Shown piece after piece: positions 1 through 59,488 of a stretch of DNA of 59,488 nt; the stretch's first letter is position 1; each line of letters starts with the position of its first letter. The notes beneath the pieces were generated by a model. It saw nothing but the letters and a program-made list of their open reading frames with translations. It had not been told where the DNA came from and ran no database searches. The stretch lies in the IMG/VR virus record IMGVR_UViG_3300032296_001520, positions 1-59,488 of that record, one strand, 5' to 3'. Source of the DNA: a virus. A program made the position numbers and the translations under genes.

Positions 1-31
1 CATTCGTTATTACCATGTCAGAGTCGCTCAC
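1..31 (-). CDS. Start of the 140-residue gene (partial duplicate)
   Basis: These bases repeat the first codons (GTG AGC GAC TCT GAC ATG) of the gene at 58974-59396. It is cut by the window edge only because the terminal repeat is present twice, so it is not a separate gene. Confidence 0.7.
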   Translation of the reverse strand, partial: MSDSDMVITN

Positions 32-71
32 GATCTTTCTCCATATTATTTGCCAGCCTCACCCTATGATG

Positions 72-116
72 TGGAGCCAGCCGCGCGGCGAACGCGGGCT
101 TCTAGGAAAGGCTCCA
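72..116 (-). other. Structured leader RNA element
   Basis: A 7-bp stem (72-78 with 110-116) directly abuts an inner GC-rich hairpin (79-82 plus 84-87 with 93-100, loop GCGAA, one bulged G). The element lies about 40 nt upstream of the GTG start of the 140-residue gene, in a gene-free stretch of about 190 bases (32-219). There is no T-run after it on either strand, so a simple intrinsic terminator is unlikely. It could be an RNA processing or translational control element. I saw no convincing promoter or other signal in the rest of the stretch. The same element is at 59437-59481 in the right repeat. Confidence 0.45.
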
Positions 117-219
117 TCCTCTAAGGCTATCTGGCTCAAGGTCGCCACCCCTTGCTGTCTGGTTAAATATACATGATCGGGCAACCGATGTTTAGTCTAT
201 GTTGCAAAGTCACCTCAAA

Positions 220-423
220 CTATTCACGCGCTGCGGAAGATTCCTTGAGCAGCTTGGCTATGTTGTAGCCTCCAATCACTAGAACTTCATCAAATCGGAG
301 TCCTCCAAGGCATTCACCAACCTTAAACACGCTGACATCATCGAGACCGCGCATCAAGTGCCAAAATTTACTCTTTGCAAATTCGGTTCCCACAACAATA
401 CATGTCTTCTTTGCGGGTTTCAT
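220..423 (-). CDS. Hypothetical protein, 67 aa
   Basis: Last gene of the small-gene array before the joint. Its ATG overlaps the stop of the upstream gene (ATGA) and a GAGG motif lies 8 nt upstream. The sequence has alternating hydrophobic stretches (TCIVVGTEF and EVLVIGGYN), compatible with a small alpha/beta fold, but I recognise no family. Function unknown. Confidence 0.7.
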   Translation of the reverse strand: MKPAKKTCIVVGTEFAKSKFWHLMRGLDDVSVFKVGECLGGLRFDEVLVIGGYNIAKLLKESSAARE

Positions 424-686
424 TTCAAATCCTCTAATAGCTTGAACAGCATTCCAGCTTCGTGCGTATCCAACAGATCGTCAGCATATGGAGACTTTCG
501 AACAACATTCATAAAATCGCGGATCGGATCTCGCACAATTTCGCGAAACTCACGCACCGCATCGGTGGCACCCTCTAAAATCTCTCGCTGCATTGATCTA
601 CAATACCGATTAGCTGCCTCGGTTTCCTGCTCCATGAAAAGAACAGGGCGCATCGCCTTGGCTATTCGCAGTCTGATTTCATTCAT
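420..686 (-). CDS. Hypothetical protein, 88 aa
   Basis: The start MNEIRLRIAK is chosen because an AAAGGAAAG site lies just upstream and the ATG overlaps the stop of the preceding truncated zinc-ribbon ORF. A longer reading to 761 would run through that ORF in another frame. The protein is charged and predicted mostly helical, with no recognised domain. It is translationally coupled to the following gene by ATGA. Confidence 0.75.
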   Translation of the reverse strand: MNEIRLRIAKAMRPVLFMEQETEAANRYCRSMQREILEGATDAVREFREIVRDPIRDFMNVVRKSPYADDLLDTHEAGMLFKLLEDLK

Positions 687-784
687 ATAACTCTTTCCTT
701 TACATGCCACGTCGCAACGCCACATTGTTTGCGTCCGTATTTTTTTCCGCAGTCGGAGCATATCCAGTCGGGATAGGGTTTCAT
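683..784 (-). pseudogene. Truncated zinc-ribbon paralogue, 33 aa
   Basis: The first 28 codons match the 60-residue zinc ribbon at 2202-2384 almost exactly (84 bp with one difference, a G for C at 727). It then switches to KERVI and stops. It keeps the first CxxC knuckle and one more Cys but has lost the second knuckle (CCVC). Start and stop still overlap both neighbours by ATGA, so it may still be translated. It looks like the product of a recombination that joined the copy to a new downstream gene. Confidence 0.65.
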
Positions 785-1164
785 TTTTCGCCCTGCATCG
801 TCGCCAAGATATTTACGCGCGCCCCTTCCGCCATCGGCAGACGAAGTGACGGATCATATTCGCGCGCCACAGATGCGGTGGGCTTTTGGATTGCGCCTGA
901 AATTGCGTCAGAAATCATCTTGCGTGAATCAAGGATCGCGTCGAGAGTGTGCGGATATTCTTTCAGATAATTCTCCGCCGCTTTTTCATTAACGCTACGG
1001 ATACCGTGCTCACAATCTTCCATCGCGCACATTTGCAGTTTACCTAGAACTTCGGTGATCAACCCCCATAGCCCCTCAATCTCTGCCTGTCGGTCCATCG
1101 CGGTTTTAATGGTTGCCGCGAGTGTTTCCTCAAGGAATTTGATCTTCTCCCATTGCTTAGTCAT
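781..1164 (-). CDS. Coiled-coil hypothetical protein, 127 aa
   Basis: Starts MTKQWEKIKF after a GGGAGG site. The N-terminal 35 residues, including TAMDRQAEIE, are shared with the gene at 2725-2961; the rest differs. The N-terminal part is a predicted helix or coiled coil of the sort common in early-region phage proteins. Coupled by ATGA to the truncated zinc-ribbon copy, the same relative order as the second copy of the cassette near 2.2-3.0 kb. Confidence 0.75.
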   Translation of the reverse strand: MTKQWEKIKFLEETLAATIKTAMDRQAEIEGLWGLITEVLGKLQMCAMEDCEHGIRSVNEKAAENYLKEYPHTLDAILDSRKMISDAISGAIQKPTASVAREYDPSLRLPMAEGARVNILATMQGEK

Positions 1165-1372
1165 TTTTCCCTCCCGATGCGGCTTGCTTCGCAATTTTCT
1201 GAATATCAGCGAGAGCCTCATCAAACGAGATGCCGCGCCGATCAGCGATGGATTGAATATCTATTGGGCGTAAGACTAGCTTTGTCAGGCGCTTCTTGAA
1301 AGGTGTATCGCCCATGATCTTTTTGAGCTCAAGTATCTCGGCTTCCAAAGTTTGCTCGTTCAGGTCAGTCAT
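1157..1372 (-). CDS. Hypothetical protein, 71 aa
   Basis: Starts MTDLNEQTLE with an AAGGGG motif upstream. The N-terminal half is a predicted amphipathic helix; the C-terminal half (SIADRRGISFDEALADIQK) is short and charged. No family recognised. It overlaps the start of the next gene by 8 nt, as expected in this packed array. Confidence 0.7.
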   Translation of the reverse strand: MTDLNEQTLEAEILELKKIMGDTPFKKRLTKLVLRPIDIQSIADRRGISFDEALADIQKIAKQAASGGKND

Positions 1373-1673
1373 ATAATTCCCCTTCAAGTTTCGAAGCAAA
1401 CACGGCGACCGCCGGTCCCCACAAAACATTAGCAGCAATCAATTCATCGGCAAGAACATTAAGGTCGATGTCATCATCGCCGTCAATCCACTGCTCAAAC
1501 CTTGCGATCCAATCGCCGTGCCTCGGATCTCTTTTGCCTATATTCTTCGACACCTCTTTGACAGATGGCATCATCGCGGCAGCCCTCTCACGAAGGCGCT
1601 TTACGTTATCGTTGTCGATCAGGGGTTGAACGCCCCATTTCCCGTTCCATCCAACGGCTTGATTGTCGTTCAT
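1365..1673 (-). CDS. Hypothetical protein, 102 aa
   Basis: Starts MNDNQAVGWNGKW after a strong GAGGAGAAG site. Acidic C-terminal half (WIDGDDDIDLNVLADEL). The sequence around the start codon (GAGCAAATGAACGACAAT) recurs at the start of the gene at 8898-9116 although the proteins then diverge, suggesting a shared start cassette. Function unknown. Confidence 0.75.
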   Translation of the reverse strand: MNDNQAVGWNGKWGVQPLIDNDNVKRLRERAAAMMPSVKEVSKNIGKRDPRHGDWIARFEQWIDGDDDIDLNVLADELIAANVLWGPAVAVFASKLEGELYD

Positions 1674-1822
1674 TTGCTCTTCTCCTCATCGGCATCAGCC
1701 ACAAAGCTAAAGCCAAGTTCGCTATTCTCTGGTACCACGTAGGTAGTTTTTGATGGGTCAATCTTAAACGTGTGCAATTCTTTAGCGCCGGATGGCGTCA
1801 GCCTATAGACAATCACCTTCAT
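1670..1822 (-). CDS. Hypothetical protein, 50 aa
   Basis: Small ORF filling the space between two genes: MKVIVYRLTPSGAKELHTFK onward. A GGGGAG site lies upstream, the start overlaps the upstream stop by ATGA and the stop overlaps the downstream start by ATGA. It has alternating beta-like hydrophobicity (TTYVVPENSELGFSFV). No family recognised. Confidence 0.65.
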   Translation of the reverse strand: MKVIVYRLTPSGAKELHTFKIDPSKTTYVVPENSELGFSFVADADEEKSK

Positions 1823-1917
1823 AACTTACTCCCCGGAAAATTGTTGTTTTCGTCGGAAAGAAAAAGGATTGCAGCCGCCCCGATAAGCGCAACGCAAATG
1901 ATGATCACTTCACTCAT
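1819..1917 (-). CDS. Small single-pass membrane protein, 32 aa
   Basis: Starts MSEVIIICVALIGAAAILFL after a GGGAGG site, then a short polar tail ending GSKL. The first 20 residues form one hydrophobic transmembrane helix. Such miniproteins occur in phage early regions. Role unknown. Coupled by ATGA on both sides. Confidence 0.6.
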   Translation of the reverse strand: MSEVIIICVALIGAAAILFLSDENNNFPGSKL

Positions 1918-2153
1918 CCCTGCCTCCCTTTCAAACGCCAGAGTTGAGGAGCCGCTTCCTTGAGGCGTCTTGCTGCCTTTACTGGATCGACTTTGCTCCA
2001 TATGCCCAGATTTAATTCAAGTTCAGGAACCCTCTCCTTAATGAACACCTCTCTAGGCAGTTCCCATATTCGCCCCCAACTGTCCCGGTATAAAACTGAC
2101 ATGGTCGCCGGATCAATTTTGACATAAGGGGCGATTGATGGCCGCTCAGGCAT
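1914..2153 (-). CDS. Hypothetical protein, 79 aa
   Basis: Starts MPERPSIAPYVKIDP with GGGAGA upstream. Rich in aromatic residues and Arg/Lys; the C-terminal third (DPVKAARRLKEAAPQLWRL) is a predicted basic helix. No family recognised. Confidence 0.7.
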   Translation of the reverse strand: MPERPSIAPYVKIDPATMSVLYRDSWGRIWELPREVFIKERVPELELNLGIWSKVDPVKAARRLKEAAPQLWRLKGRQG

Positions 2154-2205
2154 TGCTGTCTCCCTTCAACCGTAGGCCTCCGAGATTGAATAAAGCTTCA
2201 CTCAT
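2146..2205 (-). CDS. Micro-ORF, 19 aa
   Basis: MSEALFNLGGLRLKGDSNA, with GAAAGGGAA upstream. It starts on the ATGA overlap of the zinc-ribbon gene and ends inside the start region of the next gene. It bridges an otherwise empty gap, which supports translation at least as a coupling peptide. Too short to assign a function. Confidence 0.4.
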   Translation of the reverse strand: MSEALFNLGGLRLKGDSNA

Positions 2206-2384
2206 TTTCGTTCCCTTTCTTTTTGCCAGCCGTCTTTAAGGTGGCCATAATCTCTTGGCTCAGTGACCAGAGTGTGCGCCCCGCAAACGCAACATTCATC
2301 TACATGCCACGTCGCAACGCCACATTCTTTGCGTCCGTATTTTTTTCCGCAGTCGGAGCATATCCAGTCGGGATAGGGTTTCAT
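2202..2384 (-). CDS. Small zinc-ribbon protein, 60 aa
   Basis: Two cysteine knuckles are visible: CSDC at residues 9-12 and CCVC at about residues 32-35, with a nearby Cys and His, consistent with one zinc site. Such proteins in phage early regions can bind nucleic acid or host factors, but no role can be assigned. Intact relative of the truncated copy at 683-784. Coupled by ATGA upstream and downstream. Confidence 0.75.
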   Translation of the reverse strand: MKPYPDWICSDCGKKYGRKECGVATWHVDECCVCGAHTLVTEPRDYGHLKDGWQKERERK

Positions 2385-2728
2385 TCCAAGTGCTTCCCTG
2401 TAATGCTGTCTTTGAACTCGCTGAGCGTCGTTGACTCTTGCGGGCCAGCGTCGATCACTTCCTTAACGCCAGCGTCGAATGCGCTTTGGTGGGTCTCCCC
2501 CAATGCTGCGCGGGCCGCTTCAATCATCTGTGGCACGACATTCGGATTGCCACCAACTTGAACCACGAAGCGGCTATCATTCAGGAACCAGCCCAACGCC
2601 TCACGCAACCGCTCAATCTCCGCCGCTTGGGCTTCGATGCGGTCGGCGGCATCGTCTATGTAGTTTGGCAACTTTCCAACAATACTGGATCGCAGCCGAT
2701 CTACCAGCGCCTTGTCGTCGTCAGTCAT
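2381..2728 (-). CDS. Early-region coiled-coil protein, 115 aa
   Basis: MTDDDKALVDRLRSS start, chosen for an AAGGAAA site and ATGA overlap with the upstream stop; an in-frame start 33 nt earlier lacks these. Residues about 20-45 (AADRIEAQAAEIERLREAL) form the coiled-coil motif common in small accessory proteins of proteobacterial phages. No enzymatic motif. Confidence 0.75.
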   Translation of the reverse strand: MTDDDKALVDRLRSSIVGKLPNYIDDAADRIEAQAAEIERLREALGWFLNDSRFVVQVGGNPNVVPQMIEAARAALGETHQSAFDAGVKEVIDAGPQESTTLSEFKDSITGKHLE

Positions 2729-2961
2729 CTGCGGATTTCCTTGTTGTTCTTTTTGTCCCAAACTGCTTTTAGGGTTGGCATTACAAATTCTTGATCTTCG
2801 GGATCGACATCAAATGGATCGACGTAATTCCAGACGATTTCCCGCAGACGCTCAATCTCTGCCTGCCGATCCATCGCCGTTTTGAGGTGCGTTGCCGCAG
2901 CTTCGGCGGTTGCCGCGAGTGATGCCTCAAGGACCTTGATCCTCTCCCATTGCTTAGTCAT
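2725..2961 (-). CDS. Coiled-coil hypothetical protein, 78 aa, paralogue
   Basis: Starts MTKQWERIKV after GGGAGA. The N-terminal half is paralogous to the protein at 781-1164 (MTKQWE, TAMDRQAEIE), with a short insertion (AEAAATH). The C-terminal half differs. Together with the genes that follow it forms the second copy of a duplicated MTKQWE / zinc-ribbon module. Confidence 0.75.
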   Translation of the reverse strand: MTKQWERIKVLEASLAATAEAAATHLKTAMDRQAEIERLREIVWNYVDPFDVDPEDQEFVMPTLKAVWDKKNNKEIRR

Positions 2962-2963
2962 AC

Positions 2964-3257
2964 TTATCTCCCATGATACTGCCACATAACACCATTGCAA
3001 TATGCGTGAACAGCCCCTTCTGTTAGGCCAGTCTTATGGCAATGCTGCAAATGAATAGGGTGGTCAAGAAAGCCGCCCGGAAAAAGCTGTAAGTCGATCT
3101 TTTTCTCCTGAACCTCCGCAGAGGGCGCGTCCGTCAAAGGATGATGACAGAAATAGCACAACCCGTTTTGCTCATTAACGTATTGCTCTCTAACCTTGCG
3201 CCGTTCGGACCAATGAAGGTTGTCGTAATTCACCGGCAGATTGTATTTTTCCACCAT
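2964..3257 (-). CDS. HNH / endonuclease VII-like nuclease, 97 aa
   Basis: Contains CYFCHHPL (residues about 34-41), then HLQHCHKTG and a C-terminal AYCN, the Cys-Cys, His-rich, Cys order of the small HNH nucleases in the recombination endonuclease VII group. It probably cuts DNA, either as a free-standing homing nuclease or in recombination. GGGGGAG site upstream. The start codon overlaps the stop of a 12-codon ORF. Confidence 0.8.
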   Translation of the reverse strand: MVEKYNLPVNYDNLHWSERRKVREQYVNEQNGLCYFCHHPLTDAPSAEVQEKKIDLQLFPGGFLDHPIHLQHCHKTGLTEGAVHAYCNGVMWQYHGR

Positions 3258-3295
3258 TATGACTCCCCCACAAGCGGCTTGTTGTTGTCAGTCAT
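3257..3295 (-). CDS. Micro-ORF, 12 aa
   Basis: MTDNNKPLVGES. The stop overlaps the HNH start by TAATG and the start overlaps the previous stop. Its N-terminus resembles the MNDN starts elsewhere in the array. It is either a coupling leader peptide or the leftover start of a deleted gene. Confidence 0.35.
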   Translation of the reverse strand: MTDNNKPLVGES

Positions 3296-3404
3296 CTGGG
3301 AACCCTTTAATTGCGCCCACAACAACAAACACGCCCGCGATCGCCACCGCCCAAACGAGCACGGCCACCCCGGCCAATACAACGGCTATAATTGTGTCAG
3401 TCAT
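3288..3404 (-). CDS. Small single-pass membrane protein, 38 aa
   Basis: Starts MTDTIIAVVLAGVAVLVWAV: an almost continuous hydrophobic helix of about 28 residues with a short AIKGFPDD tail. AAAGGGAA lies upstream. A second tiny membrane protein in the array besides the one at 1819-1917. Function unknown. Confidence 0.6.
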   Translation of the reverse strand: MTDTIIAVVLAGVAVLVWAVAIAGVFVVVGAIKGFPDD

Positions 3405-3779
3405 CTAAAAATTCCCTTTCATATTCATAATGGCCAGTGCGCGATTTCGTAGAACCGCTTTAACCGTTCGACGTTCACTTGCGGTCATCTCCCCGCAGGC
3501 CAAGAGCATAGCGGGTGAGTCATCCGCCCAAGCAATAACCGGCTCCGCCGCCATCGCCAAGAGGTGCGGCCATACGGCACTAAGGGCAGCGTGGGCAGGG
3601 GCTTTATACTCCTCCCATCGTATGACTTTGGGAAAAATCTCGTCATCCGATACCCCGCCACACATTGTTTGCGTAGCAGCAGCGTTGCGGTCAAACTCCT
3701 CCCAAGTTTCGTCGGGGCTTTTCCCGTCCGCGATACAAAGAGCGCGGGCAACGACTTCGATCAGGTCGTCGCTAGTCAT
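3405..3779 (-). CDS. Hypothetical protein, 124 aa
   Basis: Starts MTSDDLIEVVARALC. The start is chosen for the TGATG overlap with the upstream stop; the Shine-Dalgarno (CGGGATG) is weak. The composition (ARALCIADGKSPDETWEE and AAHAALSAVWPHLLA-like helices) resembles early-region proteins of rhizobial phages, but no named domain is visible. The 22-base sequence across this start is repeated at the next gene start upstream (3940). Confidence 0.7.
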   Translation of the reverse strand: MTSDDLIEVVARALCIADGKSPDETWEEFDRNAAATQTMCGGVSDDEIFPKVIRWEEYKAPAHAALSAVWPHLLAMAAEPVIAWADDSPAMLLACGEMTASERRTVKAVLRNRALAIMNMKGNF

Positions 3780-3940
3780 CACTTCGCATCCCGTGATTTT
3801 CTGACAGGCTTCTTTCCAAAAAATCGATATGCCAACTCCTCCCACAAAGTGAGGTAGCGAGCACCGTTTGACCCTGTTAATAGGTATCCATCGCACTTCT
3901 TTGTGACCTGCAAAGGTGCTTCGCCTTTAATATCAAGCAT
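3779..3940 (-). CDS. Small hypothetical protein, 53 aa, YRxFG family
   Basis: MLDIKGEAPLQVTKKCDGYL onward, ending KSRDAK. It has a paralogue at 9200-9343: both share KKxDGxL, RYLT, and YRxFG in the same order. GGGAGG lies upstream and TGATG overlaps couple it on both sides. Likely a small alpha/beta protein; function unknown. Confidence 0.65.
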   Translation of the reverse strand: MLDIKGEAPLQVTKKCDGYLLTGSNGARYLTLWEELAYRFFGKKPVRKSRDAK

Positions 3941-4257
3941 CACTTCGCCTCCCGTGATTTAAGAGCAGCGTAGGCGGCTTTAACAGACGTGTCGTCGTCA
4001 TCACGCCCGGCGCGAACGTCCTTAGCAGCCATGGGGCAGCCTTTATCCTCCCAACACTTAGCCGCGACCTCACGCGCCTCAATCAGCAACGGGTCTACAG
4101 GCTTCGGTAATAGGGCTTCAAGATTCTTTCTAACATCTGCTAAAGCTTTGTTGTAGAGGCTGCTTGAATAAGGAATGCCGGCTTTGAGCAAAACCTTCGG
4201 CAGCGCAGCAATGCACTCTCTGATCGTGGCTTCGCGGACTGACTGGTCGTTCTTCAT
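3940..4257 (-). CDS. Hypothetical protein, 105 aa
   Basis: Starts MKNDQSVREATIREC after GGGGGTG, with ATGA overlap to the preceding gene. Ends KSREAK, nearly the same tail as the next gene, because a short sequence covering stop, ribosome site and next start is duplicated. Helical, no recognised motif. Confidence 0.7.
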   Translation of the reverse strand: MKNDQSVREATIRECIAALPKVLLKAGIPYSSSLYNKALADVRKNLEALLPKPVDPLLIEAREVAAKCWEDKGCPMAAKDVRAGRDDDDTSVKAAYAALKSREAK

Positions 4258-4472
4258 GCCGCACCCCCAACTTCTACAATCGTGGGTGTGTAGTCCACGC
4301 GTGCGATGACGCGGGAGATGCGAATGTCGCGGAAACCCGGAAGTGCCGCAAGCTTGACCGTCCATTTTTCGGCGCTCGAATAATCTGAACACGCATCCAC
4401 AAAACGCACGTCTTTATCTATGTCGTTATATGTCACCAGATACTCCGTCTCAGGCTTGGTTTCGTTCGTCAT
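4254..4472 (-). CDS. Hypothetical protein, 72 aa
   Basis: Starts MTNETKPETEYLVTYND, with AAGGAAA upstream and ATGA overlap with the preceding stop. Beta-rich, with pattern VRFVDACSDYSSAEKWTVKL. No domain recognised. Confidence 0.65.
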   Translation of the reverse strand: MTNETKPETEYLVTYNDIDKDVRFVDACSDYSSAEKWTVKLAALPGFRDIRISRVIARVDYTPTIVEVGGAA

Positions 4473-4639
4473 TGCATGTTTCCTTCTGGCCAAATAACCT
4501 CGCCATCAATCCGCTCTATGCGAAGCGTGCCGGGGTTCAGTTCTGCGTGTTCTGCCGCCTCAATCCGAGCGTCCTTGAGGCCCGAGAGGGTGATCGGGTA
4601 GAACGTGTCTTCCCGAAAAAATATTACGGTTTCTCCCAT
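4469..4639 (-). CDS. Hypothetical protein, 56 aa
   Basis: Starts MGETVIFFREDTFYPITL with AAAGGA upstream. An in-frame ATG at 4684 (MPRLPQ) with GGGAGA upstream is an alternative that would add 15 residues. The chosen ATG overlaps a TAA that closes a 26-codon open frame without a start (see the frameshift finding). Ends EVIWPEGNMQ. Function unknown. Confidence 0.6.
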   Translation of the reverse strand: MGETVIFFREDTFYPITLSGLKDARIEAAEHAELNPGTLRIERIDGEVIWPEGNMQ

Positions 4640-4694
4640 TATTTTGCTGTCCTTTCTGAGTGTTTCTTGAGGCAATCTGGGCATGTCTCCCAAT

Positions 4695-4925
4695 CTAAAT
4701 CCCCGTGTTCGCCGCCGCCTTTTTCGCGTCACCGCACTTGTCGATCGCGGTCACGGCGGGTGTGTCTGTGTTCAAGGCTACGGCAAGGGTGCAGACGCCC
4801 CAGCCAAAGCCATCGATCACACCTTTTCTGTGTCCTTCTCGATAGGCGAGGCCAGCTGCGACCACCGCCATCGCAAAGGCAAGCATCAGAGAGAAAATGG
4901 CGGACGTTTTCTTAGGGGCGGTCAT
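4695..4925 (-). CDS. Small membrane protein, 76 aa, possible frameshift
   Basis: MTAPKKTSAIFSLMLAFAMA onward: one N-terminal transmembrane helix (residues about 8-26), then a Gly-rich segment with further hydrophobic character. The zero-frame product ends AIDKCGDAKKAAANTGI. At 4719-4727 the run G AAA AAG allows a -1 slip into a 26-codon frame containing CPDC. GGAAG lies upstream and ATGA overlaps the DUF5131 stop. Confidence 0.65.
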   Translation of the reverse strand: MTAPKKTSAIFSLMLAFAMAVVAAGLAYREGHRKGVIDGFGWGVCTLAVALNTDTPAVTAIDKCGDAKKAAANTGI

Positions 4926-6307
4926 GATGATGCCACTTCCGGGAACTGACGCACCTGCAATCCTAGCGGGAACGCTTCAATGGCGTGGATGGCCTTTGAG
5001 CCGCCGCTGGAGAGTTGTTTGACGAAAACAGCGGTGCCTGTTTCGCGGCATTGATCGACAATGCTTTGCGCCCATTGATTCGCCATCGGGCGCGCGCCGG
5101 GGCCGCTTTCGGCTCCCACGATTACCCAATTGATAGGCTGCTGATCTGGCATGGAACCATCATCACAACAGCCTGTAAGGCTATTCACACAAAATCCCGG
5201 GTAATATTGAATTTCCCTCAAATCCAACGGCCCCAGCAATGGCTCGGCGCTGATGAAGCGGATGGCGGCGGGTGTCTCTAATAGGTTTTGAATGCGCTCG
5301 TCTGCACGTTCTTGATCCTCGACGCTGACGCCAAGCCATACCGCAGCCAGCGGCCACTGGAACGGCAGATCGATCACCCACTGTTTTCCAGTAATGATGT
5401 TCCGAATTTGAGTGTCGGAAACTGGGAAGTCTTTAGCGATGGAATAAGCGGCCTCACCCTTCGATGCACGGTCGCGGATCGCCGCTACCTGATCTCCAGA
5501 AAGCTTCGAATATCGGCGGAAACTCCCATGTCGCTTGCTGTCCTGCCAGTTGTCGGACTGATCACCCCATGCGAGGTTCGCGATGGCATTGTTGCCAGCG
5601 TTCCCGTCAAGGTGCCGCCCTTGACAATCGACGGTCGGCGGCGGACCGTCGAAGGCATTGAGCACGATGCGATGGACTAACATCCGCTCGCCGCGCCTCG
5701 GACCGCCCTCGCGGAACAACGGAACGCGAAGGTGGCCCGCGTCACCGGCGGTCGGGCTAAGACGTTTTCGCTTGCCACGCTTGTCGGAATAGACATGCCC
5801 GTGCGAGGACACGAGATATCCGGGGAACCCATCGACGTTGCGAAGTTCCTCCGGCCCATCTGGTGTGGCGTCGAGCGCTGCCATTGCGCGAGCAATGCGG
5901 AACGGCGTTTCAGGATTCCCAACATAGTCCCGCATCCGCTTTGGTCGCTTGGTCAGGATCATATGCGTGTGCTGTGGCGTGAGCGCGCAGACGGCAAACA
6001 CCTTGTCGATCCATTCATTTGGCACCGCGTCATGGAACAGGTCACCATGCGCGTTCCAGAATATCTTGCGCGGTTCCCGCCATTTGAGCGGCTGCATCAA
6101 TTGCGCTTCATTCAGGCGCACAGTGCCATTCCAGACAGGCCCGGCCTTGCTCTGTTGTGTCAGCCCGGCGCGGCTTGGGTGATTGCGCAGGCGCGTTCCT
6201 GCCAAGCGCATGGCATAGCAGTTGGTGCAGCCCGGTGAGATAACAGTGCAGCCGTTGACGGCATTGACCGTTGCGTCGGCCCATTCGATTTTGGTTTTAT
6301 CGGACAT
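4922..6307 (-). CDS. DUF5131 (phage Gp37/Gp68) protein with embedded HNH nuclease, 461 aa
   Basis: The N-terminal half has the family signature TKIEWADATVN, then a cysteine cluster at C20, C27 and C30 (ending CTNCYAMRL), which resembles radical SAM-type iron-sulfur ligands, then ILTKRPKRM. The second half resumes at about residue 316 with WPLAAVWLGVSVEDQERAD and FISAEPLLGP. Residues about 150-310 are foreign to the family: a NUMOD4-like segment, an HNH core and a C-terminal HTH. Usual members lack this and are about 250-300 residues long. The reaction of the DUF5131 family is not established. Start MSDKTK is chosen for the GAGGAAGGA site. Confidence 0.85.
   Translation of the reverse strand: MSDKTKIEWADATVNAVNGCTVISPGCTNCYAMRLAGTRLRNHPSRAGLTQQSKAGPVWNGTVRLNEAQLMQPLKWREPRKIFWNAHGDLFHDAVPNEWIDKVFAVCALTPQHTHMILTKRPKRMRDYVGNPETPFRIARAMAALDATPDGPEELRNVDGFPGYLVSSHGHVYSDKRGKRKRLSPTAGDAGHLRVPLFREGGPRRGERMLVHRIVLNAFDGPPPTVDCQGRHLDGNAGNNAIANLAWGDQSDNWQDSKRHGSFRRYSKLSGDQVAAIRDRASKGEAAYSIAKDFPVSDTQIRNIITGKQWVIDLPFQWPLAAVWLGVSVEDQERADERIQNLLETPAAIRFISAEPLLGPLDLREIQYYPGFCVNSLTGCCDDGSMPDQQPINWVIVGAESGPGARPMANQWAQSIVDQCRETGTAVFVKQLSSGGSKAIHAIEAFPLGLQVRQFPEVASS
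5378..5860 (-). mobile_element. In-frame NUMOD4-HNH-HTH endonuclease insertion
   Basis: Within the DUF5131 gene, residues about 150-310 encode a NUMOD4-like motif (NVDGFPGYLVSSHGHVYS), an HNH_3-like core (VHRIVLNAF, then RHLDGN, NN and NLAWG) and an HTH (LSGDQVAAIRDRA to TDQ-like SDTQIRNIITG). This is the domain order of free-standing or intron-borne HNH homing endonucleases. There are no stop codons, no intein splice residues and no separate start, so the nuclease appears translated as part of the host protein. Confidence 0.7.
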
Positions 6308-6488
6308 TTTGGGTTCCTTCCTCTGCCAGCGCCTTGACCTGATCGGGATAGTCACGGGCCACGCTTGCTGGCGTGTGATCGGTAAATGGGTCGCTTATTG
6401 TGAGATCAGCGCACAGAGCCTCGGCAGCGCGGCGGTGGGCTTGGGCGAATTTCTGTGACCAGCTAATGTGTTTGGCGCGGGCGGTCAT
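6297..6488 (-). CDS. Hypothetical protein, 63 aa
   Basis: MTARAKHISWSQKFAQAHRR start with GAAGGGA upstream. Helical; HISWSQKFAQAHRRAAEAL resembles the N-terminus of several small phage proteins without known role. Overlaps the DUF5131 start by 11 nt, implying co-expression. Confidence 0.65.
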   Translation of the reverse strand: MTARAKHISWSQKFAQAHRRAAEALCADLTISDPFTDHTPASVARDYPDQVKALAEEGTQNVR

Positions 6489-6512
6489 TTTTACATCCCT
6501 TCATAATAACCC

Positions 6513-6866
6513 TTAATCACGGGCACGTTCCCAGCCTTGCGGCGTGTAAGCGGCTTGTCGCTGAATAAGCCACGCACCCGGCGCAATTACCTGCGGCGCA
6601 TGGGTGTGATGGTCACGCAAGTGAACAAGCTCTGTCGGCTCACCAGAGACCTCAAGAAAGCCCCGGAAAACATCCATGCCAGAATACTGCCGAATATCAG
6701 GACGCTCCATCACAACGTGGTGGTGGCCCGTTTCGCTGTGCGTGATGATATACGTGCCGTTCTCAGCTGCGACGGCCTTAGCGTCAGAGGGAACGACCTT
6801 GATCGGCACAAGGTAAACGTCGCCTTGGCAAATTGATTTACGGCTAGTGTCAAATTCAAAGTTCAT
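6513..6866 (-). CDS. Conserved small protein, QGD..GHHH type, 117 aa
   Basis: Motifs: CQGDVYLVPI (residues about 13-22), THSETGHHHVV, LRDHHTHAPQ, and a C-terminal QAAYTPQGW. From memory, this pattern (QGDV, ETGHxH, HxxHAPI, RQxxYTP) belongs to a widespread small bacterial and phage family that often lies next to DUF6745 genes, as here. The clustered histidines suggest a metal site in a beta-barrel, but that is inference. GAGGACA site upstream; it follows the repeat protein with only 2 nt between. Confidence 0.75.
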   Translation of the reverse strand: MNFEFDTSRKSICQGDVYLVPIKVVPSDAKAVAAENGTYIITHSETGHHHVVMERPDIRQYSGMDVFRGFLEVSGEPTELVHLRDHHTHAPQVIAPGAWLIQRQAAYTPQGWERARD

Positions 6867-6868
6867 GA

Positions 6869-8119
6869 TTATGTCCTCACATCAAAGTTTTTAAGAATTT
6901 CCACGGGTAATCCGCCGTGGAGAACGGACTGTGCTTCATCCACAGATTTCGTTTTGGGCGGCACGGGCAGAGAAAATCTTCGGCCAGTCCCGCAGAGAGC
7001 ATCAAGAAAACGCTCCTTGCCGCTGCCCGGAAGGTTCACCTCCACCAATCGGCCCCAGATTGGATCGCCGCTGTCGTCTATCACCTTGCCCTTCCCTAAG
7101 CCGACAAGCTCATCAACAACATTGTGCCATCCAATAATTTCGGAAGCCGCCGCCCGCTGGTCCATGTTGGGCCAGTGCATAGCATCATAAGCCGATGGCG
7201 GGCTGCCTGTTACCCATTCATTTGGAATGGCCTGACCGTGCCAAGAGGAGAGCGAGAAGCCGTCTGCATACTGAACCGCTGGGCCGCTCTCACAATGAAG
7301 GCGGCGCTCGTCATCCCATTTCACCACAGTCGGTTTCTGACTGACCACGACAATGTTTTCGTAAGGCCACCACCATTCGCACTGCGTTGAAATGGCCTCA
7401 ATTATATCCAGCTTCGTGCCCGCGTCGCCGTAGTTGCCGCCGATGTTTTGGCAGAACCGATAAAATGCAATCCAGTAAAGATCTTGTGACCCCCACAGAA
7501 AATTGGAGTTCCAGATTTTTTGATTCCCAAGCTGGTCGGTAAGCTGGTCCCAAAGCTGTAACCAAAGCTGATCCCTAAGCTGGCCGCTAAGCTGATTCCA
7601 AAGCTGGTCCCTAATCTGCGACCCAAGCTGCGACCCAAGCTGGTCCCAAAGCTGACCCCTAATCTGCGACCCAAGCTGCGACCCAAGCTGGTCCCAAAGC
7701 TGATCCCCAAGCTGCGACCAAAGCTGACCCCCAAGTTGGTCCCTAAGCTGCGACCCAAGCTGGTCGCTAAGCTGCGACTGAAGCTGATCCCCAAGCTGGT
7801 CGTTAAGCTGGTCCCAAAGCTGGTCCCTAAGCTGCGACCCAAGATGCGACCCAAGCTGCGACCAAAGCTGCGACCAAAGCTGCGACTGAAGCTGGCCGCG
7901 CTTAGGCATATCAAATATCTTCAGCGCCAACATACATGCTGCCGGGCTGTCGAAAATAAATAGCTGCGGAGCAGATTTCCCGATCAGGGCGTAAGCGTCA
8001 TTCAAAGCAGATTGCAGTGCGGTTCGGTCAATTCGTTGCCCGCCGCAAGCCAAGTCCAAGTATCTCTGCCGAAAGAACGGGAGTTCAGCCTCCTGCTCAG
8101 GTGTTAGATTGGTAATCAT
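6869..8119 (-). CDS. Tetrapeptide-repeat (QLxx) protein with DUF6745-like C-terminus, 416 aa
   Basis: N-terminal about 75 residues, then 31 consecutive tetrapeptides of the form QLxx (QLWD, QLGS, QLRD), then a C-terminal domain with LHCESGPAVQYADG and WHGQAIPNEWV, which I recognise as DUF6745-like. In that family long QL/QV repeats before the domain are usual. Role unknown. The repeat could form an elongated helix or solenoid with Leu every fourth residue. It starts with ATGA overlap from the next gene upstream and pairs with the QGD gene. Confidence 0.8.
   Translation of the reverse strand: MITNLTPEQEAELPFFRQRYLDLACGGQRIDRTALQSALNDAYALIGKSAPQLFIFDSPAACMLALKIFDMPKRGQLQSQLWSQLWSQLGSHLGSQLRDQLWDQLNDQLGDQLQSQLSDQLGSQLRDQLGGQLWSQLGDQLWDQLGSQLGSQIRGQLWDQLGSQLGSQIRDQLWNQLSGQLRDQLWLQLWDQLTDQLGNQKIWNSNFLWGSQDLYWIAFYRFCQNIGGNYGDAGTKLDIIEAISTQCEWWWPYENIVVVSQKPTVVKWDDERRLHCESGPAVQYADGFSLSSWHGQAIPNEWVTGSPPSAYDAMHWPNMDQRAAASEIIGWHNVVDELVGLGKGKVIDDSGDPIWGRLVEVNLPGSGKERFLDALCGTGRRFSLPVPPKTKSVDEAQSVLHGGLPVEILKNFDVRT
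7525..7896 (-). repeat. 12-bp tandem repeat array, about 31 units
   Basis: Coding repeat with plus-strand consensus AAGCTGSKMCCY (approximate), encoding QLxx. Units vary mainly at the two non-QL codons, so the protein pattern is selected while the DNA drifts. Unit number is probably variable by slippage. Confidence 0.8.
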
Positions 8120-8301
8120 AGCGCCCTCCCGATGCGAATACCCTGCCGGACGCCCCTTTCAACGAGACGCATCCAAACTGTGTCATCCAAATCTCCAGAG
8201 AGATATTTCAAAAAATCTTCATCGTTATGCTGATCTGCGGCCTCTATAGCGCAGAGGCTCCTAGCTGCCCTGCGGATCATCATATCATCATCGTTCGTCA
8301 T
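8116..8301 (-). CDS. Hypothetical protein, 61 aa
   Basis: MTNDDDMMIRRAARSLCAIE start after a consensus AAGGAGG site, the best ribosome binding site in this part of the array. Acidic and helical. Coupled by ATGA to the QL-repeat protein. Function unknown. Confidence 0.7.
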   Translation of the reverse strand: MTNDDDMMIRRAARSLCAIEAADQHNDEDFLKYLSGDLDDTVWMRLVERGVRQGIRIGRAL

Positions 8302-8528
8302 GCCTTCCTCCTTACACTGTCTATCCTTGCAATCGTTACTGGTGCGAGGCTGTATTTCTCGGCAACGTCTGCCACGCTCACGCCTGCGGACAGGTCCGCA
8401 TCAATTGCGTCTCGCATCCTTGCGTTCACATTATGCTTGCGCACGCGCTTCATGGGGCGGCAGTCGCACCATGATCGTATGTCCCCGTATCGGGTGACTG
8501 CGCAGTTCGGATCGTGCTTCGCTATCAT
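8298..8528 (-). CDS. Small HTH protein, 76 aa
   Basis: N-terminal Cys-rich segment (HDPNCAVTRYGDIRSWCDC) followed by a helix-turn-helix-like segment (AGVSVADVAEKYSLAPVTIARI, about residues 48-69) typical of small DNA-binding proteins. A truncated relative of its N-terminus lies at 9141-9203. Probably a transcriptional regulator; target unknown. Confidence 0.7.
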   Translation of the reverse strand: MIAKHDPNCAVTRYGDIRSWCDCRPMKRVRKHNVNARMRDAIDADLSAGVSVADVAEKYSLAPVTIARIDSVRRKA

Positions 8529-8710
8529 ACCAGATCTACCGCCTTAAACTTACCTTGCGTTGCCATCTCAATCGCAATCGCGTGTTCCGCTGGCAACTTG
8601 CCGCGCCGAATCCATTGCGACACTGCGCTAGGTGATAGGCCAAGGGCGTTCGCCATCTTGGCTTGCGTTTCAAAATGCTTGATCAGCTCGGCGAGAATAA
8701 GAGGGTTCAT
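8525..8710 (-). CDS. Cro/YdaS-like HTH regulator, 61 aa
   Basis: The motif FETQAKMANALGLSPSAVSQW with RGKLPAEHAIAIE matches the small Cro-like or YdaS-type DNA-binding proteins that recognise operators as dimers. It is the only clear repressor-like gene in the genome. No CI-type partner is present, so it probably tunes early transcription. Coupled on both sides by ATGA. Confidence 0.8.
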   Translation of the reverse strand: MNPLILAELIKHFETQAKMANALGLSPSAVSQWIRRGKLPAEHAIAIEMATQGKFKAVDLV

Positions 8711-8901
8711 GCTGGCAACCCCAGTCGCTCATGCACCACCCGCTTTAGCATCAATGGAGTGAACCCCCATAGCCTTACCGTCATACTGTAATCCTTCACG
8801 AGACCTTTGATTTCATTGTCTATTTCTTGCAGCGCCTTCGCCGCCGCATCGCGCCGCTCGAATGCGTCGCGTGCTTTCAGAATTATTTCTTGCTCAGTCA
8901 T
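8707..8901 (-). CDS. Hypothetical protein, 64 aa
   Basis: MTEQEIILKARDAFERRDAA start with AAGGAG upstream. Largely one amphipathic helix. No recognised family. Overlaps the upstream stop and the HTH start by 4 nt each. Confidence 0.65.
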   Translation of the reverse strand: MTEQEIILKARDAFERRDAAAKALQEIDNEIKGLVKDYSMTVRLWGFTPLMLKRVVHERLGLPA

Positions 8902-9116
8902 TTCGGCAACGCTCCTTCCACAGTCACCCTAGGGCAATCCTTGCTGGTGTTGATTATAACCACGATGCTTTCGATGGAGTAAAAGTTAGGACCACTTTCC
9001 ACAATGTCTTGGAGCTCATAAAGTTCGTCGAAGGTGAACAGGCGATCATGCGGGCCATTGTCGTGCATGTAGGTGATCTTGGCTGTCCAGCGGGGCTTCT
9101 TGTTATTGTCGTTCAT
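8898..9116 (-). CDS. Hypothetical protein, 72 aa
   Basis: Starts MNDNNKKPRWTAKITYMHDN after GAGGAAGAG. Predicted mixed alpha/beta. The open frame continues upstream through a single TGA into the truncated ORF at 9141-9203, but the strong ribosome site at this ATG favours an independent start. Start region shared with the gene at 1365-1673. Confidence 0.7.
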   Translation of the reverse strand: MNDNNKKPRWTAKITYMHDNGPHDRLFTFDELYELQDIVESGPNFYSIESIVVIINTSKDCPRVTVEGALPK

Positions 9117-9140
9117 TTGCTCTTCCTCTCTTTTGCAGTC

Positions 9141-9203
9141 TCACCATGCGCGGATGTCACCCATGCGGACGATGGCGCAGTTAGGGTTGTGTCGGTCGGT
9201 CAT
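9141..9203 (-). pseudogene. Truncated paralogue of the small HTH protein, 20 aa
   Basis: MTDRHNPNCAIVRMGDIRAW then TGA. The homologous N-terminus at 8298-8528 reads DIRSWCDC, so TGA stands where a TGC Cys codon is expected, followed in frame by DCK. The rest of the HTH protein is missing and the frame runs into the next gene. Probably a decayed duplicate. Confidence 0.5.
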
Positions 9204-9343
9204 CGCTTAGGAATCCTTCCAAACAAACGGTAAACAAGCGTCTCGCGCCAAGTCAGATAGCGCACCGTTGCTCCGTCGACAAACAACAAGCCGTCGATCT
9301 TTTTAACCACTTCCCGACGCGGCGAACCTTCATATTCAGTCAT
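9200..9343 (-). CDS. Small hypothetical protein, 47 aa, YRxFG family
   Basis: MTEYEGSPRREVVKKIDGLL onward, ending FGRIPKR. Paralogue of the gene at 3779-3940 (shared KKxDGxL, RYLT, YRxFG). GAGGGA lies upstream; the stop overlaps the following ATG. Function unknown. Confidence 0.6.
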   Translation of the reverse strand: MTEYEGSPRREVVKKIDGLLFVDGATVRYLTWRETLVYRLFGRIPKR

Positions 9344-9638
9344 TTCCAAATCCCTCTTCCCAAAGTTCAATTGCGCGGAGGCCGATCCATTCCCTCGATT
9401 GAGTGTTTGCCGAGAAGCTCACCATAGTGTGCTCCCACTCCCATATTGCCCGTTTAACGCAAGCAGCCCTCCGATCCACGGGCGGCTGCTCATATTTCAC
9501 GATCATGTCGCACAGGGCGCGGTATGCGCCGGACGATAGCTCATAGCAACTGCGTAGATTGTCGATGGTGGTATCCCATTCGCACCGCTTCGCAGCTTCA
9601 ATCAGCACCCAATCTGGTGGTGTTTGTTGCTCAGTCAT
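9336..9638 (-). CDS. Hypothetical protein, 100 aa
   Basis: MTEQQTPPDWVLIEAAKRCE start with GGGAGA upstream. The pattern PPDWVLIEAAKRC and YRALCDMIVKYEQPPVDR is common among small rhizobial and sphingomonad phage proteins but has no assigned function. Helical. Confidence 0.7.
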   Translation of the reverse strand: MTEQQTPPDWVLIEAAKRCEWDTTIDNLRSCYELSSGAYRALCDMIVKYEQPPVDRRAACVKRAIWEWEHTMVSFSANTQSREWIGLRAIELWEEGFGND

Positions 9639-9876
9639 TGCTTAAATCTCCCAATGCTTGTATGCGCATGTTGTGCATGACCACATCAACGCCGCCTCCT
9701 ATTTCTTTGTTGGACATCTGCACAGCCCGAATGGTGCATGGGAGAAGTTGTCCTCTCTCAGCAATTACCAATAAAGCTGCCCCAAGAGCCTCCTCTTTGG
9801 ATTCGCGAATTGACGTGACCTGATAATCATGCTCGTATTTAACAAAATCAATCGTCGCCGCCCAAACTGTAGTCAT
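9631..9876 (-). CDS. Hypothetical protein, 81 aa
   Basis: MTTVWAATIDFVKYEHDYQV start with GGGAGA upstream; overlaps both neighbours. Mixed alpha/beta with central hydrophobic helix (ALGAALLVIAERGQ). No family recognised. Confidence 0.7.
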   Translation of the reverse strand: MTTVWAATIDFVKYEHDYQVTSIRESKEEALGAALLVIAERGQLLPCTIRAVQMSNKEIGGGVDVVMHNMRIQALGDLSND

Positions 9877-10154
9877 CCCACGATCTCCCGTATCTCAACC
9901 TTGTCCGTGTAGTCGCTGACGACCTCTCCGGCATCATTGCCGTAGGCCAACGCTATCGTGCCGATCTTCTGCATCGCAAGGTTCTCTACATACAGCCATT
10001 CTATGTCGCAGTATCCCAGCTCGGCCATCACCTCTTCGGGATCGTCGCTATGCAGCAGGGGAAACTCCTCGCCGTCAAAGACGGAAAGCAGAAAACCCTT
10101 ATCAAGTGCGCGGTTCACAATCCCAGCCACCACGGAACGCTCATCGCCTGTCAT
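9873..10154 (-). CDS. Hypothetical protein, 93 aa
   Basis: MTGDERSVVAGIVNRALDKG start after GGGAGTGGCATC. The same leader and start sequence, with a 3-nt difference, precedes the membrane protein at 4695-4925. The region FDGEEFPLLHSDDPEEVMAEL is typical of small phage and plasmid proteins of unknown function. Confidence 0.7.
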   Translation of the reverse strand: MTGDERSVVAGIVNRALDKGFLLSVFDGEEFPLLHSDDPEEVMAELGYCDIEWLYVENLAMQKIGTIALAYGNDAGEVVSDYTDKVEIREIVG

Positions 10155-10351
10155 GATGCCACTCCCGCCTCATAAACAATCGCGGTCACCACCACGTCGT
10201 CAGGCCAGCGCTTGTCCAGCACGCGATAAACGCCGCCGTCCGCCTCACTGAGCGCGCGCGCCGATTCCATAGCGTGAGTGCCCGTCTCAAACTTTGCCAC
10301 AGGCCACCACTTATGGGAGGCCGTGTCCTTCTGTTCGATTTCAACCTTCAT
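10151..10351 (-). CDS. Hypothetical protein, 66 aa
   Basis: MKVEIEQKDTASHKWWPVAK start with AAAGGGA upstream, first gene after a gap with a promoter-like sequence. Beta-rich (VEIEQ, WWPVAKFET, VYRVLDKRW, VVVTAIVYE). Family unknown. Confidence 0.65.
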   Translation of the reverse strand: MKVEIEQKDTASHKWWPVAKFETGTHAMESARALSEADGGVYRVLDKRWPDDVVVTAIVYEAGVAS

Positions 10352-10387
10352 GTTAGTCCCTTTCTCATGCCGTCACAGCATGGCCTT

Positions 10388-10416
10388 AATCAATCACATT
10401 GTTTACGCGGTGTCAA
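10388..10416 (-). promoter_or_regulatory. Candidate leftward promoter
   Basis: Consensus -35 TTGACA (10416-10411), 17-nt spacer, weak -10 TTGATT (10393-10388). It overlaps the stop codon of the upstream gene and lies about 36 nt before the 66-residue gene, in one of the few gaps of the leftward array. The poor -10 keeps confidence low. Confidence 0.4.
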
Positions 10417-10727
10417 CCCGCATAATGCTTTTCAATTGCTGGAATTATATCATCCACCATGTCCAACGCCAATTGATGCTGCGCTCGGACCTGCTTCTCT
10501 GTGGTTTTAGTCGTCCATTCGATCATGCGACGGCCATAATCGGTGCGGGCGCGGTGCCTCTCGGCGCGATAGCCAAGTTCTTCCACCACATGATAGACCA
10601 GCGCGGTCGTGGATAGCGAACCATCCATTGCCTTGCTTGTCGTGATACGCAGGATGCGGTCGCCACCCAGATCAATCCGCGTGTTGCCCTGCCATCCTGT
10701 CTTAGTCTTTGCGATGCTTGTGTTCAT
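10413..10727 (-). CDS. Hypothetical protein, 104 aa
   Basis: MNTSIAKTKTGWQGNTRIDL start. Contains DRILRITTSKAMDGSLSTTA and YRAERHRARTDYGRRM; seems alpha/beta with a basic centre. No family recognised. Its 5-prime end overlaps the previous gene by 26 nt. Confidence 0.7.
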   Translation of the reverse strand: MNTSIAKTKTGWQGNTRIDLGGDRILRITTSKAMDGSLSTTALVYHVVEELGYRAERHRARTDYGRRMIEWTTKTTEKQVRAQHQLALDMVDDIIPAIEKHYAG

Positions 10728-10869
10728 GCGCCTGTCTCATCAATAAAAAGATCGCCTTCGCAAATGTGAATGTCTGGTTAAACCATGCCGCGTATTCATC
10801 TACGCCAGTTGGCGCTCCGCTCTCACCAGGTGTTGGTTTGGCGTAAGTGATAACTTTATTTCTCTCCAT
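10702..10869 (-). CDS. Hypothetical protein, 55 aa
   Basis: Starts MERNKVITYAKPTPGESG inside the last codons of the cytosine methyltransferase. Ends HEHKHRKD. Includes a predicted helix FNQTFTFAKAIFLLMRQAH. The start is inferred from a GGAT motif and the overlap pattern. Function unknown. Confidence 0.5.
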   Translation of the reverse strand: MERNKVITYAKPTPGESGAPTGVDEYAAWFNQTFTFAKAIFLLMRQAHEHKHRKD

Positions 10870-11716
10870 TGATCTTATCCACTTCGTTAATTCTGCGGCC
10901 AATCCAGTTCATCACGGGAACAGCCATTGAGTTTCCTAATGCCTTATAGCGTGGGCCATCTGGGCAATCACCTTCTAATTTGTTGCGCCAGGGAATGCGG
11001 GTAAAGTTATCAGAAAAGCCTTGAAGGCGTTCACATTCAATTGGAGTTAAATGCCTGACGCCACATTGTTCAATGACATAACCTTCCTCTTCTCTGAGGC
11101 ATCCCGGCCCTCTTCGCGTAAGGCAAGGAAATACCCAGCCAGCCCCCTTTCTTTTTTGGATGATCTCCGGAGTATTCCAAGACAGGCTGTGGCGCTCAAA
11201 AAGAACCGCTGCGGCACTGGCTGCGTCTCCAAGACATCCGATAACGAACACACGGCGGCGTCTTTGGGCCACTCCGAAATACTGAGCGTCAAGCACTCTG
11301 TAGGCGAACCCATACCCGCATTCGACCATCGCCCCAAGGATGGAACCAAAATCCCTTCCTCCGTTCGATGACAAGACGCCGGGGACGTTCTCCCAAACCA
11401 ACCATCTGGGCCGTGTTCTCTGAGCAAGTCTAAGAAACTCAAGCGCCAAGTTGCCACGATCATCATCCAATCCGCCTCTAAGGCCAGCGATTGAGAACGA
11501 CTGACAGGGTGTTCCTCCGACAAGAAGGTCAATTGCTCCATATTCATCTCCCTGAATTGTGGTAAAATCTCCATGCAAGGGAACGTCTGGATAGTGGTGA
11601 GCCAAGACTGCGCGTGGAAACGGCTCAATCTCACTAAAGAAAGCTGGCTCCCAGCCCAGGGGATGCCAAGCAGCAGTCGCCGCCTCAATCCCAGAGCATA
11701 CGCTTCCATATCTCAT
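10856..11716 (-). CDS. DNA (cytosine-5) methyltransferase, 286 aa
   Basis: All main C5 motifs are in order: motif I SVCSGIEAATAAW (residues 5-17), motif IV GGTPCQSFSIAG with catalytic Cys, motif VI WENVPGVLSS, motif VIII QRRRRVFVIG, and motif X GNSMAVPVMNWIG near the end. It transfers a methyl group from S-adenosylmethionine to cytosine C5 in a specific DNA site. The target-recognition region between VIII and X is short. With no restriction gene nearby, it probably shields phage DNA from host enzymes. Coupled by ATGA to the DUF1376 remnant. Confidence 0.92.
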   Translation of the reverse strand: MRYGSVCSGIEAATAAWHPLGWEPAFFSEIEPFPRAVLAHHYPDVPLHGDFTTIQGDEYGAIDLLVGGTPCQSFSIAGLRGGLDDDRGNLALEFLRLAQRTRPRWLVWENVPGVLSSNGGRDFGSILGAMVECGYGFAYRVLDAQYFGVAQRRRRVFVIGCLGDAASAAAVLFERHSLSWNTPEIIQKRKGAGWVFPCLTRRGPGCLREEEGYVIEQCGVRHLTPIECERLQGFSDNFTRIPWRNKLEGDCPDGPRYKALGNSMAVPVMNWIGRRINEVDKINGEK

Positions 11717-11919
11717 TTGTTGTATGCCCCTTCTAACAGCTTAACAAAGCTCTTCGGCTGGAGAAGAAAGTCAAAGTCCGCCTTCCATCCCCTGTCGTTT
11801 TCGCGGCACAGGAACTTTGAATTGTAAATGGCTGCCATCGCAGTTGACCAATCCTCTAGCAATGAGAGGTGGCGTGTGTGGCTGGCGTAGTCACCGATAT
11901 TGAATTGGAAATAGTGCAT
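11713..11919 (-). pseudogene. Internally deleted DUF1376-type replication protein remnant, 68 aa
   Basis: The N-terminus MHYFQFNIGDYASHTRHLSL matches the start of DUF1376 phage replication proteins. The C-terminus (NDRGWKADFDFLLQPKSF, VKLLEGAYNK) resembles the usual end of the same kind of protein (O or DnaT-like). About 150-250 middle residues seem missing, with the ends joined in frame. It has a good ribosome site (AAAAGGGA) and couples to the methyltransferase, so it may still be translated. Confidence 0.65.
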
Positions 11920-11937
11920 CGGAGTCCCTTTTGGATT

Positions 11938-12612
11938 TTAAGCTATGAACAAATCGCCTTGCCGCTGCGCTTGTTCAATGCGCTTACAGGCTATATCGAA
12001 ATATTTTGGTTCCCGTTCAATGCCGATAAATTTGCGGCCCATCTGAACGGCCGCAACGCCTGTTGTTCCGCTGCCCATGAAGGGGTCTAGGATGGTTTCG
12101 CCTTTAACGAAGCTAAGGCACCACCTCATTAAACCAATGGGCTTTTGTGTGGGGTGTGCGCTCGGGCCCTGGGGGTCTAAACCAGCCTCTACGGCCTTTT
12201 TGCTGCCAGCCATGACCTCTCTATATGCAAAGACACCCCTTCTCCCTTTGATAAAGGCAATTTCTGCGTCTGACAAAAATGAATTAAACGCAACGTCATT
12301 GCGCTTTATCCAAAGCAACGCCCCGCCATCCTCAAGGCGCGACCAAAAATGATTGGCCCCAAACAAAATGCACTCGCCATAAACCAGCCACGGGGCAGGG
12401 TCGAACGGTTCATCATCGCCATAAATAGGCAAGTGAACCCTGCCATGGCCACGTCTACCATTACCACCTGTGAACCTTGTAAAGTCCGTATTTAGGCTCA
12501 TCCCATAAGGCGGATCCGTCACAACCGCGTCCACCTTGCCCAATGTCGGCAATATGTCCCGGCAATCACCAAGATACAGCGTTGCTTTGCCGATGGTAAC
12601 GGGATCAATCAT
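11938..12612 (-). CDS. DNA adenine/N4-cytosine methyltransferase, beta class, 224 aa
   Basis: The catalytic motif IV DPPYGM (residues about 33-38) comes before the SAM-binding motif I DPFMGSGTTG (about 172-181), the order of beta-class amino-methyltransferases. It acts on N6-adenine or N4-cytosine in a specific site. The N-terminal IGKATLYLGDCRDILPTL is typical. The central variable segment probably sets specificity. With the C5 enzyme it likely protects phage DNA from restriction. Confidence 0.9.
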   Translation of the reverse strand: MIDPVTIGKATLYLGDCRDILPTLGKVDAVVTDPPYGMSLNTDFTRFTGGNGRRGHGRVHLPIYGDDEPFDPAPWLVYGECILFGANHFWSRLEDGGALLWIKRNDVAFNSFLSDAEIAFIKGRRGVFAYREVMAGSKKAVEAGLDPQGPSAHPTQKPIGLMRWCLSFVKGETILDPFMGSGTTGVAAVQMGRKFIGIEREPKYFDIACKRIEQAQRQGDLFIA

Positions 12613-12839
12613 GCTGCCGTCTCATCACGATAATAACCACGCGCCCATTCTAGCCTCCTCTCGAAGTTTCCAATCCGATTCCCGCGCCTATCGCATAGGT
12701 GCATCAGGCCGCACAGCAGGTCAGCCAGCGCCTCCTCGTGTTCTGTGCGTGCGGCCTCCCCGAAGGCCTCGAGTGCTATCAATGCCCACTCGGCGCGTTT
12801 ATTATTCATCCTCTCGGGATCGGGTGGTATCGTCATCAT
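12609..12839 (-). CDS. Hypothetical protein, 76 aa
   Basis: MMTIPPDPERMNNKRAEWAL start with GGAG about 10 nt upstream. Resembles small accessory proteins with two helices around LADLLCGLMHLCDRRG. Coupled by ATGA to the methyltransferase. Function unknown. Confidence 0.65.
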   Translation of the reverse strand: MMTIPPDPERMNNKRAEWALIALEAFGEAARTEHEEALADLLCGLMHLCDRRGNRIGNFERRLEWARGYYRDETAA

Positions 12840-12893
12840 GATAATTTAACTCCTGTTCTGGTTTCAAAATCGCGGATCGCTTCGTGAACCTTC

Positions 12894-13595
12894 TCAATCT
12901 CCTTCAATCCAATCAGCGATGTTACAAGGCCGGGCGCTAGCGGGGATTTGGTTAAGATCACCAGAGGTGCCAGTCGCATTCCCGCTAATACCCGTCACAT
13001 CACCCCGAAGGCCCGTCGCGTCACCCCGGAGGCCCGACACGTCGCCCCGAAGGCCCGTCGCGTCGCCCCGAAGGTTCGTCACATCACCCCGAAGGTATGT
13101 TGCGTCACCCCGGAGGCCCGTCACGTTGCCCCGAAGGTCCGACACGTCGCCCTGAAGGTTCGTCGCGTCGCCCCAAAGGTCCGTCACGTCGCCCCGAAGG
13201 TTCGTCGCGTCGCCCCAAAGGTCCGTCACGTCGCCCCGAAGGCTCGAAACGTCGCCCCGAAGGCCCGTCACGTCGCCCCGAAGGTTCGTCGCGTCGCCCT
13301 GAACACCCGTCACGTTGCCGCGAAGGCCCGACACGTTGCCCCGAAGGCCCGACACATCACCCTGAACACCCGTCACGTTGCCCCGAAGGTCCGACACGTC
13401 GCCCTGAATACCCGACACTTCCCCCCAAAGGCCCGAAACGCTGCCCCGGAGGCCCGTTACGTTGCCCCAAATGTTCGTCACATCGCCTCGAAGGCCCGAC
13501 ACGTGGCCTGTGAGGCGGTCGTGCAACCCTTCAACCCAGCATCCGTCCTTGTAATGATAAATCGCGCTTTGAATACGCTTCAATGGTTTTTTCAT
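12894..13595 (-). CDS. Heptapeptide-repeat (GLRGDVT) protein, 233 aa
   Basis: N-terminal about 35 residues (MKKPLKRIQSAIYHYKDG), then about 26 tandem heptads of consensus [GND]-L-[RWQ]-G-[DN]-[VA]-[TS], then a short tail ending NIADWIEGD. Hydrophobic residues recur in a 4/3 spacing as in coiled coils, but a Gly at position 4 of every heptad argues against a plain helix. A solenoid or fibrous fold is possible. Start chosen for AGGGAGA site. I recognise no named family and assign no function. Confidence 0.75.
   Translation of the reverse strand: MKKPLKRIQSAIYHYKDGCWVEGLHDRLTGHVSGLRGDVTNIWGNVTGLRGSVSGLWGEVSGIQGDVSDLRGNVTGVQGDVSGLRGNVSGLRGNVTGVQGDATNLRGDVTGLRGDVSSLRGDVTDLWGDATNLRGDVTDLWGDATNLQGDVSDLRGNVTGLRGDATYLRGDVTNLRGDATGLRGDVSGLRGDATGLRGDVTGISGNATGTSGDLNQIPASARPCNIADWIEGD
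12948..13513 (-). repeat. 21-bp tandem repeat array, about 26 units
   Basis: Coding repeats with plus-strand look CCGAAGGYYCGTCRCGTCGCC, encoding the heptads. Several neighbouring units are nearly identical (for example two DLWGDAT-NLR pairs around 13160-13230), a sign of recent unit duplication. Long open frames on the opposite strand are by-products. Confidence 0.8.
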
Positions 13596-13605
13596 GTTAC
13601 TCTCC

Positions 13606-13992
13606 CTAAGCAAGTCTATATGCGTCTTTAAGACGGTCGCGCGCGGCCCGGCGCTCAGAGCCTTTTAACCGCGGGTCAAGCCGCTCGTTTATCCAGGCGG
13701 TGCGCGCCTCTAGTCGCGCAAAATGCGCCGCCCTAATGGCCGTCACCCGTTGCGTTTCCGCATCCTGCGCCGCTCTGTGCGTTGGGCAGAGAGAATACGG
13801 AAATATAACGCCCGCATATTCGTGCCCCGGAATATGGGAGTAAGGCTCCCAGCCGACACAGCCGCATGGCGAAACATCTTTGGTTGCCTCTAAAATTTGA
13901 GAAGAGGGCGGTGCGTGTGTCATTGTCTTATTCTCCTGTAATGACGATGCGTCCCGCACCTCGTCGGTGTCGCTATCTCGTGTCAGTCTCAT
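13606..13992 (-). CDS. Hypothetical protein, 128 aa
   Basis: Start at 13992 (MRLTRDSDTDEVRD) is favoured by ATGA overlap with the upstream stop. An in-frame ATG at 13923 (MTHAPPSS) has a better AGGAGA site and is an alternative. Contains SPCGCVGWEPYSHIPGHE and SLCPTHRA, which may form a small metal site. C-terminal half is a basic helix. Confidence 0.65.
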   Translation of the reverse strand: MRLTRDSDTDEVRDASSLQENKTMTHAPPSSQILEATKDVSPCGCVGWEPYSHIPGHEYAGVIFPYSLCPTHRAAQDAETQRVTAIRAAHFARLEARTAWINERLDPRLKGSERRAARDRLKDAYRLA

Positions 13993-14327
13993 TGATCTGA
14001 TCCCCTTGCTTGTTCATATTGAGGGCAGTCATCGCTGCATGGCTCGTTTTCAAAGCCCTCATTATCGCGGCCACAATAGCGGCATTGTCCATTTTCATCG
14101 TTGCTGGATTGTGATGCTTCCCCTCGTGCTTTCATAGTCAGCTTTGCGCATTGAAGGACGAAATCATCCGTTACCCGGCCAAATTGAGCATAATTCACAA
14201 TCATGCTTTCAAGGGCTGTCAGCAATTCAGGACCAACCCGCTCCCATCTGCCCAGTGTCTCAATCTCACCTGCTGGCGAAAGCGGAATTAACACCTCTTC
14301 CATCGCGGTAATTATTCTGTCATCCAT
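13989..14327 (-). CDS. Hypothetical zinc-knuckle protein, 112 aa
   Basis: Starts MDDRIITAMEEVLIPL after GGGAG. Near the C-terminus it has CRYCGR and CSDDC, a likely four-cysteine zinc knuckle. The N-terminal part is helical (LLTALESMIVNYAQFGR). No named family. Confidence 0.7.
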   Translation of the reverse strand: MDDRIITAMEEVLIPLSPAGEIETLGRWERVGPELLTALESMIVNYAQFGRVTDDFVLQCAKLTMKARGEASQSSNDENGQCRYCGRDNEGFENEPCSDDCPQYEQARGSDQ

Positions 14328-14342
14328 GTCATTCACTCCCAA

Positions 14343-14543
14343 TTAATCAGGCCATTTGTAGCCAAAGTCTTCAATTAAAATGTCGCGGACCGCCTCCCTA
14401 TCCACGCTGTCACCGCAAAAGTCAGCAGACGCGCGCGAGAGATAGATAGCTGTGGCTTTCTGGATGTGAGCAAATGCAACCCCCATCGGATAGAGACCGC
14501 CCGGCCCGTAGAAGCTATGAACATAACTATAGAATTTATGCAT
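14343..14543 (-). CDS. Hypothetical protein, 66 aa
   Basis: Starts MHKFYSYVHSFYGPGGLYPM after a GAGGAA site; an upstream in-frame TTG is less likely. Aromatic-rich N-terminus resembles small proteins of alphaproteobacterial phages and gene transfer regions; function unknown. Confidence 0.65.
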   Translation of the reverse strand: MHKFYSYVHSFYGPGGLYPMGVAFAHIQKATAIYLSRASADFCGDSVDREAVRDILIEDFGYKWPD

Positions 14544-14562
14544 CAGCAATTCCTCATCGCTC

Positions 14563-14835
14563 CTATCGTGAGAGAAGTGGCGGGCATTCGCCAGTTTGAA
14601 TAAAAAACGCCCGCTGCAAAAATGCTAGGGTATGATCTCCAGATCCCGACAAGCTATCAGAAATACACCTCTCCCGCCAAGCGATATAGCCATCCAAGTC
14701 ATTGACGGGTGTAGCCCCGCTCTGCGCGTCCGCAATGCAATCGAGGCTTAACTGCGCAAAAAATTCACGGGTGGCGTATACAGTCTCCGGGGTGATCTCC
14801 ACCCCGTTGACGATTGTCTTTCGCGGTTCAGTCAT
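14563..14835 (-). CDS. Hypothetical protein, 90 aa
   Basis: MTEPRKTIVNGVEITPETVY start. The leader AAGGGAGTTTAGATAA is almost the same as the leader of the gene at 15443-15646. Helical middle (TREFFAQLSLDCIADAQ). No family recognised. Confidence 0.7.
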   Translation of the reverse strand: MTEPRKTIVNGVEITPETVYATREFFAQLSLDCIADAQSGATPVNDLDGYIAWRERCISDSLSGSGDHTLAFLQRAFFIQTGECPPLLSR

Positions 14836-15090
14836 TTATCTAAACTCCCTTTTCTCGACTTCATAGCGCGGGTAAGCCCCCACGACCTCAGATCGGCGGC
14901 ACTCCCAAGCGCGCATCACAAAATCGCGCGCCTCGCCAGCCGTCACGCCAATGCCCCGAACATCATAGATATATCGCTTGCTATCGTGCAGCACTTGAAA
15001 GTGTCCGCGCGGCAGCGGCGTGTAATAACCCGGCGAACCTGCGCGGTGCGTTCCCGCATGGTATAACGCAAAATCCAAATTCCTTCCCAT
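14836..15090 (-). CDS. Hypothetical protein, 84 aa
   Basis: Starts MGRNLDFALYHAGTHRAGSP with GGAGGGG upstream. Contains GHFQVLHDSKRYIYDVRGIG, beta-rich. Abuts the next gene without a gap. Function unknown. Confidence 0.65.
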   Translation of the reverse strand: MGRNLDFALYHAGTHRAGSPGYYTPLPRGHFQVLHDSKRYIYDVRGIGVTAGEARDFVMRAWECRRSEVVGAYPRYEVEKREFR

Positions 15091-15091
15091 C

Positions 15092-15355
15092 TCAATTCCC
15101 CTCCTTCGTTTTAACAAAAACATAACCATCGCCCTTGGCATTTGAGCCCTGAACCCAATCGCCGCGCCAGCCACCATAGGGTTGATCCATCTTATCGATT
15201 AAAGCCATTGCAGCTTCCCTGTGCGCTTTGGCGAGATTAAATTCGTGCGGATAGGGGATCGTCATGCTCCCGCCCCAGCATTTCGCCTTAATGCGCGCGC
15301 CCTGGAAGTTAGTCGGGCCAAGAAACCTAGTCTCGATTGCTTTATAGATTGCCAT
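15092..15355 (-). CDS. Conserved phage hypothetical protein, 87 aa
   Basis: MAIYKAIETRFLGPTNFQGA start with GGAGCG upstream. The motif ETRFLGPTNFxGARIKA, then HREAAMALIDKM, is familiar from small proteins in many proteobacterial plasmids and phages, with no known role. Leader sequence GGAGCGAATGACATGGC repeated at 15938. Confidence 0.7.
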   Translation of the reverse strand: MAIYKAIETRFLGPTNFQGARIKAKCWGGSMTIPYPHEFNLAKAHREAAMALIDKMDQPYGGWRGDWVQGSNAKGDGYVFVKTKEGN

Positions 15356-15407
15356 GTCATTCGCTCCGTTGGCCTATCTCATCAGCGATAGTGGGCCATG
15401 CTATCGG

Positions 15408-15423
15408 ACGGGCTTGCGCCCGT
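15408..15423. other. Intergenic hairpin, copy 1
   Basis: ACGGGC-TTGC-GCCCGT, a 6-bp GC-rich stem with a TTGC loop in an 87-base gap, followed on the plus strand by TTTCG. An identical hairpin is at 15705-15720, with similar flanks. It may be a processing or attenuation signal for the leftward transcript. Confidence 0.5.
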
Positions 15424-15442
15424 TTCGAATTGCTAATCAGCC

Positions 15443-15646
15443 TCAGTCGATCCAAACAAGCCGCCACGAATAGCAATTGATCGTCACTCGCTTATGTCGC
15501 TTATCCGGCTTGCTTTCGAAGTGCCAAGGGAACCGCGCAAACAGTTTGGTACGCGCCTCATCCTTGTATATCACAACGTCAAATTTAACTGTATCAGGAC
15601 AATCTAGTGCGCGCTCTTTCCGCGCGTAGACGGGGATTAATTCCAT
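15443..15646 (-). CDS. Hypothetical protein, 67 aa
   Basis: MELIPVYARKERALDCPDTV start with AAAGGGAG upstream. Beta-rich and basic (TVKFDVVIYKDEARTKLFAR). Lies between the two identical hairpins. Function unknown. Confidence 0.65.
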   Translation of the reverse strand: MELIPVYARKERALDCPDTVKFDVVIYKDEARTKLFARFPWHFESKPDKRHKRVTINCYSWRLVWID

Positions 15647-15704
15647 TTTCTAAACTCCCTTTTATGGCCTATCTCGTCAGTGGCGGGCAGCCAGCCCCTA
15701 CCAG

Positions 15705-15720
15705 ACGGGCTTGCGCCCGT
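15705..15720. other. Intergenic hairpin, copy 2
   Basis: Identical ACGGGC-TTGC-GCCCGT hairpin in the 82-base gap between the second and third leftward genes. The surrounding bases also resemble those of copy 1 (GGCCTATCTC upstream, GTTTCGATTG downstream), so a roughly 60-base intergenic element has been duplicated. Confidence 0.5.
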
Positions 15721-15728
15721 TTCGATTG

Positions 15729-15938
15729 TTAACTTACGAAAGCGCCGCCCTTGTTCAAAATGCGTTCAATGGCGGGCCATGAATATTCAACGTCACCGCC
15801 CTTGCCGCTTAACAGGCGCACAACGCCAAACGTGTTGCGCGCGCCCGCCATAGCGGCTGGCTGGCCGTCAAGGGTGATGCCCATTGTGTTGGCCTTGTCG
15901 ATCAATTCGAAACGATAATCGCGCGCTGTCTGTGCCAT
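15729..15938 (-). CDS. Hypothetical protein, 69 aa, first leftward gene
   Basis: MAQTARDYRFELIDKANTMG start with AAGGAGCG upstream. First convincing gene of the leftward operon. LLSGKGGDVEYSWPAIERIL suggests a small alpha/beta protein. Its position next to the control region suggests very early expression. Confidence 0.7.
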   Translation of the reverse strand: MAQTARDYRFELIDKANTMGITLDGQPAAMAGARNTFGVVRLLSGKGGDVEYSWPAIERILNKGGAFVS

Positions 15939-16005
15939 GTCATTCGCTCCTTATTTTGCGCTTCAAAAAACCATGTTGACGAACGCTTAACATGCGTTGA
16001 CGTTC

Positions 16006-16035
16006 TGTCAATAGGAAAAATTCACCAAATGTCAA
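16006..16035 (-). promoter_or_regulatory. Candidate leftward early promoter region
   Basis: Two exact TTGACA hexamers on the minus strand (16035-16030 and 16011-16006) lie 18 nt apart, about 70-95 nt upstream of the first leftward gene. The first has TATTGA 16 nt downstream as a weak -10. A cluster of TTGAC/GTCAA motifs here (15974-16035) could also be operator half-sites. Confidence 0.4.
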
Positions 16036-16047
16036 CTCCGACAAAAA

Positions 16048-16368
16048 TGTAACAAAAATCGCCAATTTGTAACCGAATGTAACATTAATTGTTACGCTCT
16101 CAGCCGCAGTTTTCCGCCGTTGTAACAAATGTAACAGGATTTCAGAATGTATAGCCCTATACCCTTAAAAACACCCATAGGTGTGTTACCAATATAATAC
16201 ACCTCTATATATATAACTATATATCTATATATATTGTTACATTAGTGAATAAACGGCGGATTTCTGGGACTGAGGGTGTAACATCGGAATGATACATTTG
16301 TTACATCCGTTACATTTTCGGTAAGAAACGGCGGATTTACGTTGTTGCGGCGGATCGTGTTTGTTACA
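16048..16368. promoter_or_regulatory. TGTAAC/GTTACA iteron-like array; candidate origin or operator
   Basis: TGTAAC or its complement occurs at 16048, 16068, 16078, 16121, 16130, 16236, 16277, 16300, 16309 and 16363, with partial copies near 16091 and 16185. AACGGCGGA occurs three times (16113 inverted, 16252, 16327). An AT-only-like stretch of TATA repeats (about 16203-16235) sits in the middle. The arrangement of repeated boxes, an AT-rich core and diverging operons fits a replication origin or a shared operator. No credible gene lies between 15939 and 17009. Confidence 0.5.
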
Positions 16369-16794
16369 CTGGCGCTTGATGTGCGCTAAAACGCACTGGG
16401 AGGCCTCTGGAGCGCGATCTGGAAGCAGCGCATCATCGGCGCGCGCGCGCATCCGGCCTGCGTTCATGCGCTGGCCGTCGCGCCGGATCTGACAGCGTTG
16501 TCATACTCAGTGCCGCCCAGCGATTTTCCCCCGGAGATTTCCCGCGCGAGATGATCCGCTATGATCGACCGTCATCGTCCCGGACAATCACGCCACCTCA
16601 ACAAGCCGAACGCATGCGCGCCCGGCAATGCCAGCCGTCAAGGTCACGGCAAAATAACGCCAGCCGACCGCGACGTGCGACAGTGCCCCTGTGACCGCGC
16701 GCCACCCCCCACGGAGGCACAAATGCAGGGACGGGCGCGATTTCATATCGTATATACCCCTCTCAATCCGTGTTTACGCAGAAAAAATTATGGC

Positions 16795-16843
16795 TGGAGG
16801 GGCGGCCCCCCACCCCCTGAAAATTGAGTTGAGGCGGGGGGTG
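16795..16843. other. G/C-run inverted repeats; candidate packaging (cos/pac) site
   Basis: Upstream of the small terminase is a short GGGGCGGCCCC palindrome (16799-16809 region) followed by CACCCCC (16811-16817) and its complement GGGGGTG (16837-16843). Packaging sites of many tailed phages lie just before the small terminase gene and have such features. Position and symmetry are the only evidence. Confidence 0.3.
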
Positions 16844-16882
16844 TTTGATTTTGGGTTGTTAAATTTGGGATTTTGAAAATTT

Positions 16883-16899
16883 GGGGTTCGCATAGCCCC
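16883..16899 (+). other. Hairpin before the late operon
   Basis: GGGGTT (16883-16888) pairs with AGCCCC (16894-16899) around a CGCAT loop. It lies immediately before the candidate late promoter and may end incoming transcription or belong to the packaging site. Confidence 0.35.
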
Positions 16900-16903
16900 C
16901 CTC

Positions 16904-16933
16904 TTTACATTTGGGTTGGAAGTGTCTTATGTT
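16904..16933 (+). promoter_or_regulatory. Candidate late promoter
   Basis: TTTACA (16904-16909), 18-nt spacer, TATGTT (16928-16933), 76 nt before the small terminase ATG. It agrees with five of six and four of six consensus bases. No better match was seen between the TGTAAC array and the terminase. Confidence 0.4.
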
Positions 16934-17009
16934 GTTCTGGAGCGGCGCTGTGGTCGATGTGATGTTCCCTTCCGTCTATTGGAGCGGTGCCGCTCAACCG
17001 GAGAAAAGA

Positions 17010-17594
17010 ATGGCTGACGACGAAGAGGCCGCTTTAGATTTGTGGGATCGCACTGTGATGGACGGTGTGAACGGCGACACGAAGATGACGCCGGACGCTA
17101 TTTTTGTGCGTGAGTATGTTCGCACGGGCGATGAGGTTTTGGCTGTGAGTCGTGCTGGATTGAATGACAGTCGCTATGCGTTGAGTGTGGTGGCGGAGTA
17201 TCATTTGGCGCGTCCTGAGATACAGGCTGCTATATTGATTCAGCGGGAGTTATTTAAGGAATTGGAGACATCGCGTCTTCGGTTGATGGGGGGATATTCG
17301 CGAGAGTTGATTTTGGATGATTTGGAGAAGTTGCATCAGAAGGCGAGTGATGACGGGGCGTATGCGCCGGCGATAAGTGCGAAGAAGGTACAGGCTCAGT
17401 TGCTGGGATTTTTGGATCAGACGGTGAATATTCGGCATTCGTTGGAGCCGCGAGAGATGACGACGGACGAGCTTCGTCGTCGGATTGCGGATTTGAGTGG
17501 GGTGGCGGGCGAGCTGCCGCCGCCGGAGGTTGATAGGCCGGCGATAATCGAGGCTGAGTATGTTGAGGTGAAGGGGAATGACGATGCGGTATAG
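17010..17594 (+). CDS. terS: Terminase small subunit, 194 aa
   Basis: Starts MADDEEAALDLWDRTVMDGV with GGAGAAAAG upstream; the longer frame from 16911 lacks a site. The region FVREYVRTGDEVLAVSRAGL to HLARPEIQAAI resembles the HTH of small terminases that bind the packaging site. The C-terminal ELRRRIADLSG and acidic tail fit the oligomerisation and large-subunit contact region. It precedes the large terminase in the usual place. Confidence 0.8.
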   Translation: MADDEEAALDLWDRTVMDGVNGDTKMTPDAIFVREYVRTGDEVLAVSRAGLNDSRYALSVVAEYHLARPEIQAAILIQRELFKELETSRLRLMGGYSRELILDDLEKLHQKASDDGAYAPAISAKKVQAQLLGFLDQTVNIRHSLEPREMTTDELRRRIADLSGVAGELPPPEVDRPAIIEAEYVEVKGNDDAV

Positions 17595-17832
17595 TATTGG
17601 GTTTATGGGCGGGTTTTCGGATGGCGATTTTTCGGCGGCTCTGGCGGCGGATGGCGATGAGACGACGCTGACACTGACGAAGGGTGCTGTTTTTAATGCG
17701 TGGCTGACGGAAGATTGGCGGATTAAGCTGCTTGAGGGTCCGGTTGGCGAGGTTCCTGCGTGTGTTATGAACCGGAAGAAGGTGCATGAGCTGGTGGATG
17801 CGTGGCTGGACGGCGTGGAGTTTGACGTGTGA
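17584..17832 (+). CDS. Hypothetical protein, 82 aa
   Basis: Starts MRYSIGFMGGFSDGDFSAAL; this ATG is preferred over the one 6 nt earlier because GGGG is then 7 nt away. Overlaps the small terminase end. Beta-rich with TTLTLTKGAVFNAWL. Lies between the two terminase genes but has no recognised packaging motif. Confidence 0.65.
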   Translation: MRYSIGFMGGFSDGDFSAALAADGDETTLTLTKGAVFNAWLTEDWRIKLLEGPVGEVPACVMNRKKVHELVDAWLDGVEFDV

Positions 17833-18089
17833 GTAAGCCGGATCTGAAGGTTGTCGGGGAGATTAGCCCACCGGATTACCGTGATGCGGTGAAGATGCTG
17901 CGTAATTTGGCGGATGACATTGAGGCGGGGGAATTTGGTGCGGTGAATTCGCTTGTGCTGGTTCGTTTTGGAGATAATGGCTTGCAGGTTCATGTAGGTG
18001 GGCGCGATTCGGACTTCGGGACTGCGATGTTGCTGTTGACGGCGGGTGTTAACAAGCTGACTGGGCCGCTGTTAGAGCACGGCGAGTGA
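17829..18089 (+). CDS. Hypothetical protein, 86 aa
   Basis: GTG start overlapping the previous stop (GTGTGA), reading MSKPDLKVVGEISPPDYRDA. Contains MLRNLADDIEAGEFGAVNSL and VLVRFGDNGLQVHVGG, a pattern I have seen in small phage proteins near terminases; function not known. Confidence 0.65.
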   Translation: MSKPDLKVVGEISPPDYRDAVKMLRNLADDIEAGEFGAVNSLVLVRFGDNGLQVHVGGRDSDFGTAMLLLTAGVNKLTGPLLEHGE

Positions 18090-20614
18090 GCGACGACGCT
18101 GGCACACTGAAGGCGCTGATGGAGGAGCTGCTGCTGCGGGAGGAGGCGCAGCAGTCTCTAGCGAAGTACATTGAATATGTGAGCGGGCTGAAGCCGCCGA
18201 AGCACATCGAATTGCTGTGTGAGAAGCTGGAAGCCGTAGCGGAAGGTAAGATTAAGCGCCTGATGATCAGTATGCCACCGGGGCATGCGAAGGCTCTGGC
18301 GCTCGATACACCGATACCGACGCCAGATGGCTGGCGCGTGATGGGCGAACTGCGTGTTGGTGATTATGTGTTTGATGAGAAGGGTGCGCCGACGCGGGTT
18401 GTTGGCGTCTCTGAGGTTTGGCGAGACCGTCCGGTGTATCGCGTGACGACGGCTGAGGGTGATGAGATTATTGCGGATGAGGCTCATGAGTGGACTGTGC
18501 GCCGCTGTCGCAAGCGCGATGTTTGGAAGACGTATGAAACAGGCGAATTGTATCGCAAGCAGGAGGAAGGGCAGCGGCCAGCGAAGGTCATGACTGCGGG
18601 AGCCCTTCAGCTGCAGCCGAAAGAATTTTTGATTCATCCGTATGTTTTGGGTTGCTGGCTTGGTGATGGAACATCGACGACGGCTCAATTTACGTCGATG
18701 GACGAAGAGATTATTGAACGCCTGCACGCGATTGAAGGTGGCGATTTAAGGATTGCGACGCAGCGCAGGGGCCGGGCGATTGCGTTTAGGATTGGTCCGA
18801 ACGGATTGATGGATCGGGAGGCGTGTCTGGCGACGCGGCTGCGTAAAATCGGCGTTATGGGTAATAAGCACATACCAGATACGTATTTCTGGGGGTCAGA
18901 AGAGCAGAGATGGGATTTGCTGCATGGCCTGATGGACACGGACGGGACGGTGAGCAAAGCGGGGCAGGCGACGTTTTATGCATCGAATGAGCGTCTAGCG
19001 CGCGATTTTCAGCAGTTAGCGTTTTCACTGGGGTTGAAACCTAAGCTGTCGTCGGGGCAGTCGAAGCTATATGGAGTTCAGCATAAAACGTGCTGGCGGG
19101 TTTCGTTTTACTCGGCGAATGCGGCTTGGTTGCCAAGGAAACGGAAGCGCGCGCGTGACGCCGATTACTATAAATATCGTCATCTGAAGTTTGAGCCCGC
19201 TGGATTTGCCGATACGGTGTGTATTGAGGTTGAGGCGGAGTCTCACCTGTTTTTGTGTGGGCGGTCGATGGTGCCGACGCATAACAGTTTCACGGCGTCG
19301 CAGCACTTTCCGGCGTGGTATTTGAGTAAATACGGGAAGAAGAACCTGATCTGCGCGACGCACACGCAGGAGCTGTCGGATAGCTTTGGTTTGAAGGTGC
19401 GTAATCTGATGAAATCGGACGAGCACAGGAAGGTTTTCCCGGAGGCTGGGATCAGTGCGGATAAGACGGCGGCTGGCGAGTGGATGACGCTGGATGATGG
19501 GTCGTATAAGGCGACCGCTGTGGGCGCGTCGGTAACGGGTCGTCGCGGTCACATGCTGATCGGGGATGATTTGCTGTCGGGGATTGAGGCGGCGGAGAGT
19601 GAGAGTCACCGCAAGAAACTCTGGGCATGGTATAACAGCGATTTCTATACGCGGCGTGTGGACGATGACACGGCGATCATCCTGATTGGGACGCGCTGGC
19701 ACTTGGGCGATCACTTCGGGATGCTGGATCAGGAAGAGCGGGACGGCACGGGCGAGAAGTGGGAGCGTGTAATCCTGCCAGCGCTGGCTTTGGAGAACGA
19801 TCCTCTGGGAAGAGAGCCGGGCGAGGCGTTGTGGGAGTCGCAGTTTAGCCGAGAGAACCTTGAGAAGATCCGGCAGCGCTCATCGACGACGGCGCGGATG
19901 TGGTCGTCGTTGTATCAGCAGAACCCGGTGGTGGATTCGGGCGGCATTATTGACGGAACGTGGTTTAAGTGGTGGCGGCAGCCTGAGCCGCCGAAAATCC
20001 AGTATGTCATTCAGGCATGGGATACGGCGCTGACGGCGAATAAAACTTCCGCATATAGCGCGAGCACGACGTGGGGCGTGTTTGAGGACGATAACGGAAT
20101 TCCGAATATCATATTGCTATCGGCATGGCGGGATCGGGCTGAATGGCCAGTGCTGCGGCGGATGGTGCAGCGAATGGCGAATGATTACCGAGACGATAAC
20201 TATAAGCTGCCGATTAAGCCGAAGTCTGGGCGCAAGCCGGATACGATTTTGGTAGAGGCTAAGGCGAACGGGCAGATGCTGATCTTGGATCTCGCGAGGG
20301 CGGGGATTGTGGCGACGCCGTTTAACCCAGATAAGCACGGCGATAAGATTGCGCGCGTTCGGTTAGTCACGGATTTGATTGAGAACGGGCGGGTATGGCT
20401 TCCGGCAGTAGGCCCGACGTATCAGCAGTTGCGGAAATGGGCTGAGGAATTTTTGCAGCAGTGCGTGCAGTTCCCGGCTGCGGATTCGCGTGACTGGGTG
20501 GACACGATGACGATGGCGCTGTTGAGGATTAAACAGTCGGGCTGGGTCTCGAATACGGAAAACCCGTATGAGGAGGTTTATGATACGCCAAGAGAGGCTG
20601 TCGCGTTTTATTGA
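18086..20614 (+). CDS. terL: Terminase large subunit precursor with intein, 842 aa
   Basis: ATPase and nuclease that packages DNA through the portal. The N-extein ends in Walker A MPPGHAK (residues 63-69). An intein (70-400) interrupts it. The C-extein starts S401 FTASQ and continues with Walker B-type HMLIGDDLLSG, RWHLGDHFG, and a C-terminal RNase H-like nuclease (QAWDTALTANKTSAYS and DTILVEAKANGQ). Without the intein the protein would be 511 residues, normal for the family. GTG start with GTGA overlap. Packaging should need splicing, since Walker A is split. Confidence 0.95.
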   Translation: MSDDAGTLKALMEELLLREEAQQSLAKYIEYVSGLKPPKHIELLCEKLEAVAEGKIKRLMISMPPGHAKALALDTPIPTPDGWRVMGELRVGDYVFDEKGAPTRVVGVSEVWRDRPVYRVTTAEGDEIIADEAHEWTVRRCRKRDVWKTYETGELYRKQEEGQRPAKVMTAGALQLQPKEFLIHPYVLGCWLGDGTSTTAQFTSMDEEIIERLHAIEGGDLRIATQRRGRAIAFRIGPNGLMDREACLATRLRKIGVMGNKHIPDTYFWGSEEQRWDLLHGLMDTDGTVSKAGQATFYASNERLARDFQQLAFSLGLKPKLSSGQSKLYGVQHKTCWRVSFYSANAAWLPRKRKRARDADYYKYRHLKFEPAGFADTVCIEVEAESHLFLCGRSMVPTHNSFTASQHFPAWYLSKYGKKNLICATHTQELSDSFGLKVRNLMKSDEHRKVFPEAGISADKTAAGEWMTLDDGSYKATAVGASVTGRRGHMLIGDDLLSGIEAAESESHRKKLWAWYNSDFYTRRVDDDTAIILIGTRWHLGDHFGMLDQEERDGTGEKWERVILPALALENDPLGREPGEALWESQFSRENLEKIRQRSSTTARMWSSLYQQNPVVDSGGIIDGTWFKWWRQPEPPKIQYVIQAWDTALTANKTSAYSASTTWGVFEDDNGIPNIILLSAWRDRAEWPVLRRMVQRMANDYRDDNYKLPIKPKSGRKPDTILVEAKANGQMLILDLARAGIVATPFNPDKHGDKIARVRLVTDLIENGRVWLPAVGPTYQQLRKWAEEFLQQCVQFPAADSRDWVDTMTMALLRIKQSGWVSNTENPYEEVYDTPREAVAFY
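18293..19285 (+). mobile_element. Class 3-type intein with LAGLIDADG endonuclease, 331 aa
   Basis: Inserted between Lys69 and Ser401 of the terminase Walker A. It begins ALALDTPIPTPDGW, with Ala rather than Cys or Ser first. Block B reads AHEWTV (H134, W136), block F TVCIEVE (C379) and the end PTHN (T398, N400). The W, C and T at these block positions form the WCT signature of class 3 inteins, in which the block F Cys starts splicing. Two LAGLIDADG motifs, YVLGCWLGDG (186-195) and LLHGLMDTDG (278-287), indicate a homing endonuclease. Confidence 0.9.
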
Positions 20615-20645
20615 CGCCTTAAATGACACGTGATAGGAAGACGAA

Positions 20646-23027
20646 ATGGCTAGAAAACCAACCACGCTTGAAGACACGCTTCGACCAGCCTTTGAAGGCA
20701 TTGGCGGCGTTGATGTTGACATGCCAAGCGAGGGTATTGAGTTTGAACTGGACGAGGCAGAGCCGCAGATGGTGGACGGCGCTGAGGTTGTGGAGACCGA
20801 AGACGGCGGCGTTGAAATTAATTTCGATCCAGACACCGACCTGCCAGAAGAACCGGAGTTCTGTGCGAATCTGGCGCTCTACATGGACGATATGGACTTG
20901 AATTCGCTGGCCGAGATGTTGCTCAGTGGCGTTGAAGAGGATCGCCAGTCGCGTAGTGACTGGGAAGCAACGATGTCTGAAGGCATTAAGTTAATGGGCC
21001 TGAAGATGGAGGATCGGCAGACGCCGTTTAAGGGCGCTTGCGGTGTATTTGACCCACTCTTGGCGGAGGCTGTGGTGCGCTGGCAGGCGGTGGCTTGTGG
21101 GGAGCTATTGCCAGCCGGCGGCCCGGTTAAAACGCAGATTGTTGGGGTTGCGAATGAGCAGTTGGAGGCTCAGGCGTCGCGCGTTCAGCAGTTTATGAAC
21201 CTCTATTTGACGGATCTCGCCCCAGAATTCTATGAAGAATTCGACCAGATGCTATTATGGCTGCCTCTGGTGGGTTCGACGTTCAAGAAGACGTATCAGG
21301 ATCGCCTACTGGGCCGCCCGGTGAGTCGGTTTGTGCTCTCGGATAACTTTATCGTGGCCTATAACACGACGGATTTAACGACTTCGCCGCGCTTCTGCCA
21401 CATTACGCCAATGACGCGCCGCAATTTCAGGCTTGCTCAGCTGGCTGGCGTGTATCGCGACATTGATATTGGTGACCCGCAGGGGGATGATGGCAGCCAG
21501 ACTCCGATACAGGCGGAAATTGATGGGGTGCAGGGTGTTGAACCGGGCGCAGAGGGAACTGAAGAGTATCGCATTTACGAAGTCTATGCGGATTTAAATT
21601 TAGTTGGCTTTGAGAATGAAAATGGCATTCCTCTGCCGTATATTGTTTCGATTGAAGAGGGCAGCCGGAAGGTTCTGTCGATTTACCGGAACTATCAAGA
21701 GGACGATATCACGTTTCAGCGTGAGGATTGCTTCACCCACTATAAGTTTATTCCCGGCTTGGGCTTCTATGGTCTTGGCTATGCTCACTTGCTGGGCAAT
21801 TCAGCAAAAACCGCGACGGCAATTCGTCGCCAGCTGATTGATGCTGGCACACTGAATAACTTTCCGGGCGGCTTGCGCGTCAAAGGCATGAAGATCGAGG
21901 ACAATAATATTGGGATTGGCCCGACTGAGTTCCGCGAGATTGATACGGGCGGCCTGCCGATTCAGAACGCGATCATGACGATGCCCTATAAAGAGCCGTC
22001 TGGTGTAGCTCTTTCATTGCTGAAGGAAACTTATGAGAGTGCGCGCAATCTTGCTAACACGGCAGAGATTGCCGTGGGTGAAGGCCGACAGGATGCGCCA
22101 GTCGGAACGACTGTTGCTCTTATAGAAGCGGCGACCAGACTGCAATCTGCCACGCTTAAGAGGGTTCGCAAGGCGTTTAGCCGCGAGCTAAAAAAGATTG
22201 CCAATCTGTTTGGCAGATATCTCCCTAATGAGCCATATCCGTTTCCGGTTCGCGGCGGAATGTCCGCTATCATGCGGCAGGACTTCGAGAATAACATCGA
22301 TGTTATCCCGGTCAGCGATCCTAATGTTTCGTCTTCGGCTCAGCGCATGATGCGGGCGGAAGCCCTTCTTCGCTTCGCCACGCAGCAGCCTGACCAGCAT
22401 AATATCCGCGAAGCATATAAGCAGATGTATGTTGAGATGGGTATTCCGCAGGAAAAGATTGAACTCCTCATTCGGCCTGAAGAGCGGCGCGCACAGCCGC
22501 TGGACCCTCTAACGGAGAACCAGAACGCGATCATGGGAATGCCTTTGGTGGCTGGCGCATATCAGGATCACGACGCGCATATCGCCTCACACGCCCCGAT
22601 TGCAGCTGAAAACCCATCCCTTCAGGCGCATATCAATGAGCACTTGGCGTTAAAAATGCGAGCTCAGGTAGAGCAGATTATTGGGCAGCCTCTTCCGCCT
22701 CCGGGCCAGCCATTGCCACCGCAGATTGAAAATCAGATTGCGGTCATGGTTGCACAGGCGATGCAGCAGCTTGCTCCGCTGTATAAGCCGCAGGAGCAGC
22801 CAGATCCATATCTTGAGATCGAGCAAGCGAAGATAGCTCAGAAGCAGGAGAAGGCTCAGACCGACGCAGAGTCGAGAGAGCGCGTTGCTGAAATCACAGC
22901 GGCGGCTGACATGGCTGATACTGCAGCTCGAGAACGGACGGCAACGCTTCGAGTATTTGCCGATCTGGCAGATAATCCTGCACCACCTGAACCATACTCA
23001 ATTGAATTTATTGGAGGTCAACAATGA
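20646..23027 (+). CDS. Portal protein, 793 aa
   Basis: Long portal of podovirus type following the large terminase, with AGGAAG before ATG. An acidic N-terminal 100 residues precede the core (TPFKGACGVFDPLLAEAVVR, SRFVLSDNFIVAYNTTDLT, and GLGFYGLGYAHLLGNSAKTA, the last including the membrane-like helix region). The C-terminal 100 residues are Gln/Glu-rich and helical, like barrel extensions. It forms the ring through which DNA enters and leaves the head. The identification relies on order, length and pattern. Confidence 0.85.
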   Translation: MARKPTTLEDTLRPAFEGIGGVDVDMPSEGIEFELDEAEPQMVDGAEVVETEDGGVEINFDPDTDLPEEPEFCANLALYMDDMDLNSLAEMLLSGVEEDRQSRSDWEATMSEGIKLMGLKMEDRQTPFKGACGVFDPLLAEAVVRWQAVACGELLPAGGPVKTQIVGVANEQLEAQASRVQQFMNLYLTDLAPEFYEEFDQMLLWLPLVGSTFKKTYQDRLLGRPVSRFVLSDNFIVAYNTTDLTTSPRFCHITPMTRRNFRLAQLAGVYRDIDIGDPQGDDGSQTPIQAEIDGVQGVEPGAEGTEEYRIYEVYADLNLVGFENENGIPLPYIVSIEEGSRKVLSIYRNYQEDDITFQREDCFTHYKFIPGLGFYGLGYAHLLGNSAKTATAIRRQLIDAGTLNNFPGGLRVKGMKIEDNNIGIGPTEFREIDTGGLPIQNAIMTMPYKEPSGVALSLLKETYESARNLANTAEIAVGEGRQDAPVGTTVALIEAATRLQSATLKRVRKAFSRELKKIANLFGRYLPNEPYPFPVRGGMSAIMRQDFENNIDVIPVSDPNVSSSAQRMMRAEALLRFATQQPDQHNIREAYKQMYVEMGIPQEKIELLIRPEERRAQPLDPLTENQNAIMGMPLVAGAYQDHDAHIASHAPIAAENPSLQAHINEHLALKMRAQVEQIIGQPLPPPGQPLPPQIENQIAVMVAQAMQQLAPLYKPQEQPDPYLEIEQAKIAQKQEKAQTDAESRERVAEITAAADMADTAARERTATLRVFADLADNPAPPEPYSIEFIGGQQ

Positions 23028-23476
23028 AGATGACTGATTTGCGGGCAAAGGCTCGCGCTATTTTTGGGTCTGCGATTGCCGAGCCCATGCCAAAACAGCC
23101 GAACGGCGCAAAGGCGCTGCAGGAGCGAGCGAACGCGCGCCCAATCCCGACCTACAAGGTTGGTGGCGCTGTGAAAAAGCCGACGCCTCCGGGGCCGACC
23201 GCTGCTGAGCGCGAGGCTGCGAGGCGGCAGAATGAAAGCCTCAAGAAGGCTAAGGTCACGAAGAAGGAGGGCGAGGTTATTAATAGCGCCAATCGTTCCG
23301 AGGGTGGCATGAAGAAGGGTGGCAAAGTCGGCGCGTATGCTGACGGCGGCAAGGTAATGGATGAGCGCATCGCGGCGCGCATGGCTGCTGGAAATTATAA
23401 GAGTGGTGGCGAGCCGAAAAAACCCGTCAAGCGGGCCGCCGGTGGCGCTGGCAAGACTCGCAAGGGGATGTGCTGA
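23024..23476 (+). CDS. Basic Gly/Lys-rich phage protein, 150 aa
   Basis: MKMTDLRAKARAIFGSAIAE start, ATGA overlap with the portal and GGAGGT upstream. The C-terminal half has GGxVxxYADGGKV-like and GGAGKTRKGMC segments, typical of small basic virion-module proteins of podoviruses. May bind DNA or the portal; unproven. Confidence 0.7.
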   Translation: MKMTDLRAKARAIFGSAIAEPMPKQPNGAKALQERANARPIPTYKVGGAVKKPTPPGPTAAEREAARRQNESLKKAKVTKKEGEVINSANRSEGGMKKGGKVGAYADGGKVMDERIAARMAAGNYKSGGEPKKPVKRAAGGAGKTRKGMC

Positions 23477-23724
23477 TGAACAAACGCGGCTGCTCAGTCA
23501 AAGCTTATGGCGACGTGATTAAGAAGGCTGCTGGCGGTAAGGTTCAAACCTCTGCCGATACGGCCCGCAAGCTGGCCACTGAAATGGGAGGCATGAGGGC
23601 GGGGGGCAAGCCTGTGAAGAAAGCCAAGGGTGGGGCAGGTAAGGTTCGTAAGGGCATGATGTCCCCATCTGGTAAGATGCTCCAGCCTGTGAAGCCGAAG
23701 TCTGGTCTGGGGTCTTCTTTCTAA
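23476..23724 (+). CDS. Basic Gly/Lys-rich phage protein, 82 aa
   Basis: Starts MNKRGCSVKAYGDVIKKAAG. Contains GGAGKVRKGMM, matching the tail of the preceding gene, so the two probably arose by duplication. Predicted disordered and strongly basic. The ATG overlaps the previous stop. Confidence 0.7.
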   Translation: MNKRGCSVKAYGDVIKKAAGGKVQTSADTARKLATEMGGMRAGGKPVKKAKGGAGKVRKGMMSPSGKMLQPVKPKSGLGSSF

Positions 23725-23912
23725 TGCCAAGTCGGTCGAAGCGGCAGTTCAGGATGATGGCCGCCGCTTCGGCCAGCCCCGCCTTTGCCAAGAAGGTTGG
23801 TGTATCGACGAAAGTCGCAAAAGAATTCCACGCGAAAGATCGCGGGCAATCATATAAAAAACTACCGGAGACAAAAAATGAGCGCACAGGAACTAAGTCG
23901 CAGAGCGGTTGA
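23724..23912 (+). CDS. Small basic conserved protein, 62 aa
   Basis: MPSRSKRQFRMMAAASASPA, then KVAKEFHAKDRGQSYKKLPE. This MPSxSKxQxRxM...KVAKEFxxKD pattern recurs in phage structural modules and resembles DUF3008-like proteins. Role unknown. Overlaps both neighbours. Confidence 0.7.
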   Translation: MPSRSKRQFRMMAAASASPAFAKKVGVSTKVAKEFHAKDRGQSYKKLPETKNERTGTKSQSG

Positions 23913-24159
23913 GCGCATAGTTGAACTGCGGGACCGCGCCACAGAATACAGTTTAAATGCACGTTTTAGGCCGTCAACCTACGGGGATAGCTACATCCCT
24001 GCCGTGTCGGCGGAGGAGATTGCTCTTCAGGTTTTGGAGGGGAATGCGTTGGTACGCGGATATACGGCTGCAATAGCTGCGATCAACGATGAATATAAGC
24101 GTATGATGCAGCCAGATGAAGACAAGAAACCGGAGCAAGAAAGAGGGAGTCATTACTAA
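23878..24159 (+). CDS. Hypothetical protein, 93 aa
   Basis: Starts MSAQELSRRAVERIVELRDR after CCGGAGAC. Two helices around LQVLEGNALVRGYTAAIAAI. Stop overlaps the co-chaperonin start by TAATG. No family recognised. Confidence 0.7.
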   Translation: MSAQELSRRAVERIVELRDRATEYSLNARFRPSTYGDSYIPAVSAEEIALQVLEGNALVRGYTAAIAAINDEYKRMMQPDEDKKPEQERGSHY

Positions 24160-24617
24160 TGAGCATGAGTAATATTGAGCCGCACGAAGAAGAGCTTGCT
24201 AAGCAGCTTATCGATGAGCAATTCGTGGACATTACTGGCCAGCCGTTTGATATGCGGCCAGCTGGCTATCTGGTGGCTGTTAAGATCTATGTGCGGCCAG
24301 AAGAGCTGAAAACGATTACGCAGGATGACGGCACGGAAGTGACTCTGTACCTGCCTGACGCGGTGCGCGCCGAGGATAAATACTCTTCGGTTTCTGCGTT
24401 GGTTTGTGCCGTTGGGCCTGAGGCCTATCAAGGAGAGAAGTTTGAACGATCTGGACCTTGGTGCAAAGTTGGCGACTGGATCTTAATTCCACGCTACGAA
24501 TCAACGATGGTTTCTTATCGCGGAGTCGCAATGGCGCTTCTACCTGATGATCGCGTCATGGCGGTTATTTCTGGTCCAGAAGATGTCACGTCAGGCAAGT
24601 ACGCTGGCAATTTTTAA
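24159..24617 (+). CDS. GroES-like co-chaperonin, 152 aa
   Basis: Matches the Cpn10 plan: an N-terminal strand (GYLVAVKIYVRPEE), a charged mobile-loop-like region (residues about 55-75), then VCAVGPEAYQG, KVGDWILIPRYES and a C-terminal strand VMAVISGP. GroES proteins cap GroEL and set its folding chamber; phage T4 gp31 replaces host GroES for capsid folding. It lies just before scaffold and capsid genes, so a capsid-folding role is likely. It is longer than the roughly 97-residue host GroES. Confidence 0.75.
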   Translation: MSMSNIEPHEEELAKQLIDEQFVDITGQPFDMRPAGYLVAVKIYVRPEELKTITQDDGTEVTLYLPDAVRAEDKYSSVSALVCAVGPEAYQGEKFERSGPWCKVGDWILIPRYESTMVSYRGVAMALLPDDRVMAVISGPEDVTSGKYAGNF

Positions 24618-24627
24618 GGAGTAGAGC

Positions 24628-25671
24628 ATGTCAGAAGACACAGAAATTTCAGAACTTCCGTTGACCGAAGATGGTCCAACTGAAGATGTGGACATTGAAA
24701 TCACCGAAGAGGATCTTGGTGAAAGCTTGGCCGATTATCAGGAAAGCGAACCTGAAGAACAGGAGCCTGAACAGGAGCCTGAAGAAGCGGTCGTCGAAGA
24801 GGAGTCTGAAGAGGAGGAGGCTCCGAAACGTAAACGCTCACCTGAAAAGCGTATAGCCGAACTGGCGCGTAAGGCGGCTGACGCCGAACGACGAGCGCAG
24901 GAGGCTGAGGCAAAAATTCAGCAGGTCGAGCAGCAACGCCATCAATCTGATCTGGCGATGATGACGCACTATGAGCAGCGCCTTCACGGTCGTGCAGAAG
25001 AGGTGAAGCGTCAGCTTATTGACGCTCACTCCATTGGGGATAGTGAACGAATCGTTGAGCTCCAAGGTGAGTTTTTCAAGCTTCAATCTGATCTTAATCA
25101 GATCGACTCATGGAAGGCGCAGCAGGAGCTTAACGCGCCTCAGCCCAAGCAGGCAGCCGAGGCTCAGGCGCGTCAAGTAGAGGGGCAGCCTCAGCCAACT
25201 CTGGAGCCTCGCACGGCCAACTGGATACAAAAGAACCCTTGGTTTCAGCCAAACTCAAGCGACTTTGATCCTGAAATGCACGAGGAAGCTACGATTTATG
25301 CCCGCCGAATTGAACGGCGTTATCGCTCTGAGGGAAGAGAGGATGAAATTGGCGGAGTTGATTATTTCACGGAGATTGATCGTCACATGCAAATTGAGTT
25401 TCCTGACGCATTTAGCGAGCGATCAACTCCATCGAAAAAGGTTCCTCCAATGAGTCGTCAATCGAATGTCGCCCCCGTTGGGCGAAGTGCAAATCCGGGG
25501 CAGCCGGCAAAGAATACCAAGTCGATCCGGCTGACGGCTGACCAACGGCGCATGGCGCATCAGTTGGCGCAATCAGGGGCTATTAAAAACGCAAAGGGTG
25601 GCCGGATGACTGAGGTGGAGGCGGAAAAATATTACGCCGTTCACATGATGAAACAAAATAAAGGAGCATAA
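24628..25671 (+). CDS. Scaffolding-like protein, 347 aa
   Basis: Position before the capsid gene, a very acidic N-terminus (residues about 20-70 with EPEQEPEE and EEESEEEE), then a long coiled coil (about 75-160, AELARKAADAERRAQEAEAK) and a basic C-terminus. Phage scaffold proteins have this build; the basic tail binds capsid protein. Residues around WIQKNPWFQPNSSDFDPEMH are a conserved spot in this type. AAGGAG lies upstream. Confidence 0.75.
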   Translation: MSEDTEISELPLTEDGPTEDVDIEITEEDLGESLADYQESEPEEQEPEQEPEEAVVEEESEEEEAPKRKRSPEKRIAELARKAADAERRAQEAEAKIQQVEQQRHQSDLAMMTHYEQRLHGRAEEVKRQLIDAHSIGDSERIVELQGEFFKLQSDLNQIDSWKAQQELNAPQPKQAAEAQARQVEGQPQPTLEPRTANWIQKNPWFQPNSSDFDPEMHEEATIYARRIERRYRSEGREDEIGGVDYFTEIDRHMQIEFPDAFSERSTPSKKVPPMSRQSNVAPVGRSANPGQPAKNTKSIRLTADQRRMAHQLAQSGAIKNAKGGRMTEVEAEKYYAVHMMKQNKGA

Positions 25672-25673
25672 TA

Positions 25674-26153
25674 ATGGCACGAGCATCAAGAGTCTCGCAG
25701 AGCCGAGCAGCAGAATCACGCGAGTCGGGGATGCGCAAGCGCCCTGAAACTCACTTCCAGTCCAAGCTTTACGTTCCCAAGGACAAGATCCCCTCAGGGA
25801 TGACGTACGCTTGGGTTCGCGAGTCAACCCTCAATGAGCCCGATCCAGACAACATGACAGATCGCATGATCAGGGGGTGGTCTCCCGTCCCTGCATCTCG
25901 TCACCCTGAGATGGTGCCCCCTCCCCTTCCGGGCTACGAAGGCTTGGAGGTTCAGGTTATTCGTCGCGGAGGCCTAATGCTGTGCGAATGCCCTGAGCAT
26001 GAAGTTCGAGAGCGCAATGAAGATCGCGATCTGGAAAACATTGAAACACTGCAAGACGTGGCATGGACTGGTCAGAGCGACCCGAACCTACCTCGTTTTG
26101 AAGATAAGGATAGCGGTGTCGGGTTTGAGCGTGTCACATCGTTTAAGGACTAA
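25674..26153 (+). CDS. Conserved virion-module protein, 159 aa
   Basis: MARASRVSQSRAAESRESGM start with AAAGGAG upstream. Contains KIPSGMTYAWVRESTLNEPD and RRGGLMLCECPEHEVRERNE, patterns seen in podovirus genes beside the capsid. Function unknown; last gene before the terminator. Confidence 0.7.
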   Translation: MARASRVSQSRAAESRESGMRKRPETHFQSKLYVPKDKIPSGMTYAWVRESTLNEPDPDNMTDRMIRGWSPVPASRHPEMVPPPLPGYEGLEVQVIRRGGLMLCECPEHEVRERNEDRDLENIETLQDVAWTGQSDPNLPRFEDKDSGVGFERVTSFKD

Positions 26154-26163
26154 GCTCCGGTCG

Positions 26164-26227
26164 CGGCGGGGGCTTGCTCCCGCCGTGCCCAACTGCCCCG
26201 CTCTGGTGACGGGGAGGGGTCTTTTTA
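26164..26227 (+). terminator. Hairpin terminator
   Basis: Two hairpins: CGGCGGG/CCCGCCG (26164-26170 with 26179-26185) and CCCCG/CGGGG (26196-26200 with 26210-26214), the latter followed by GGGGTCTTTTTATT. The T-run makes this a plausible intrinsic terminator for the packaging and portal genes. Confidence 0.7.
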
Positions 26228-26234
26228 TTCTGAG

Positions 26235-26263
26235 TTGACATTAATTTAATAATTAGATAGCAT
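26235..26263 (+). promoter_or_regulatory. Capsid promoter
   Basis: Perfect TTGACA (26235-26240), 17-nt AT-rich spacer, TAGCAT (26258-26263). Directly after the terminator and 124 nt before the decoration protein start. It should give separate, strong expression of the capsid genes. The leader between (26264-26386) contains two copies of CCGTAACGTA at about 26278 and 26337. Confidence 0.7.
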
Positions 26264-26386
26264 TTTGAAATTCGATGGCCGTAACGTATCGCGCCAACAC
26301 GATTGTGGTCACGTACCCACAGAAAATTGTCGATTGCCGTAACGTACCGGCAGAAACCACCATTAACTTTAGCATGGAGAAACCGT

Positions 26387-26983
26387 ATGTCTATCGGAAC
26401 GAATGCGCCCAATGGTTTTCAGCCGGTCAGGAAACTTGACGGCTCTGCTTGGACTGGCGCGACAAATTCTTATCAAATTGCCAATGCTTATGCGACAGCG
26501 CTGTATCGTGGAGATCCTGTCACGATTCTTGCGGATGGTACGCTTGGCGTTGGCGTTGCTGGCGCGGCTTGCGTTGGCGTGTTCTGGGGTGTTAAGTTTA
26601 TCGACAACACAGGCCGTGTCCGCTTCGAGAATTTCTGGCCTGGCAATCCGGGCGTGCTCACTGGCTCGACTGTGGAGGCTCTTGTAATTGACGACCCGGA
26701 CACCGTGTTCTCAGTTCAGGAAACCAACAACCTCGGCGCTGCGGGCACGAACCTGACTCTCGCGGATGTTGGCCTCAACATCAACTTCTTGTACACTGCT
26801 GGAACGCCAGCAACTGGCAACTCGGCTGTTTCTATCGACAACACCACAGATGCGGTTACAAGCACGTTGAACTGCAAGATCCTTTCGCTTGATCCAACAC
26901 CGGGCAACGCCGTCGGGGCTTTTGCCAACTGGCTCGTTATCTTTAACAACCACCGTTACCGCTCCGGCATTGCTGGCGTCTAA
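26387..26983 (+). CDS. Capsid-associated (decoration-type) protein, 198 aa
   Basis: Starts MSIGTNAPNGFQPVRKLDGS after TGGAGAAA. Beta-rich and Gly/Ala-rich, with FENFWPGNPGVLTGSTVEAL. The position directly before the capsid gene and the composition fit a head decoration protein. The similar NAxGFxPVRxxxG start is known to me from podovirus head genes. Function inferred. Confidence 0.65.
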   Translation: MSIGTNAPNGFQPVRKLDGSAWTGATNSYQIANAYATALYRGDPVTILADGTLGVGVAGAACVGVFWGVKFIDNTGRVRFENFWPGNPGVLTGSTVEALVIDDPDTVFSVQETNNLGAAGTNLTLADVGLNINFLYTAGTPATGNSAVSIDNTTDAVTSTLNCKILSLDPTPGNAVGAFANWLVIFNNHRYRSGIAGV

Positions 26984-27006
26984 TATCGGGATCATGGAGA
27001 CATATT

Positions 27007-27912
27007 ATGGCTATTAATACAACCGCAATCCGCGATCTACTCCGGCCCGGTTTGGCCGCCGTCTTCGGCGACTATCCGATGTATCCGGGGCAGTGGTCGG
27101 AAATCTTCGAGAAGCACACGTCCGATAAGGCTGTTGAAATCGAAGTCGAAGTCAAGCTGCTCGGCTTGGCTCAGATCAAGGCAGAAGGCGCTTCGACCGC
27201 TTACGGCGAAATGGGCCAGCGCTATGTGACGAACTACGTGAACCGTTACACCAGCATTGGTTTCATCATCACCCGTCAGGCGATCAAGGACAACCTGTAT
27301 CAGTCTTCGTTCCCGCTTCAGGCGAAAGCTCTTCGCCAGTCGATGGAGCAGACCAAGGAAGTGCTCGGCGCATCTGTGCTGAACAACGGCTTCTCGGCCA
27401 GCTTCCCGATTGGTGATGGTCAACCCCTGTTCTCGACGGCTCACCCCATCGACGGCGGTACGGTTGCCAACACCTTTACGGTGCAGGCTGATCTGAACGA
27501 AACGTCGCTTCAGGACGCCATCGTTGGCGTTCAGCGCTTCCGTGACGCTGCGGGCCTCCGCATCATGACGAAGCCGACGAAGCTCATCGTTCCGGCTGAA
27601 CTGCAGTGGACGGCAACTCGCCTGCTCCAGTCGCAGTTCCGTGTCGATACGGCGAACAATGACATCAGCGCGATTTACAACAACTCGGCGGTTCCGCAGG
27701 GTCATCGCGTCAACATGTTCTTGACGGACACCAGCTCTTGGTTCCTCATGACGGACGCCCCGAACGGCTTTAAATATTACGAGCGTGAAGCTCTTGAAAC
27801 CGATGTCTACACGGATTTCGACACCGATAACCTCAAGGCGAAAGCTATTGAGCGTTACTCCTTCGGCTGCTCGAACTTCCGTGCGGGCTGGGGTTCGCAG
27901 GGCGCTTCCTAA
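27007..27912 (+). CDS. Major capsid protein, Mu gpT-like, 301 aa
   Basis: Motifs of the Mu head subunit family: an N-terminal WSEIFEKHTSDKAVE, RQAIKDNLYQ, the PLFSTAHPIDGG segment (residues about 139-151), then LNETSLQDAIVGVQRFRD and PTKLIVPAELQWTATRLLQS. It has the HK97 fold by family membership and builds the head shell. GGAG upstream of ATG, strong codon regularity, and a dedicated promoter fit very high expression. Confidence 0.9.
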   Translation: MAINTTAIRDLLRPGLAAVFGDYPMYPGQWSEIFEKHTSDKAVEIEVEVKLLGLAQIKAEGASTAYGEMGQRYVTNYVNRYTSIGFIITRQAIKDNLYQSSFPLQAKALRQSMEQTKEVLGASVLNNGFSASFPIGDGQPLFSTAHPIDGGTVANTFTVQADLNETSLQDAIVGVQRFRDAAGLRIMTKPTKLIVPAELQWTATRLLQSQFRVDTANNDISAIYNNSAVPQGHRVNMFLTDTSSWFLMTDAPNGFKYYEREALETDVYTDFDTDNLKAKAIERYSFGCSNFRAGWGSQGAS

Positions 27913-27920
27913 TCGGACTC

Positions 27921-27944
27921 AGGGGGTGGCATCTGTCACCCCCT
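27921..27944 (+). other. Hairpin after the capsid gene
   Basis: AGGGGGTG pairs with CACCCCCT (27921-27928 with 27937-27944). There is no T-run, so it is more likely an attenuator or mRNA 3-prime stabiliser that raises the capsid to downstream expression ratio. Confidence 0.5.
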
Positions 27945-27961
27945 AACTATGGAGAAAATTA

Positions 27962-28633
27962 ATGACTCACTTCTCTGATGGCGTCCGGGTAGGTAAAAGC
28001 TTTGCTAACAACGGCACGGCCAATCTTCCGGGTGTCCCTACCTCGCCTATCTTTGTCTACGACGTGGTTCCCGCAACTTTGTCTGCGACGGCTGTGGCCG
28101 CCGCTCAGGCCGTTGCGGCTGCGGGCAACCTTATTATTAACGGCGCTTCGGCAGCAGGTGGTGTTGCCACTCTCGACGTGCCGCGTTGCGTGTCTATAGT
28201 TTCTTCAGGGGCTGGTGATACGACGCAGGTTGCAACAGTCACGGGTACGGACGCTTACGGACTTCCAATGTCTGAGGCGATTACATTCAACGGCGTGACA
28301 ACGGTTTCTGGTCAAAAGGCGTTTAGGACTGTGACTCGCGTTGCAATCTCTGCCGCGCTTGCCGGCAACGCTAGTGTTGGCTCGACGGATGCGTTCGGCC
28401 TTCCGTTTCGCGCAAATAGTCGGAACTACGTCATGACCAATTGGAACGGCGCATTTGTCACGACCGGCACATTCACCGCCGCTGACGCAACCGCTGCAAC
28501 TACGACGACCGATGATGTTCGTGGGACATTTCTTGTTCCTGACGCGGCTAACGGCGCGAAGCGCTTGACCCTATGGATCAACATTTCAGATGATGATACT
28601 CAGGCTGGCGTTTATGGAGTTCCGCAAGCCTAA
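27962..28633 (+). CDS. Beta-rich head protein, 223 aa
   Basis: MTHFSDGVRVGKSFANNGTA start with TGGAGAA upstream. Ala/Gly/Thr-rich with repeated strands (GAGDTTQVATVTGTDAYGL, TVSGQKAFRTVTRVAIS). The composition and place between two hairpins after the capsid gene suggest a head decoration or fibre. Function inferred. Confidence 0.65.
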   Translation: MTHFSDGVRVGKSFANNGTANLPGVPTSPIFVYDVVPATLSATAVAAAQAVAAAGNLIINGASAAGGVATLDVPRCVSIVSSGAGDTTQVATVTGTDAYGLPMSEAITFNGVTTVSGQKAFRTVTRVAISAALAGNASVGSTDAFGLPFRANSRNYVMTNWNGAFVTTGTFTAADATAATTTTDDVRGTFLVPDAANGAKRLTLWINISDDDTQAGVYGVPQA

Positions 28634-28639
28634 TGTTTG

Positions 28640-28659
28640 GGGCGGCTTCGGTCGCCCCA
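28640..28659 (+). other. Hairpin after the head protein gene
   Basis: GGGGCG/CGCCCC stem (28640-28645 with 28654-28659) around a TTCG-containing loop. Similar in position to the hairpin after the capsid gene, with no T-run. Confidence 0.45.
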
Positions 28660-28676
28660 TTCATCTGGAGGTTATG

Positions 28677-28922
28677 ATGCGCGCTAAGAAAGACTTTCAG
28701 TTCAAGGCCAAGCACAAAAACCCCAAGGGCGGCCTCAATGAAGCCGGTCGGAAGGCGTACAATGCAGCCACTGGAAGTAACCTTAAACGCCCGCAGCCCG
28801 AAGGCGGGGCTCGTCGTGATAGCTTTTGCGCCCGATCCGCCGGACAAATGAAGATGTTTCCTGAGGCAGCTAAAGATCCGAAGTCTCGGCTTAGGCTGGC
28901 CCGCAAAGCGTGGAACTGCTGA
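28677..28922 (+). CDS. DUF6321-like small protein, 81 aa
   Basis: Starts MRAKKDFQFKAKHKNPKGGL, five bases after GGAGG. NPKGGLNEAGRKAYNAATG, LKRPQPEGG, RRDSFCARSAGQMK and RLARKAWNC form the conserved pattern I know as DUF6321, common in phage structural modules. Basic; role unknown. Confidence 0.75.
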   Translation: MRAKKDFQFKAKHKNPKGGLNEAGRKAYNAATGSNLKRPQPEGGARRDSFCARSAGQMKMFPEAAKDPKSRLRLARKAWNC

Positions 28923-28923
28923 T

Positions 28924-29103
28924 ATGCGCTCAAAGAAAAAATGGATTTCTGATGCAATTCGAAAACCGGGGTCGCTTCGCTCGGCGCTTGGTGCTAAAAA
29001 GGGTGAGCCGATCCCTGCTGGTAGGCTAGCGGCTGCAGCTAAGAAGCCCGGCTCAATTGGTAAAAAGGCCCGTCTTGCTGAAACGCTGAAGGGGTTTAAA
29101 TAA
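28924..29103 (+). CDS. Small basic protein, 59 aa
   Basis: MRSKKKWISDAIRKPGSLRS onward, ending ETLKGFK. Two KKPGSxxxxxx-like segments (RKPGSLRSAL and KKPGSIGKKA) give an internal repeat. The type (KWIxxAIKKPGALR) is common near capsid genes of podoviruses. Overlaps the previous stop by 2 nt. Confidence 0.65.
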   Translation: MRSKKKWISDAIRKPGSLRSALGAKKGEPIPAGRLAAAAKKPGSIGKKARLAETLKGFK

Positions 29104-29150
29104 TACGATCTCGCTTATGGGCCTGATCACTATAGAGAAAGAGTTGTAAT

Positions 29151-31778
29151 ATGTCTGGCCAGTCTCCTCTTGTCGATCCTGAAACCAACGGTAACATCCC
29201 GGCCTCCGGCGTGCCCGGCTCAGGAACTCCGGGCGCTCAGTATTTTGCTCCAGCCCCTGTTGCTCAAGACCCAGTGGGTAAACTGCGCATCTCCACGCCG
29301 CAGGCACTTATTGACACTGACTTCGAATACGGACAGCAGCCCACCAAGTGGGAAACCATTAGCCTCCAGAATAATCGGCAGAGCGTATACTTTATTCCGC
29401 AGTCACCCCTGACAATCAGCTCGATCACTGGTTCTGGTACGACAATGACAATTGCCGGGACTTTTACGGTTGCGGCAAACACGCCTATTTTTATCCAGAA
29501 CGCAGCCAACCCTAACGCCAATGGCTGGTGGTGGACTGTTTCCGGTGGCACAAACACAATGACGGTAACGACTGCCGCCGCTGTAGGTGCCAGCAATTGC
29601 TTCAATGCGGCCCTAACATATGTTTATACCGGCCTCTTCTACAGCGGCTGCGGAATCGGACTGTCCTCGACTGGCGCGTTTACGAACGCGGGGAATACGA
29701 TCACCTGCACTACGACGTCTGCTCACGGCTTGAATCCGGGGTCTTTTATTTATGTCCGTGGCACGACTTCGAGCGCTGGCGGCATCATTAACGGGGCATG
29801 GGTTGTATCCACCGTCCCGACCAACAACACTTTTACATTTGTTGTTCCCATACCCCCCACGGGCACGCTAACCAACGTAGCCGATAACCTCACGCTTTAC
29901 GCCCGTCCTGCGGGCTATACAGAGATGCGCTCATTTGATGGCGGCATAGCATTTTCGGCTGGGTCGGGAGCTTCAAATTCGCAGCTTATTCGCCAAACTC
30001 GTCGATACTTTCGCTATCAATCAGGCAAGGGCATTCAGTTTTCAACGGGCACGTCTCTGAAGCCCGCATTATTTGTTACAAACGTGACATCATCTGGAAA
30101 GACCGTAACGGTCAACACCCGGTTTGCTCATAATATAGCAGTCGGGACCACGATCATTGTCGCGAATTGTGACCAGATCGCATACAATGGGACATGGAGG
30201 GTTCTCTCCGTTCCGACAGCAACGTCGTTGACATATACTGCAGATGACACGCCTAGCGCATCCCCCGCCACAGGATTTCCAATCCGGGTCAGCCCGGATA
30301 CGTGGTATGGATCATCTAATCGCATAGGTATGTTTGATACTCAGAATGGCCTATTCTTTGAATATAATGGTCAAACCTTATACGCGGTGTGGCGTCAGAG
30401 CGTTAACCAGATTAAAGGCCTTTCTACGGTTACGAATGGATCAGCTATAGTAAACGGCTCGGGCACCACATATAGCAGTGAACTGAAGCCGGGTAATTTT
30501 ATTGTTATTCGCGGCCAATCCTACCGTGTTCTTAATATTATCAGTGATACGCAAATGCTTATCACGCCGGAATATCGCGGCACCACGATCAATGTTACGG
30601 GCTCTGGCGTCATCATTTCAAAGACGGTTGACACGCGCATTCCGCAATCTGAGTGGGACGATAGGCTTGATGGCACGGGCCCATCAAGATATAAGATCGA
30701 CCTTACCCGCATGCAGATGTTCTACATCGATTACTCTTGGTATGGTGCAGGCTTTGTTCGCTGGGGACTTCGCACCAAAACCGGGCAAATCGCTTACGTT
30801 TATCAGCAAACCAATAACAATTCTCAGTACGAAGCCTACATGCGCTCCGGTAATATGGCTTCTCGCTATGAGTCAAATGGCACATCGGCGGTTACTCATT
30901 TGACCTCTAGCCTTGACACTGGCGCGGCGGGCACGATTATTAACGTCGCAAGCACAGCTGGCTTTGCCCCTGCAGGCACGATGAGGGTGTCGGAAGCTGG
31001 TGCAACTGGGGTTGTCGAATTCATATCATATACGATAACCAGCCCAACCAGCTTTACGGTCGTTGCTCGTGCGCAGGCTGGGGGGCAGGCCACAGCCAAG
31101 TCCTTCACCTACTCCGCCACGGCCCCGGTGGCTGTTGAATTTGCTTCTCCAGACACGCTTGCTTCGTTATCTCACTGGGGCTCATCAGTTATCATGGACG
31201 GCCAGTTTAACGATGATAAATCGCTGGTGTTCAACTATGGAACGCCGGCCCCTATCACAATTCCCAATGGCTCCACCGTGCCTATTTTGGCTATTCGCGT
31301 GGCTCCATCGGTTGATAATGGCACTACGGGACTGCTGGGGGCAAAAGAAATTATCAATCGCATGCAGCTTCAGCTTTCAGACATGGCTGCAGTCTCGTCC
31401 GGTGCATTGCTTGTTAACTTAGTTCTTAACGGATTCTGCACGGGGTTTAGCGGCTCGTTCGGCTCTGTAGCTACCGGGTCTCAGATTTCATCCTCCCTCG
31501 CGCAGATCGCAGTTAATACAAATAACGCTGCAACCATCACTGGAGGCGAGTCTGTCACGGCACTATATTCCAGCGGCGTCAACTCCATCGACCTTGGAAA
31601 CGTCCGGGATCTTGGCACCTCGATCCTTGGCGGAGGGACGACGAACGCGGTCCCAAATTCGCAAGCTGGATTTTATCCTGACGGTCCCGATATTCTTTAT
31701 GTTGTGGTTAATAATAATAGCGGTGGACCCGTCACCCTCAACGGCGTTCGGTTGAATTGGAAAGAGGCGCAGGCGTAA
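29151..31778 (+). CDS. Large beta-structured virion protein, 875 aa
   Basis: MSGQSPLVDPETNGNIPASG start. Built of Thr/Ser/Gly-rich beta repeats in residues 90-320 (TITCTTTSAHGLNPGSFIYV and similar), a conserved middle (FYIDYSWYGAGFVRWGLRTK) and a C-terminal globular part ending LNGVRLNWKEAQA. Similar large proteins sit after the capsid in marine and alphaproteobacterial podoviruses. It may be a head- or tail-attached fibre; this is inference from size and composition. Confidence 0.65.
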   Translation: MSGQSPLVDPETNGNIPASGVPGSGTPGAQYFAPAPVAQDPVGKLRISTPQALIDTDFEYGQQPTKWETISLQNNRQSVYFIPQSPLTISSITGSGTTMTIAGTFTVAANTPIFIQNAANPNANGWWWTVSGGTNTMTVTTAAAVGASNCFNAALTYVYTGLFYSGCGIGLSSTGAFTNAGNTITCTTTSAHGLNPGSFIYVRGTTSSAGGIINGAWVVSTVPTNNTFTFVVPIPPTGTLTNVADNLTLYARPAGYTEMRSFDGGIAFSAGSGASNSQLIRQTRRYFRYQSGKGIQFSTGTSLKPALFVTNVTSSGKTVTVNTRFAHNIAVGTTIIVANCDQIAYNGTWRVLSVPTATSLTYTADDTPSASPATGFPIRVSPDTWYGSSNRIGMFDTQNGLFFEYNGQTLYAVWRQSVNQIKGLSTVTNGSAIVNGSGTTYSSELKPGNFIVIRGQSYRVLNIISDTQMLITPEYRGTTINVTGSGVIISKTVDTRIPQSEWDDRLDGTGPSRYKIDLTRMQMFYIDYSWYGAGFVRWGLRTKTGQIAYVYQQTNNNSQYEAYMRSGNMASRYESNGTSAVTHLTSSLDTGAAGTIINVASTAGFAPAGTMRVSEAGATGVVEFISYTITSPTSFTVVARAQAGGQATAKSFTYSATAPVAVEFASPDTLASLSHWGSSVIMDGQFNDDKSLVFNYGTPAPITIPNGSTVPILAIRVAPSVDNGTTGLLGAKEIINRMQLQLSDMAAVSSGALLVNLVLNGFCTGFSGSFGSVATGSQISSSLAQIAVNTNNAATITGGESVTALYSSGVNSIDLGNVRDLGTSILGGGTTNAVPNSQAGFYPDGPDILYVVVNNNSGGPVTLNGVRLNWKEAQA

Positions 31779-31811
31779 GCCAACGCAACATTGTCATGAA
31801 AGGAATAAAAT

Positions 31812-31982
31812 ATGATTACTCGAGCATACACAAACGCAGCCGATGAACGCCAAGAAATTTCCTTGAGCCCTGCGGAGTGGGAGGACTACACTGATGAAAA
31901 GCTACAGAAAATGCTGGGCTTCGACGTTGACGTTCCCGCTAAGCCCGACAAGCCCGCTAAGTCCGCTAAGGCATCTGGTTAA
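31812..31982 (+). CDS. Small hypothetical protein, 56 aa
   Basis: MITRAYTNAADERQEISLSP, ending with a PAKPDKPAKSAKASG tail. The stop overlaps the next start by TAATG; AAAGGA lies upstream. The Lys/Pro/Ala tail looks disordered. No family recognised. Confidence 0.6.
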   Translation: MITRAYTNAADERQEISLSPAEWEDYTDEKLQKMLGFDVDVPAKPDKPAKSAKASG

Positions 31983-32146
31983 TGCGCGGAAAGAAAGAGG
32001 TTTGGGAAAAACCACGCCCCAAAGGCTTAGGTGATCCCAAGCCTCTCTCGCCAGCTCAAAAACAAAAAGCTAAATCTATTGCTCAAAAGTCAGGAAGCAA
32101 GTATCCTTCATTGGTGGCCAACATGCAGGCGGCGAGGAAGATATGA
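31982..32146 (+). CDS. Small basic protein, 54 aa
   Basis: MRGKKEVWEKPRPKGLGDPK, then LSPAQKQKAKSIAQKSGSKY and PSLVANMQAAR. The KGLGxPKxLSPxQKxxAKxxAxxxGRxYPSLVxNMxA pattern is widespread in podovirus head-tail modules, role unknown. ATGA overlap with the gp4-like gene. Confidence 0.7.
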   Translation: MRGKKEVWEKPRPKGLGDPKPLSPAQKQKAKSIAQKSGSKYPSLVANMQAARKI

Positions 32147-32826
32147 CCACGAGCGGAACCTATACGTTTGGAACGAGCGAGCAGATCGACATCATCACCG
32201 AAGCGTATGAGCGCATCGGACGACCTCCCTCGACCCTATCATCTAACGACATAGATAGCGCGCGCCGCTCGATCAATTACCTGTTCTCGGATTGGGCTAA
32301 TAACGGACCTAATCTCTGGGCCGTAGATCTTCAGAGCATCCCCCTGACCCCCGGAACGCTCTATTACGACCTCCCGGTTAACACCGTTTATATCCTTCAG
32401 GCGTACACTCGCATCACCACTGGCGGTGTAGCCAACGACCTGATGATGCAGGCAATCAGTCGCGCTGAGTATGATGCCATTCCAAATAAGTCACAGGCCG
32501 GTCAGCGGCCCTTTCAATTCTATTTGCAGCGGACGAGCACGCCGCGCATTTACCTATGGCAAGTCCCGCAAGGCGCGGGCGTCACCCTGTACTACCATCG
32601 AATGAAAGTGCAGGAAGACGCTGGAGCATTCACTGACAGTATGGACGCGCCGAACCGATGGATGGAGGCAATCGCCTCTGGCCTTGCGGCAAAGCTATCT
32701 GTGAAGTTTGCACCCGATAGGTTTGAGCCCCTTCAGGGCCTTGCAGATAAAGCCTACGCCGCCGCTGCCGCCGAGGATCGCGAGCGCGTTCCTCTTCGCA
32801 TCACAATAGATATGCAGGGGTATTAA
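32143..32826 (+). CDS. P22 gp4-like head-tail (tail accessory) protein, 227 aa
   Basis: Helical N-terminus ITEAYERIGRPPSTLSSNDI and SARRSINYLFSDWANNGPNL, then beta segments. This is the layout of P22 gp4-type adaptors, which bind beneath the portal and help close the DNA channel. A lysozyme activity is reported for P22 gp4, but nothing here allows that to be claimed. ATGA coupling upstream. Confidence 0.75.
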   Translation: MTTSGTYTFGTSEQIDIITEAYERIGRPPSTLSSNDIDSARRSINYLFSDWANNGPNLWAVDLQSIPLTPGTLYYDLPVNTVYILQAYTRITTGGVANDLMMQAISRAEYDAIPNKSQAGQRPFQFYLQRTSTPRIYLWQVPQGAGVTLYYHRMKVQEDAGAFTDSMDAPNRWMEAIASGLAAKLSVKFAPDRFEPLQGLADKAYAAAAAEDRERVPLRITIDMQGY

Positions 32827-33177
32827 ATGCAGTACGGATTCGGACGTGGGCGCAAGCGCAGGACTCAACCGAAGTTTGACGCCAAAAGCCCCCAAGGGAT
32901 TGCCATCTGTGACGGATGCGGATTCCTCGTTCAGCACGCGCACCTGCGTGAGAAGAAAGACTATCGTGGTGGCACGGCCCCGGTTGGGCTTAGCCTTTAC
33001 GTTTGCGCTTCTTGTGATGATGCTCCTCAGCCATATTACAAACGTCTCCTTCTGAGGCCGGACCCCGTTCCTCTGCGGAATCCAAGGCCCGACTCTCAGG
33101 ATGCTCAGACCAATGAGCAAGAAGATATTGCTAATGCTTACTCGATCTCCCTCAATGAACTTTACGGGCTCAGATAA
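32827..33177 (+). CDS. Zinc-knuckle virion-module protein, 116 aa
   Basis: MQYGFGRGRKRRTQPKFDAK start immediately after the previous stop. CDGCGFLVQH (residues about 28-37) and CASCDD (about 60-65) give two CxxC knuckles. The type is common in podovirus structural operons, function unknown. Stop overlaps the next ATG. Confidence 0.7.
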   Translation: MQYGFGRGRKRRTQPKFDAKSPQGIAICDGCGFLVQHAHLREKKDYRGGTAPVGLSLYVCASCDDAPQPYYKRLLLRPDPVPLRNPRPDSQDAQTNEQEDIANAYSISLNELYGLR

Positions 33178-33872
33178 TGGCAAACAAAAAGATCACAGAC
33201 CTTACAGCTGCTACACTGCCGCTATCCGGTAACGAGCTTCTTGAGATTGTTCAGTCCGGTGCTAGCGCAAAGGCGACTGCGGCCTCTATTGCAGACACGT
33301 TCAGCGGCACACTGGGTGTAGCTAATGGCGGAACAGGGGCAGCTACACTTACAGGCTACGTGAAGGGTAGTGGAACATCGCCGATGACAGCCGCTGCGAC
33401 AATCCCCTTTGCGGACTTAGCTGGGCGGGCTTTTGGAGAGCCATTAAGTACGGTCGATCAGACTGGAAGCATCTCTGCCGCAACAGCTGTTACATTCAAC
33501 ACTGATTTAACAGGCACTGGTATCAATGTGGTTTCCAACACTCAAATTACGATTACTGCCGCTGGCACGTACATGTTTGCGCCAAGTATTCAGTTTGTAA
33601 ACTCTTCCGGTGCTGACCACGACGCAACTGTCTGGTTCCGCAAGAATGGAACCAATATTCCCAACTCAGCCACGATTATCACAGTTCCAAAGTTATCGGA
33701 TGGTGGCGCTACCGTGTTTAGCTTGACGTTTTTTGACACTGTTACGGCAGGCCAGTACATTGAAATTATGTGGCTGCCTGAAAACGTAGCTGTAACAATT
33801 GAAGCCACAGCAGCCGGCGCAATCCCCCCAGCTATTCCATCAATTATCTGTCCTGTGATGCGGATCGCGTAA
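33177..33872 (+). CDS. Tail fibre-like protein with C1q-like C-terminus, 231 aa
   Basis: N-terminus MANKKITDLTAATLPLSGNE is the typical KITDLxxAT start of phage fibre proteins, then GVANGGTGAATL. The C-terminal 130 residues (GTYMFAPSIQFVNSSGADHD, VWFRKNGTNIPNSATI) look like a jelly-roll (C1q/TNF-like) head domain. Likely a host-binding or decoration fibre. TAATG coupling. Confidence 0.7.
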   Translation: MANKKITDLTAATLPLSGNELLEIVQSGASAKATAASIADTFSGTLGVANGGTGAATLTGYVKGSGTSPMTAAATIPFADLAGRAFGEPLSTVDQTGSISAATAVTFNTDLTGTGINVVSNTQITITAAGTYMFAPSIQFVNSSGADHDATVWFRKNGTNIPNSATIITVPKLSDGGATVFSLTFFDTVTAGQYIEIMWLPENVAVTIEATAAGAIPPAIPSIICPVMRIA

Positions 33873-34234
33873 TGATCGAGCAACTCATCTCTCGCGTCTT
33901 TTATGCACGCAACCTCGCTCACTTTTCGCACTGGCGCGCCAAGGGTGAAGGTAGCTTTTCTAAGCACATGGCACTGGGAGAGTTTTATGATGCTGTCATT
34001 GATGCAATTGACCCTCTGGTTGAAGCGTATCAAGGGGCCTATGATCTAATCGGCAACATCCCAGCCTTAGAGGAAATGCAGAAAGATCCACTAAAATGCT
34101 TCGAGGCTGACGCTGAGTGGATCGAAAAGAATCATGAGCGGATATGCAAGGGGAATAGGGCGGTCGCAAATCTGATCGACACGCTGACGAGTGTGTATCT
34201 TTCTGCAATTTATAAGCTGAGAAACTTAAGGTAG
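33872..34234 (+). CDS. DUF5856-like helical protein, 120 aa
   Basis: Residues 12-60 (ARNLAHFSHWRAKGEGSFSK, HMALGEFYDAVIDAID) resemble the ferritin/Dps-like four-helix DUF5856 family found in many phages near fibre or lysis genes. Possible ferritin-type iron ligands are not complete. Role unknown. TAATG coupling. Confidence 0.7.
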   Translation: MIEQLISRVFYARNLAHFSHWRAKGEGSFSKHMALGEFYDAVIDAIDPLVEAYQGAYDLIGNIPALEEMQKDPLKCFEADAEWIEKNHERICKGNRAVANLIDTLTSVYLSAIYKLRNLR

Positions 34235-34310
34235 GGTTAGCAACCGTACGAGGGTTGTTGACCTATTATGGATGTGTTATTAACGAAGCGTTATAAGGAA
34301 AGGAATTTTT
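34235..34310 (+). promoter_or_regulatory. Intergenic hairpin and weak promoter-like sequence before lysis genes
   Basis: An imperfect inverted repeat (GGTTAGCAACC, 34235-34245 region, with GGTTGTTGACC) is followed by TTGACC (34258-34263) and AT-rich sequence with TATTAA at 34278-34283 (14-nt spacer) and GGAAAGGA before the next ATG. The spacing is poor, so this is only a candidate start point for lysis transcription. Confidence 0.3.
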
Positions 34311-34469
34311 ATGGTTCTTGGAAAGCCCCCCGGAAAAGCAGCTTTAACAGCTAAGGTGATGGTGCCTGAGATGGACTTAGCCCGGCTGATTGATCAGATC
34401 GAGACAGAGGCCCAGATCATGTTGCAGTTGGCAAATCAGGCCCGCAAGTTGTTACCTAAAAAAGTGTGA
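34311..34469 (+). CDS. Small hypothetical protein, 52 aa
   Basis: MVLGKPPGKAALTAKVMVPE, then a helix MDLARLIDQIETEAQIMLQL ending RKLLPKKV. AAGGAAAGGA upstream is a strong site. Helical and amphipathic; no family recognised. Confidence 0.6.
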   Translation: MVLGKPPGKAALTAKVMVPEMDLARLIDQIETEAQIMLQLANQARKLLPKKV

Positions 34470-34472
34470 TCC

Positions 34473-34970
34473 ATGTTGACGATATCCGCCACCTATAACT
34501 TATTCTTTTGGCCCATCGCTATACTTTGCCTTTTAAAAGGTGCGTATACTTACGATTGGGCATTAACTAGATTAAGTTTGGTGGCAGTTATCGGAGAATT
34601 AGTTATGCGCGCCTATGATTTCTTCGTTGACGAGAAGATAATAGCCGCATTTTCTTTTGGAGTTATCTATCTTAGCGTTTACGTAGGACAATGCGTCCTT
34701 GTGACAGTGAAGCCCCCATCTAAATACTGCGCCGTTGGCGGCGGTATCTTTTTAGCAGGTGCGACTACCTCTGTGGTGTATATTTTTTTCCGCAAAGGTT
34801 ATGATGCGGATGTATTGTTTTGGTATAATAACGTCATATTGGGGTGGATTTTGATTTTACTCTTGGCGTGGGGATTGTTGGGGGATGGTATGCAGCGTGC
34901 TATCTATGGCTTTGGGGGTCGCGCTGCTTCGCTGGCTATTAAGCCGCGTCGTAACAAGTTGGCTGAATGA
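34473..34970 (+). CDS. Multi-pass membrane protein, 165 aa
   Basis: MLTISATYNLFFWPIAILCL start with four to five hydrophobic helices (about residues 7-22, 30-45, 57-78, 85-103 and 117-137) and a basic tail RAASLAIKPRRNKLAE. Base composition is more AT-rich than neighbours. Place before the lysis genes suggests a holin-like or membrane role, but no family is recognised. No good ribosome site. Confidence 0.6.
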   Translation: MLTISATYNLFFWPIAILCLLKGAYTYDWALTRLSLVAVIGELVMRAYDFFVDEKIIAAFSFGVIYLSVYVGQCVLVTVKPPSKYCAVGGGIFLAGATTSVVYIFFRKGYDADVLFWYNNVILGWILILLLAWGLLGDGMQRAIYGFGGRAASLAIKPRRNKLAE

Positions 34971-35197
34971 TGAGCCGCGAAAGCGAAGACGATCTGAAGA
35001 TCTCGACTAACGCAGTCACGATCACAGTCGCGGTGGCGTCCTTGGTATTATCTATAGTTATGGCCGCCAGTGGATTTGCAAAAGACGATGACGCGCATGA
35101 GCGAGAGCAGGATGATCGTATATGCGCAATGGAGGCCCAGCTTCGCATAGGTGGGAAGTGCTTTTCAGGACAGCACGGCAACTCCAAAGGGGATTAA
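34967..35197 (+). CDS. Small membrane protein, 76 aa
   Basis: MMSRESEDDLKISTNAVTIT then one transmembrane helix (VTITVAVASLVLSIVMAASG) and a charged C-terminus with two Cys. ATGA overlap with the preceding gene. It may be a holin or antiholin partner by position only. Confidence 0.6.
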   Translation: MMSRESEDDLKISTNAVTITVAVASLVLSIVMAASGFAKDDDAHEREQDDRICAMEAQLRIGGKCFSGQHGNSKGD

Positions 35198-35214
35198 TTC
35201 AAAGGGGTAGATAA

Positions 35215-35622
35215 ATGGAAGATCAGCTTATTACGGCGCGCATCAAGGCCCTCATGGTGGCGGCTTATACAATGGCGTTTGTTATTGGCGTGATCACCCT
35301 CGCGATGGTTGCTGGGATGTTCAATGCAAATGTGGATAACGAGAAAGTCTTTAGCCTTCTCGGCTACGTCATGACATCTGTTGTGAGTGCTGTGGCTGGC
35401 TCCTATGCTACCTTGATGGGCATGAAGGGTGAGCTTCAGATCACTGAAGTTGACGATGACCCCGAACCCGCTCCTCGTCCAGCCGGCACTCCATCCGACA
35501 ACGACGATGATGACGACATGGAGCCTTGGGAAAAGTACCGCCACGATCTACGCTGGGACGCTAATGGCGATGGGCAAGTTACGGAAGAAGATTTTCCTGA
35601 CTGGCGAGGTGCTGGCAAATGA
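35215..35622 (+). CDS. Holin-like membrane protein with EF-hand-like tail, 135 aa
   Basis: Two transmembrane helices (residues about 14-36 and 46-68) before the endolysin gene fit a holin that makes the membrane hole for lysis. A linker PEPAPRPAGTP and an acidic run (DNDDDDD) follow, then WDANGDGQVTEEDF near the end, a DxNxDGxVxxxD calcium-binding loop of EF-hand or dockerin type. The tail would be cytoplasmic or periplasmic depending on topology. AAAGGGG site. Confidence 0.75.
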   Translation: MEDQLITARIKALMVAAYTMAFVIGVITLAMVAGMFNANVDNEKVFSLLGYVMTSVVSAVAGSYATLMGMKGELQITEVDDDPEPAPRPAGTPSDNDDDDDMEPWEKYRHDLRWDANGDGQVTEEDFPDWRGAGK

Positions 35623-36239
35623 GCCTGATTGAACTGCAAAAGAAAATCGGAGTAACGGCAGATGGTGCGTTTGGGCCGGGAACACTCAAGGCGGCGGCGG
35701 CCTATTACAAACTATCGCCCAACCGGGCTGCGCATTTCTTTGCTCAAACAGCGCACGAAAGCGGCAACTTCAAGACGTTCAAAGAAAACCTGAACTACGG
35801 CTGGAAGGGGTTGCGGACGATCTTCGGTAAGTATTTCCCGACTGAAGGCATGGCTAAAAATTATGAGCGTCAGCCAGAGCGGATTGCTAACCGCGTCTAT
35901 GCCAACCGCATGGGCAACGGTGATGAGGCGTCTGGGGATGGCTGGAAGTTCCGTGGACGTGGATCGTTGCAACTCACCGGAAAATCTAACTACCAAGCCT
36001 TTGCCGACTATATCGGTCGCCCAGACGTGATGAAGAACCCTGATCTGGTTGCGACGGAACTCTGTTTTGAAAGCGCCTTATGGTTCTTTGACACGAACAG
36101 GTTGTGGTCGATCTGCGATAAGGGCGTGAACGACGCTGCGATCCATGAACTAAGCTCCCGGATTAATGGCAGCAAGAACCCGCACGGCCTCGATGACCGC
36201 CGCATGAAAACCAAGAGATTCGCGTCATGGCTCTCCTGA
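35619..36239 (+). CDS. Endolysin, GH19 chitinase-like, 206 aa
   Basis: The N-terminal LQKKIGVTADGAFGPGTLKA resembles a short peptidoglycan-binding motif. The rest is a GH19-type muramidase/chitinase domain: AHFFAQTAHESGNFKTFKEN (catalytic Glu in HES), YANRMGNGDEASGDGWKFRG, RGSLQLTGKSNYQAF. It cuts cell wall glycan during lysis. Coupled to the holin-like gene by ATGA, as in lysis cassettes. Confidence 0.88.
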   Translation: MSLIELQKKIGVTADGAFGPGTLKAAAAYYKLSPNRAAHFFAQTAHESGNFKTFKENLNYGWKGLRTIFGKYFPTEGMAKNYERQPERIANRVYANRMGNGDEASGDGWKFRGRGSLQLTGKSNYQAFADYIGRPDVMKNPDLVATELCFESALWFFDTNRLWSICDKGVNDAAIHELSSRINGSKNPHGLDDRRMKTKRFASWLS

Positions 36240-36254
36240 AAGGATGCTTCGAAA

Positions 36255-36614
36255 ATGCTACCGTTTAATCCGATCATGGGCTATGTGGCGGTGGGCGCGC
36301 TTGTTGTTGGCGCTGCCGCTGGCTGGACAATTAAAGATTGGCAATGCGATTCCGCCTATTCCAAGGCTCTGGAAAAAGCTGAAAAGCAGCGCCAGCAAAT
36401 GCAAGGAAAGATAGATGAAGCTTCCTTTATTTACCAAGCCGCACGAGATCAAGCCGATGTGGTGGTCGCCGGAGAGCGAGAAACGATCCGCGAGATATAC
36501 AAGACTTTGCCTGCTGTCCCTACTGACTGCACTCCTGATCCTCGTATTGTCGGGCTGCTCGAAAGCGGTATCAATCGCGCCAATGCCGCTGCCTCCAGCG
36601 AATCTGGCAAGTAA
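36255..36614 (+). CDS. Rz: Inner-membrane spanin (Rz-like), 119 aa
   Basis: One N-terminal transmembrane helix (IMGYVAVGALVVGAAAGWTI), then a long periplasmic coiled coil (KALEKAEKQRQQMQGKIDEA), and a Rz1 ORF embedded in another frame. Rz proteins link inner and outer membranes in the last step of lysis. AAAGGA upstream. Confidence 0.8.
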   Translation: MLPFNPIMGYVAVGALVVGAAAGWTIKDWQCDSAYSKALEKAEKQRQQMQGKIDEASFIYQAARDQADVVVAGERETIREIYKTLPAVPTDCTPDPRIVGLLESGINRANAAASSESGK

Positions 36615-36762
36615 CTGCCCGCCCCTCCCTGCACCACCTGCCGTACTAACTGATCCTGATCGGGCTATTTGGGAGGTGGATATAATTGCCAAGTATGGCG
36701 ATTGCGCCCTTCGCCATAGGCTGACAGTTGAAGCTTGGAGGCAGGCGGTCAAGTCCAAGTGA
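36415..36762 (+). CDS. Rz1: Outer-membrane spanin lipoprotein (Rz1-like), 115 aa
   Basis: Overlaps the Rz gene in another frame, starting MKLPLFTKPHEIKP after AAGGAAAG. A lipobox LVLSGC at residues about 43-48 marks lipid attachment at Cys, followed by a Pro-rich mature part (PMPLPPANLASNCPPLPAPP). Longer N-terminus than usual before the signal peptide, so a start at 36457 is possible. Confidence 0.8.
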   Translation: MKLPLFTKPHEIKPMWWSPESEKRSARYTRLCLLSLLTALLILVLSGCSKAVSIAPMPLPPANLASNCPPLPAPPAVLTDPDRAIWEVDIIAKYGDCALRHRLTVEAWRQAVKSK

Positions 36763-36812
36763 CATGTAAAGTATATCTATTCAAAACAAAAAAAATGCGA
36801 TAAGGTCGGCTC

Positions 36813-37466
36813 ATGCCAACTGCGATGACGTATAACAGCCTACTCGATGACCTCAGGGCCTACCTTGAGCGCGGGGCGACGTTGGCAACAGACCCCACTG
36901 TTTATGATATGCTTCCGACGCTTATTGGCATGGCCGAGCGCCGACTTGCTCGTGAGCTTAAAATTCAAGGGACGGTTAATGTCGTCACCATGTCACTCAC
37001 TGCTAACCAATCAGTCTATGAAAAGCCTGACCGTTGGCGTGAGACCGTCAGCATGTCTATTGGAACTGGGGTTGGGAACAATACGCGATCTGAGGTTTTC
37101 CCTCGCGCCTATGAATATATTAGAAGCTACTGGCCAAACCCAGACTTAACTGGAACGCCAAGATTTTATGCGGATTATGACTATTCACATTGGTTGATCG
37201 CCCCCACCCCGGCCAGCGAACTGCCAATGGAGATTTTGTATAACGAGCTTCCTCCAATGCTCGATGATGCGAATCAGACAAACTGGTTCACTGAGTACGC
37301 GCCGAACGCGCTGCTTTACGCAACTCTTCTTGAGACGGCTCCGTTCCTTAAAAACGACGAGCGCATTGCAACTTGGGAGGGGTTCTATAATCGTTGCGTC
37401 GCGGCCCTTAACGGTGAGGACATTCGGCAGATTTCTGATCGTGGCATAATTCGCAGGGAAGACTAA
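36813..37466 (+). CDS. SU10-type adaptor protein, 217 aa
   Basis: MPTAMTYNSLLDDLRAYLER, then MLPTLIGMAERRLARELKIQ and, later, LPPMLDDANQTNWFTEYAPN and LLYATLLETAPFLKNDERI. This matches the SU10 adaptor family of podoviral head-tail proteins. Sits after the lysis cassette and before the fibre. AAGGTC site. Confidence 0.8.
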   Translation: MPTAMTYNSLLDDLRAYLERGATLATDPTVYDMLPTLIGMAERRLARELKIQGTVNVVTMSLTANQSVYEKPDRWRETVSMSIGTGVGNNTRSEVFPRAYEYIRSYWPNPDLTGTPRFYADYDYSHWLIAPTPASELPMEILYNELPPMLDDANQTNWFTEYAPNALLYATLLETAPFLKNDERIATWEGFYNRCVAALNGEDIRQISDRGIIRRED

Positions 37467-37467
37467 T

Positions 37468-39579
37468 ATGGCGTTTACAGAAACCTTTGGTGGAACCACC
37501 ATCTATCCATCGTCCGTCAGCTACCGGGCAATCAGCCTGTCTGCGAACGTAACGCTTTCATGGCCTTTGGAAACCGCGACAAACCAGAACATTGTCGCAC
37601 AGATTATGGATGTCACGCCGAGCGGATCTGGCTTCACAATCAGAATGCCCCCCGCGAATGAGGCAGGCCCCGGAGAGACCGCCCTCTTCTTTAACGCTGG
37701 CTCGTTTAACTTCACGGTTGCGGATAATGCTGGCAACACGATTGTCTCCATTGCTCCCGGTCTTGCATATCAGGTGTATCTGCGCACGAATACGACGGTT
37801 GCCGGCCTGTGGCGCACGACGCAGTTTGGTGCAGGAACATCGTCGGCAACGGCTGGCTCTCTGGTGGGCGCTGGCATTAAAGCGATCAACACAACGCTTA
37901 ATCAGTCTATGGCTGTGAGTAGCCTTTCTGTTAACTACACCGCTGGTCCATCTGATCGGTCATCTGCAATTCTATGGACCGGCGGCGCTGGAACAATCAC
38001 TCTTCCGGCGGCATCGACCGTTGGCAATGACTGGTTTTTCCATGTCCGTAACGGCGGGACTGGAGCTATTTCATTGGCGACAACCGGCGGTGAGTTTATC
38101 AACGGCACGACTTCAGCCGCATTCAACCCCGGCGATAGCGCAATTATTGTTTGCGACGGATCAAAGTATTTTACGATTGGGTTCGGTCAAGCCCCTGAGT
38201 TCTTGTTTGATTATGTGTCGATTGACCTTACCGGGCAAGCGTCTCCCTATACTCTAGTTGGCGCAAACCTTAACCGAATCTCGTATCAGTTCAGCGGCGT
38301 ACTCACGACGAATATGGTGGTCATCGTCCCGGCGACAATCCAACAATACTGGGTAGGAAACTCTACAACGGGAGGGTCTTACACCCTGACGGTTAAGACT
38401 GCCGCCGGAACCGGCGTTGCGGTAGCTCGGGATTCTCGCTCCATTCTTTATTGTAATGGCACCGATGTCGTTATCGCTGACACGGGCGGCATTGGACTTC
38501 CGATCCTTGTCTCTCAGGGCGGCACGGGGGCTACGACGCCTTCCGGCGCACGTACCAATCTTGGCGCAACATCTGTTGGTAATGCGGTCTTCATAGCTGT
38601 TGATGATGTTGCGGCTCGCAATGCAATCACTGCGGCTAAGAGCGGCGCGAACAGTGATATTACCAGCCTAACCGGCCTGACAACTCCTTTAAGCGTCGCT
38701 CAGGGTGGCACGGGCGTTACCACGTCAACTGGTAGTGGTAGCGTTGTGCGAGCGACATCACCGACTCTCGTTACTCCGATCCTTGGCGCTGCAAGTGCGA
38801 CCAGTATTGCGATGTCGCTCGGCTCTGCTGCGGCCCCGTCTATCACGTTCACGGGTGATACGAATACGGGCATTTTTTCCCCCGCCGCTGACACCATTGC
38901 ATTTACCAAAGGTGGCGTGGAGGCTGCGCGCATCGACCCTAGTGGAAACTTCGGGATCGGGACGAGTTCGCCGGGCTACCGCCTCGACATCGCATCCGCT
39001 GACACAACTGCGGGCCTTGGATACGCCATGCGTATTCGTGGAAATTTGACCGCTGCTGCTGGGACGATTCAGTTTACTGACAGCACCTCTTCCGCGCAAT
39101 GGGGCTTTTTGGCTGTAACGTCCACAACTGTAACACTGGAATGTTCAAGCGCGGGGTCTATAATTTTTCGCACTAATGCCGTCGAGCGCGCTCGCATCGG
39201 TAGCACGGGGATTATGCATGTTAACACGACCGCAACTCCATCAGCTGGAACACCAAGGTTGGTTGTTAATGGCGGAATCTCCGGTGTGGGGACGGTCACA
39301 ATTAACAGCAGCACGGCCACGACGATTGCTGAGGGGTCAGGGCTGCTTTTGCTTATTCGCAATAACACCTATGGTGGAACGGCGGTGGTTCAATACGAAA
39401 ACACCGCAACGCCAATCATCATTGCCACTTCAGGCGGCACAACATTTCAAACGGGAACGCCATCTGGTGGCTCCCAAATCCAATTGACCAATCGGTCTGG
39501 AAACCTTGGTGTCGCCGCGCTGGCATCTGGTGACCGGAACAATAGCGTATTAAGTGTTACTATTCTGCAGACTTTCTAA
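37468..39579 (+). CDS. Tail fibre or spike protein, 703 aa
   Basis: Beta-rich, with fibre motifs: VSQGGTGATTPSGARTNLGA (residues about 351-370), VAQGGTGVTTSTGSGSVVRA, and a C-terminal ARIDPSGNFGIGTSSPGYRL and RARIGSTGIMHV region typical of receptor-binding fibres. Long beta repeats before this suggest trimeric fibre. Likely decides host attachment. No intramolecular chaperone domain is seen at the end. Confidence 0.8.
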   Translation: MAFTETFGGTTIYPSSVSYRAISLSANVTLSWPLETATNQNIVAQIMDVTPSGSGFTIRMPPANEAGPGETALFFNAGSFNFTVADNAGNTIVSIAPGLAYQVYLRTNTTVAGLWRTTQFGAGTSSATAGSLVGAGIKAINTTLNQSMAVSSLSVNYTAGPSDRSSAILWTGGAGTITLPAASTVGNDWFFHVRNGGTGAISLATTGGEFINGTTSAAFNPGDSAIIVCDGSKYFTIGFGQAPEFLFDYVSIDLTGQASPYTLVGANLNRISYQFSGVLTTNMVVIVPATIQQYWVGNSTTGGSYTLTVKTAAGTGVAVARDSRSILYCNGTDVVIADTGGIGLPILVSQGGTGATTPSGARTNLGATSVGNAVFIAVDDVAARNAITAAKSGANSDITSLTGLTTPLSVAQGGTGVTTSTGSGSVVRATSPTLVTPILGAASATSIAMSLGSAAAPSITFTGDTNTGIFSPAADTIAFTKGGVEAARIDPSGNFGIGTSSPGYRLDIASADTTAGLGYAMRIRGNLTAAAGTIQFTDSTSSAQWGFLAVTSTTVTLECSSAGSIIFRTNAVERARIGSTGIMHVNTTATPSAGTPRLVVNGGISGVGTVTINSSTATTIAEGSGLLLLIRNNTYGGTAVVQYENTATPIIIATSGGTTFQTGTPSGGSQIQLTNRSGNLGVAALASGDRNNSVLSVTILQTF

Positions 39580-39591
39580 TAGGGGCAATAA

Positions 39592-39924
39592 ATGGCAATC
39601 ACGTACGCATGGGACATCGCCCAAATGGAAGTTTATCCAACGCAAGCCGGGCGGACGAATGTTGTCTTTAACATCCATTGGAAGTTAAGGGGTGTTAGCG
39701 GCATAGCGTCTGGGAGCGCCTATGGTATGCAAGAGATTGCCTTGAATTTGGGCCTGCCGCATATTCCATATACGTCCATTACAAAAGCTCAGGCCTTGGG
39801 CTGGATTCACGCCGCTATGGGTTCGGCTCAGGTCGCGGCCCACGAGGCGAATGTGGCAAAACAGATTGCCGATAAACTTAACCCGCCCGTCGTCACGCCA
39901 GCCCTTCCGTGGGCTGCTAGCTAA
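39592..39924 (+). CDS. DUF7936-like small protein, 110 aa
   Basis: MAITYAWDIAQMEVYPTQAG, FNIHWKLRG, and C-terminal helix QIADKLNPPVVTPALPW. The YAWDI...VFxIHW pattern belongs to a small phage family (DUF7936 by memory) that usually follows fibre genes and may be a fibre chaperone or attachment part. GGGGC site. Confidence 0.7.
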   Translation: MAITYAWDIAQMEVYPTQAGRTNVVFNIHWKLRGVSGIASGSAYGMQEIALNLGLPHIPYTSITKAQALGWIHAAMGSAQVAAHEANVAKQIADKLNPPVVTPALPWAAS

Positions 39925-39935
39925 GGCGAACGTGA

Positions 39936-41543
39936 ATGTTGCAGCCTGTCATCATAAAATCGAAACCCGGCATTAAGCGTGACGGAACGAAGCTCGAAGG
40001 TGATTATTACGTTGACGGGCAGTGGGTTCGTTTTCAGCGCGGACTGCCTCGTAAGATCGGCGGGTATCGTCAGGTAAGCAATTACATGAACGGAATCGTC
40101 CGGCAAATCCACACACAGGCTCTGAACAACTTTGTTTACACCCACGTTGGCAGCGAGAATGGCGTCCAGCAATTTACGATTGACACCACTGGCAATACGA
40201 GCGCTCCAATAGATCGCAGCCCAATTGGGTATGTCGCGAACGGAAACTTCAATTGGATGCTTGATGCCATGAATGATGGGGCTGGCGGCGGAAGCGTGGT
40301 AATCGCTCACGCCGCAGAGACACTTCTCGACATTTCTAACGGCACAGACTATCCGGCATATATTGGAAATATATATGGATCTGCTCCACTAACTGAGATC
40401 CCAACGACTGGGGTTTCTGGTGGCGTCGTCGTCCTCCATCCGTATCTGTTTATGTATTCCAGCAACGGATTTATTAAGTGGTCGGACGCGAATGATCCAA
40501 CGAACTTCACGACGGGCGATGCGGGTGATGCGTTCATTGCCTCCTCGAAGATCGTCAAGGGCCTCCCGCTTCGTGGCGGTGGTCAGAACCCGGCAGGGCT
40601 GTTCTGGGCGCTAGACAGCGTGATCCGCGCTTATTATACTGGCGGGGACGACGTATTTAAGTTTGACACGATCACATCGGCAAGCTCGGTTCTGGCGGCA
40701 AATGGGATCATCGAATTCGACGGTATTTATTATTGGGCCGGGATTGACCGCTTCCTGATGTATAACGGCGTCGTCCGTGAAGTTCCGAACGACCTGAACA
40801 TTAACTTCTTCTACGACAATTTGAACTTCGCCTATGCCAACAAAGTGTTTGCCTACAAGGTTCCGCGCTTTGGCGAGATCTGGTGGTGCTTCCCGAAGGG
40901 TGAAAGCACCGAGCCAAATCATGCGGTTATCTACAACGTCCGGGAAGGTACGTGGTATGACACAGCCCTTCCTAACTATGGTCGATCAGCGGGGGTTTAC
41001 GCTCAGGTTTTCCAGTCCCCATTTCTTGCCGGGGTTGAGCCTATTGTTCCCGGCGAGGGAGAGTTGCGCATCACTGAGGCAAGCGATAGCCGCATCACAG
41101 AAGTCGATAGTGATTTCCGCATTACGGACACGGGGTTTACGCGCTATAAGATTTGGCGTCATGAGACTGGCGTAGACCAGGTTGATGGGGCAACGATCAA
41201 TGCAATTCAAAGTTACTTTGAAACTGGCGACATAACGCTAATGACATCCGATCCGCCACGATCTCGCGCGATCCACGTCAGTATGATTGAGCCAGATTTC
41301 GTGCAGTCCGGTGACATGACGGTTCAAATCACAGGGCGTATCAATGCTCGTTCGCCGGAGGTGAGGGGCCCTATCATGACGTTCCCAGATCAGCCTACAA
41401 CGCCAGAGAAGGAGCAAGTGTTCTTTAAGGAGCAGCGGAGAGAGATGCGCTTTAGATTTGAGAGCAACACGATTGGCGGGGATTACCAGATGGGGCAGGT
41501 TATAGGCCACATTCAACCGGCTGATGGAAGGTATCAGAGTTAA
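39936..41543 (+). CDS. P22 gp10-like packaged DNA stabilisation protein, 535 aa
   Basis: N-terminal PGIKRDGTKLEGDYYVDGQW and VRFQRGLPRKIGGYR, then WSDANDPTNFTTGDAGDAF, EFDGIYYWAGIDRFLMYNGV, EIWWCFPKGESTEPNHAVIY. This is the beta-propeller-like gp10 type that plugs the tail after packaging. With the gp4-like protein it supports a P22-type tail machine. AAGGCG site upstream. Confidence 0.8.
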   Translation: MLQPVIIKSKPGIKRDGTKLEGDYYVDGQWVRFQRGLPRKIGGYRQVSNYMNGIVRQIHTQALNNFVYTHVGSENGVQQFTIDTTGNTSAPIDRSPIGYVANGNFNWMLDAMNDGAGGGSVVIAHAAETLLDISNGTDYPAYIGNIYGSAPLTEIPTTGVSGGVVVLHPYLFMYSSNGFIKWSDANDPTNFTTGDAGDAFIASSKIVKGLPLRGGGQNPAGLFWALDSVIRAYYTGGDDVFKFDTITSASSVLAANGIIEFDGIYYWAGIDRFLMYNGVVREVPNDLNINFFYDNLNFAYANKVFAYKVPRFGEIWWCFPKGESTEPNHAVIYNVREGTWYDTALPNYGRSAGVYAQVFQSPFLAGVEPIVPGEGELRITEASDSRITEVDSDFRITDTGFTRYKIWRHETGVDQVDGATINAIQSYFETGDITLMTSDPPRSRAIHVSMIEPDFVQSGDMTVQITGRINARSPEVRGPIMTFPDQPTTPEKEQVFFKEQRREMRFRFESNTIGGDYQMGQVIGHIQPADGRYQS

Positions 41544-41544
41544 A

Positions 41545-41796
41545 ATGATCGGCGTTGATCCTCGCGGCATTGATCGGTTCATCGACTGGGCTGATTATAT
41601 GTACACTGAGATTCAGGAGTTTGGCGTCGTTTCGCAGATGATGCCCGGTGCCAACTGGCAGGACTGGGCGGCTGGATTGTTGGCCATAAATAAGATAGCT
41701 GAAATCGGCGCTCCTAATCCATATCAGTTTGATGACTGGAAAATCTGGGCAATGCGGTTTATACAGATGCTGAATAGCAGTGATGGTGGCTCCTGA
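41545..41796 (+). CDS. Hypothetical protein, 83 aa
   Basis: Starts MIGVDPRGIDRFIDWADYMY just after the gp10-like stop; an in-frame ATG at 41524 has no ribosome site. Trp- and Tyr-rich (WQDWAAGLLAINKIAEIG). Stop overlaps the next start by TGATG. Probably virion-associated by position. Confidence 0.65.
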   Translation: MIGVDPRGIDRFIDWADYMYTEIQEFGVVSQMMPGANWQDWAAGLLAINKIAEIGAPNPYQFDDWKIWAMRFIQMLNSSDGGS

Positions 41797-43484
41797 TGGC
41801 AATAGATATTGAAGCACTTCGTAATCTGGGAATGTCCGATGAAGAGATCGCGCAGATTGCCAACTTTAGTCCGTCACAGCTTAACATGGGCATTTTAGCC
41901 CCTAATGTTGGCGGTTATGGCGGTGAATACAGGACATTTGACGCGCCTCTTTCCAACAAAGGCAATCCAACTTCTAAGATGGGCAATAACCAGATTTTTA
42001 TTGCTCCGCAGACACAGGTTCGCTTGGTAAATAGAGCGACTGGCGAAGTTGTAGTGCAAGGCGTGGGTTATGACGCGGCGCAACAGGCGATTGACGCGGC
42101 CAAGGCGCTAACGGCAAGCGGTGGCAATAAGGCAAATTGGCAAATTCAGACAGCCGCTCCGGGTGAGGGGGCGTTCTCCGTTGCCGCAAACGAAAAAAGA
42201 AACAAGAGTGTTCTTGGCAAGATTGCTGATATTGCCCTTCCCGTTGTTGGAGGCCTTTTAGGGGGGCCATTAGGTGCTGCCGCCGGGTCCACTGCGTCCA
42301 GCGCTGCACAGGGCCGTGGTTTAGGGGCAACACTTCTCCGCGCTGGCATCGCTGGCGGCACAGCCGCGCTAATGCCCGGTGGTCCGTCGCCATCCGGTGC
42401 GGCAACGCAAACAATCGGGCAGACTACTGGCCAAGCGGCAACGCAAGCGGCTAGCCAAGCGGCTACACAGGCGGCAACGCAAGCGGCGGACGATATTGTC
42501 GTAAATGCAATCATGTCGTCCCTTTTAAACCAAGCCGCTGGCGGGGCTGTTGGTGGCCTTGCGTCATCAATCGTTCCCTCATTTTTTGACAGCGCGCAAC
42601 TATCCAACACCGCTCCGACGCAAACGCAATCGGCTCCAGCTTCCGCCGCATCACCCGCAACGGCATTTCCAGACGAAATTATTGTGAAAGCCAAAGACGC
42701 CGCCCCGATAACTTTTGGCGATGTGTCCCCCTTGTTATTGCCGGGCGTTGGTGCTGCATTAGGCTCATCCATCGCGTCAACTGCAACTCCTGATTTGGCA
42801 CAGGTAACTCCTGAAGATAAGAGTTTGCTTGATCGCATCGCATCAAACATGGGAGCATCTGAGTATCTGACAGCTGCTTCGCTCTTGGGTGGCGCGGTCG
42901 CTGGTGGAGGGGGCGGGGGCGGCGCTCGCCGGCCTGACACGAGTGGTATAAACTTTACGAAAACCACGCTGAGGCCGACCGTCTCGGCTGTTGGGATTGG
43001 CGGAAATTATCCTTACACGCCGACAACCTATGGCCGTTCGGGCGGGGATCAGGAGGCTGAGTATTTGTTCTTCACGAAAGACCCGTTGACCGCAAAGGAG
43101 TCGAGCCAGACCGGAGAGCCTGCTTCAATGGTAAATCCTGCCAGCATTCCCGTTAAAAAAGAAGGCGGTGAAATCCACGAAGATATGGTAAAGCATCTCG
43201 TGGAGTATCAAAAAGGTAGCGGTCATCGCGGCCCCGGCAAGGTCACAGGGATTGGCAGCGGTCAGGAAGATCTTATCCCTGCTTGGCTCTCGGACGGTGA
43301 ATATGTCTGGAGCGCGCAGGATGTTGCCGATCTTGGGGATGGCTCGACTGATGAGGGCGTGCGGCGTCTTGACAAAATGCGCCAAATGGTGCGTCAACAG
43401 GCTGGACGTAAGGAAGTTAAAAAGATTGCAAAACCCCAAAAGGGGATAGATACAATACTCAAAGCCGTTGGAGGGCTGGTGTAA
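41796..43484 (+). CDS. Internal virion protein A, 562 aa
   Basis: Gly/Ala-rich membrane-active-looking regions (VVGGLLGGPLGAAAGSTAS, residues about 150-170), AATQAASQAATQAATQAA repeats, and a conserved C-terminal GPGKVTGIGSGQEDLIPAWL SDGEYVWSA-type segment common to ejection proteins of podoviruses. First of five large genes that replace a tape measure; these proteins are likely released with DNA. Function inferred. Confidence 0.7.
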   Translation: MAIDIEALRNLGMSDEEIAQIANFSPSQLNMGILAPNVGGYGGEYRTFDAPLSNKGNPTSKMGNNQIFIAPQTQVRLVNRATGEVVVQGVGYDAAQQAIDAAKALTASGGNKANWQIQTAAPGEGAFSVAANEKRNKSVLGKIADIALPVVGGLLGGPLGAAAGSTASSAAQGRGLGATLLRAGIAGGTAALMPGGPSPSGAATQTIGQTTGQAATQAASQAATQAATQAADDIVVNAIMSSLLNQAAGGAVGGLASSIVPSFFDSAQLSNTAPTQTQSAPASAASPATAFPDEIIVKAKDAAPITFGDVSPLLLPGVGAALGSSIASTATPDLAQVTPEDKSLLDRIASNMGASEYLTAASLLGGAVAGGGGGGGARRPDTSGINFTKTTLRPTVSAVGIGGNYPYTPTTYGRSGGDQEAEYLFFTKDPLTAKESSQTGEPASMVNPASIPVKKEGGEIHEDMVKHLVEYQKGSGHRGPGKVTGIGSGQEDLIPAWLSDGEYVWSAQDVADLGDGSTDEGVRRLDKMRQMVRQQAGRKEVKKIAKPQKGIDTILKAVGGLV

Positions 43485-44422
43485 TGGCCGTAACAGAAAC
43501 CGTCACAGAGACTAGGCTGCCTCAATGGCTTGTCGATGCTTATACTCAAAGCATTCAAAGGGCGGGCACTGCCACGAGCGCGGACTATCAGCCCTATACT
43601 GCTGGGCCGCGTATTGCCGCTTTTTCTCCGCAGGAGACTCAGGCCTATCGGATGACATCCGAAAACGTCGGGGCGTACAAGCCGTACACAAATGCTGCGG
43701 GCAACTACATTTCAGGGGCGACGAGATCTTTCACAAGCCCCGGCATCGCTTCGCAGTACATGAACCCATACACCCAAAGCGTTGTTGCGGGCATTGGCGA
43801 TGCGGCTGGCCGGAACCTGTACGAGAATCTTTTACCACAGGTGAACCGCACGTTCATTGGCGGCGGCACGTTTGGCGGCAGCCGGAGCGCTGAGTTTACC
43901 GCCCGCGCAGTTCGTGATGCGAATGCTGCGGCTCTGTCGGCTCAGAATGAGGCTCTTCAAAAGGGCTATGAGAGCGGGATGGGTCAGTTTAACACTGAGG
44001 CTAATCGTTATCTCACGGCAGCAGAGCGGGCGGCAGGGCTTGGCCGAGACATTCAGGAGATGGCTGGTACAGATACGGCGGCGCTTGAGGTGGCTGGCGC
44101 TGCGCAGCGCGGCTTAGATCAGAGGTCGCTGGATCTCATGCGCGAGGATTGGGAGGGTCAGCGCGATTACGATTATTTGCAGGCCAAGCGCTTCGGAGAT
44201 ATTGTCGGTACGCCAAGCGCAAGTGGGGCTGGCACGCGATATGAAACCGCTCCGGGGCCAAACAGAACGGCGTCTACAATCGGCGCAATCGCCACTGGCA
44301 TTGGGGCTCTTGGAAGTCTATTCGGCAGGAAGAGGAAGGAAGGCGGCCCGATCACCGCTGATGGCAAGCGCAATATCAAGCATCCGATGCACGGGCTTGG
44401 TTGGTTAAAGGATGTTAAGTAA
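43484..44422 (+). CDS. Internal virion protein B, 312 aa
   Basis: MAVTETVTETRLPQWLVDAY start; TAATG coupling. Contains YMNPYTQSVVAGIGDAAGRN and GGTFGGSRSAEFTARAVRDA, known from podovirus ejection or internal proteins. C-terminal TIGAIATGIGALGSLFGRKR is a short hydrophobic helix with a basic end. Role inferred from order. Confidence 0.7.
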   Translation: MAVTETVTETRLPQWLVDAYTQSIQRAGTATSADYQPYTAGPRIAAFSPQETQAYRMTSENVGAYKPYTNAAGNYISGATRSFTSPGIASQYMNPYTQSVVAGIGDAAGRNLYENLLPQVNRTFIGGGTFGGSRSAEFTARAVRDANAAALSAQNEALQKGYESGMGQFNTEANRYLTAAERAAGLGRDIQEMAGTDTAALEVAGAAQRGLDQRSLDLMREDWEGQRDYDYLQAKRFGDIVGTPSASGAGTRYETAPGPNRTASTIGAIATGIGALGSLFGRKRKEGGPITADGKRNIKHPMHGLGWLKDVK

Positions 44423-45543
44423 TGGCCTTTATATCTGAAGAAGATCGCAGGCGCGCCCTCGCCCTTATGGCTCAGCAGCAGGGCTTAAGCGGAATCTTCA
44501 TGCGCCCACCCCCTCCAGTTCAAGCGACGCCATCCACGCCCCTTCCGGGGATTCCTCTGGATAGCCCTGTGGTGGCTCCTCAGATGTCTCAGTATGACGA
44601 GTTCGCACCCGCCCGTATGTTAATGCAGAGGGCTCCTCAGCGGTTTGCCCCAACTGGGGTTAAGGGTATCGACGATGAATTGACACGTCGCTCTGAAAGT
44701 CAGCGGACTGGCGCTGAGAACTTCATGGGCATCATTGAGGGCGCTCAGGCCGACCCTCGTGTGATGGCCATTCTTCAGGCTCAGCGCGAGCGCTCTCAAA
44801 GAGAAATGGCTGAACTTGATAAAGATAAGAAGCGGTCTGGATGGGATGCTCTGGCACGCGCCGGCATTGCAATGGCAAAGAGCAATAGCCCGTATTTTGT
44901 GCAAGCTCTGGCGTCTGGCATGGAGGCCGGCCTTGAAGGGCTTGATGAAGCCAAACTGAAGCGCGACGAGAAGCGCTCACGACTTCAGGCGGCTGAGGAA
45001 AATACGATCCTCGCCGAGATTAAGGCGAAGCAAGAAGCGCAGGATCGTTCTGTCAGCATTTACAACGCGGCTATTGCTGCTGGCAAGACCGAGAGCCAAG
45101 CCCGCGATGAAGCTATTAAGAGTGCGGTCGCGGTGAATACACTGCCTCAGCAGCTTCGCTTGGCCGATCTTGAAGTTGAGACTGCTGAAGCCACTCTCGC
45201 GAATAAAAAGGCTGATACCTTCCGTACGCTGAATCCTGTTCGCAGTGGTGGCGGCGGTGGCGGCGGTGGTGGCAGTGGTGGCAGAGGTGGCCGGAAGCCT
45301 ATGACTGAAAATCAGCGCCTGACAAAAATTGCGCAGCTTAATAGGGAGCGCCGTGCCGCGATAGTTGATCTTAACACACCGGGCGTATTTGCCAGTCAGA
45401 AAAAGGCTCTTGAGGACGCGATTAGAGCTATCGATACTGAGCTTGAGTCGTTGAATAGGGCCAGTCCGTTACCGGCAAAACCAGCTTCACCAAAGGCTGC
45501 TTTCGTGTATATTCCCGGCAAGGGCCTACAGCCAGTTAAATAA
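44422..45543 (+). CDS. Internal virion protein C, 373 aa
   Basis: N-terminal Pro-rich region, long helices (residues about 95-230, with RERSQREMAELDKDKKRSGW), then a polyglycine linker (nine Gly near residue 275) and a helical C-terminus. TAATG coupling. Similar layout to core proteins with flexible joints. Function inferred. Confidence 0.65.
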   Translation: MAFISEEDRRRALALMAQQQGLSGIFMRPPPPVQATPSTPLPGIPLDSPVVAPQMSQYDEFAPARMLMQRAPQRFAPTGVKGIDDELTRRSESQRTGAENFMGIIEGAQADPRVMAILQAQRERSQREMAELDKDKKRSGWDALARAGIAMAKSNSPYFVQALASGMEAGLEGLDEAKLKRDEKRSRLQAAEENTILAEIKAKQEAQDRSVSIYNAAIAAGKTESQARDEAIKSAVAVNTLPQQLRLADLEVETAEATLANKKADTFRTLNPVRSGGGGGGGGGSGGRGGRKPMTENQRLTKIAQLNRERRAAIVDLNTPGVFASQKKALEDAIRAIDTELESLNRASPLPAKPASPKAAFVYIPGKGLQPVK

Positions 45544-45554
45544 AGGGGTCGTCG

Positions 45555-48284
45555 ATGCCTGTCGTTTTTGTTCCGGGTAGGGGGAATATCCAATTCCCGG
45601 ACAACATGACTTCATATCAGATTCAGCTTGCTATTGAGCGAGAGATCGTTCCCGGTCGTAAACCGGAAACCATTAGCGCGCCTAAAAAGCCTGAGGCTTC
45701 GATCTCCAGCGTATTAAAGGGTGCTGGGCAAAATCTCATGCTTGGCCTTAAGAATGTTAGAGAGGCAGTAAAGCAGATTACTCCGGGAGATGTTATTGAA
45801 AGCGGCCTTGTTACGGCTGGTAAGGTATTAACGGCCCCTCGGATTTTGCAGGACAGCCTACTTGATACGATTGGTATTGGCGGAAAGACACCGCCACCGC
45901 CATCACCGAGTGGTCCGCGTGTCAGTGAGATTATTAATCAGGCGATTGGCCTCGGTAGTCCTGAGCAGCGTGCGCGCCAAGCCGCTGAAAAAGCGCGGCG
46001 CGCTGAAATTTATGGTGCCGTTGCCGCGCGCTCACCCGGGGAACAGCGCAGGTTATCGCAGCAATCTAAGGCAGCCGCCGCGAAACCTGAGTTTGATTCC
46101 ATCATTGGTGAGGGCATTTACAGCGGGGTGTCGTCACTTGCGCAGATGGCTCCGGGTGTTGCAGCGTCTGTACTGACTCGCAGCGCCACGCCAGCTCTGG
46201 CTTCCGCTGGTATGCTATCTGCCTCCGATCAATACTTTAATGTTTTGGATCGTGGTGGAACGAAGGAGGAGGCATTACTGGCTGCGCAGTTAACTGGAGC
46301 TACCGAAGTCGCCACTGAAATCTTGCCAATGGGGGCGGTCGTTAAAAACCTTGGTAAAGTAGGTGTTACTAAGTTTCTAAGGAACTATCTGGGCAAAGAC
46401 TTGCCGACCGAACTGGTCGCAACGATCACGCAGAACGCCATCGACACTGCGATTGCAAATCCTGATAAGACATGGGCAGATTACTTTAATGAACTACCCT
46501 CCGACCTTGGCGTCACGGCAATATCTACACTTGTTCCGGGCGCTGCGTTGGGTGCAGTCAACAAGGGCCTTCAAGTTGCATCAAAGTTTTCTGGGGAGTC
46601 TCAGGCTGAAGAGGAGGCCGCAGCTCCAAGCACGCCGCCTCCGGCTGACATGGAGGCTCTTAACAAAGCGCTTGGCCCAGTCGGCGGAAAAATCACGCTA
46701 CAAGAGCCGTCAGGCCCGCAGGAATACACGTTTGAAGGCTTCGACGAGGATGGCGGCATCGTCCTGTCAGATGTAGATGGCTTAACATTCTCTGAAGACC
46801 CAGATCAGATCCAAGCCGCAATGAAGGTTGGCGTCGCAGACTCCGAAGAAGGAGTGGGCGGCATGGCTTTTGGTATGGATATTACTGAAGGCTTGCCTGA
46901 TGTGGTTGCGCCTCTGCCACCTTCGCCTGTCGCCGCGCCTGAGCCGACCGCTGCGCCAGTCATCACTGAGCCTGTACGGGAGCCTGAACTTCCACCTCCA
47001 CCACAAGAGAATGTTCGCACAGTTACAACTCCCGGTGGATCAAAGGTAAATACCGCATTTGAAGTTGTCGATGCTGCCGATCTTGCCACCGCTACGGGTG
47101 ATCTGCAAAACCGCGACCGCAGCCGCGCTGCCACTGATATGCAGGTTCAGGACATCTTTTCTAACTTTGACCCCGAGCGCCTTGGGGAAAGCCTTGAGAG
47201 TGATCGCGGTTCTCCCATAATTGGCCCTGATAACACCGTCGAGAGCGGCAATGGTCGCGTCATGGCAATCAATAAGGTGTATGCTGAGTCCCCTGAGAGG
47301 GCTGAGGTGTATCGTAAATTCATTGAAAGTCAGGGCTTTGACACATCCGGGTATGAGCGCCCAGTTTTAGTTCGTCGCCGCACTGATCCGATGACACCTG
47401 AGGAGCGCTCGAAGTTTGTCCGAGAAAGCAATATGGATACGAAGTTGCGCCTCAGCACCAGTGAGCAGGCTGGTACAGACGCAGCTGCCCTGACGGCTGA
47501 TGTCATGGGCCTTATGGCATCACCGGATGTTAATCAGGCGGTTAACCGTGATTTTGTTCGTGGCTTCTTGTCTAAACTGCCAGCGCAGGAGCAGGCTGGA
47601 TTTTTGGACAAGACAGGCAATCTGTCTGCTGAAGGTTCTCGCCGCCTGCGCACCGCGATCAAGGCGTCCGCTTATGGCGACGCTGACCTTATCAACGCGC
47701 TCGATGAATCTCAGGACAACAACATTAAGAGTATTGGCGGCGCGATTGAAGATGTAGCTCCGACATGGCGCACGATGCGCGATGGCGTCGCTGAGGGCCG
47801 AATACGGCCAGAAATGGATGTAACGGAGCAGCTTGTTGAGGCTGCAAAGATTGTGCGTGATGTTCGCAATCGCGGCCAGAAGATCAATGACTTCCTCACA
47901 CAGCAGGATGCGTTCAACCCGCTTGACCCCATTACCGAGCGGTTCATTCGTTCATTCTATAACCAGAAAAACGGGAAGGCCGCAGGACGAGATGCTATTG
48001 CCGACGTTCTTAGTAAGTATGCCCGCAGGGCGGCTGAACAGACGACTGAAGAAAAGCTGTTTGCAAACGAACCCTTTACCCCTGAGCAGGTTTTGGATAG
48101 CAGCATGGATGGCGACGGTGCTCGGCAGCCTGATATGTATGAAATCAACAAACAGGCAATGGAAGCCATCCTCAACGGCACGCCTGATCAGATGCGGAAT
48201 GCGGTTGCAAAGGCGCAAGAACCCTACGATAAGATCATCGCCGAGGGCGCTGACCTACAGAAAAAAAATCGAGGATGTGACTAA
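45555..48284 (+). CDS. Polyvalent internal virion protein with ddrB-like ParB domain, 909 aa
   Basis: The middle (about residues 480-700) matches the ddrB-like ParB domain of phage P1 ddrB and polyvalent proteins: LQNRDRSRAATDMQVQDIFS, SPIIGPDNTVESGNGRVMAI, YERPVLVRRRTDP, MTPEERSKFVRESNMDTKLR. Such proteins are injected with DNA and protect it or act on it early. The N-terminal half holds helical segments and Pro-rich linkers. An A8 run at 48261-48268 near the end could cause slippage into an alternative tail (KKIEDVTNDR). Confidence 0.75.
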   Translation: MPVVFVPGRGNIQFPDNMTSYQIQLAIEREIVPGRKPETISAPKKPEASISSVLKGAGQNLMLGLKNVREAVKQITPGDVIESGLVTAGKVLTAPRILQDSLLDTIGIGGKTPPPPSPSGPRVSEIINQAIGLGSPEQRARQAAEKARRAEIYGAVAARSPGEQRRLSQQSKAAAAKPEFDSIIGEGIYSGVSSLAQMAPGVAASVLTRSATPALASAGMLSASDQYFNVLDRGGTKEEALLAAQLTGATEVATEILPMGAVVKNLGKVGVTKFLRNYLGKDLPTELVATITQNAIDTAIANPDKTWADYFNELPSDLGVTAISTLVPGAALGAVNKGLQVASKFSGESQAEEEAAAPSTPPPADMEALNKALGPVGGKITLQEPSGPQEYTFEGFDEDGGIVLSDVDGLTFSEDPDQIQAAMKVGVADSEEGVGGMAFGMDITEGLPDVVAPLPPSPVAAPEPTAAPVITEPVREPELPPPPQENVRTVTTPGGSKVNTAFEVVDAADLATATGDLQNRDRSRAATDMQVQDIFSNFDPERLGESLESDRGSPIIGPDNTVESGNGRVMAINKVYAESPERAEVYRKFIESQGFDTSGYERPVLVRRRTDPMTPEERSKFVRESNMDTKLRLSTSEQAGTDAAALTADVMGLMASPDVNQAVNRDFVRGFLSKLPAQEQAGFLDKTGNLSAEGSRRLRTAIKASAYGDADLINALDESQDNNIKSIGGAIEDVAPTWRTMRDGVAEGRIRPEMDVTEQLVEAAKIVRDVRNRGQKINDFLTQQDAFNPLDPITERFIRSFYNQKNGKAAGRDAIADVLSKYARRAAEQTTEEKLFANEPFTPEQVLDSSMDGDGARQPDMYEINKQAMEAILNGTPDQMRNAVAKAQEPYDKIIAEGADLQKKNRGCD

Positions 48285-51200
48285 TGATAGGTGCAAACTG
48301 CTCCCTTGATATAGATGATGTTGCGCTGAAAAATCCGCCAGAGCCGCCAGTATTTTTAGATCCAGTGCAAAATATTTCATTTAAGTCATCATGGGCTCGC
48401 CCAGCGACAGCCGTTGCCCGGCGTAGCAAGTTCTTTGCGCGAATGCACAAAGCGACGAATGACAAAACTAAAATGCGTAATCTCCTTATGGCTGACTATA
48501 AGGACATGCTGCATGAATTGAACAATATGCCGCAGGAATCCAAGGATCGGATTAATGCGGTTGTTGAATATCTTCGTTTGTCCAAAACGGCTGTTCGTGA
48601 CACTGGTCGCAACTTTGCTATTAAGACCCGTGAGATTCGGCGTGAAGGCGCTGACGGCATTGAGCGTCGCGTTATTCCTGAGCTGTCAAAGCCGGGCCAG
48701 ACTCTGAAACTGAACACCAATGAAACCCGTATGCTTCATGAAGTTCGGGAATATCTGGACACGCGCTATACTCTAAATGCCAAGTCACAGATGGCCGCTC
48801 TTGGCTACAATGGCGAATATAGTCGTCAGGGCATAGAGCGAGAAGTGGCGGATGGAGATTTCCGCGACGAACTTCTGCGCCTATTTGACGCCATTGAGTC
48901 GCAGCGCCTGACCTCATACATCCCATTTATGCGCTCAGGTGACACCCGCATCATGGTCTATGGGCCCGATGGCACAATCGATAGTGGGGCTTTCTTCATG
49001 CTGGATAGTATGCAGTGGCTAAAGGAATTGGTTGGCCCTAAGATCGCGAAGGCGATTCCTGATCCCGGCATTGATAAAAAGATTGCAGAAATTCAGAAAA
49101 AATATCCTGCCAGCGAAGGCTACAAAGTTATCGTAAGCCGTCGCGCTGCTGACATAAATGAGCGTCTTTCTATTGATGATCTTTCCAGCTTGGACAAGTT
49201 GATGAATCTTATGGACGCCAATGCCGGTAAGATTGTTAAGGATTATTTCGACCGAACGATGGGGGGTATGTTTTCTCAAGAAACCATTGGAGGTCTGAGC
49301 GCGGCGAACGCGGCGCAGGTTGCGCGTGGCGTGATTACCGACCTTCCCAAAAGCGTGCGCTCGGTGCTTATGGAAGACCTTATCTCAGGTTTCATGAGGC
49401 AATCTCGCGACATTCCGGGTTATGATACCAACTTCACGGATCGGCTTTTAGATTACAATCGCATCGTGGCATCGACGGTTTCGCACCGGATGTATCGTCA
49501 AGAATACTCTACAGCGTTTGAAGATTTGAAGCGCAATGTGAACAAGGCGGAGCGTGAGTATGCTGAGAAGTGGGACGAGTATGTCGATACCCCTGAGCAT
49601 GTCATGTTGCGCGCTCTTAGGACGATTGGTTTTTTTGGTTCCATGTGGGGGAGTGTCTCTTCTTCAGCTGTGAACGCCATGTCGGTATGGACGATCACGG
49701 CTCCGCAGATGACGATTATGAAGAGATCAGCAGGTCTTGATATTTACAAAATGGTGCCTCAAGTCATGGCCGGCTTCCGTGGTGAGGTTGGATATGGGCT
49801 GCATGTAAATCCATATGCGATCCCCGGTTTAACTGAAGAAGAGCGCGACGCTCTTGTTCTTGCAAACAAGCGCGGAACAATTCAGGCTCAAATAAATCCT
49901 GAGCTTATGGGAATTGAAAGCGGCGTTATGGCAAGCCCCGGTGGCGCACTTAAGCAAAAGTTTAATCGCTATTTTCAATACGGCTCCAGCGTCATTTCGG
50001 TAACTGAAGAGATGAACAAGGCAGCTGCATTTATTGTGGCATATCGTTACGCCCAAGATCCGAAGGCTTTGAAAAACTGGAAGGAAGCCTACAAGGAAAA
50101 CGAGCGCGCCAAGATCATTATTGAGAAGGGTTCAAATCCTTTTGATGTTGCTGAATTCATGGTGGAAACAGCGACGTTCATGGGCGGCCAGATTGAGAAG
50201 CCTCCAATCATGCGCGGCCCCGGCGGGGTTGTTCTACAGTTTTCTCAATACCCTCTACAGGTCATGTTCTTACTGTCTGAAAATCTACGCAAACAGGGTC
50301 CGCGAGGCAAAGTAGCGGGCATGTTCACGATCATGACGATGTGGACTGTGGCCGGCTTGTTGTTTGCGATTCCATTTGGCGATGACGCAATCAATATCTT
50401 CCAGTATATTTATAACAAGTTGAACGGAAGCAAGCTGGATATGCGCACTGAAGCGCAGAGAATGCTGGCTGAGATGTTTGGTGGCGACCCGGAATCTCGT
50501 CGTGATGCTGAAGCAATTCTTCGGGGGCCGTCCCGTGCATTGCTTGGCCTTAACATCAGTGAGCGCGTCGGCTTCACATCGATCATTCCTGAGTTTGAAG
50601 ACGGCCTTAGCATTGTCCCGGCAATCTCCACCAGCGTCCTGAAGGTCCAAGAATATCTTGATCGTCGTAATTCCGGGGTGCAGCCAATTGGTGCTTATGT
50701 GGCCGCTGTATCGCCATTCATTGGTAAGGCACCAACTGACATTCTTAAGGGCTTCGTGCAGTACCCGCAGGAGGGCGTCAGGACGCGCTACGGCACGCTC
50801 GTCAAACCAGCTGAGGAAATGGACTTCTCAGAGCAGTTTAAGCGCGCAGCGGGCTTCCAGTCGGCTGATATTGCCCGTCAGATGCAAGCGAGGCAGGCTG
50901 GAAAAGAAATCAAAGATTCAACGCGAACAGCGGAGCGCAACAATACGCTACGCTTGGGTAAGATGCTTGCGGATATTGTTAAGGCTCAAGAGGCCGGGAG
51001 TGCTGCAAAAGCTGCGGAGCTGGAAAAGAAATTAGAAGCAGAGATGGAGGAAATCGCTCTGAAGTTTGAGGCTGACATCAACGCTGGGAAAATGGAAAAG
51101 GCGGTCAAGCCGCCGTCTTCACAGGTCTTGAGAGATGCCATGATGGCAGAGCTTTATCCACAGATGAGGCTAAATCAAGTCGGGAAGCTGAAGCGGCAAG

Positions 51201-51298
51201 CGTATATTGATACCGTGCGTGACATTATGGTTGAAGAACAGGAGGGGAATCCGTTCTTAGAAGAGGAAGGCGACACTGAGGCCGCCTTCCCCGAATAA
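48284..51298 (+). CDS. Large polyvalent internal virion protein, PLxRFG-like, 1004 aa
   Basis: Mostly helical. Residues about 205-220 read LTSYIPFMRSGDTRIMVYGP, close to the PLxRFG motif of phage polyvalent proteins. Hydrophobic helices occur near residues 440-475 and 680-705, with AGMFTIMTMWTVAGLLFAIP. The end is acidic (EEEGDTEAAFPE). It is the largest gene and last of the late operon; the same place holds ejection proteins in other podoviruses. Enzyme activity not identifiable. Confidence 0.65.
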   Translation: MIGANCSLDIDDVALKNPPEPPVFLDPVQNISFKSSWARPATAVARRSKFFARMHKATNDKTKMRNLLMADYKDMLHELNNMPQESKDRINAVVEYLRLSKTAVRDTGRNFAIKTREIRREGADGIERRVIPELSKPGQTLKLNTNETRMLHEVREYLDTRYTLNAKSQMAALGYNGEYSRQGIEREVADGDFRDELLRLFDAIESQRLTSYIPFMRSGDTRIMVYGPDGTIDSGAFFMLDSMQWLKELVGPKIAKAIPDPGIDKKIAEIQKKYPASEGYKVIVSRRAADINERLSIDDLSSLDKLMNLMDANAGKIVKDYFDRTMGGMFSQETIGGLSAANAAQVARGVITDLPKSVRSVLMEDLISGFMRQSRDIPGYDTNFTDRLLDYNRIVASTVSHRMYRQEYSTAFEDLKRNVNKAEREYAEKWDEYVDTPEHVMLRALRTIGFFGSMWGSVSSSAVNAMSVWTITAPQMTIMKRSAGLDIYKMVPQVMAGFRGEVGYGLHVNPYAIPGLTEEERDALVLANKRGTIQAQINPELMGIESGVMASPGGALKQKFNRYFQYGSSVISVTEEMNKAAAFIVAYRYAQDPKALKNWKEAYKENERAKIIIEKGSNPFDVAEFMVETATFMGGQIEKPPIMRGPGGVVLQFSQYPLQVMFLLSENLRKQGPRGKVAGMFTIMTMWTVAGLLFAIPFGDDAINIFQYIYNKLNGSKLDMRTEAQRMLAEMFGGDPESRRDAEAILRGPSRALLGLNISERVGFTSIIPEFEDGLSIVPAISTSVLKVQEYLDRRNSGVQPIGAYVAAVSPFIGKAPTDILKGFVQYPQEGVRTRYGTLVKPAEEMDFSEQFKRAAGFQSADIARQMQARQAGKEIKDSTRTAERNNTLRLGKMLADIVKAQEAGSAAKAAELEKKLEAEMEEIALKFEADINAGKMEKAVKPPSSQVLRDAMMAELYPQMRLNQVGKLKRQAYIDTVRDIMVEEQEGNPFLEEEGDTEAAFPE

Positions 51299-51598
51299 TC
51301 AAAAAGGAATCGAATCGTCGACTTCGCTAGGCTGCGGCTGATAAGTGCTAGCCTTAGGCTGTGCAGGCGACGGCTGCTGCTGGTTATCCTGCCTTGGCTC
51401 GTAGAGCGACACGATAATGTTCTCACGCCCATCGTTGCCGCCGACGCCAGCTGGATTAAACGTGCGGTCGAGCAGGATGTACGGGCCGTTCTGACCCTCC
51501 ATCATAACGCCGATGTTCTTGAACCGGCCCTTGGGCTGACCTTGCCCATCTGTGTATTCGCCGGTCTTGACGACGAGATCATAAAGCTTTTTATTCAT
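51299..51598 (-). CDS. Single-stranded DNA-binding protein-like, 99 aa
   Basis: A beta-rich core (YDLVVKTGEYTDGQGQPKGR, FKNIGVMME, ILLDRTFNPAG) is followed by a Gln/Pro-rich linker and an acidic SSB-type tip VDDSIPF, the typical partner-binding end. It probably coats ssDNA for RecT and replication. Its stop abuts the stop of the convergent late operon with no base between. AAGGATAAAG lies upstream of ATG. Confidence 0.75.
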   Translation of the reverse strand: MNKKLYDLVVKTGEYTDGQGQPKGRFKNIGVMMEGQNGPYILLDRTFNPAGVGGNDGRENIIVSLYEPRQDNQQQPSPAQPKASTYQPQPSEVDDSIPF

Positions 51599-51609
51599 TT
51601 ACTTTATCC

Positions 51610-52674
51610 TTAGTTAAACAGGTCTTTGAGTGGCTTGATAGCGCGAGGCGCAAGCATCTCCGCCTCAGCAATCAGATCGATGTGCATGTCCTGCCATGCT
51701 TCACGATCATCGGGGGGCAGCGGTGATACCGCTTCATAGGCGGCATACGCCCATGTGTCCCAGTCTGTGATGCCATCGGCATCGACAACGGGGTGCAGCA
51801 TAGTCACCTCAGGATCTGGCTCAGGAGCCGCTACAGGGGCACGTTCAGACTTCTTAGCCACCTTCTGCTCTAAGCCTGCGATCTGACGCTGTGCGCGCTC
51901 TGTGGTGGGCTCAGGCACTGGCTGTGTGATGTCGCTCACGAAACCTGAGAAGCCGTCTGCATCGACGATACCGTCAGCTTCGTTGTCAGCCTGCACTGCA
52001 CGCTGCGCCTCGGTCGATAGCGGCATGTACTTGCTGGCCCGACGCACCACAGTCTTGCGCCACATCTCAGCCTCGTCAGTCTTCCAAGGGCCGACGACGT
52101 TACCGTCCTTGGTCTTGGCAGAAGAGCGATCACGGACGGCAAGAATCTCATCCTTGTTCATGATCTCGAACTGGGTCTCGCCGTTCTTCAGCTTCCACAC
52201 ACAGTACGCGCCGACCATGCCGCCACGATCAGACAGGCCGTGCTTGTGGGTGATGCGTGGTTCGATACCTTCTTCGACCTCGAACACGTCATTGGCGTAC
52301 ACCAGACGGCTTTCGATCTTCAAGACTTCGCCTGCTTGCAAGGCAAGCTTCATCAATCCCTTATAGCGGGGGCGGAACTGCGCCTCGCTGCTCCTAGTTT
52401 TGCCATTCCAGACCTTCAGGATGTCAGCTTCAGCCATGCTCTTGTTAAGCGACAAGCCGAGCTCAGCGGCGCTCAGGCACGCCTTGAGCAGGGAGCCTCG
52501 GTCACATTCAAGCAGTTCCATGTTGTCAGCAACAGCGGCTACAACAATCGCTTGGAACTTATCTACAGACATGGTGTTAGGCAGCAGCTTACGGAGATGA
52601 TCTTCGCGAGCACTCAACTCCTGCTTAAACCGCTGCATCGGCTTAACCGGCGCAACTGCGTCACTTGTTTCCAT
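51610..52674 (-). CDS. recT: RecT-family single-strand annealing protein, 354 aa
   Basis: Classical RecT core: SLLKACLSAAELGLSLNKSM, AQFRPRYKGLMKLALQAGEV, ESRLVYANDVFEVEEG, WRKTVVRRASKYMPLS. It anneals complementary ssDNA after exonuclease resection. C-terminal 120 residues are extra, Pro/Ala-rich then helical (WDTWAYAAYEAVSPLPPDDR). In operon with YqaJ exonuclease and SSB. AGAGGAAA site. Confidence 0.9.
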   Translation of the reverse strand: METSDAVAPVKPMQRFKQELSAREDHLRKLLPNTMSVDKFQAIVVAAVADNMELLECDRGSLLKACLSAAELGLSLNKSMAEADILKVWNGKTRSSEAQFRPRYKGLMKLALQAGEVLKIESRLVYANDVFEVEEGIEPRITHKHGLSDRGGMVGAYCVWKLKNGETQFEIMNKDEILAVRDRSSAKTKDGNVVGPWKTDEAEMWRKTVVRRASKYMPLSTEAQRAVQADNEADGIVDADGFSGFVSDITQPVPEPTTERAQRQIAGLEQKVAKKSERAPVAAPEPDPEVTMLHPVVDADGITDWDTWAYAAYEAVSPLPPDDREAWQDMHIDLIAEAEMLAPRAIKPLKDLFN

Positions 52675-52825
52675 TCTTAATTTCCTCTTCTAAATCTTCA
52701 ATCATCAGTTCAATAGCGCGCTCGACTGCGGAACGCAGGCTTGGCTTTAATGGGTGGCGGGCGGCAACACTGCGCATCCTCGCCAGCAACTCGCGGTTCA
52801 ACCGCATCATGACAACATCTTTCAT
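52661..52825 (-). CDS. Small ribbon-helix-helix-like protein, 54 aa
   Basis: MKDVVMMRLNRELLARMRSV, then PLKPSLRSAVERAIELMIED. A short strand followed by two helices is the plan of ribbon-helix-helix (Arc/MetJ-like) DNA binders. TGATG overlap from the exonuclease, and overlap into recT. It may regulate this operon; unproven. Confidence 0.65.
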   Translation of the reverse strand: MKDVVMMRLNRELLARMRSVAARHPLKPSLRSAVERAIELMIEDLEEEIKNGNK

Positions 52826-53760
52826 CAACTGATACTCACCCTTGTGTAACCCGAACGCTTTCCAGTGTAGGTTCCGACCATATCGGGCGTGATGATCTTA
52901 CCGGGGTTGTCTTCAATTACACTGACAGACAGCTTATAGTCGCCGCACTTAGCGATAGCTTTATCTTTCGACGTGTTCATCGTCTCTAGCTTGGCGCGCA
53001 CCTTGATGAGCAGCTCACCCTTGGCCTCGTCCGCGCGCTGGGCAGCTTTTTTCTCATCCTCCTTGGCAGCCTTATACTTTTGGAATAGCAGCGCATCAGC
53101 CGAGTCTAGCTCGATCTCACTCATTGGCAGTGTGCCCATGAGCTTGGTTAGAGCGTCCATGTCCTTCTCAAAATCAATCGGTGGCTCCTCACCTTCATGG
53201 ATAGAACTCCAGAACGTGGAAATCTCCGACTTGATCCCATCAATAATGTTCTCATTGCGCGGGATCTTCATGCGGCGAGGCTCATCATTAATCAGAGCGA
53301 CCAACCAAGCATGATCAGATGTCGTAAAGGCCAGCTGGTGCTGCACTTGAAGGAGATAACTCTCCGGTGCTTCAAGGATTTCGTCACCCGAATAGTGCCA
53401 TCCATGCCCACGAGCGGACCACTTGATTTCCATCGGAGCCCCATCAACGGTGATGTAATCGAAGGATGCGCCCATGCCGGGGCAGTCATCGACTGTGTAA
53501 TATTCGTTGACCTTCGATATATCCATCGCCCACCGATGCGCTGCCCAATTAGCGATGCCGCTTTCAAGGAACGTGCCGGCTTGGACAGCTTTGTTATCAG
53601 ACAGATCTTCAGGCGAAATCTTGCCCGCCTTCTCCATCCACAACTGCCAGCGGCTAGTGAATGGGGAAAGCCCGAACAATGCAGCTACGTCGCTGCCGCC
53701 AATGTGTTTCGCGCGCAACTCATGCCAGTGCGCTTCTCCCATAACGGGAATGATAGCCAT
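52825..53760 (-). CDS. YqaJ-family (lambda Exo-like) exonuclease, 311 aa
   Basis: Motifs IGGSDVAALFGLSPF (residues about 20-34), GASFDYITVDG and MEIKWSA, and a QVQHQLAFTTSDHAWLVAL core: the Asp, Glu-x-Lys and Gln residues of the PD-(D/E)XK nuclease of YqaJ type. It resects double-stranded ends for RecT annealing. CCGGAGG upstream. Confidence 0.9.
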   Translation of the reverse strand: MAIIPVMGEAHWHELRAKHIGGSDVAALFGLSPFTSRWQLWMEKAGKISPEDLSDNKAVQAGTFLESGIANWAAHRWAMDISKVNEYYTVDDCPGMGASFDYITVDGAPMEIKWSARGHGWHYSGDEILEAPESYLLQVQHQLAFTTSDHAWLVALINDEPRRMKIPRNENIIDGIKSEISTFWSSIHEGEEPPIDFEKDMDALTKLMGTLPMSEIELDSADALLFQKYKAAKEDEKKAAQRADEAKGELLIKVRAKLETMNTSKDKAIAKCGDYKLSVSVIEDNPGKIITPDMVGTYTGKRSGYTRVSIS

Positions 53761-53793
53761 GTTGTATGCCTCCGGTCTTTATGTTGTATTCTT

Positions 53794-53821
53794 AATGTAT
53801 ACGCTTATGGTTCAATGTCAA
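53794..53821 (-). promoter_or_regulatory. Promoter of the exonuclease-RecT-SSB operon
   Basis: Minus-strand TTGACA (53821-53816), 16-nt spacer, TACATT (53799-53794). Overlaps the end of the VRR-NUC gene and lies 34 nt before the exonuclease ATG. A good sigma70-type match in one of the few gaps here. Confidence 0.55.
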
Positions 53822-54125
53822 GCCCGCGATAAACATCCTCAAGGGATCGGGCCAAAACATACAGGCCGCCGCGTTTTTCCCACGCATTCTGCCATGCGAC
53901 TTGAGCGATGCCCTGCTTACCGCTGCCTGTCTTCACCTCGATGGCGAAGGCTCGGCCCGGTGACATAACCCCTAACAGATCGGGCGTTCCCTCTGGCGCT
54001 GACTGAATGACACGCGGGCCACCATCAAGCGGGCGGAACTTCCCCACGTTAATGCGAAAGAGCATGATGTCATCCCGCTGCCCAAGGGCAAGCCTGATCT
54101 CCTGCTGAATAACCGCCTCTTTCAT
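53805..54125 (-). CDS. VRR-NUC nuclease, 106 aa
   Basis: Small PD-(D/E)XK nuclease: MLFRINVGKFRPLDGG, EGTPDLLGVMSPGRAFAIEV with PDLL and IEVK catalytic positions, and GIAQVAWQNAWEKRGGLYVL. Stand-alone phage VRR-NUC proteins of this size cut branched DNA. It follows the helicase, fitting recombination or Holliday-junction work. GGGGGAG site. Confidence 0.88.
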   Translation of the reverse strand: MKEAVIQQEIRLALGQRDDIMLFRINVGKFRPLDGGPRVIQSAPEGTPDLLGVMSPGRAFAIEVKTGSGKQGIAQVAWQNAWEKRGGLYVLARSLEDVYRGLDIEP

Positions 54126-54349
54126 TGCATTGTCTCCCCCGGAATCTTCTCCATGCAGTCGTCAATGAAGCGAACCGCCAAGTGAGCCGCGCTTCTGCCG
54201 ATGAGTGCGTTGAACTCCTCGCCGTCCTCGCGCCGCTCCAGCTCCCACTCCCGCATCACGGCGCTAATTGCATTAACCACCCGCTTGACAAGCTCAGTGG
54301 GGATTGCAACCTCTACGAACTCGTCGCCATCCCAATCGTCGCGTTCCAT
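54122..54349 (-). CDS. Hypothetical acidic protein, 75 aa
   Basis: MERDDWDGDEFVEVAIPTEL onward; acidic, with helices VKRVVNAISAVMREWELERR and AAHLAVRFIDDCME. Overlaps the helicase end by 37 nt and the VRR-NUC start by ATGA. No family recognised. Confidence 0.65.
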   Translation of the reverse strand: MERDDWDGDEFVEVAIPTELVKRVVNAISAVMREWELERREDGEEFNALIGRSAAHLAVRFIDDCMEKIPGETMQ

Positions 54350-55794
54350 ATCTTCGACCTTTCCTCAACTGTCAGACCATTGGTCGTGACGCCTCCGTTG
54401 GCAGACCGTATCTTCGCGAGACGGGCTGACTCCTGACCGCAGATTACATTAAACGCCCACTTGTCAGGATGCGAGTAACCCCTGTTTCTTCCGATATTTC
54501 TTAAAATAGTAAAGCGCCTGCTTAGATCTGATACGGCTGCCGCCTGCTTTGCGTCCTCAGCCCGGCTGATCTGTACTAGCTCACCCTCCACCTGCTGCAC
54601 CTTGCGGGACTTCAACTGATAGACATGGCCACACTTCGGGCAGGCCGGGGATGGGCGGTGCATAGCAAAACATGCAGGGCAGCTTCGGACAGACGGAACG
54701 GACTCGTCACTCTGCTTCTTCCGCGCCCTTTCGGATGTGAGCACCCACTCTCGATGTTCATCAATGAAGCCGTGCATCTTCGTATTACCGGCATGGTCAA
54801 GAACGATTGTCTTGTGCTTACCGGGAGATGTCCTGATGGCCCTGCCCACCTGCTGCAAATACATCGACAAGCTCTTCGTCGGCCTGAGTAAGATGGCAAC
54901 TTCGATGGCGGGAAGGTCGAAGCCCTCGCTGATCAAGTCGCAGCTCGTCAGAATCTGGATCTCGCCGGCCTCGAATTTCGCAAGGATGCCGTCGCGCTCT
55001 TTATCGTCCATGCCCCCATCGACATGACTTGCATGATAGCCCGCGTTACGAAAGTCCTCAGCGACATCCTTAGCGTGTTTGATACTGACGCAGAAGGCCA
55101 CAGCTCTGCGACCGGGAGCAAGCTTAGTGTAGTGAGCGACGGCGCTGCCAGTGATCGACGGCTTATCCATCGTCTCTTCTAAGTCCTTTGTAACGTAGTC
55201 ACCCATTCTGGTGCGCGTGCTCGTCAAGTCGGGTTTGCTTGGCGCATAGACTTCGGCAGGTGATAAAAACCCCTGCTCGGTCAACTCAGCGACCGTGGGG
55301 CCAATGACCATATCATCAAACAAAAGGCCCAGCCCCTTACCGTCAAGGCGCTCAGGCGTGGCCGTAACCCCTAGTACGCGGGCATTGGGAAACGCATTAA
55401 CCACCTTGCCCCATGTTGAGTCCGGCGTGAAGTGATGCGCCTCATCCCCGATGATCAGGTCGGGTTCTGGAAATCTTTTTAACCTACGCGCCAACGTGAA
55501 CACAGATGCAACGACGACATTCGCGCGCGGCACTCCCATTGTTCCCGCTACGAGAATGGCGTGACGAACCCCCACGTTCTTCAGCGCCTTACTGATCTGC
55601 GTGAGAAGTTCGCGCCTGTGCGCGATAATGACGACGCGCTTATCGTTGCGCGCCATGCCTGCGGCTATATAGCTGAAGGCTAGCGTCTTGCCGCTGCCGG
55701 TAGGACTCACCAATAGCGTGCGTTTATTCCCTTGCCTGAAGCTATCTCGGACAGCCTCAATAGCGCGCTCTTGATAATCTCTAAGCTGCACCAT
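54313..55794 (-). CDS. SF2 helicase, RadD/ResIII-like, 493 aa
   Basis: Motif I SPTGSGKT (residues about 30-37), motif II DEAH, motif III-like GVTATPERLD, motif V TSCDLISEGFDLPAIE, motif VI QQVGRAIR. After the two RecA-like domains there is a zinc finger (CPACFAMHRPSPACPKCG) like RadD helicases. It unwinds or remodels DNA during phage replication or recombination. GGAAG upstream. Confidence 0.9.
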   Translation of the reverse strand: MVQLRDYQERAIEAVRDSFRQGNKRTLLVSPTGSGKTLAFSYIAAGMARNDKRVVIIAHRRELLTQISKALKNVGVRHAILVAGTMGVPRANVVVASVFTLARRLKRFPEPDLIIGDEAHHFTPDSTWGKVVNAFPNARVLGVTATPERLDGKGLGLLFDDMVIGPTVAELTEQGFLSPAEVYAPSKPDLTSTRTRMGDYVTKDLEETMDKPSITGSAVAHYTKLAPGRRAVAFCVSIKHAKDVAEDFRNAGYHASHVDGGMDDKERDGILAKFEAGEIQILTSCDLISEGFDLPAIEVAILLRPTKSLSMYLQQVGRAIRTSPGKHKTIVLDHAGNTKMHGFIDEHREWVLTSERARKKQSDESVPSVRSCPACFAMHRPSPACPKCGHVYQLKSRKVQQVEGELVQISRAEDAKQAAAVSDLSRRFTILRNIGRNRGYSHPDKWAFNVICGQESARLAKIRSANGGVTTNGLTVEERSKIWNATIGMATSS

Positions 55795-55800
55795 GTGCCA

Positions 55801-55989
55801 TCACTTCCACTTTCTTTTACGCAGCTCACGGTCAAGGATTCCTTCAGCTTCTGACGGATTGATGCCATATGCCCTGATCAGCTCTATTGCCTGAGCCTTC
55901 TTCAGCCTGTCATCCGTCCATTGGCTGACCATGATCTCCGCCATCTGGACGTTCTGGCTTGGCATGTTCTTAAACTTACGATTTGCCAT
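55801..55989 (-). CDS. Hypothetical protein, 62 aa
   Basis: Starts MANRKFKNMPSQNVQMAEIM after GGGAGAAG. Basic helical protein with GINPSEAEGILDRELRKRKW. Lies between primase-helicase and SF2 helicase, overlapping the former by 14 nt. Function unknown. Confidence 0.65.
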   Translation of the reverse strand: MANRKFKNMPSQNVQMAEIMVSQWTDDRLKKAQAIELIRAYGINPSEAEGILDRELRKRKWK

Positions 55990-58408
55990 TGTCTTCTCCC
56001 TTGTCATGAATGGGCCATTGGGCGATTGGCAAATAGATCGCCCTGCTAACCTCCCCACCAAAGCGTAAGCTCTTCTCACTTTTCCTACAGGACGGATTGC
56101 GCTGTAAAACCTTTTGCCAGCCGTGCGCGTAAACAGATGTTTGCATCAATTTATTCAATGGCATCACGTTGGTAGCTACCCAGATGCCGAGATTTCCATC
56201 TTCAATTTTCAACCCATAACGCCCCAAAGTCGCGGCAGCCTTTGCCGGTGTTATATCGGCATCGTAGTAAGGATTGATCAACTCATGAATGATCTCGCCA
56301 ATAGCGCGATCCTGCGTGCCGTTGCGAGTCTCTACCCTGATCATGCTACCACAAATGTGATGGAGTAAGGCGATGTCTTCACGCACAGATTGTACGGACG
56401 TGAAGTCGGACCAGTCATACGCATCCAGATATTTCTCGCACGCCCTGCGGCTAATGAGCAAACGTGAACTTAAGGAATATGCTCCGGCCAACAAGGTTCC
56501 GAGCTGATCACCAATGCGTCGGTTCGCCATTGATGTTGCGATAACCTCTTTGAAAGTCTCGATGTTTTTTCTCAATGTCCAAATGTTATTGAGCTGCCGA
56601 GCCAAAAGACGTTGTGGCATGTCGCGCGGGATTTCGAATGTGAGTTGCTGTAGCTTTTTGAACTGGGCCTCGTTCTTCTTCATCTCCTCTAAGTTATACG
56701 CCTCATTTGGCAGTAAGGTAACAACGGCTGTGCGCGTGAGGTCGGCGGCCTCGGTCAAACCGACACCGATGGACGCCAGCAAAAACGATGATCGCACAGA
56801 GAAAGAACGGCTCTCGTGATTAGCGCTCCCTTTTAAGATTAATCCGCGTGTGTCTGATGATGACTGACGCATTAGCTGGATGATGGCATGACGACGGTCG
56901 GCATCGGCCTTGTCGTCCTCGACCTCATCAAAGACAATGGGCCGCGCGTCATTACCAATTGCTTGTCTTAAACCAGCTTCGGTCGTCGCCCCGATGGGGT
57001 ATAGCGCAATATGCCCGAATAACGATCCGACCAGTTTATCCACCACAAATGATTTACCAGAGCCTTGGTTGCCCGTGACCCAGCAGTGCGTCCGCCAAGG
57101 CAGCCCTCCACCGATAGGGGCTGTCGCTACAAACCCGGCCAACAAGTCAGCATGAACGGGGGATTGCCAGCGCAACATCTTTATTATTTCGCGTATGTGC
57201 AATCCCTCCTCATCTGTGGCCGGCGTAATATAATCTACGCCATCGCCTTCGTCTGCGATGATCGGGCGCGTGGCGCGATATATCCAGCGGGACCGAATGC
57301 GGGAGCATGGTATTTCACGGACATCTTTATCGGGGCGTCCAAGATAGAGCGTGTTACCCGCATGAAGAACAACCCGTTCCTTGCCGTGCATATCCTTATC
57401 AATCCACACGCCACGACCGCGCTCCATATCGGGGTTGTAAACGCCAGCCGCAAAACACTTGTCCATGACATCAGCGCCTGCCTTCAACCAAAAAGCCTTG
57501 CCTGACGCGGGGTCTACTTGATCTCTCCAATAGTACTCGTCGTTCACGATCTCTCGCAGTGATGTTTCGGTCATGAGCTTGGCCGCTGTGTATTCGTTAA
57601 TCTGCTTGGCGCTCTCCGGCATGACGAAATAGATCTGGTTGTCGTAACCCAATGGCCGATAGCGTCTGGTGACGGACATGTCAGGATCGTCTCCTTCGAT
57701 GTCCATTGCAATCGATGCGGCCTGAGCCAATGGGGGTGCGTCCTCAAGCACAACGGCGTCACGCAATCCAATGCGAAGCATCTGGTTAATCATGGATGTC
57801 GTGACCTTGGGCGGCAACTGATCCGCTAGATCCCAACCTTCAGGGAATGATGGTGGAACGCCAACCATATATGACGGTACGCCATAGGACGATAGATACT
57901 TACGAATCGCGTCCCCTACTTCGATTCCGGGCTTGTCATTGTCTGGCCAGATCACACATGTGTGACCCTTCAGCGCGGACCAATCGGTTTTCTCAGCGGC
58001 ATTCGCGCCCCCTTGCCATGTGGTCACGACCCAGCCTTCAGGAACGAAACCCTGCGCCGCATTGGCTGCCTTCTCTCCCTCGACAATGAGCACGGGGGCG
58101 ATAGGTGACGCCGCCAGCATGTCGCTGTTATAGAGTGGGCGATTATCGCCGAACCCAGATGTGATGAAGCTCTTTCCATTCCACACAATCGGGCGGATTT
58201 CTTTGCGCTTACCCTCTGGGTTCCACCGCGCAACAGCCCCGAATGCAGAGCCGTCACTCATCCGATAGATCCACAGTGCGGCGGGCTCTCCTCCCATTGC
58301 GTCCATTAACTTCTTCGGAACCACGACAGGCTCCGGCATGGGTGTGACGATAGGGTCCACCTTCGTCACGTCGATTGCCTCGACGTTCGTCAAGTCAACC
58401 TTAAGCAT
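55976..58408 (-). CDS. TOPRIM primase-helicase (DUF927-like), 810 aa
   Basis: N-terminal TOPRIM primase region: PVLIVEGEKAANAAQ (residues about 105-119), CVIWPDNDKPG. A middle linker, then a helicase domain with Walker A TGNQGSGKSF, Walker B PIVFDEVEDD, and an arginine-rich GSANHESRSFSVRSSFLLAS, of the DUF927/SF3-like ATPase sort. It should unwind and prime phage DNA. The zinc-binding primase part lies in the separate preceding gene. Start MLKVDLTN chosen because it overlaps that gene by 8 nt. Confidence 0.85.
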   Translation of the reverse strand: MLKVDLTNVEAIDVTKVDPIVTPMPEPVVVPKKLMDAMGGEPAALWIYRMSDGSAFGAVARWNPEGKRKEIRPIVWNGKSFITSGFGDNRPLYNSDMLAASPIAPVLIVEGEKAANAAQGFVPEGWVVTTWQGGANAAEKTDWSALKGHTCVIWPDNDKPGIEVGDAIRKYLSSYGVPSYMVGVPPSFPEGWDLADQLPPKVTTSMINQMLRIGLRDAVVLEDAPPLAQAASIAMDIEGDDPDMSVTRRYRPLGYDNQIYFVMPESAKQINEYTAAKLMTETSLREIVNDEYYWRDQVDPASGKAFWLKAGADVMDKCFAAGVYNPDMERGRGVWIDKDMHGKERVVLHAGNTLYLGRPDKDVREIPCSRIRSRWIYRATRPIIADEGDGVDYITPATDEEGLHIREIIKMLRWQSPVHADLLAGFVATAPIGGGLPWRTHCWVTGNQGSGKSFVVDKLVGSLFGHIALYPIGATTEAGLRQAIGNDARPIVFDEVEDDKADADRRHAIIQLMRQSSSDTRGLILKGSANHESRSFSVRSSFLLASIGVGLTEAADLTRTAVVTLLPNEAYNLEEMKKNEAQFKKLQQLTFEIPRDMPQRLLARQLNNIWTLRKNIETFKEVIATSMANRRIGDQLGTLLAGAYSLSSRLLISRRACEKYLDAYDWSDFTSVQSVREDIALLHHICGSMIRVETRNGTQDRAIGEIIHELINPYYDADITPAKAAATLGRYGLKIEDGNLGIWVATNVMPLNKLMQTSVYAHGWQKVLQRNPSCRKSEKSLRFGGEVSRAIYLPIAQWPIHDKGEDNGKS

Positions 58409-58793
58409 GGTCCAACCCAAGCATCTCGGCAAAACCTTTCACTGTGTCGGCGATTGTCCCGCCAAATAATTTCATTGAAAGATCGAGCATGTCACCCTGC
58501 TCGCCAGTGGTGAACTCCTTCCACCTGCCGGTGCTCATAGACACACCGAGCGATGGGCTTCTGTCCTCACGCCACGGGGTGCAGGCTAACCACCACCCGC
58601 CCTGACGCTTGCCTTTGGGGAGCCAACGGCGGCACAGCGCTTCATAATGAGAAGGGCCAAGTCGATCTTTGATGTCCTGAATAGAGTGGGACCGGGAGTG
58701 TGACGGCTTGGAAGGGCGCGGAAAGGTGTCGCGGCTGCTCGAAGCTCCGTGGTTTTTAGGCGCGCCTTGGACATTCCCACGGTTCCCGGTCAT
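58401..58793 (-). CDS. Primase N-terminal (CHC2-like) domain protein, 130 aa
   Basis: Residues about 45-125 resemble the N-terminal zinc-binding part of phage primases: a WWLACTPWREDRSPSLGVSM core, then WKEFTTGEQGDMLDLSMKLF. Only two Cys remain, so zinc binding may be lost. N-terminal 40 residues are Ser/Pro/His-rich and probably disordered. With the TOPRIM protein it would form a split primase. AAAGGTAG site and overlap with a 16-codon ORF. Confidence 0.75.
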   Translation of the reverse strand: MTGNRGNVQGAPKNHGASSSRDTFPRPSKPSHSRSHSIQDIKDRLGPSHYEALCRRWLPKGKRQGGWWLACTPWREDRSPSLGVSMSTGRWKEFTTGEQGDMLDLSMKLFGGTIADTVKGFAEMLGLDHA

Positions 58794-58840
58794 GTCTTTC
58801 TACCTTTGCAGGAAGAAGGGGTCAAATAAATTAGTGTCAT
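58790..58840 (-). CDS. Leader micro-ORF, 16 aa
   Basis: MTLIYLTPSSCKGRKT. A strong AAAGGA site lies upstream and its stop overlaps the primase N-domain start (ATGA). Probably a translational coupling leader. Confidence 0.4.
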   Translation of the reverse strand: MTLIYLTPSSCKGRKT

Positions 58841-58973
58841 GCTTATCCTTTCAAGCCCAGCCGTCACAGCGGGGAGTCGATCATGGGGTAACTGGTAGCC
58901 CTATGTCAACGGGTGGAAAAAATTTATCTTGCTTTGGTGATGTTTTTTGCCAGCTTAGCTGGGTCGCTTCTGT
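58794..58973 (-). promoter_or_regulatory. Gap before primase genes with promoter-like and palindromic sequence
   Basis: The 180-base gap between the 140-residue gene and the primase N-domain holds TTGACA on the minus strand (58909-58904) without a clear -10, a perfect palindrome CCAGC-TTA-GCTGG (about 58952-58964) and the 16-codon leader ORF. It may be an operator-controlled start for the replication genes. Confidence 0.35.
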
Positions 58974-59396
58974 TTACAACAACCCCAATGCGGAGAGACG
59001 TGCATTTATCAAATTAACCGCGTCTTCTCTAGCCATCTCATATCCGATGCACCTTGGGTCTGTGCAGCTTTCGTCATCGAAGTCGATAAGCATGTCCTCG
59101 ATTTCTGCGCGAATACTGATCAGCGCATTACCCATCTCCACAGTCTCAGCTTTTTGCAATTTGCAATCGGGACAGATGGCAGCCTTATTCTTAATATCGC
59201 TAATAAAGCTACGCCCATAAATACAATAGCACTGCCCATCGGATAATAGGGGTGGCGTCCAAAATGCAACTACGCCATTGCCGATATTGGACCGCTCAAC
59301 GATGCGTGCCAGCTCGGCTGCTACGTCCTTATTGCTAGATGAGTCATTCATCATCACAACATATCCATTCGTTATTACCATGTCAGAGTCGCTCAC
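58974..59396 (-). CDS. Hypothetical protein, 140 aa
   Basis: GTG start with GGAGAAA 6 nt upstream (MSDSDMVITNGYVVMMNDSS); ATG codons at residues 6 and 15-16 are less well placed. Contains CYCIYGRS, CPDC (residues about 75-78) and two more Cys near the end (SCTDPRC), which may bind metal. C-terminal helices. Its leader crosses the terminal repeat. No family recognised. Confidence 0.65.
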   Translation of the reverse strand: MSDSDMVITNGYVVMMNDSSSNKDVAAELARIVERSNIGNGVVAFWTPPLLSDGQCYCIYGRSFISDIKNKAAICPDCKLQKAETVEMGNALISIRAEIEDMLIDFDDESCTDPRCIGYEMAREDAVNLINARLSALGLL

Positions 59397-59488
59397 GATC
59401 TTTCTCCATATTATTTGCCAGCCTCACCCTATGATGTGGAGCCAGCCGCGCGGCGAACGCGGGCTTCTAGGAAAGGCTCCATCCTCTA
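59366..59488. repeat. Direct terminal repeat, right copy
   Basis: Exact second copy of bases 1-123. It contains the GTG start and ribosome binding site of the minus-strand gene ending at 58974, plus the structured 5-prime leader of that gene. One copy should be removed if the genome is circularised. Confidence 0.9.

Follow-up and report, generated by a model that had tools for sequence, protein, structure and literature searches.

We judge it very likely (a probability of about 0.93) that the window, by which we mean the whole 59,488-nucleotide stretch of the IMG/VR record IMGVR_UViG_3300032296_001520, encodes a mobile class 3 intein of full length that interrupts the P-loop of the large terminase of a tailed phage. 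The element spans positions 18293 to 19285 of the plus strand and comprises 331 residues, A1 to N331 (precursor residues 70 to 400), inserted in frame between Lys69 and Ser401 inside the Walker A motif (MPPGHAK-S; hyphens of this kind mark insertion points), which agrees to the nucleotide with the original prediction that an intein splits this motif of the terminase. On sequence grounds the insert is an intein, as indicated by its in-frame insertion, by the existence of empty alleles, and by its terminal HN followed by a +1 Ser (HN-S). Of the generic intein models, PF14890 gave no match in the window's record and TIGR01445 remained under its cut-off.

The host gene, terL (18086 to 20614, plus strand, stop codon included), opens with a GTG start and encodes a precursor of 842 residues, the two ends of which match large terminase subunits (phrog_38, E 2.6e-95; TIGR01630, above its cut-off; Terminase_6C PF17289, E 3.4e-7). 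The N-extein (18086 to 18292, plus strand; 69 residues) ends in MISMPPGHAK, with the N-terminal part of Walker A, PPGHAK, at 18275 to 18292, and is joined directly to the C-extein in intein-free relatives. The C-extein (19286 to 20611, plus strand; 442 residues) carries the remaining ATPase and the RNase H-like nuclease, and its first residue, Ser401, is both the +1 nucleophile and the Walker A Ser. Directly 3' of terL lies a portal protein gene (20646 to 23027, plus strand; phrog_1216, E 2.1e-31; SU10_portal below cut-off), and upstream, on the grounds of position only and with no family match, a possible small terminase subunit of 227 residues (16911 to 17594, plus strand). Since a nucleotide search of phages with the terL region returned no match, the virus has no close isolate; a second contig (L001/L015) carries a copy identical to the window's terL.

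Two further features of the window are recorded here. A type II hammerhead ribozyme (15663 to 15727, minus strand; RF02276, 39.1 bits against a cut-off of 37) sits between minus-strand genes and the terminase genes. In addition, a DUF5131 gene (4922 to 6355, minus strand) contains an in-frame NUMOD4/HNH_3 endonuclease at about residues 170 to 270, between its TKRPxRM and WLGVSVEDQ motifs; a homologue of this gene (L187) lacks the endonuclease and has a different linker at that place, and inspection by eye revealed no splicing blocks of an intein in the insertion.

Class 3 inteins are defined by the absence of a nucleophile at residue 1 together with Trp at B:12, Cys at F:4 and Thr at G:5 (PMC5222942, PMC3196547). 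In the window's intein residue 1 is Ala, so that no Cys, Ser or Thr stands there, and in an alignment with phage inteins and with class 3 inteins of solved structure W67 falls at B:12, C310 at F:4 and T329 at G:5 (W136, C379 and T398 of the precursor). By the same alignment block A (ALALDTPIPTPDGWRV) occupies 18293 to 18340; block B, with D62, H65 and W67, lies at 18452 to 18508 (Trp codon 18491 to 18493); and blocks F and G, TVCIEVEAESHLFLCGRSMVPTHN, lie at 19214 to 19285, including C310 (19220 to 19222), T329 (19277 to 19279), H330 and N331, all on the plus strand. Block B reads DxxH (D62, H65), or DxxHxW with W67, and not TxxH. Conservation is strict at these positions, A1, A61, D62, H65, W67, C310 and N331 being invariant in 38 homologues and T329 being Thr in 37 of them.

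The block comparison, for which Gaia, Eureka, YungMoney and two solved mycobacterial DnaB inteins served as references, lined W, C and T up with those of class 3 inteins; the columns are shared with Gaia, Eureka, MIZ5, YungMoney and other named phage inteins. Among solved structures the top phmmer matches were 6RIX (M. chimaera DnaB intein, MchDnaB1; E 7.2e-22) and 6BS8 (M. smegmatis DnaBi1; E 2.5e-21), both of class 3, whereas the class 1 gp41-1 wild type matched far more weakly (E 0.0027). In the intein tree the window's intein is nested among W-C-T inteins, a weak test because the tree includes only one class 1 row, on a long branch. By the sequence definition of the class the assignment is supported, and the W-C-T signature that had been proposed earlier is present in full, together with A1 and DxxH.

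An AlphaFold2 model built from a 38-row alignment (mean pLDDT 91, pTM 0.90) shows a predicted Hint domain with a PI-SceI-type LAGLIDADG nuclease. In a Foldseek search against the PDB the first hit was PI-SceI (E 2.5e-18, query TM 0.70), the VMA intein, which has the same domain order and fold of Hint and LAGLIDADG parts and itself splices by the class 1 route with Cys1. 6RIX and 6BS8 were matched with target TM-scores of 0.81 to 0.87, as expected for a Hint domain carrying a LAGLIDADG insert, and I-DmoI matched the nuclease part of the model. Both LAGLIDADG motifs of the original prediction were found with their Asp intact: the first, PYVLGCWLGDG (D125), at 18638 to 18670, and the second, LLHGLMDTDG (D215, D217), at 18917 to 18946 (PF14528, E 9.8e-7, above cut-off), both on the plus strand. 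In the comparison with L002, the only other intein-bearing terminase among the loci described below, the nuclease region (residues 110 to 285) gave a pN of 0.285 and a pS of 0.794, and pN was 0.127 for residues 1 to 100 and 0.079 for the last 46 residues (286 to 331); dS is saturated in this comparison and the pN/pS ratios are only indicative. These values suggest constraint throughout the intein, weakest in the nuclease region, and would fit a predicted nuclease whose activity persists or was lost only recently.

The distribution of the element was analysed in 80 terminase loci from viral contigs, retrieved with the C-extein as query, from which L015 (identical to the window and on the same contig as L001) and L027 (ending before the site) were left out. 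The remaining 78 loci, 75-94% identical, span the insertion site, and 77 of them, some being near-duplicates of one another, read an uninterrupted MISMPPGHA/GKS or a close variant; the exception is L002, whose terminase is 79% identical. The nearest terminases (93-94%, L016 to L021) are without the insert. Because homologous alleles without the insert exist, joined exactly at K-S, the insert is not a product of chance. In the C-extein tree the three intein-bearing rows require three state changes and the window's allele is nested inside an empty group (11-row set); judged from these sequences, intein presence among the terminases is sporadic.

The closest relatives of the intein itself are few, with L002 at 72% and L003 at 50% identity in the nearest clade. 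More widely, relatives of the intein occur in 750 phage records, all at below 60% identity, and in 562 of these records the match covers at least 80% of its length. Most of the roughly 75 intein loci retrieved from contigs of viruses and prokaryotes split a GK-S or GK-T loop, in terminases and in other P-loop proteins. The intein has a GC content of 0.55 and a GC3 of 0.59, the exteins have 0.57-0.58 and 0.71-0.75 respectively, a modest gap that is in keeping with, and no proof of, a separate history of the intein. As for a co-conversion tract at the insertion site, identity near the junction was not clearly above that elsewhere.

Among the fetched inteins, L177 (2501 to 3493) is of class 3 type and sits at GTGK-S on a contig attributed to an archaeal MAG, of Methanobrevibacter. 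Those of L168, L172, L173 and L184 are class 3 mini-inteins that lack a nuclease and have 135-155 residues; they lie mostly at P-loop sites and come from both viral and prokaryotic contigs. In L117, L118, L119, L120 and L168 the penultimate residue of the W-C-T intein is not His but Arg or Cys (TRN, TCN).

We propose the following mechanism. After translation the Hint domain would fold, and Cys310 (F:4), helped by His65 and Thr329, would attack the Lys69-Ala70 bond without the use of a residue-1 nucleophile; a catalytic triad of Cys F:4, His65 and Thr has been described for MchDnaB1 (PMC7664689). The acyl group (the N-extein) would then be transferred to Ser401 (+1), and cyclisation of Asn331 would release the intein, so that MPPGHAK is rejoined to S in a Walker A loop able to bind ATP; the predicted junction peptide of the spliced TerL is MPPGHAKSFTASQHFPAW. 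As the unspliced precursor has 331 residues between the Lys and the Ser of Walker A, it is unlikely to hydrolyse ATP, and to this extent the dependence on splicing that was originally proposed for packaging is upheld for the TerL ATPase by reasoning from the structure of the gene. At co-infection the LAGLIDADG domain would cut uninterrupted terL alleles, into which repair would then copy the intein; endonuclease activity has been demonstrated for two other TerL inteins (PMC5050341). We infer splicing, its chemistry, the nuclease activity and the inactivity of the precursor, and we view the intein primarily as a selfish element: the site it occupies is among the most conserved of the gene, which makes its loss difficult and its re-homing easy.

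As residue 1 is not a nucleophile, Ser+1 might attack the N-junction directly, as in class 2 splicing, leaving Cys310 dispensable, and for inteins with a class 3 signature both routes are conceivable in principle until a Cys F:4 mutant has been examined (PMC5222942). We regard this as highly improbable here: the complete W-C-T set and DxxH are conserved in the homologues, class 2 was known as of 2011 only from KlbA genes (PMC3196547), and Cys F:4 was required in all three class 3 inteins assayed (PMC5222942). That the gene is non-functional, with no splicing and a phage that is defective or dependent on another terminase, is hardly credible; one dead class 3 intein has been documented, Arth_1007, which lacks Cys F:4 (PMC3196547), but in the window the catalytic residues are all present, the ORF is intact across 842 codons, and an identical copy occurs in the second contig. 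A decayed intein, which still splices while its LAGLIDADG domain no longer cuts and which is fixed and vertically inherited, is unlikely and yet deserves serious weight, given that the nuclease has been lost in several homologues (the mini-inteins L168, L173 and L184, 135-155 aa) and that changes accumulate faster in the nuclease region than in the splicing region. Against decay, both motif Asp are retained, the frame is undamaged and the nuclease region is under clear constraint, and presence or absence among terminases 75-94% identical implies gain or loss.

The intein might also be conditional, oxidation or temperature restraining its splicing and timing packaging. Its essential nucleophile is a Cys, and H2O2 inhibits both the splicing of Msm DnaBi1 (PMC6195587) and the N-cleavage of MchDnaB1 (PMC7664689), two class 3 inteins. 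In Msm DnaBi1 splicing is paused by a Cys48-Cys118 disulfide (PMC6195587), but the window's intein has Val48 in place of the Cys that pairs with the block F Cys, and nothing we found bears on temperature; the tie of packaging to redox state or temperature suggested originally is not supported. Cys48 is found in 18 of the 38 homologues, whereas the window's clade has Val48, often with Cys72 and Cys322; these two extra Cys, a lead towards a conditional intein, occur together in 7 of the 38, all with Val at 48. The clade might have swapped the Cys48-type disulfide for this other pair, with oxidation pausing splicing and packaging, which we consider very improbable. Their co-occurrence tracks one clade and is not independent, and five phage TerL inteins assayed spliced fast without a cue (PMC5050341). 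Conditional splicing in general appears quite improbable.

The window's intein adds a new sequence to an element that is common in phages, and class 3 inteins of phage TerL are already published: mycobacteriophage TerL inteins, including class 3 inteins with proven splicing, and the K-T Walker A site were reported in 2016 (PMC5050341, Kelley et al.), and the phiCbK TerL intein at PPGHAK-S was described in 2012 (PMC3556154). If it splices, it adds an environmental case to the class 3 inteins that occupy the packaging ATPase's most conserved loop, and its close intein-free alleles (93-94% identical C-exteins) would allow a direct test of whether such a P-loop intein homes from one natural allele to another; no new principle is opened by it.

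Compared with known systems, the intein of Eureka gp8 resembles the window's in its TerL host, its insertion after GK before Thr, its W-C-T in the same columns and its two LAGLIDADG motifs; it differs in being 36% identical, in its actinobacterial phage and in its +1 Thr, and judging from the K-T site we infer that it is TerL1-a of PMC5050341. The TerL intein of Gordonia phage YungMoney, which belongs to a neighbouring clade of the intein tree, shares the GK-S P-loop, A1, HEW, CIEV and two LAGLIDADG motifs, but has a penultimate Arg (TRN) and Cys at 48, and the whole TerL is only about 31% identical. Gaia TerL1-e, among the best isolate matches (36% identity over the full length), has a class 3 motif and a nuclease and is known to splice, but is inserted at Walker B and not Walker A (PMC5050341). 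The solved inteins 6RIX (MchDnaB1) and 6BS8 (Msm DnaBi1) have A1, H65 and W67 at the same numbers, Cys F:4 and THN, and 6BS8 also has D62 at the same number; unlike the window's intein, they are mini-inteins without a nuclease, have Cys48 instead of Val and reside in a helicase. The site itself, PPGHAK-S, is identical in the TerL inteins of phiCbK and CcrColossus, which likewise have the block F Cys and no residue-1 nucleophile, but have Pro1, Phe for the block B Trp, Val for Thr and no LAGLIDADG catalytic motif. Together with that of Mesorhizobium phage Cp1R7A-A1 (L007, CcrColossus; L008, phiCbK; L013, Cp1R7A-A1), these inteins begin with Pro or Asp, share the same substitutions and lack of nuclease motifs, and keep the block F Cys, and that of Brevundimonas phage Bajun (L195) is similar; by their residues the three appear to be class 3-like inteins that lack W and T, and in the intein tree they stand apart on a long branch.
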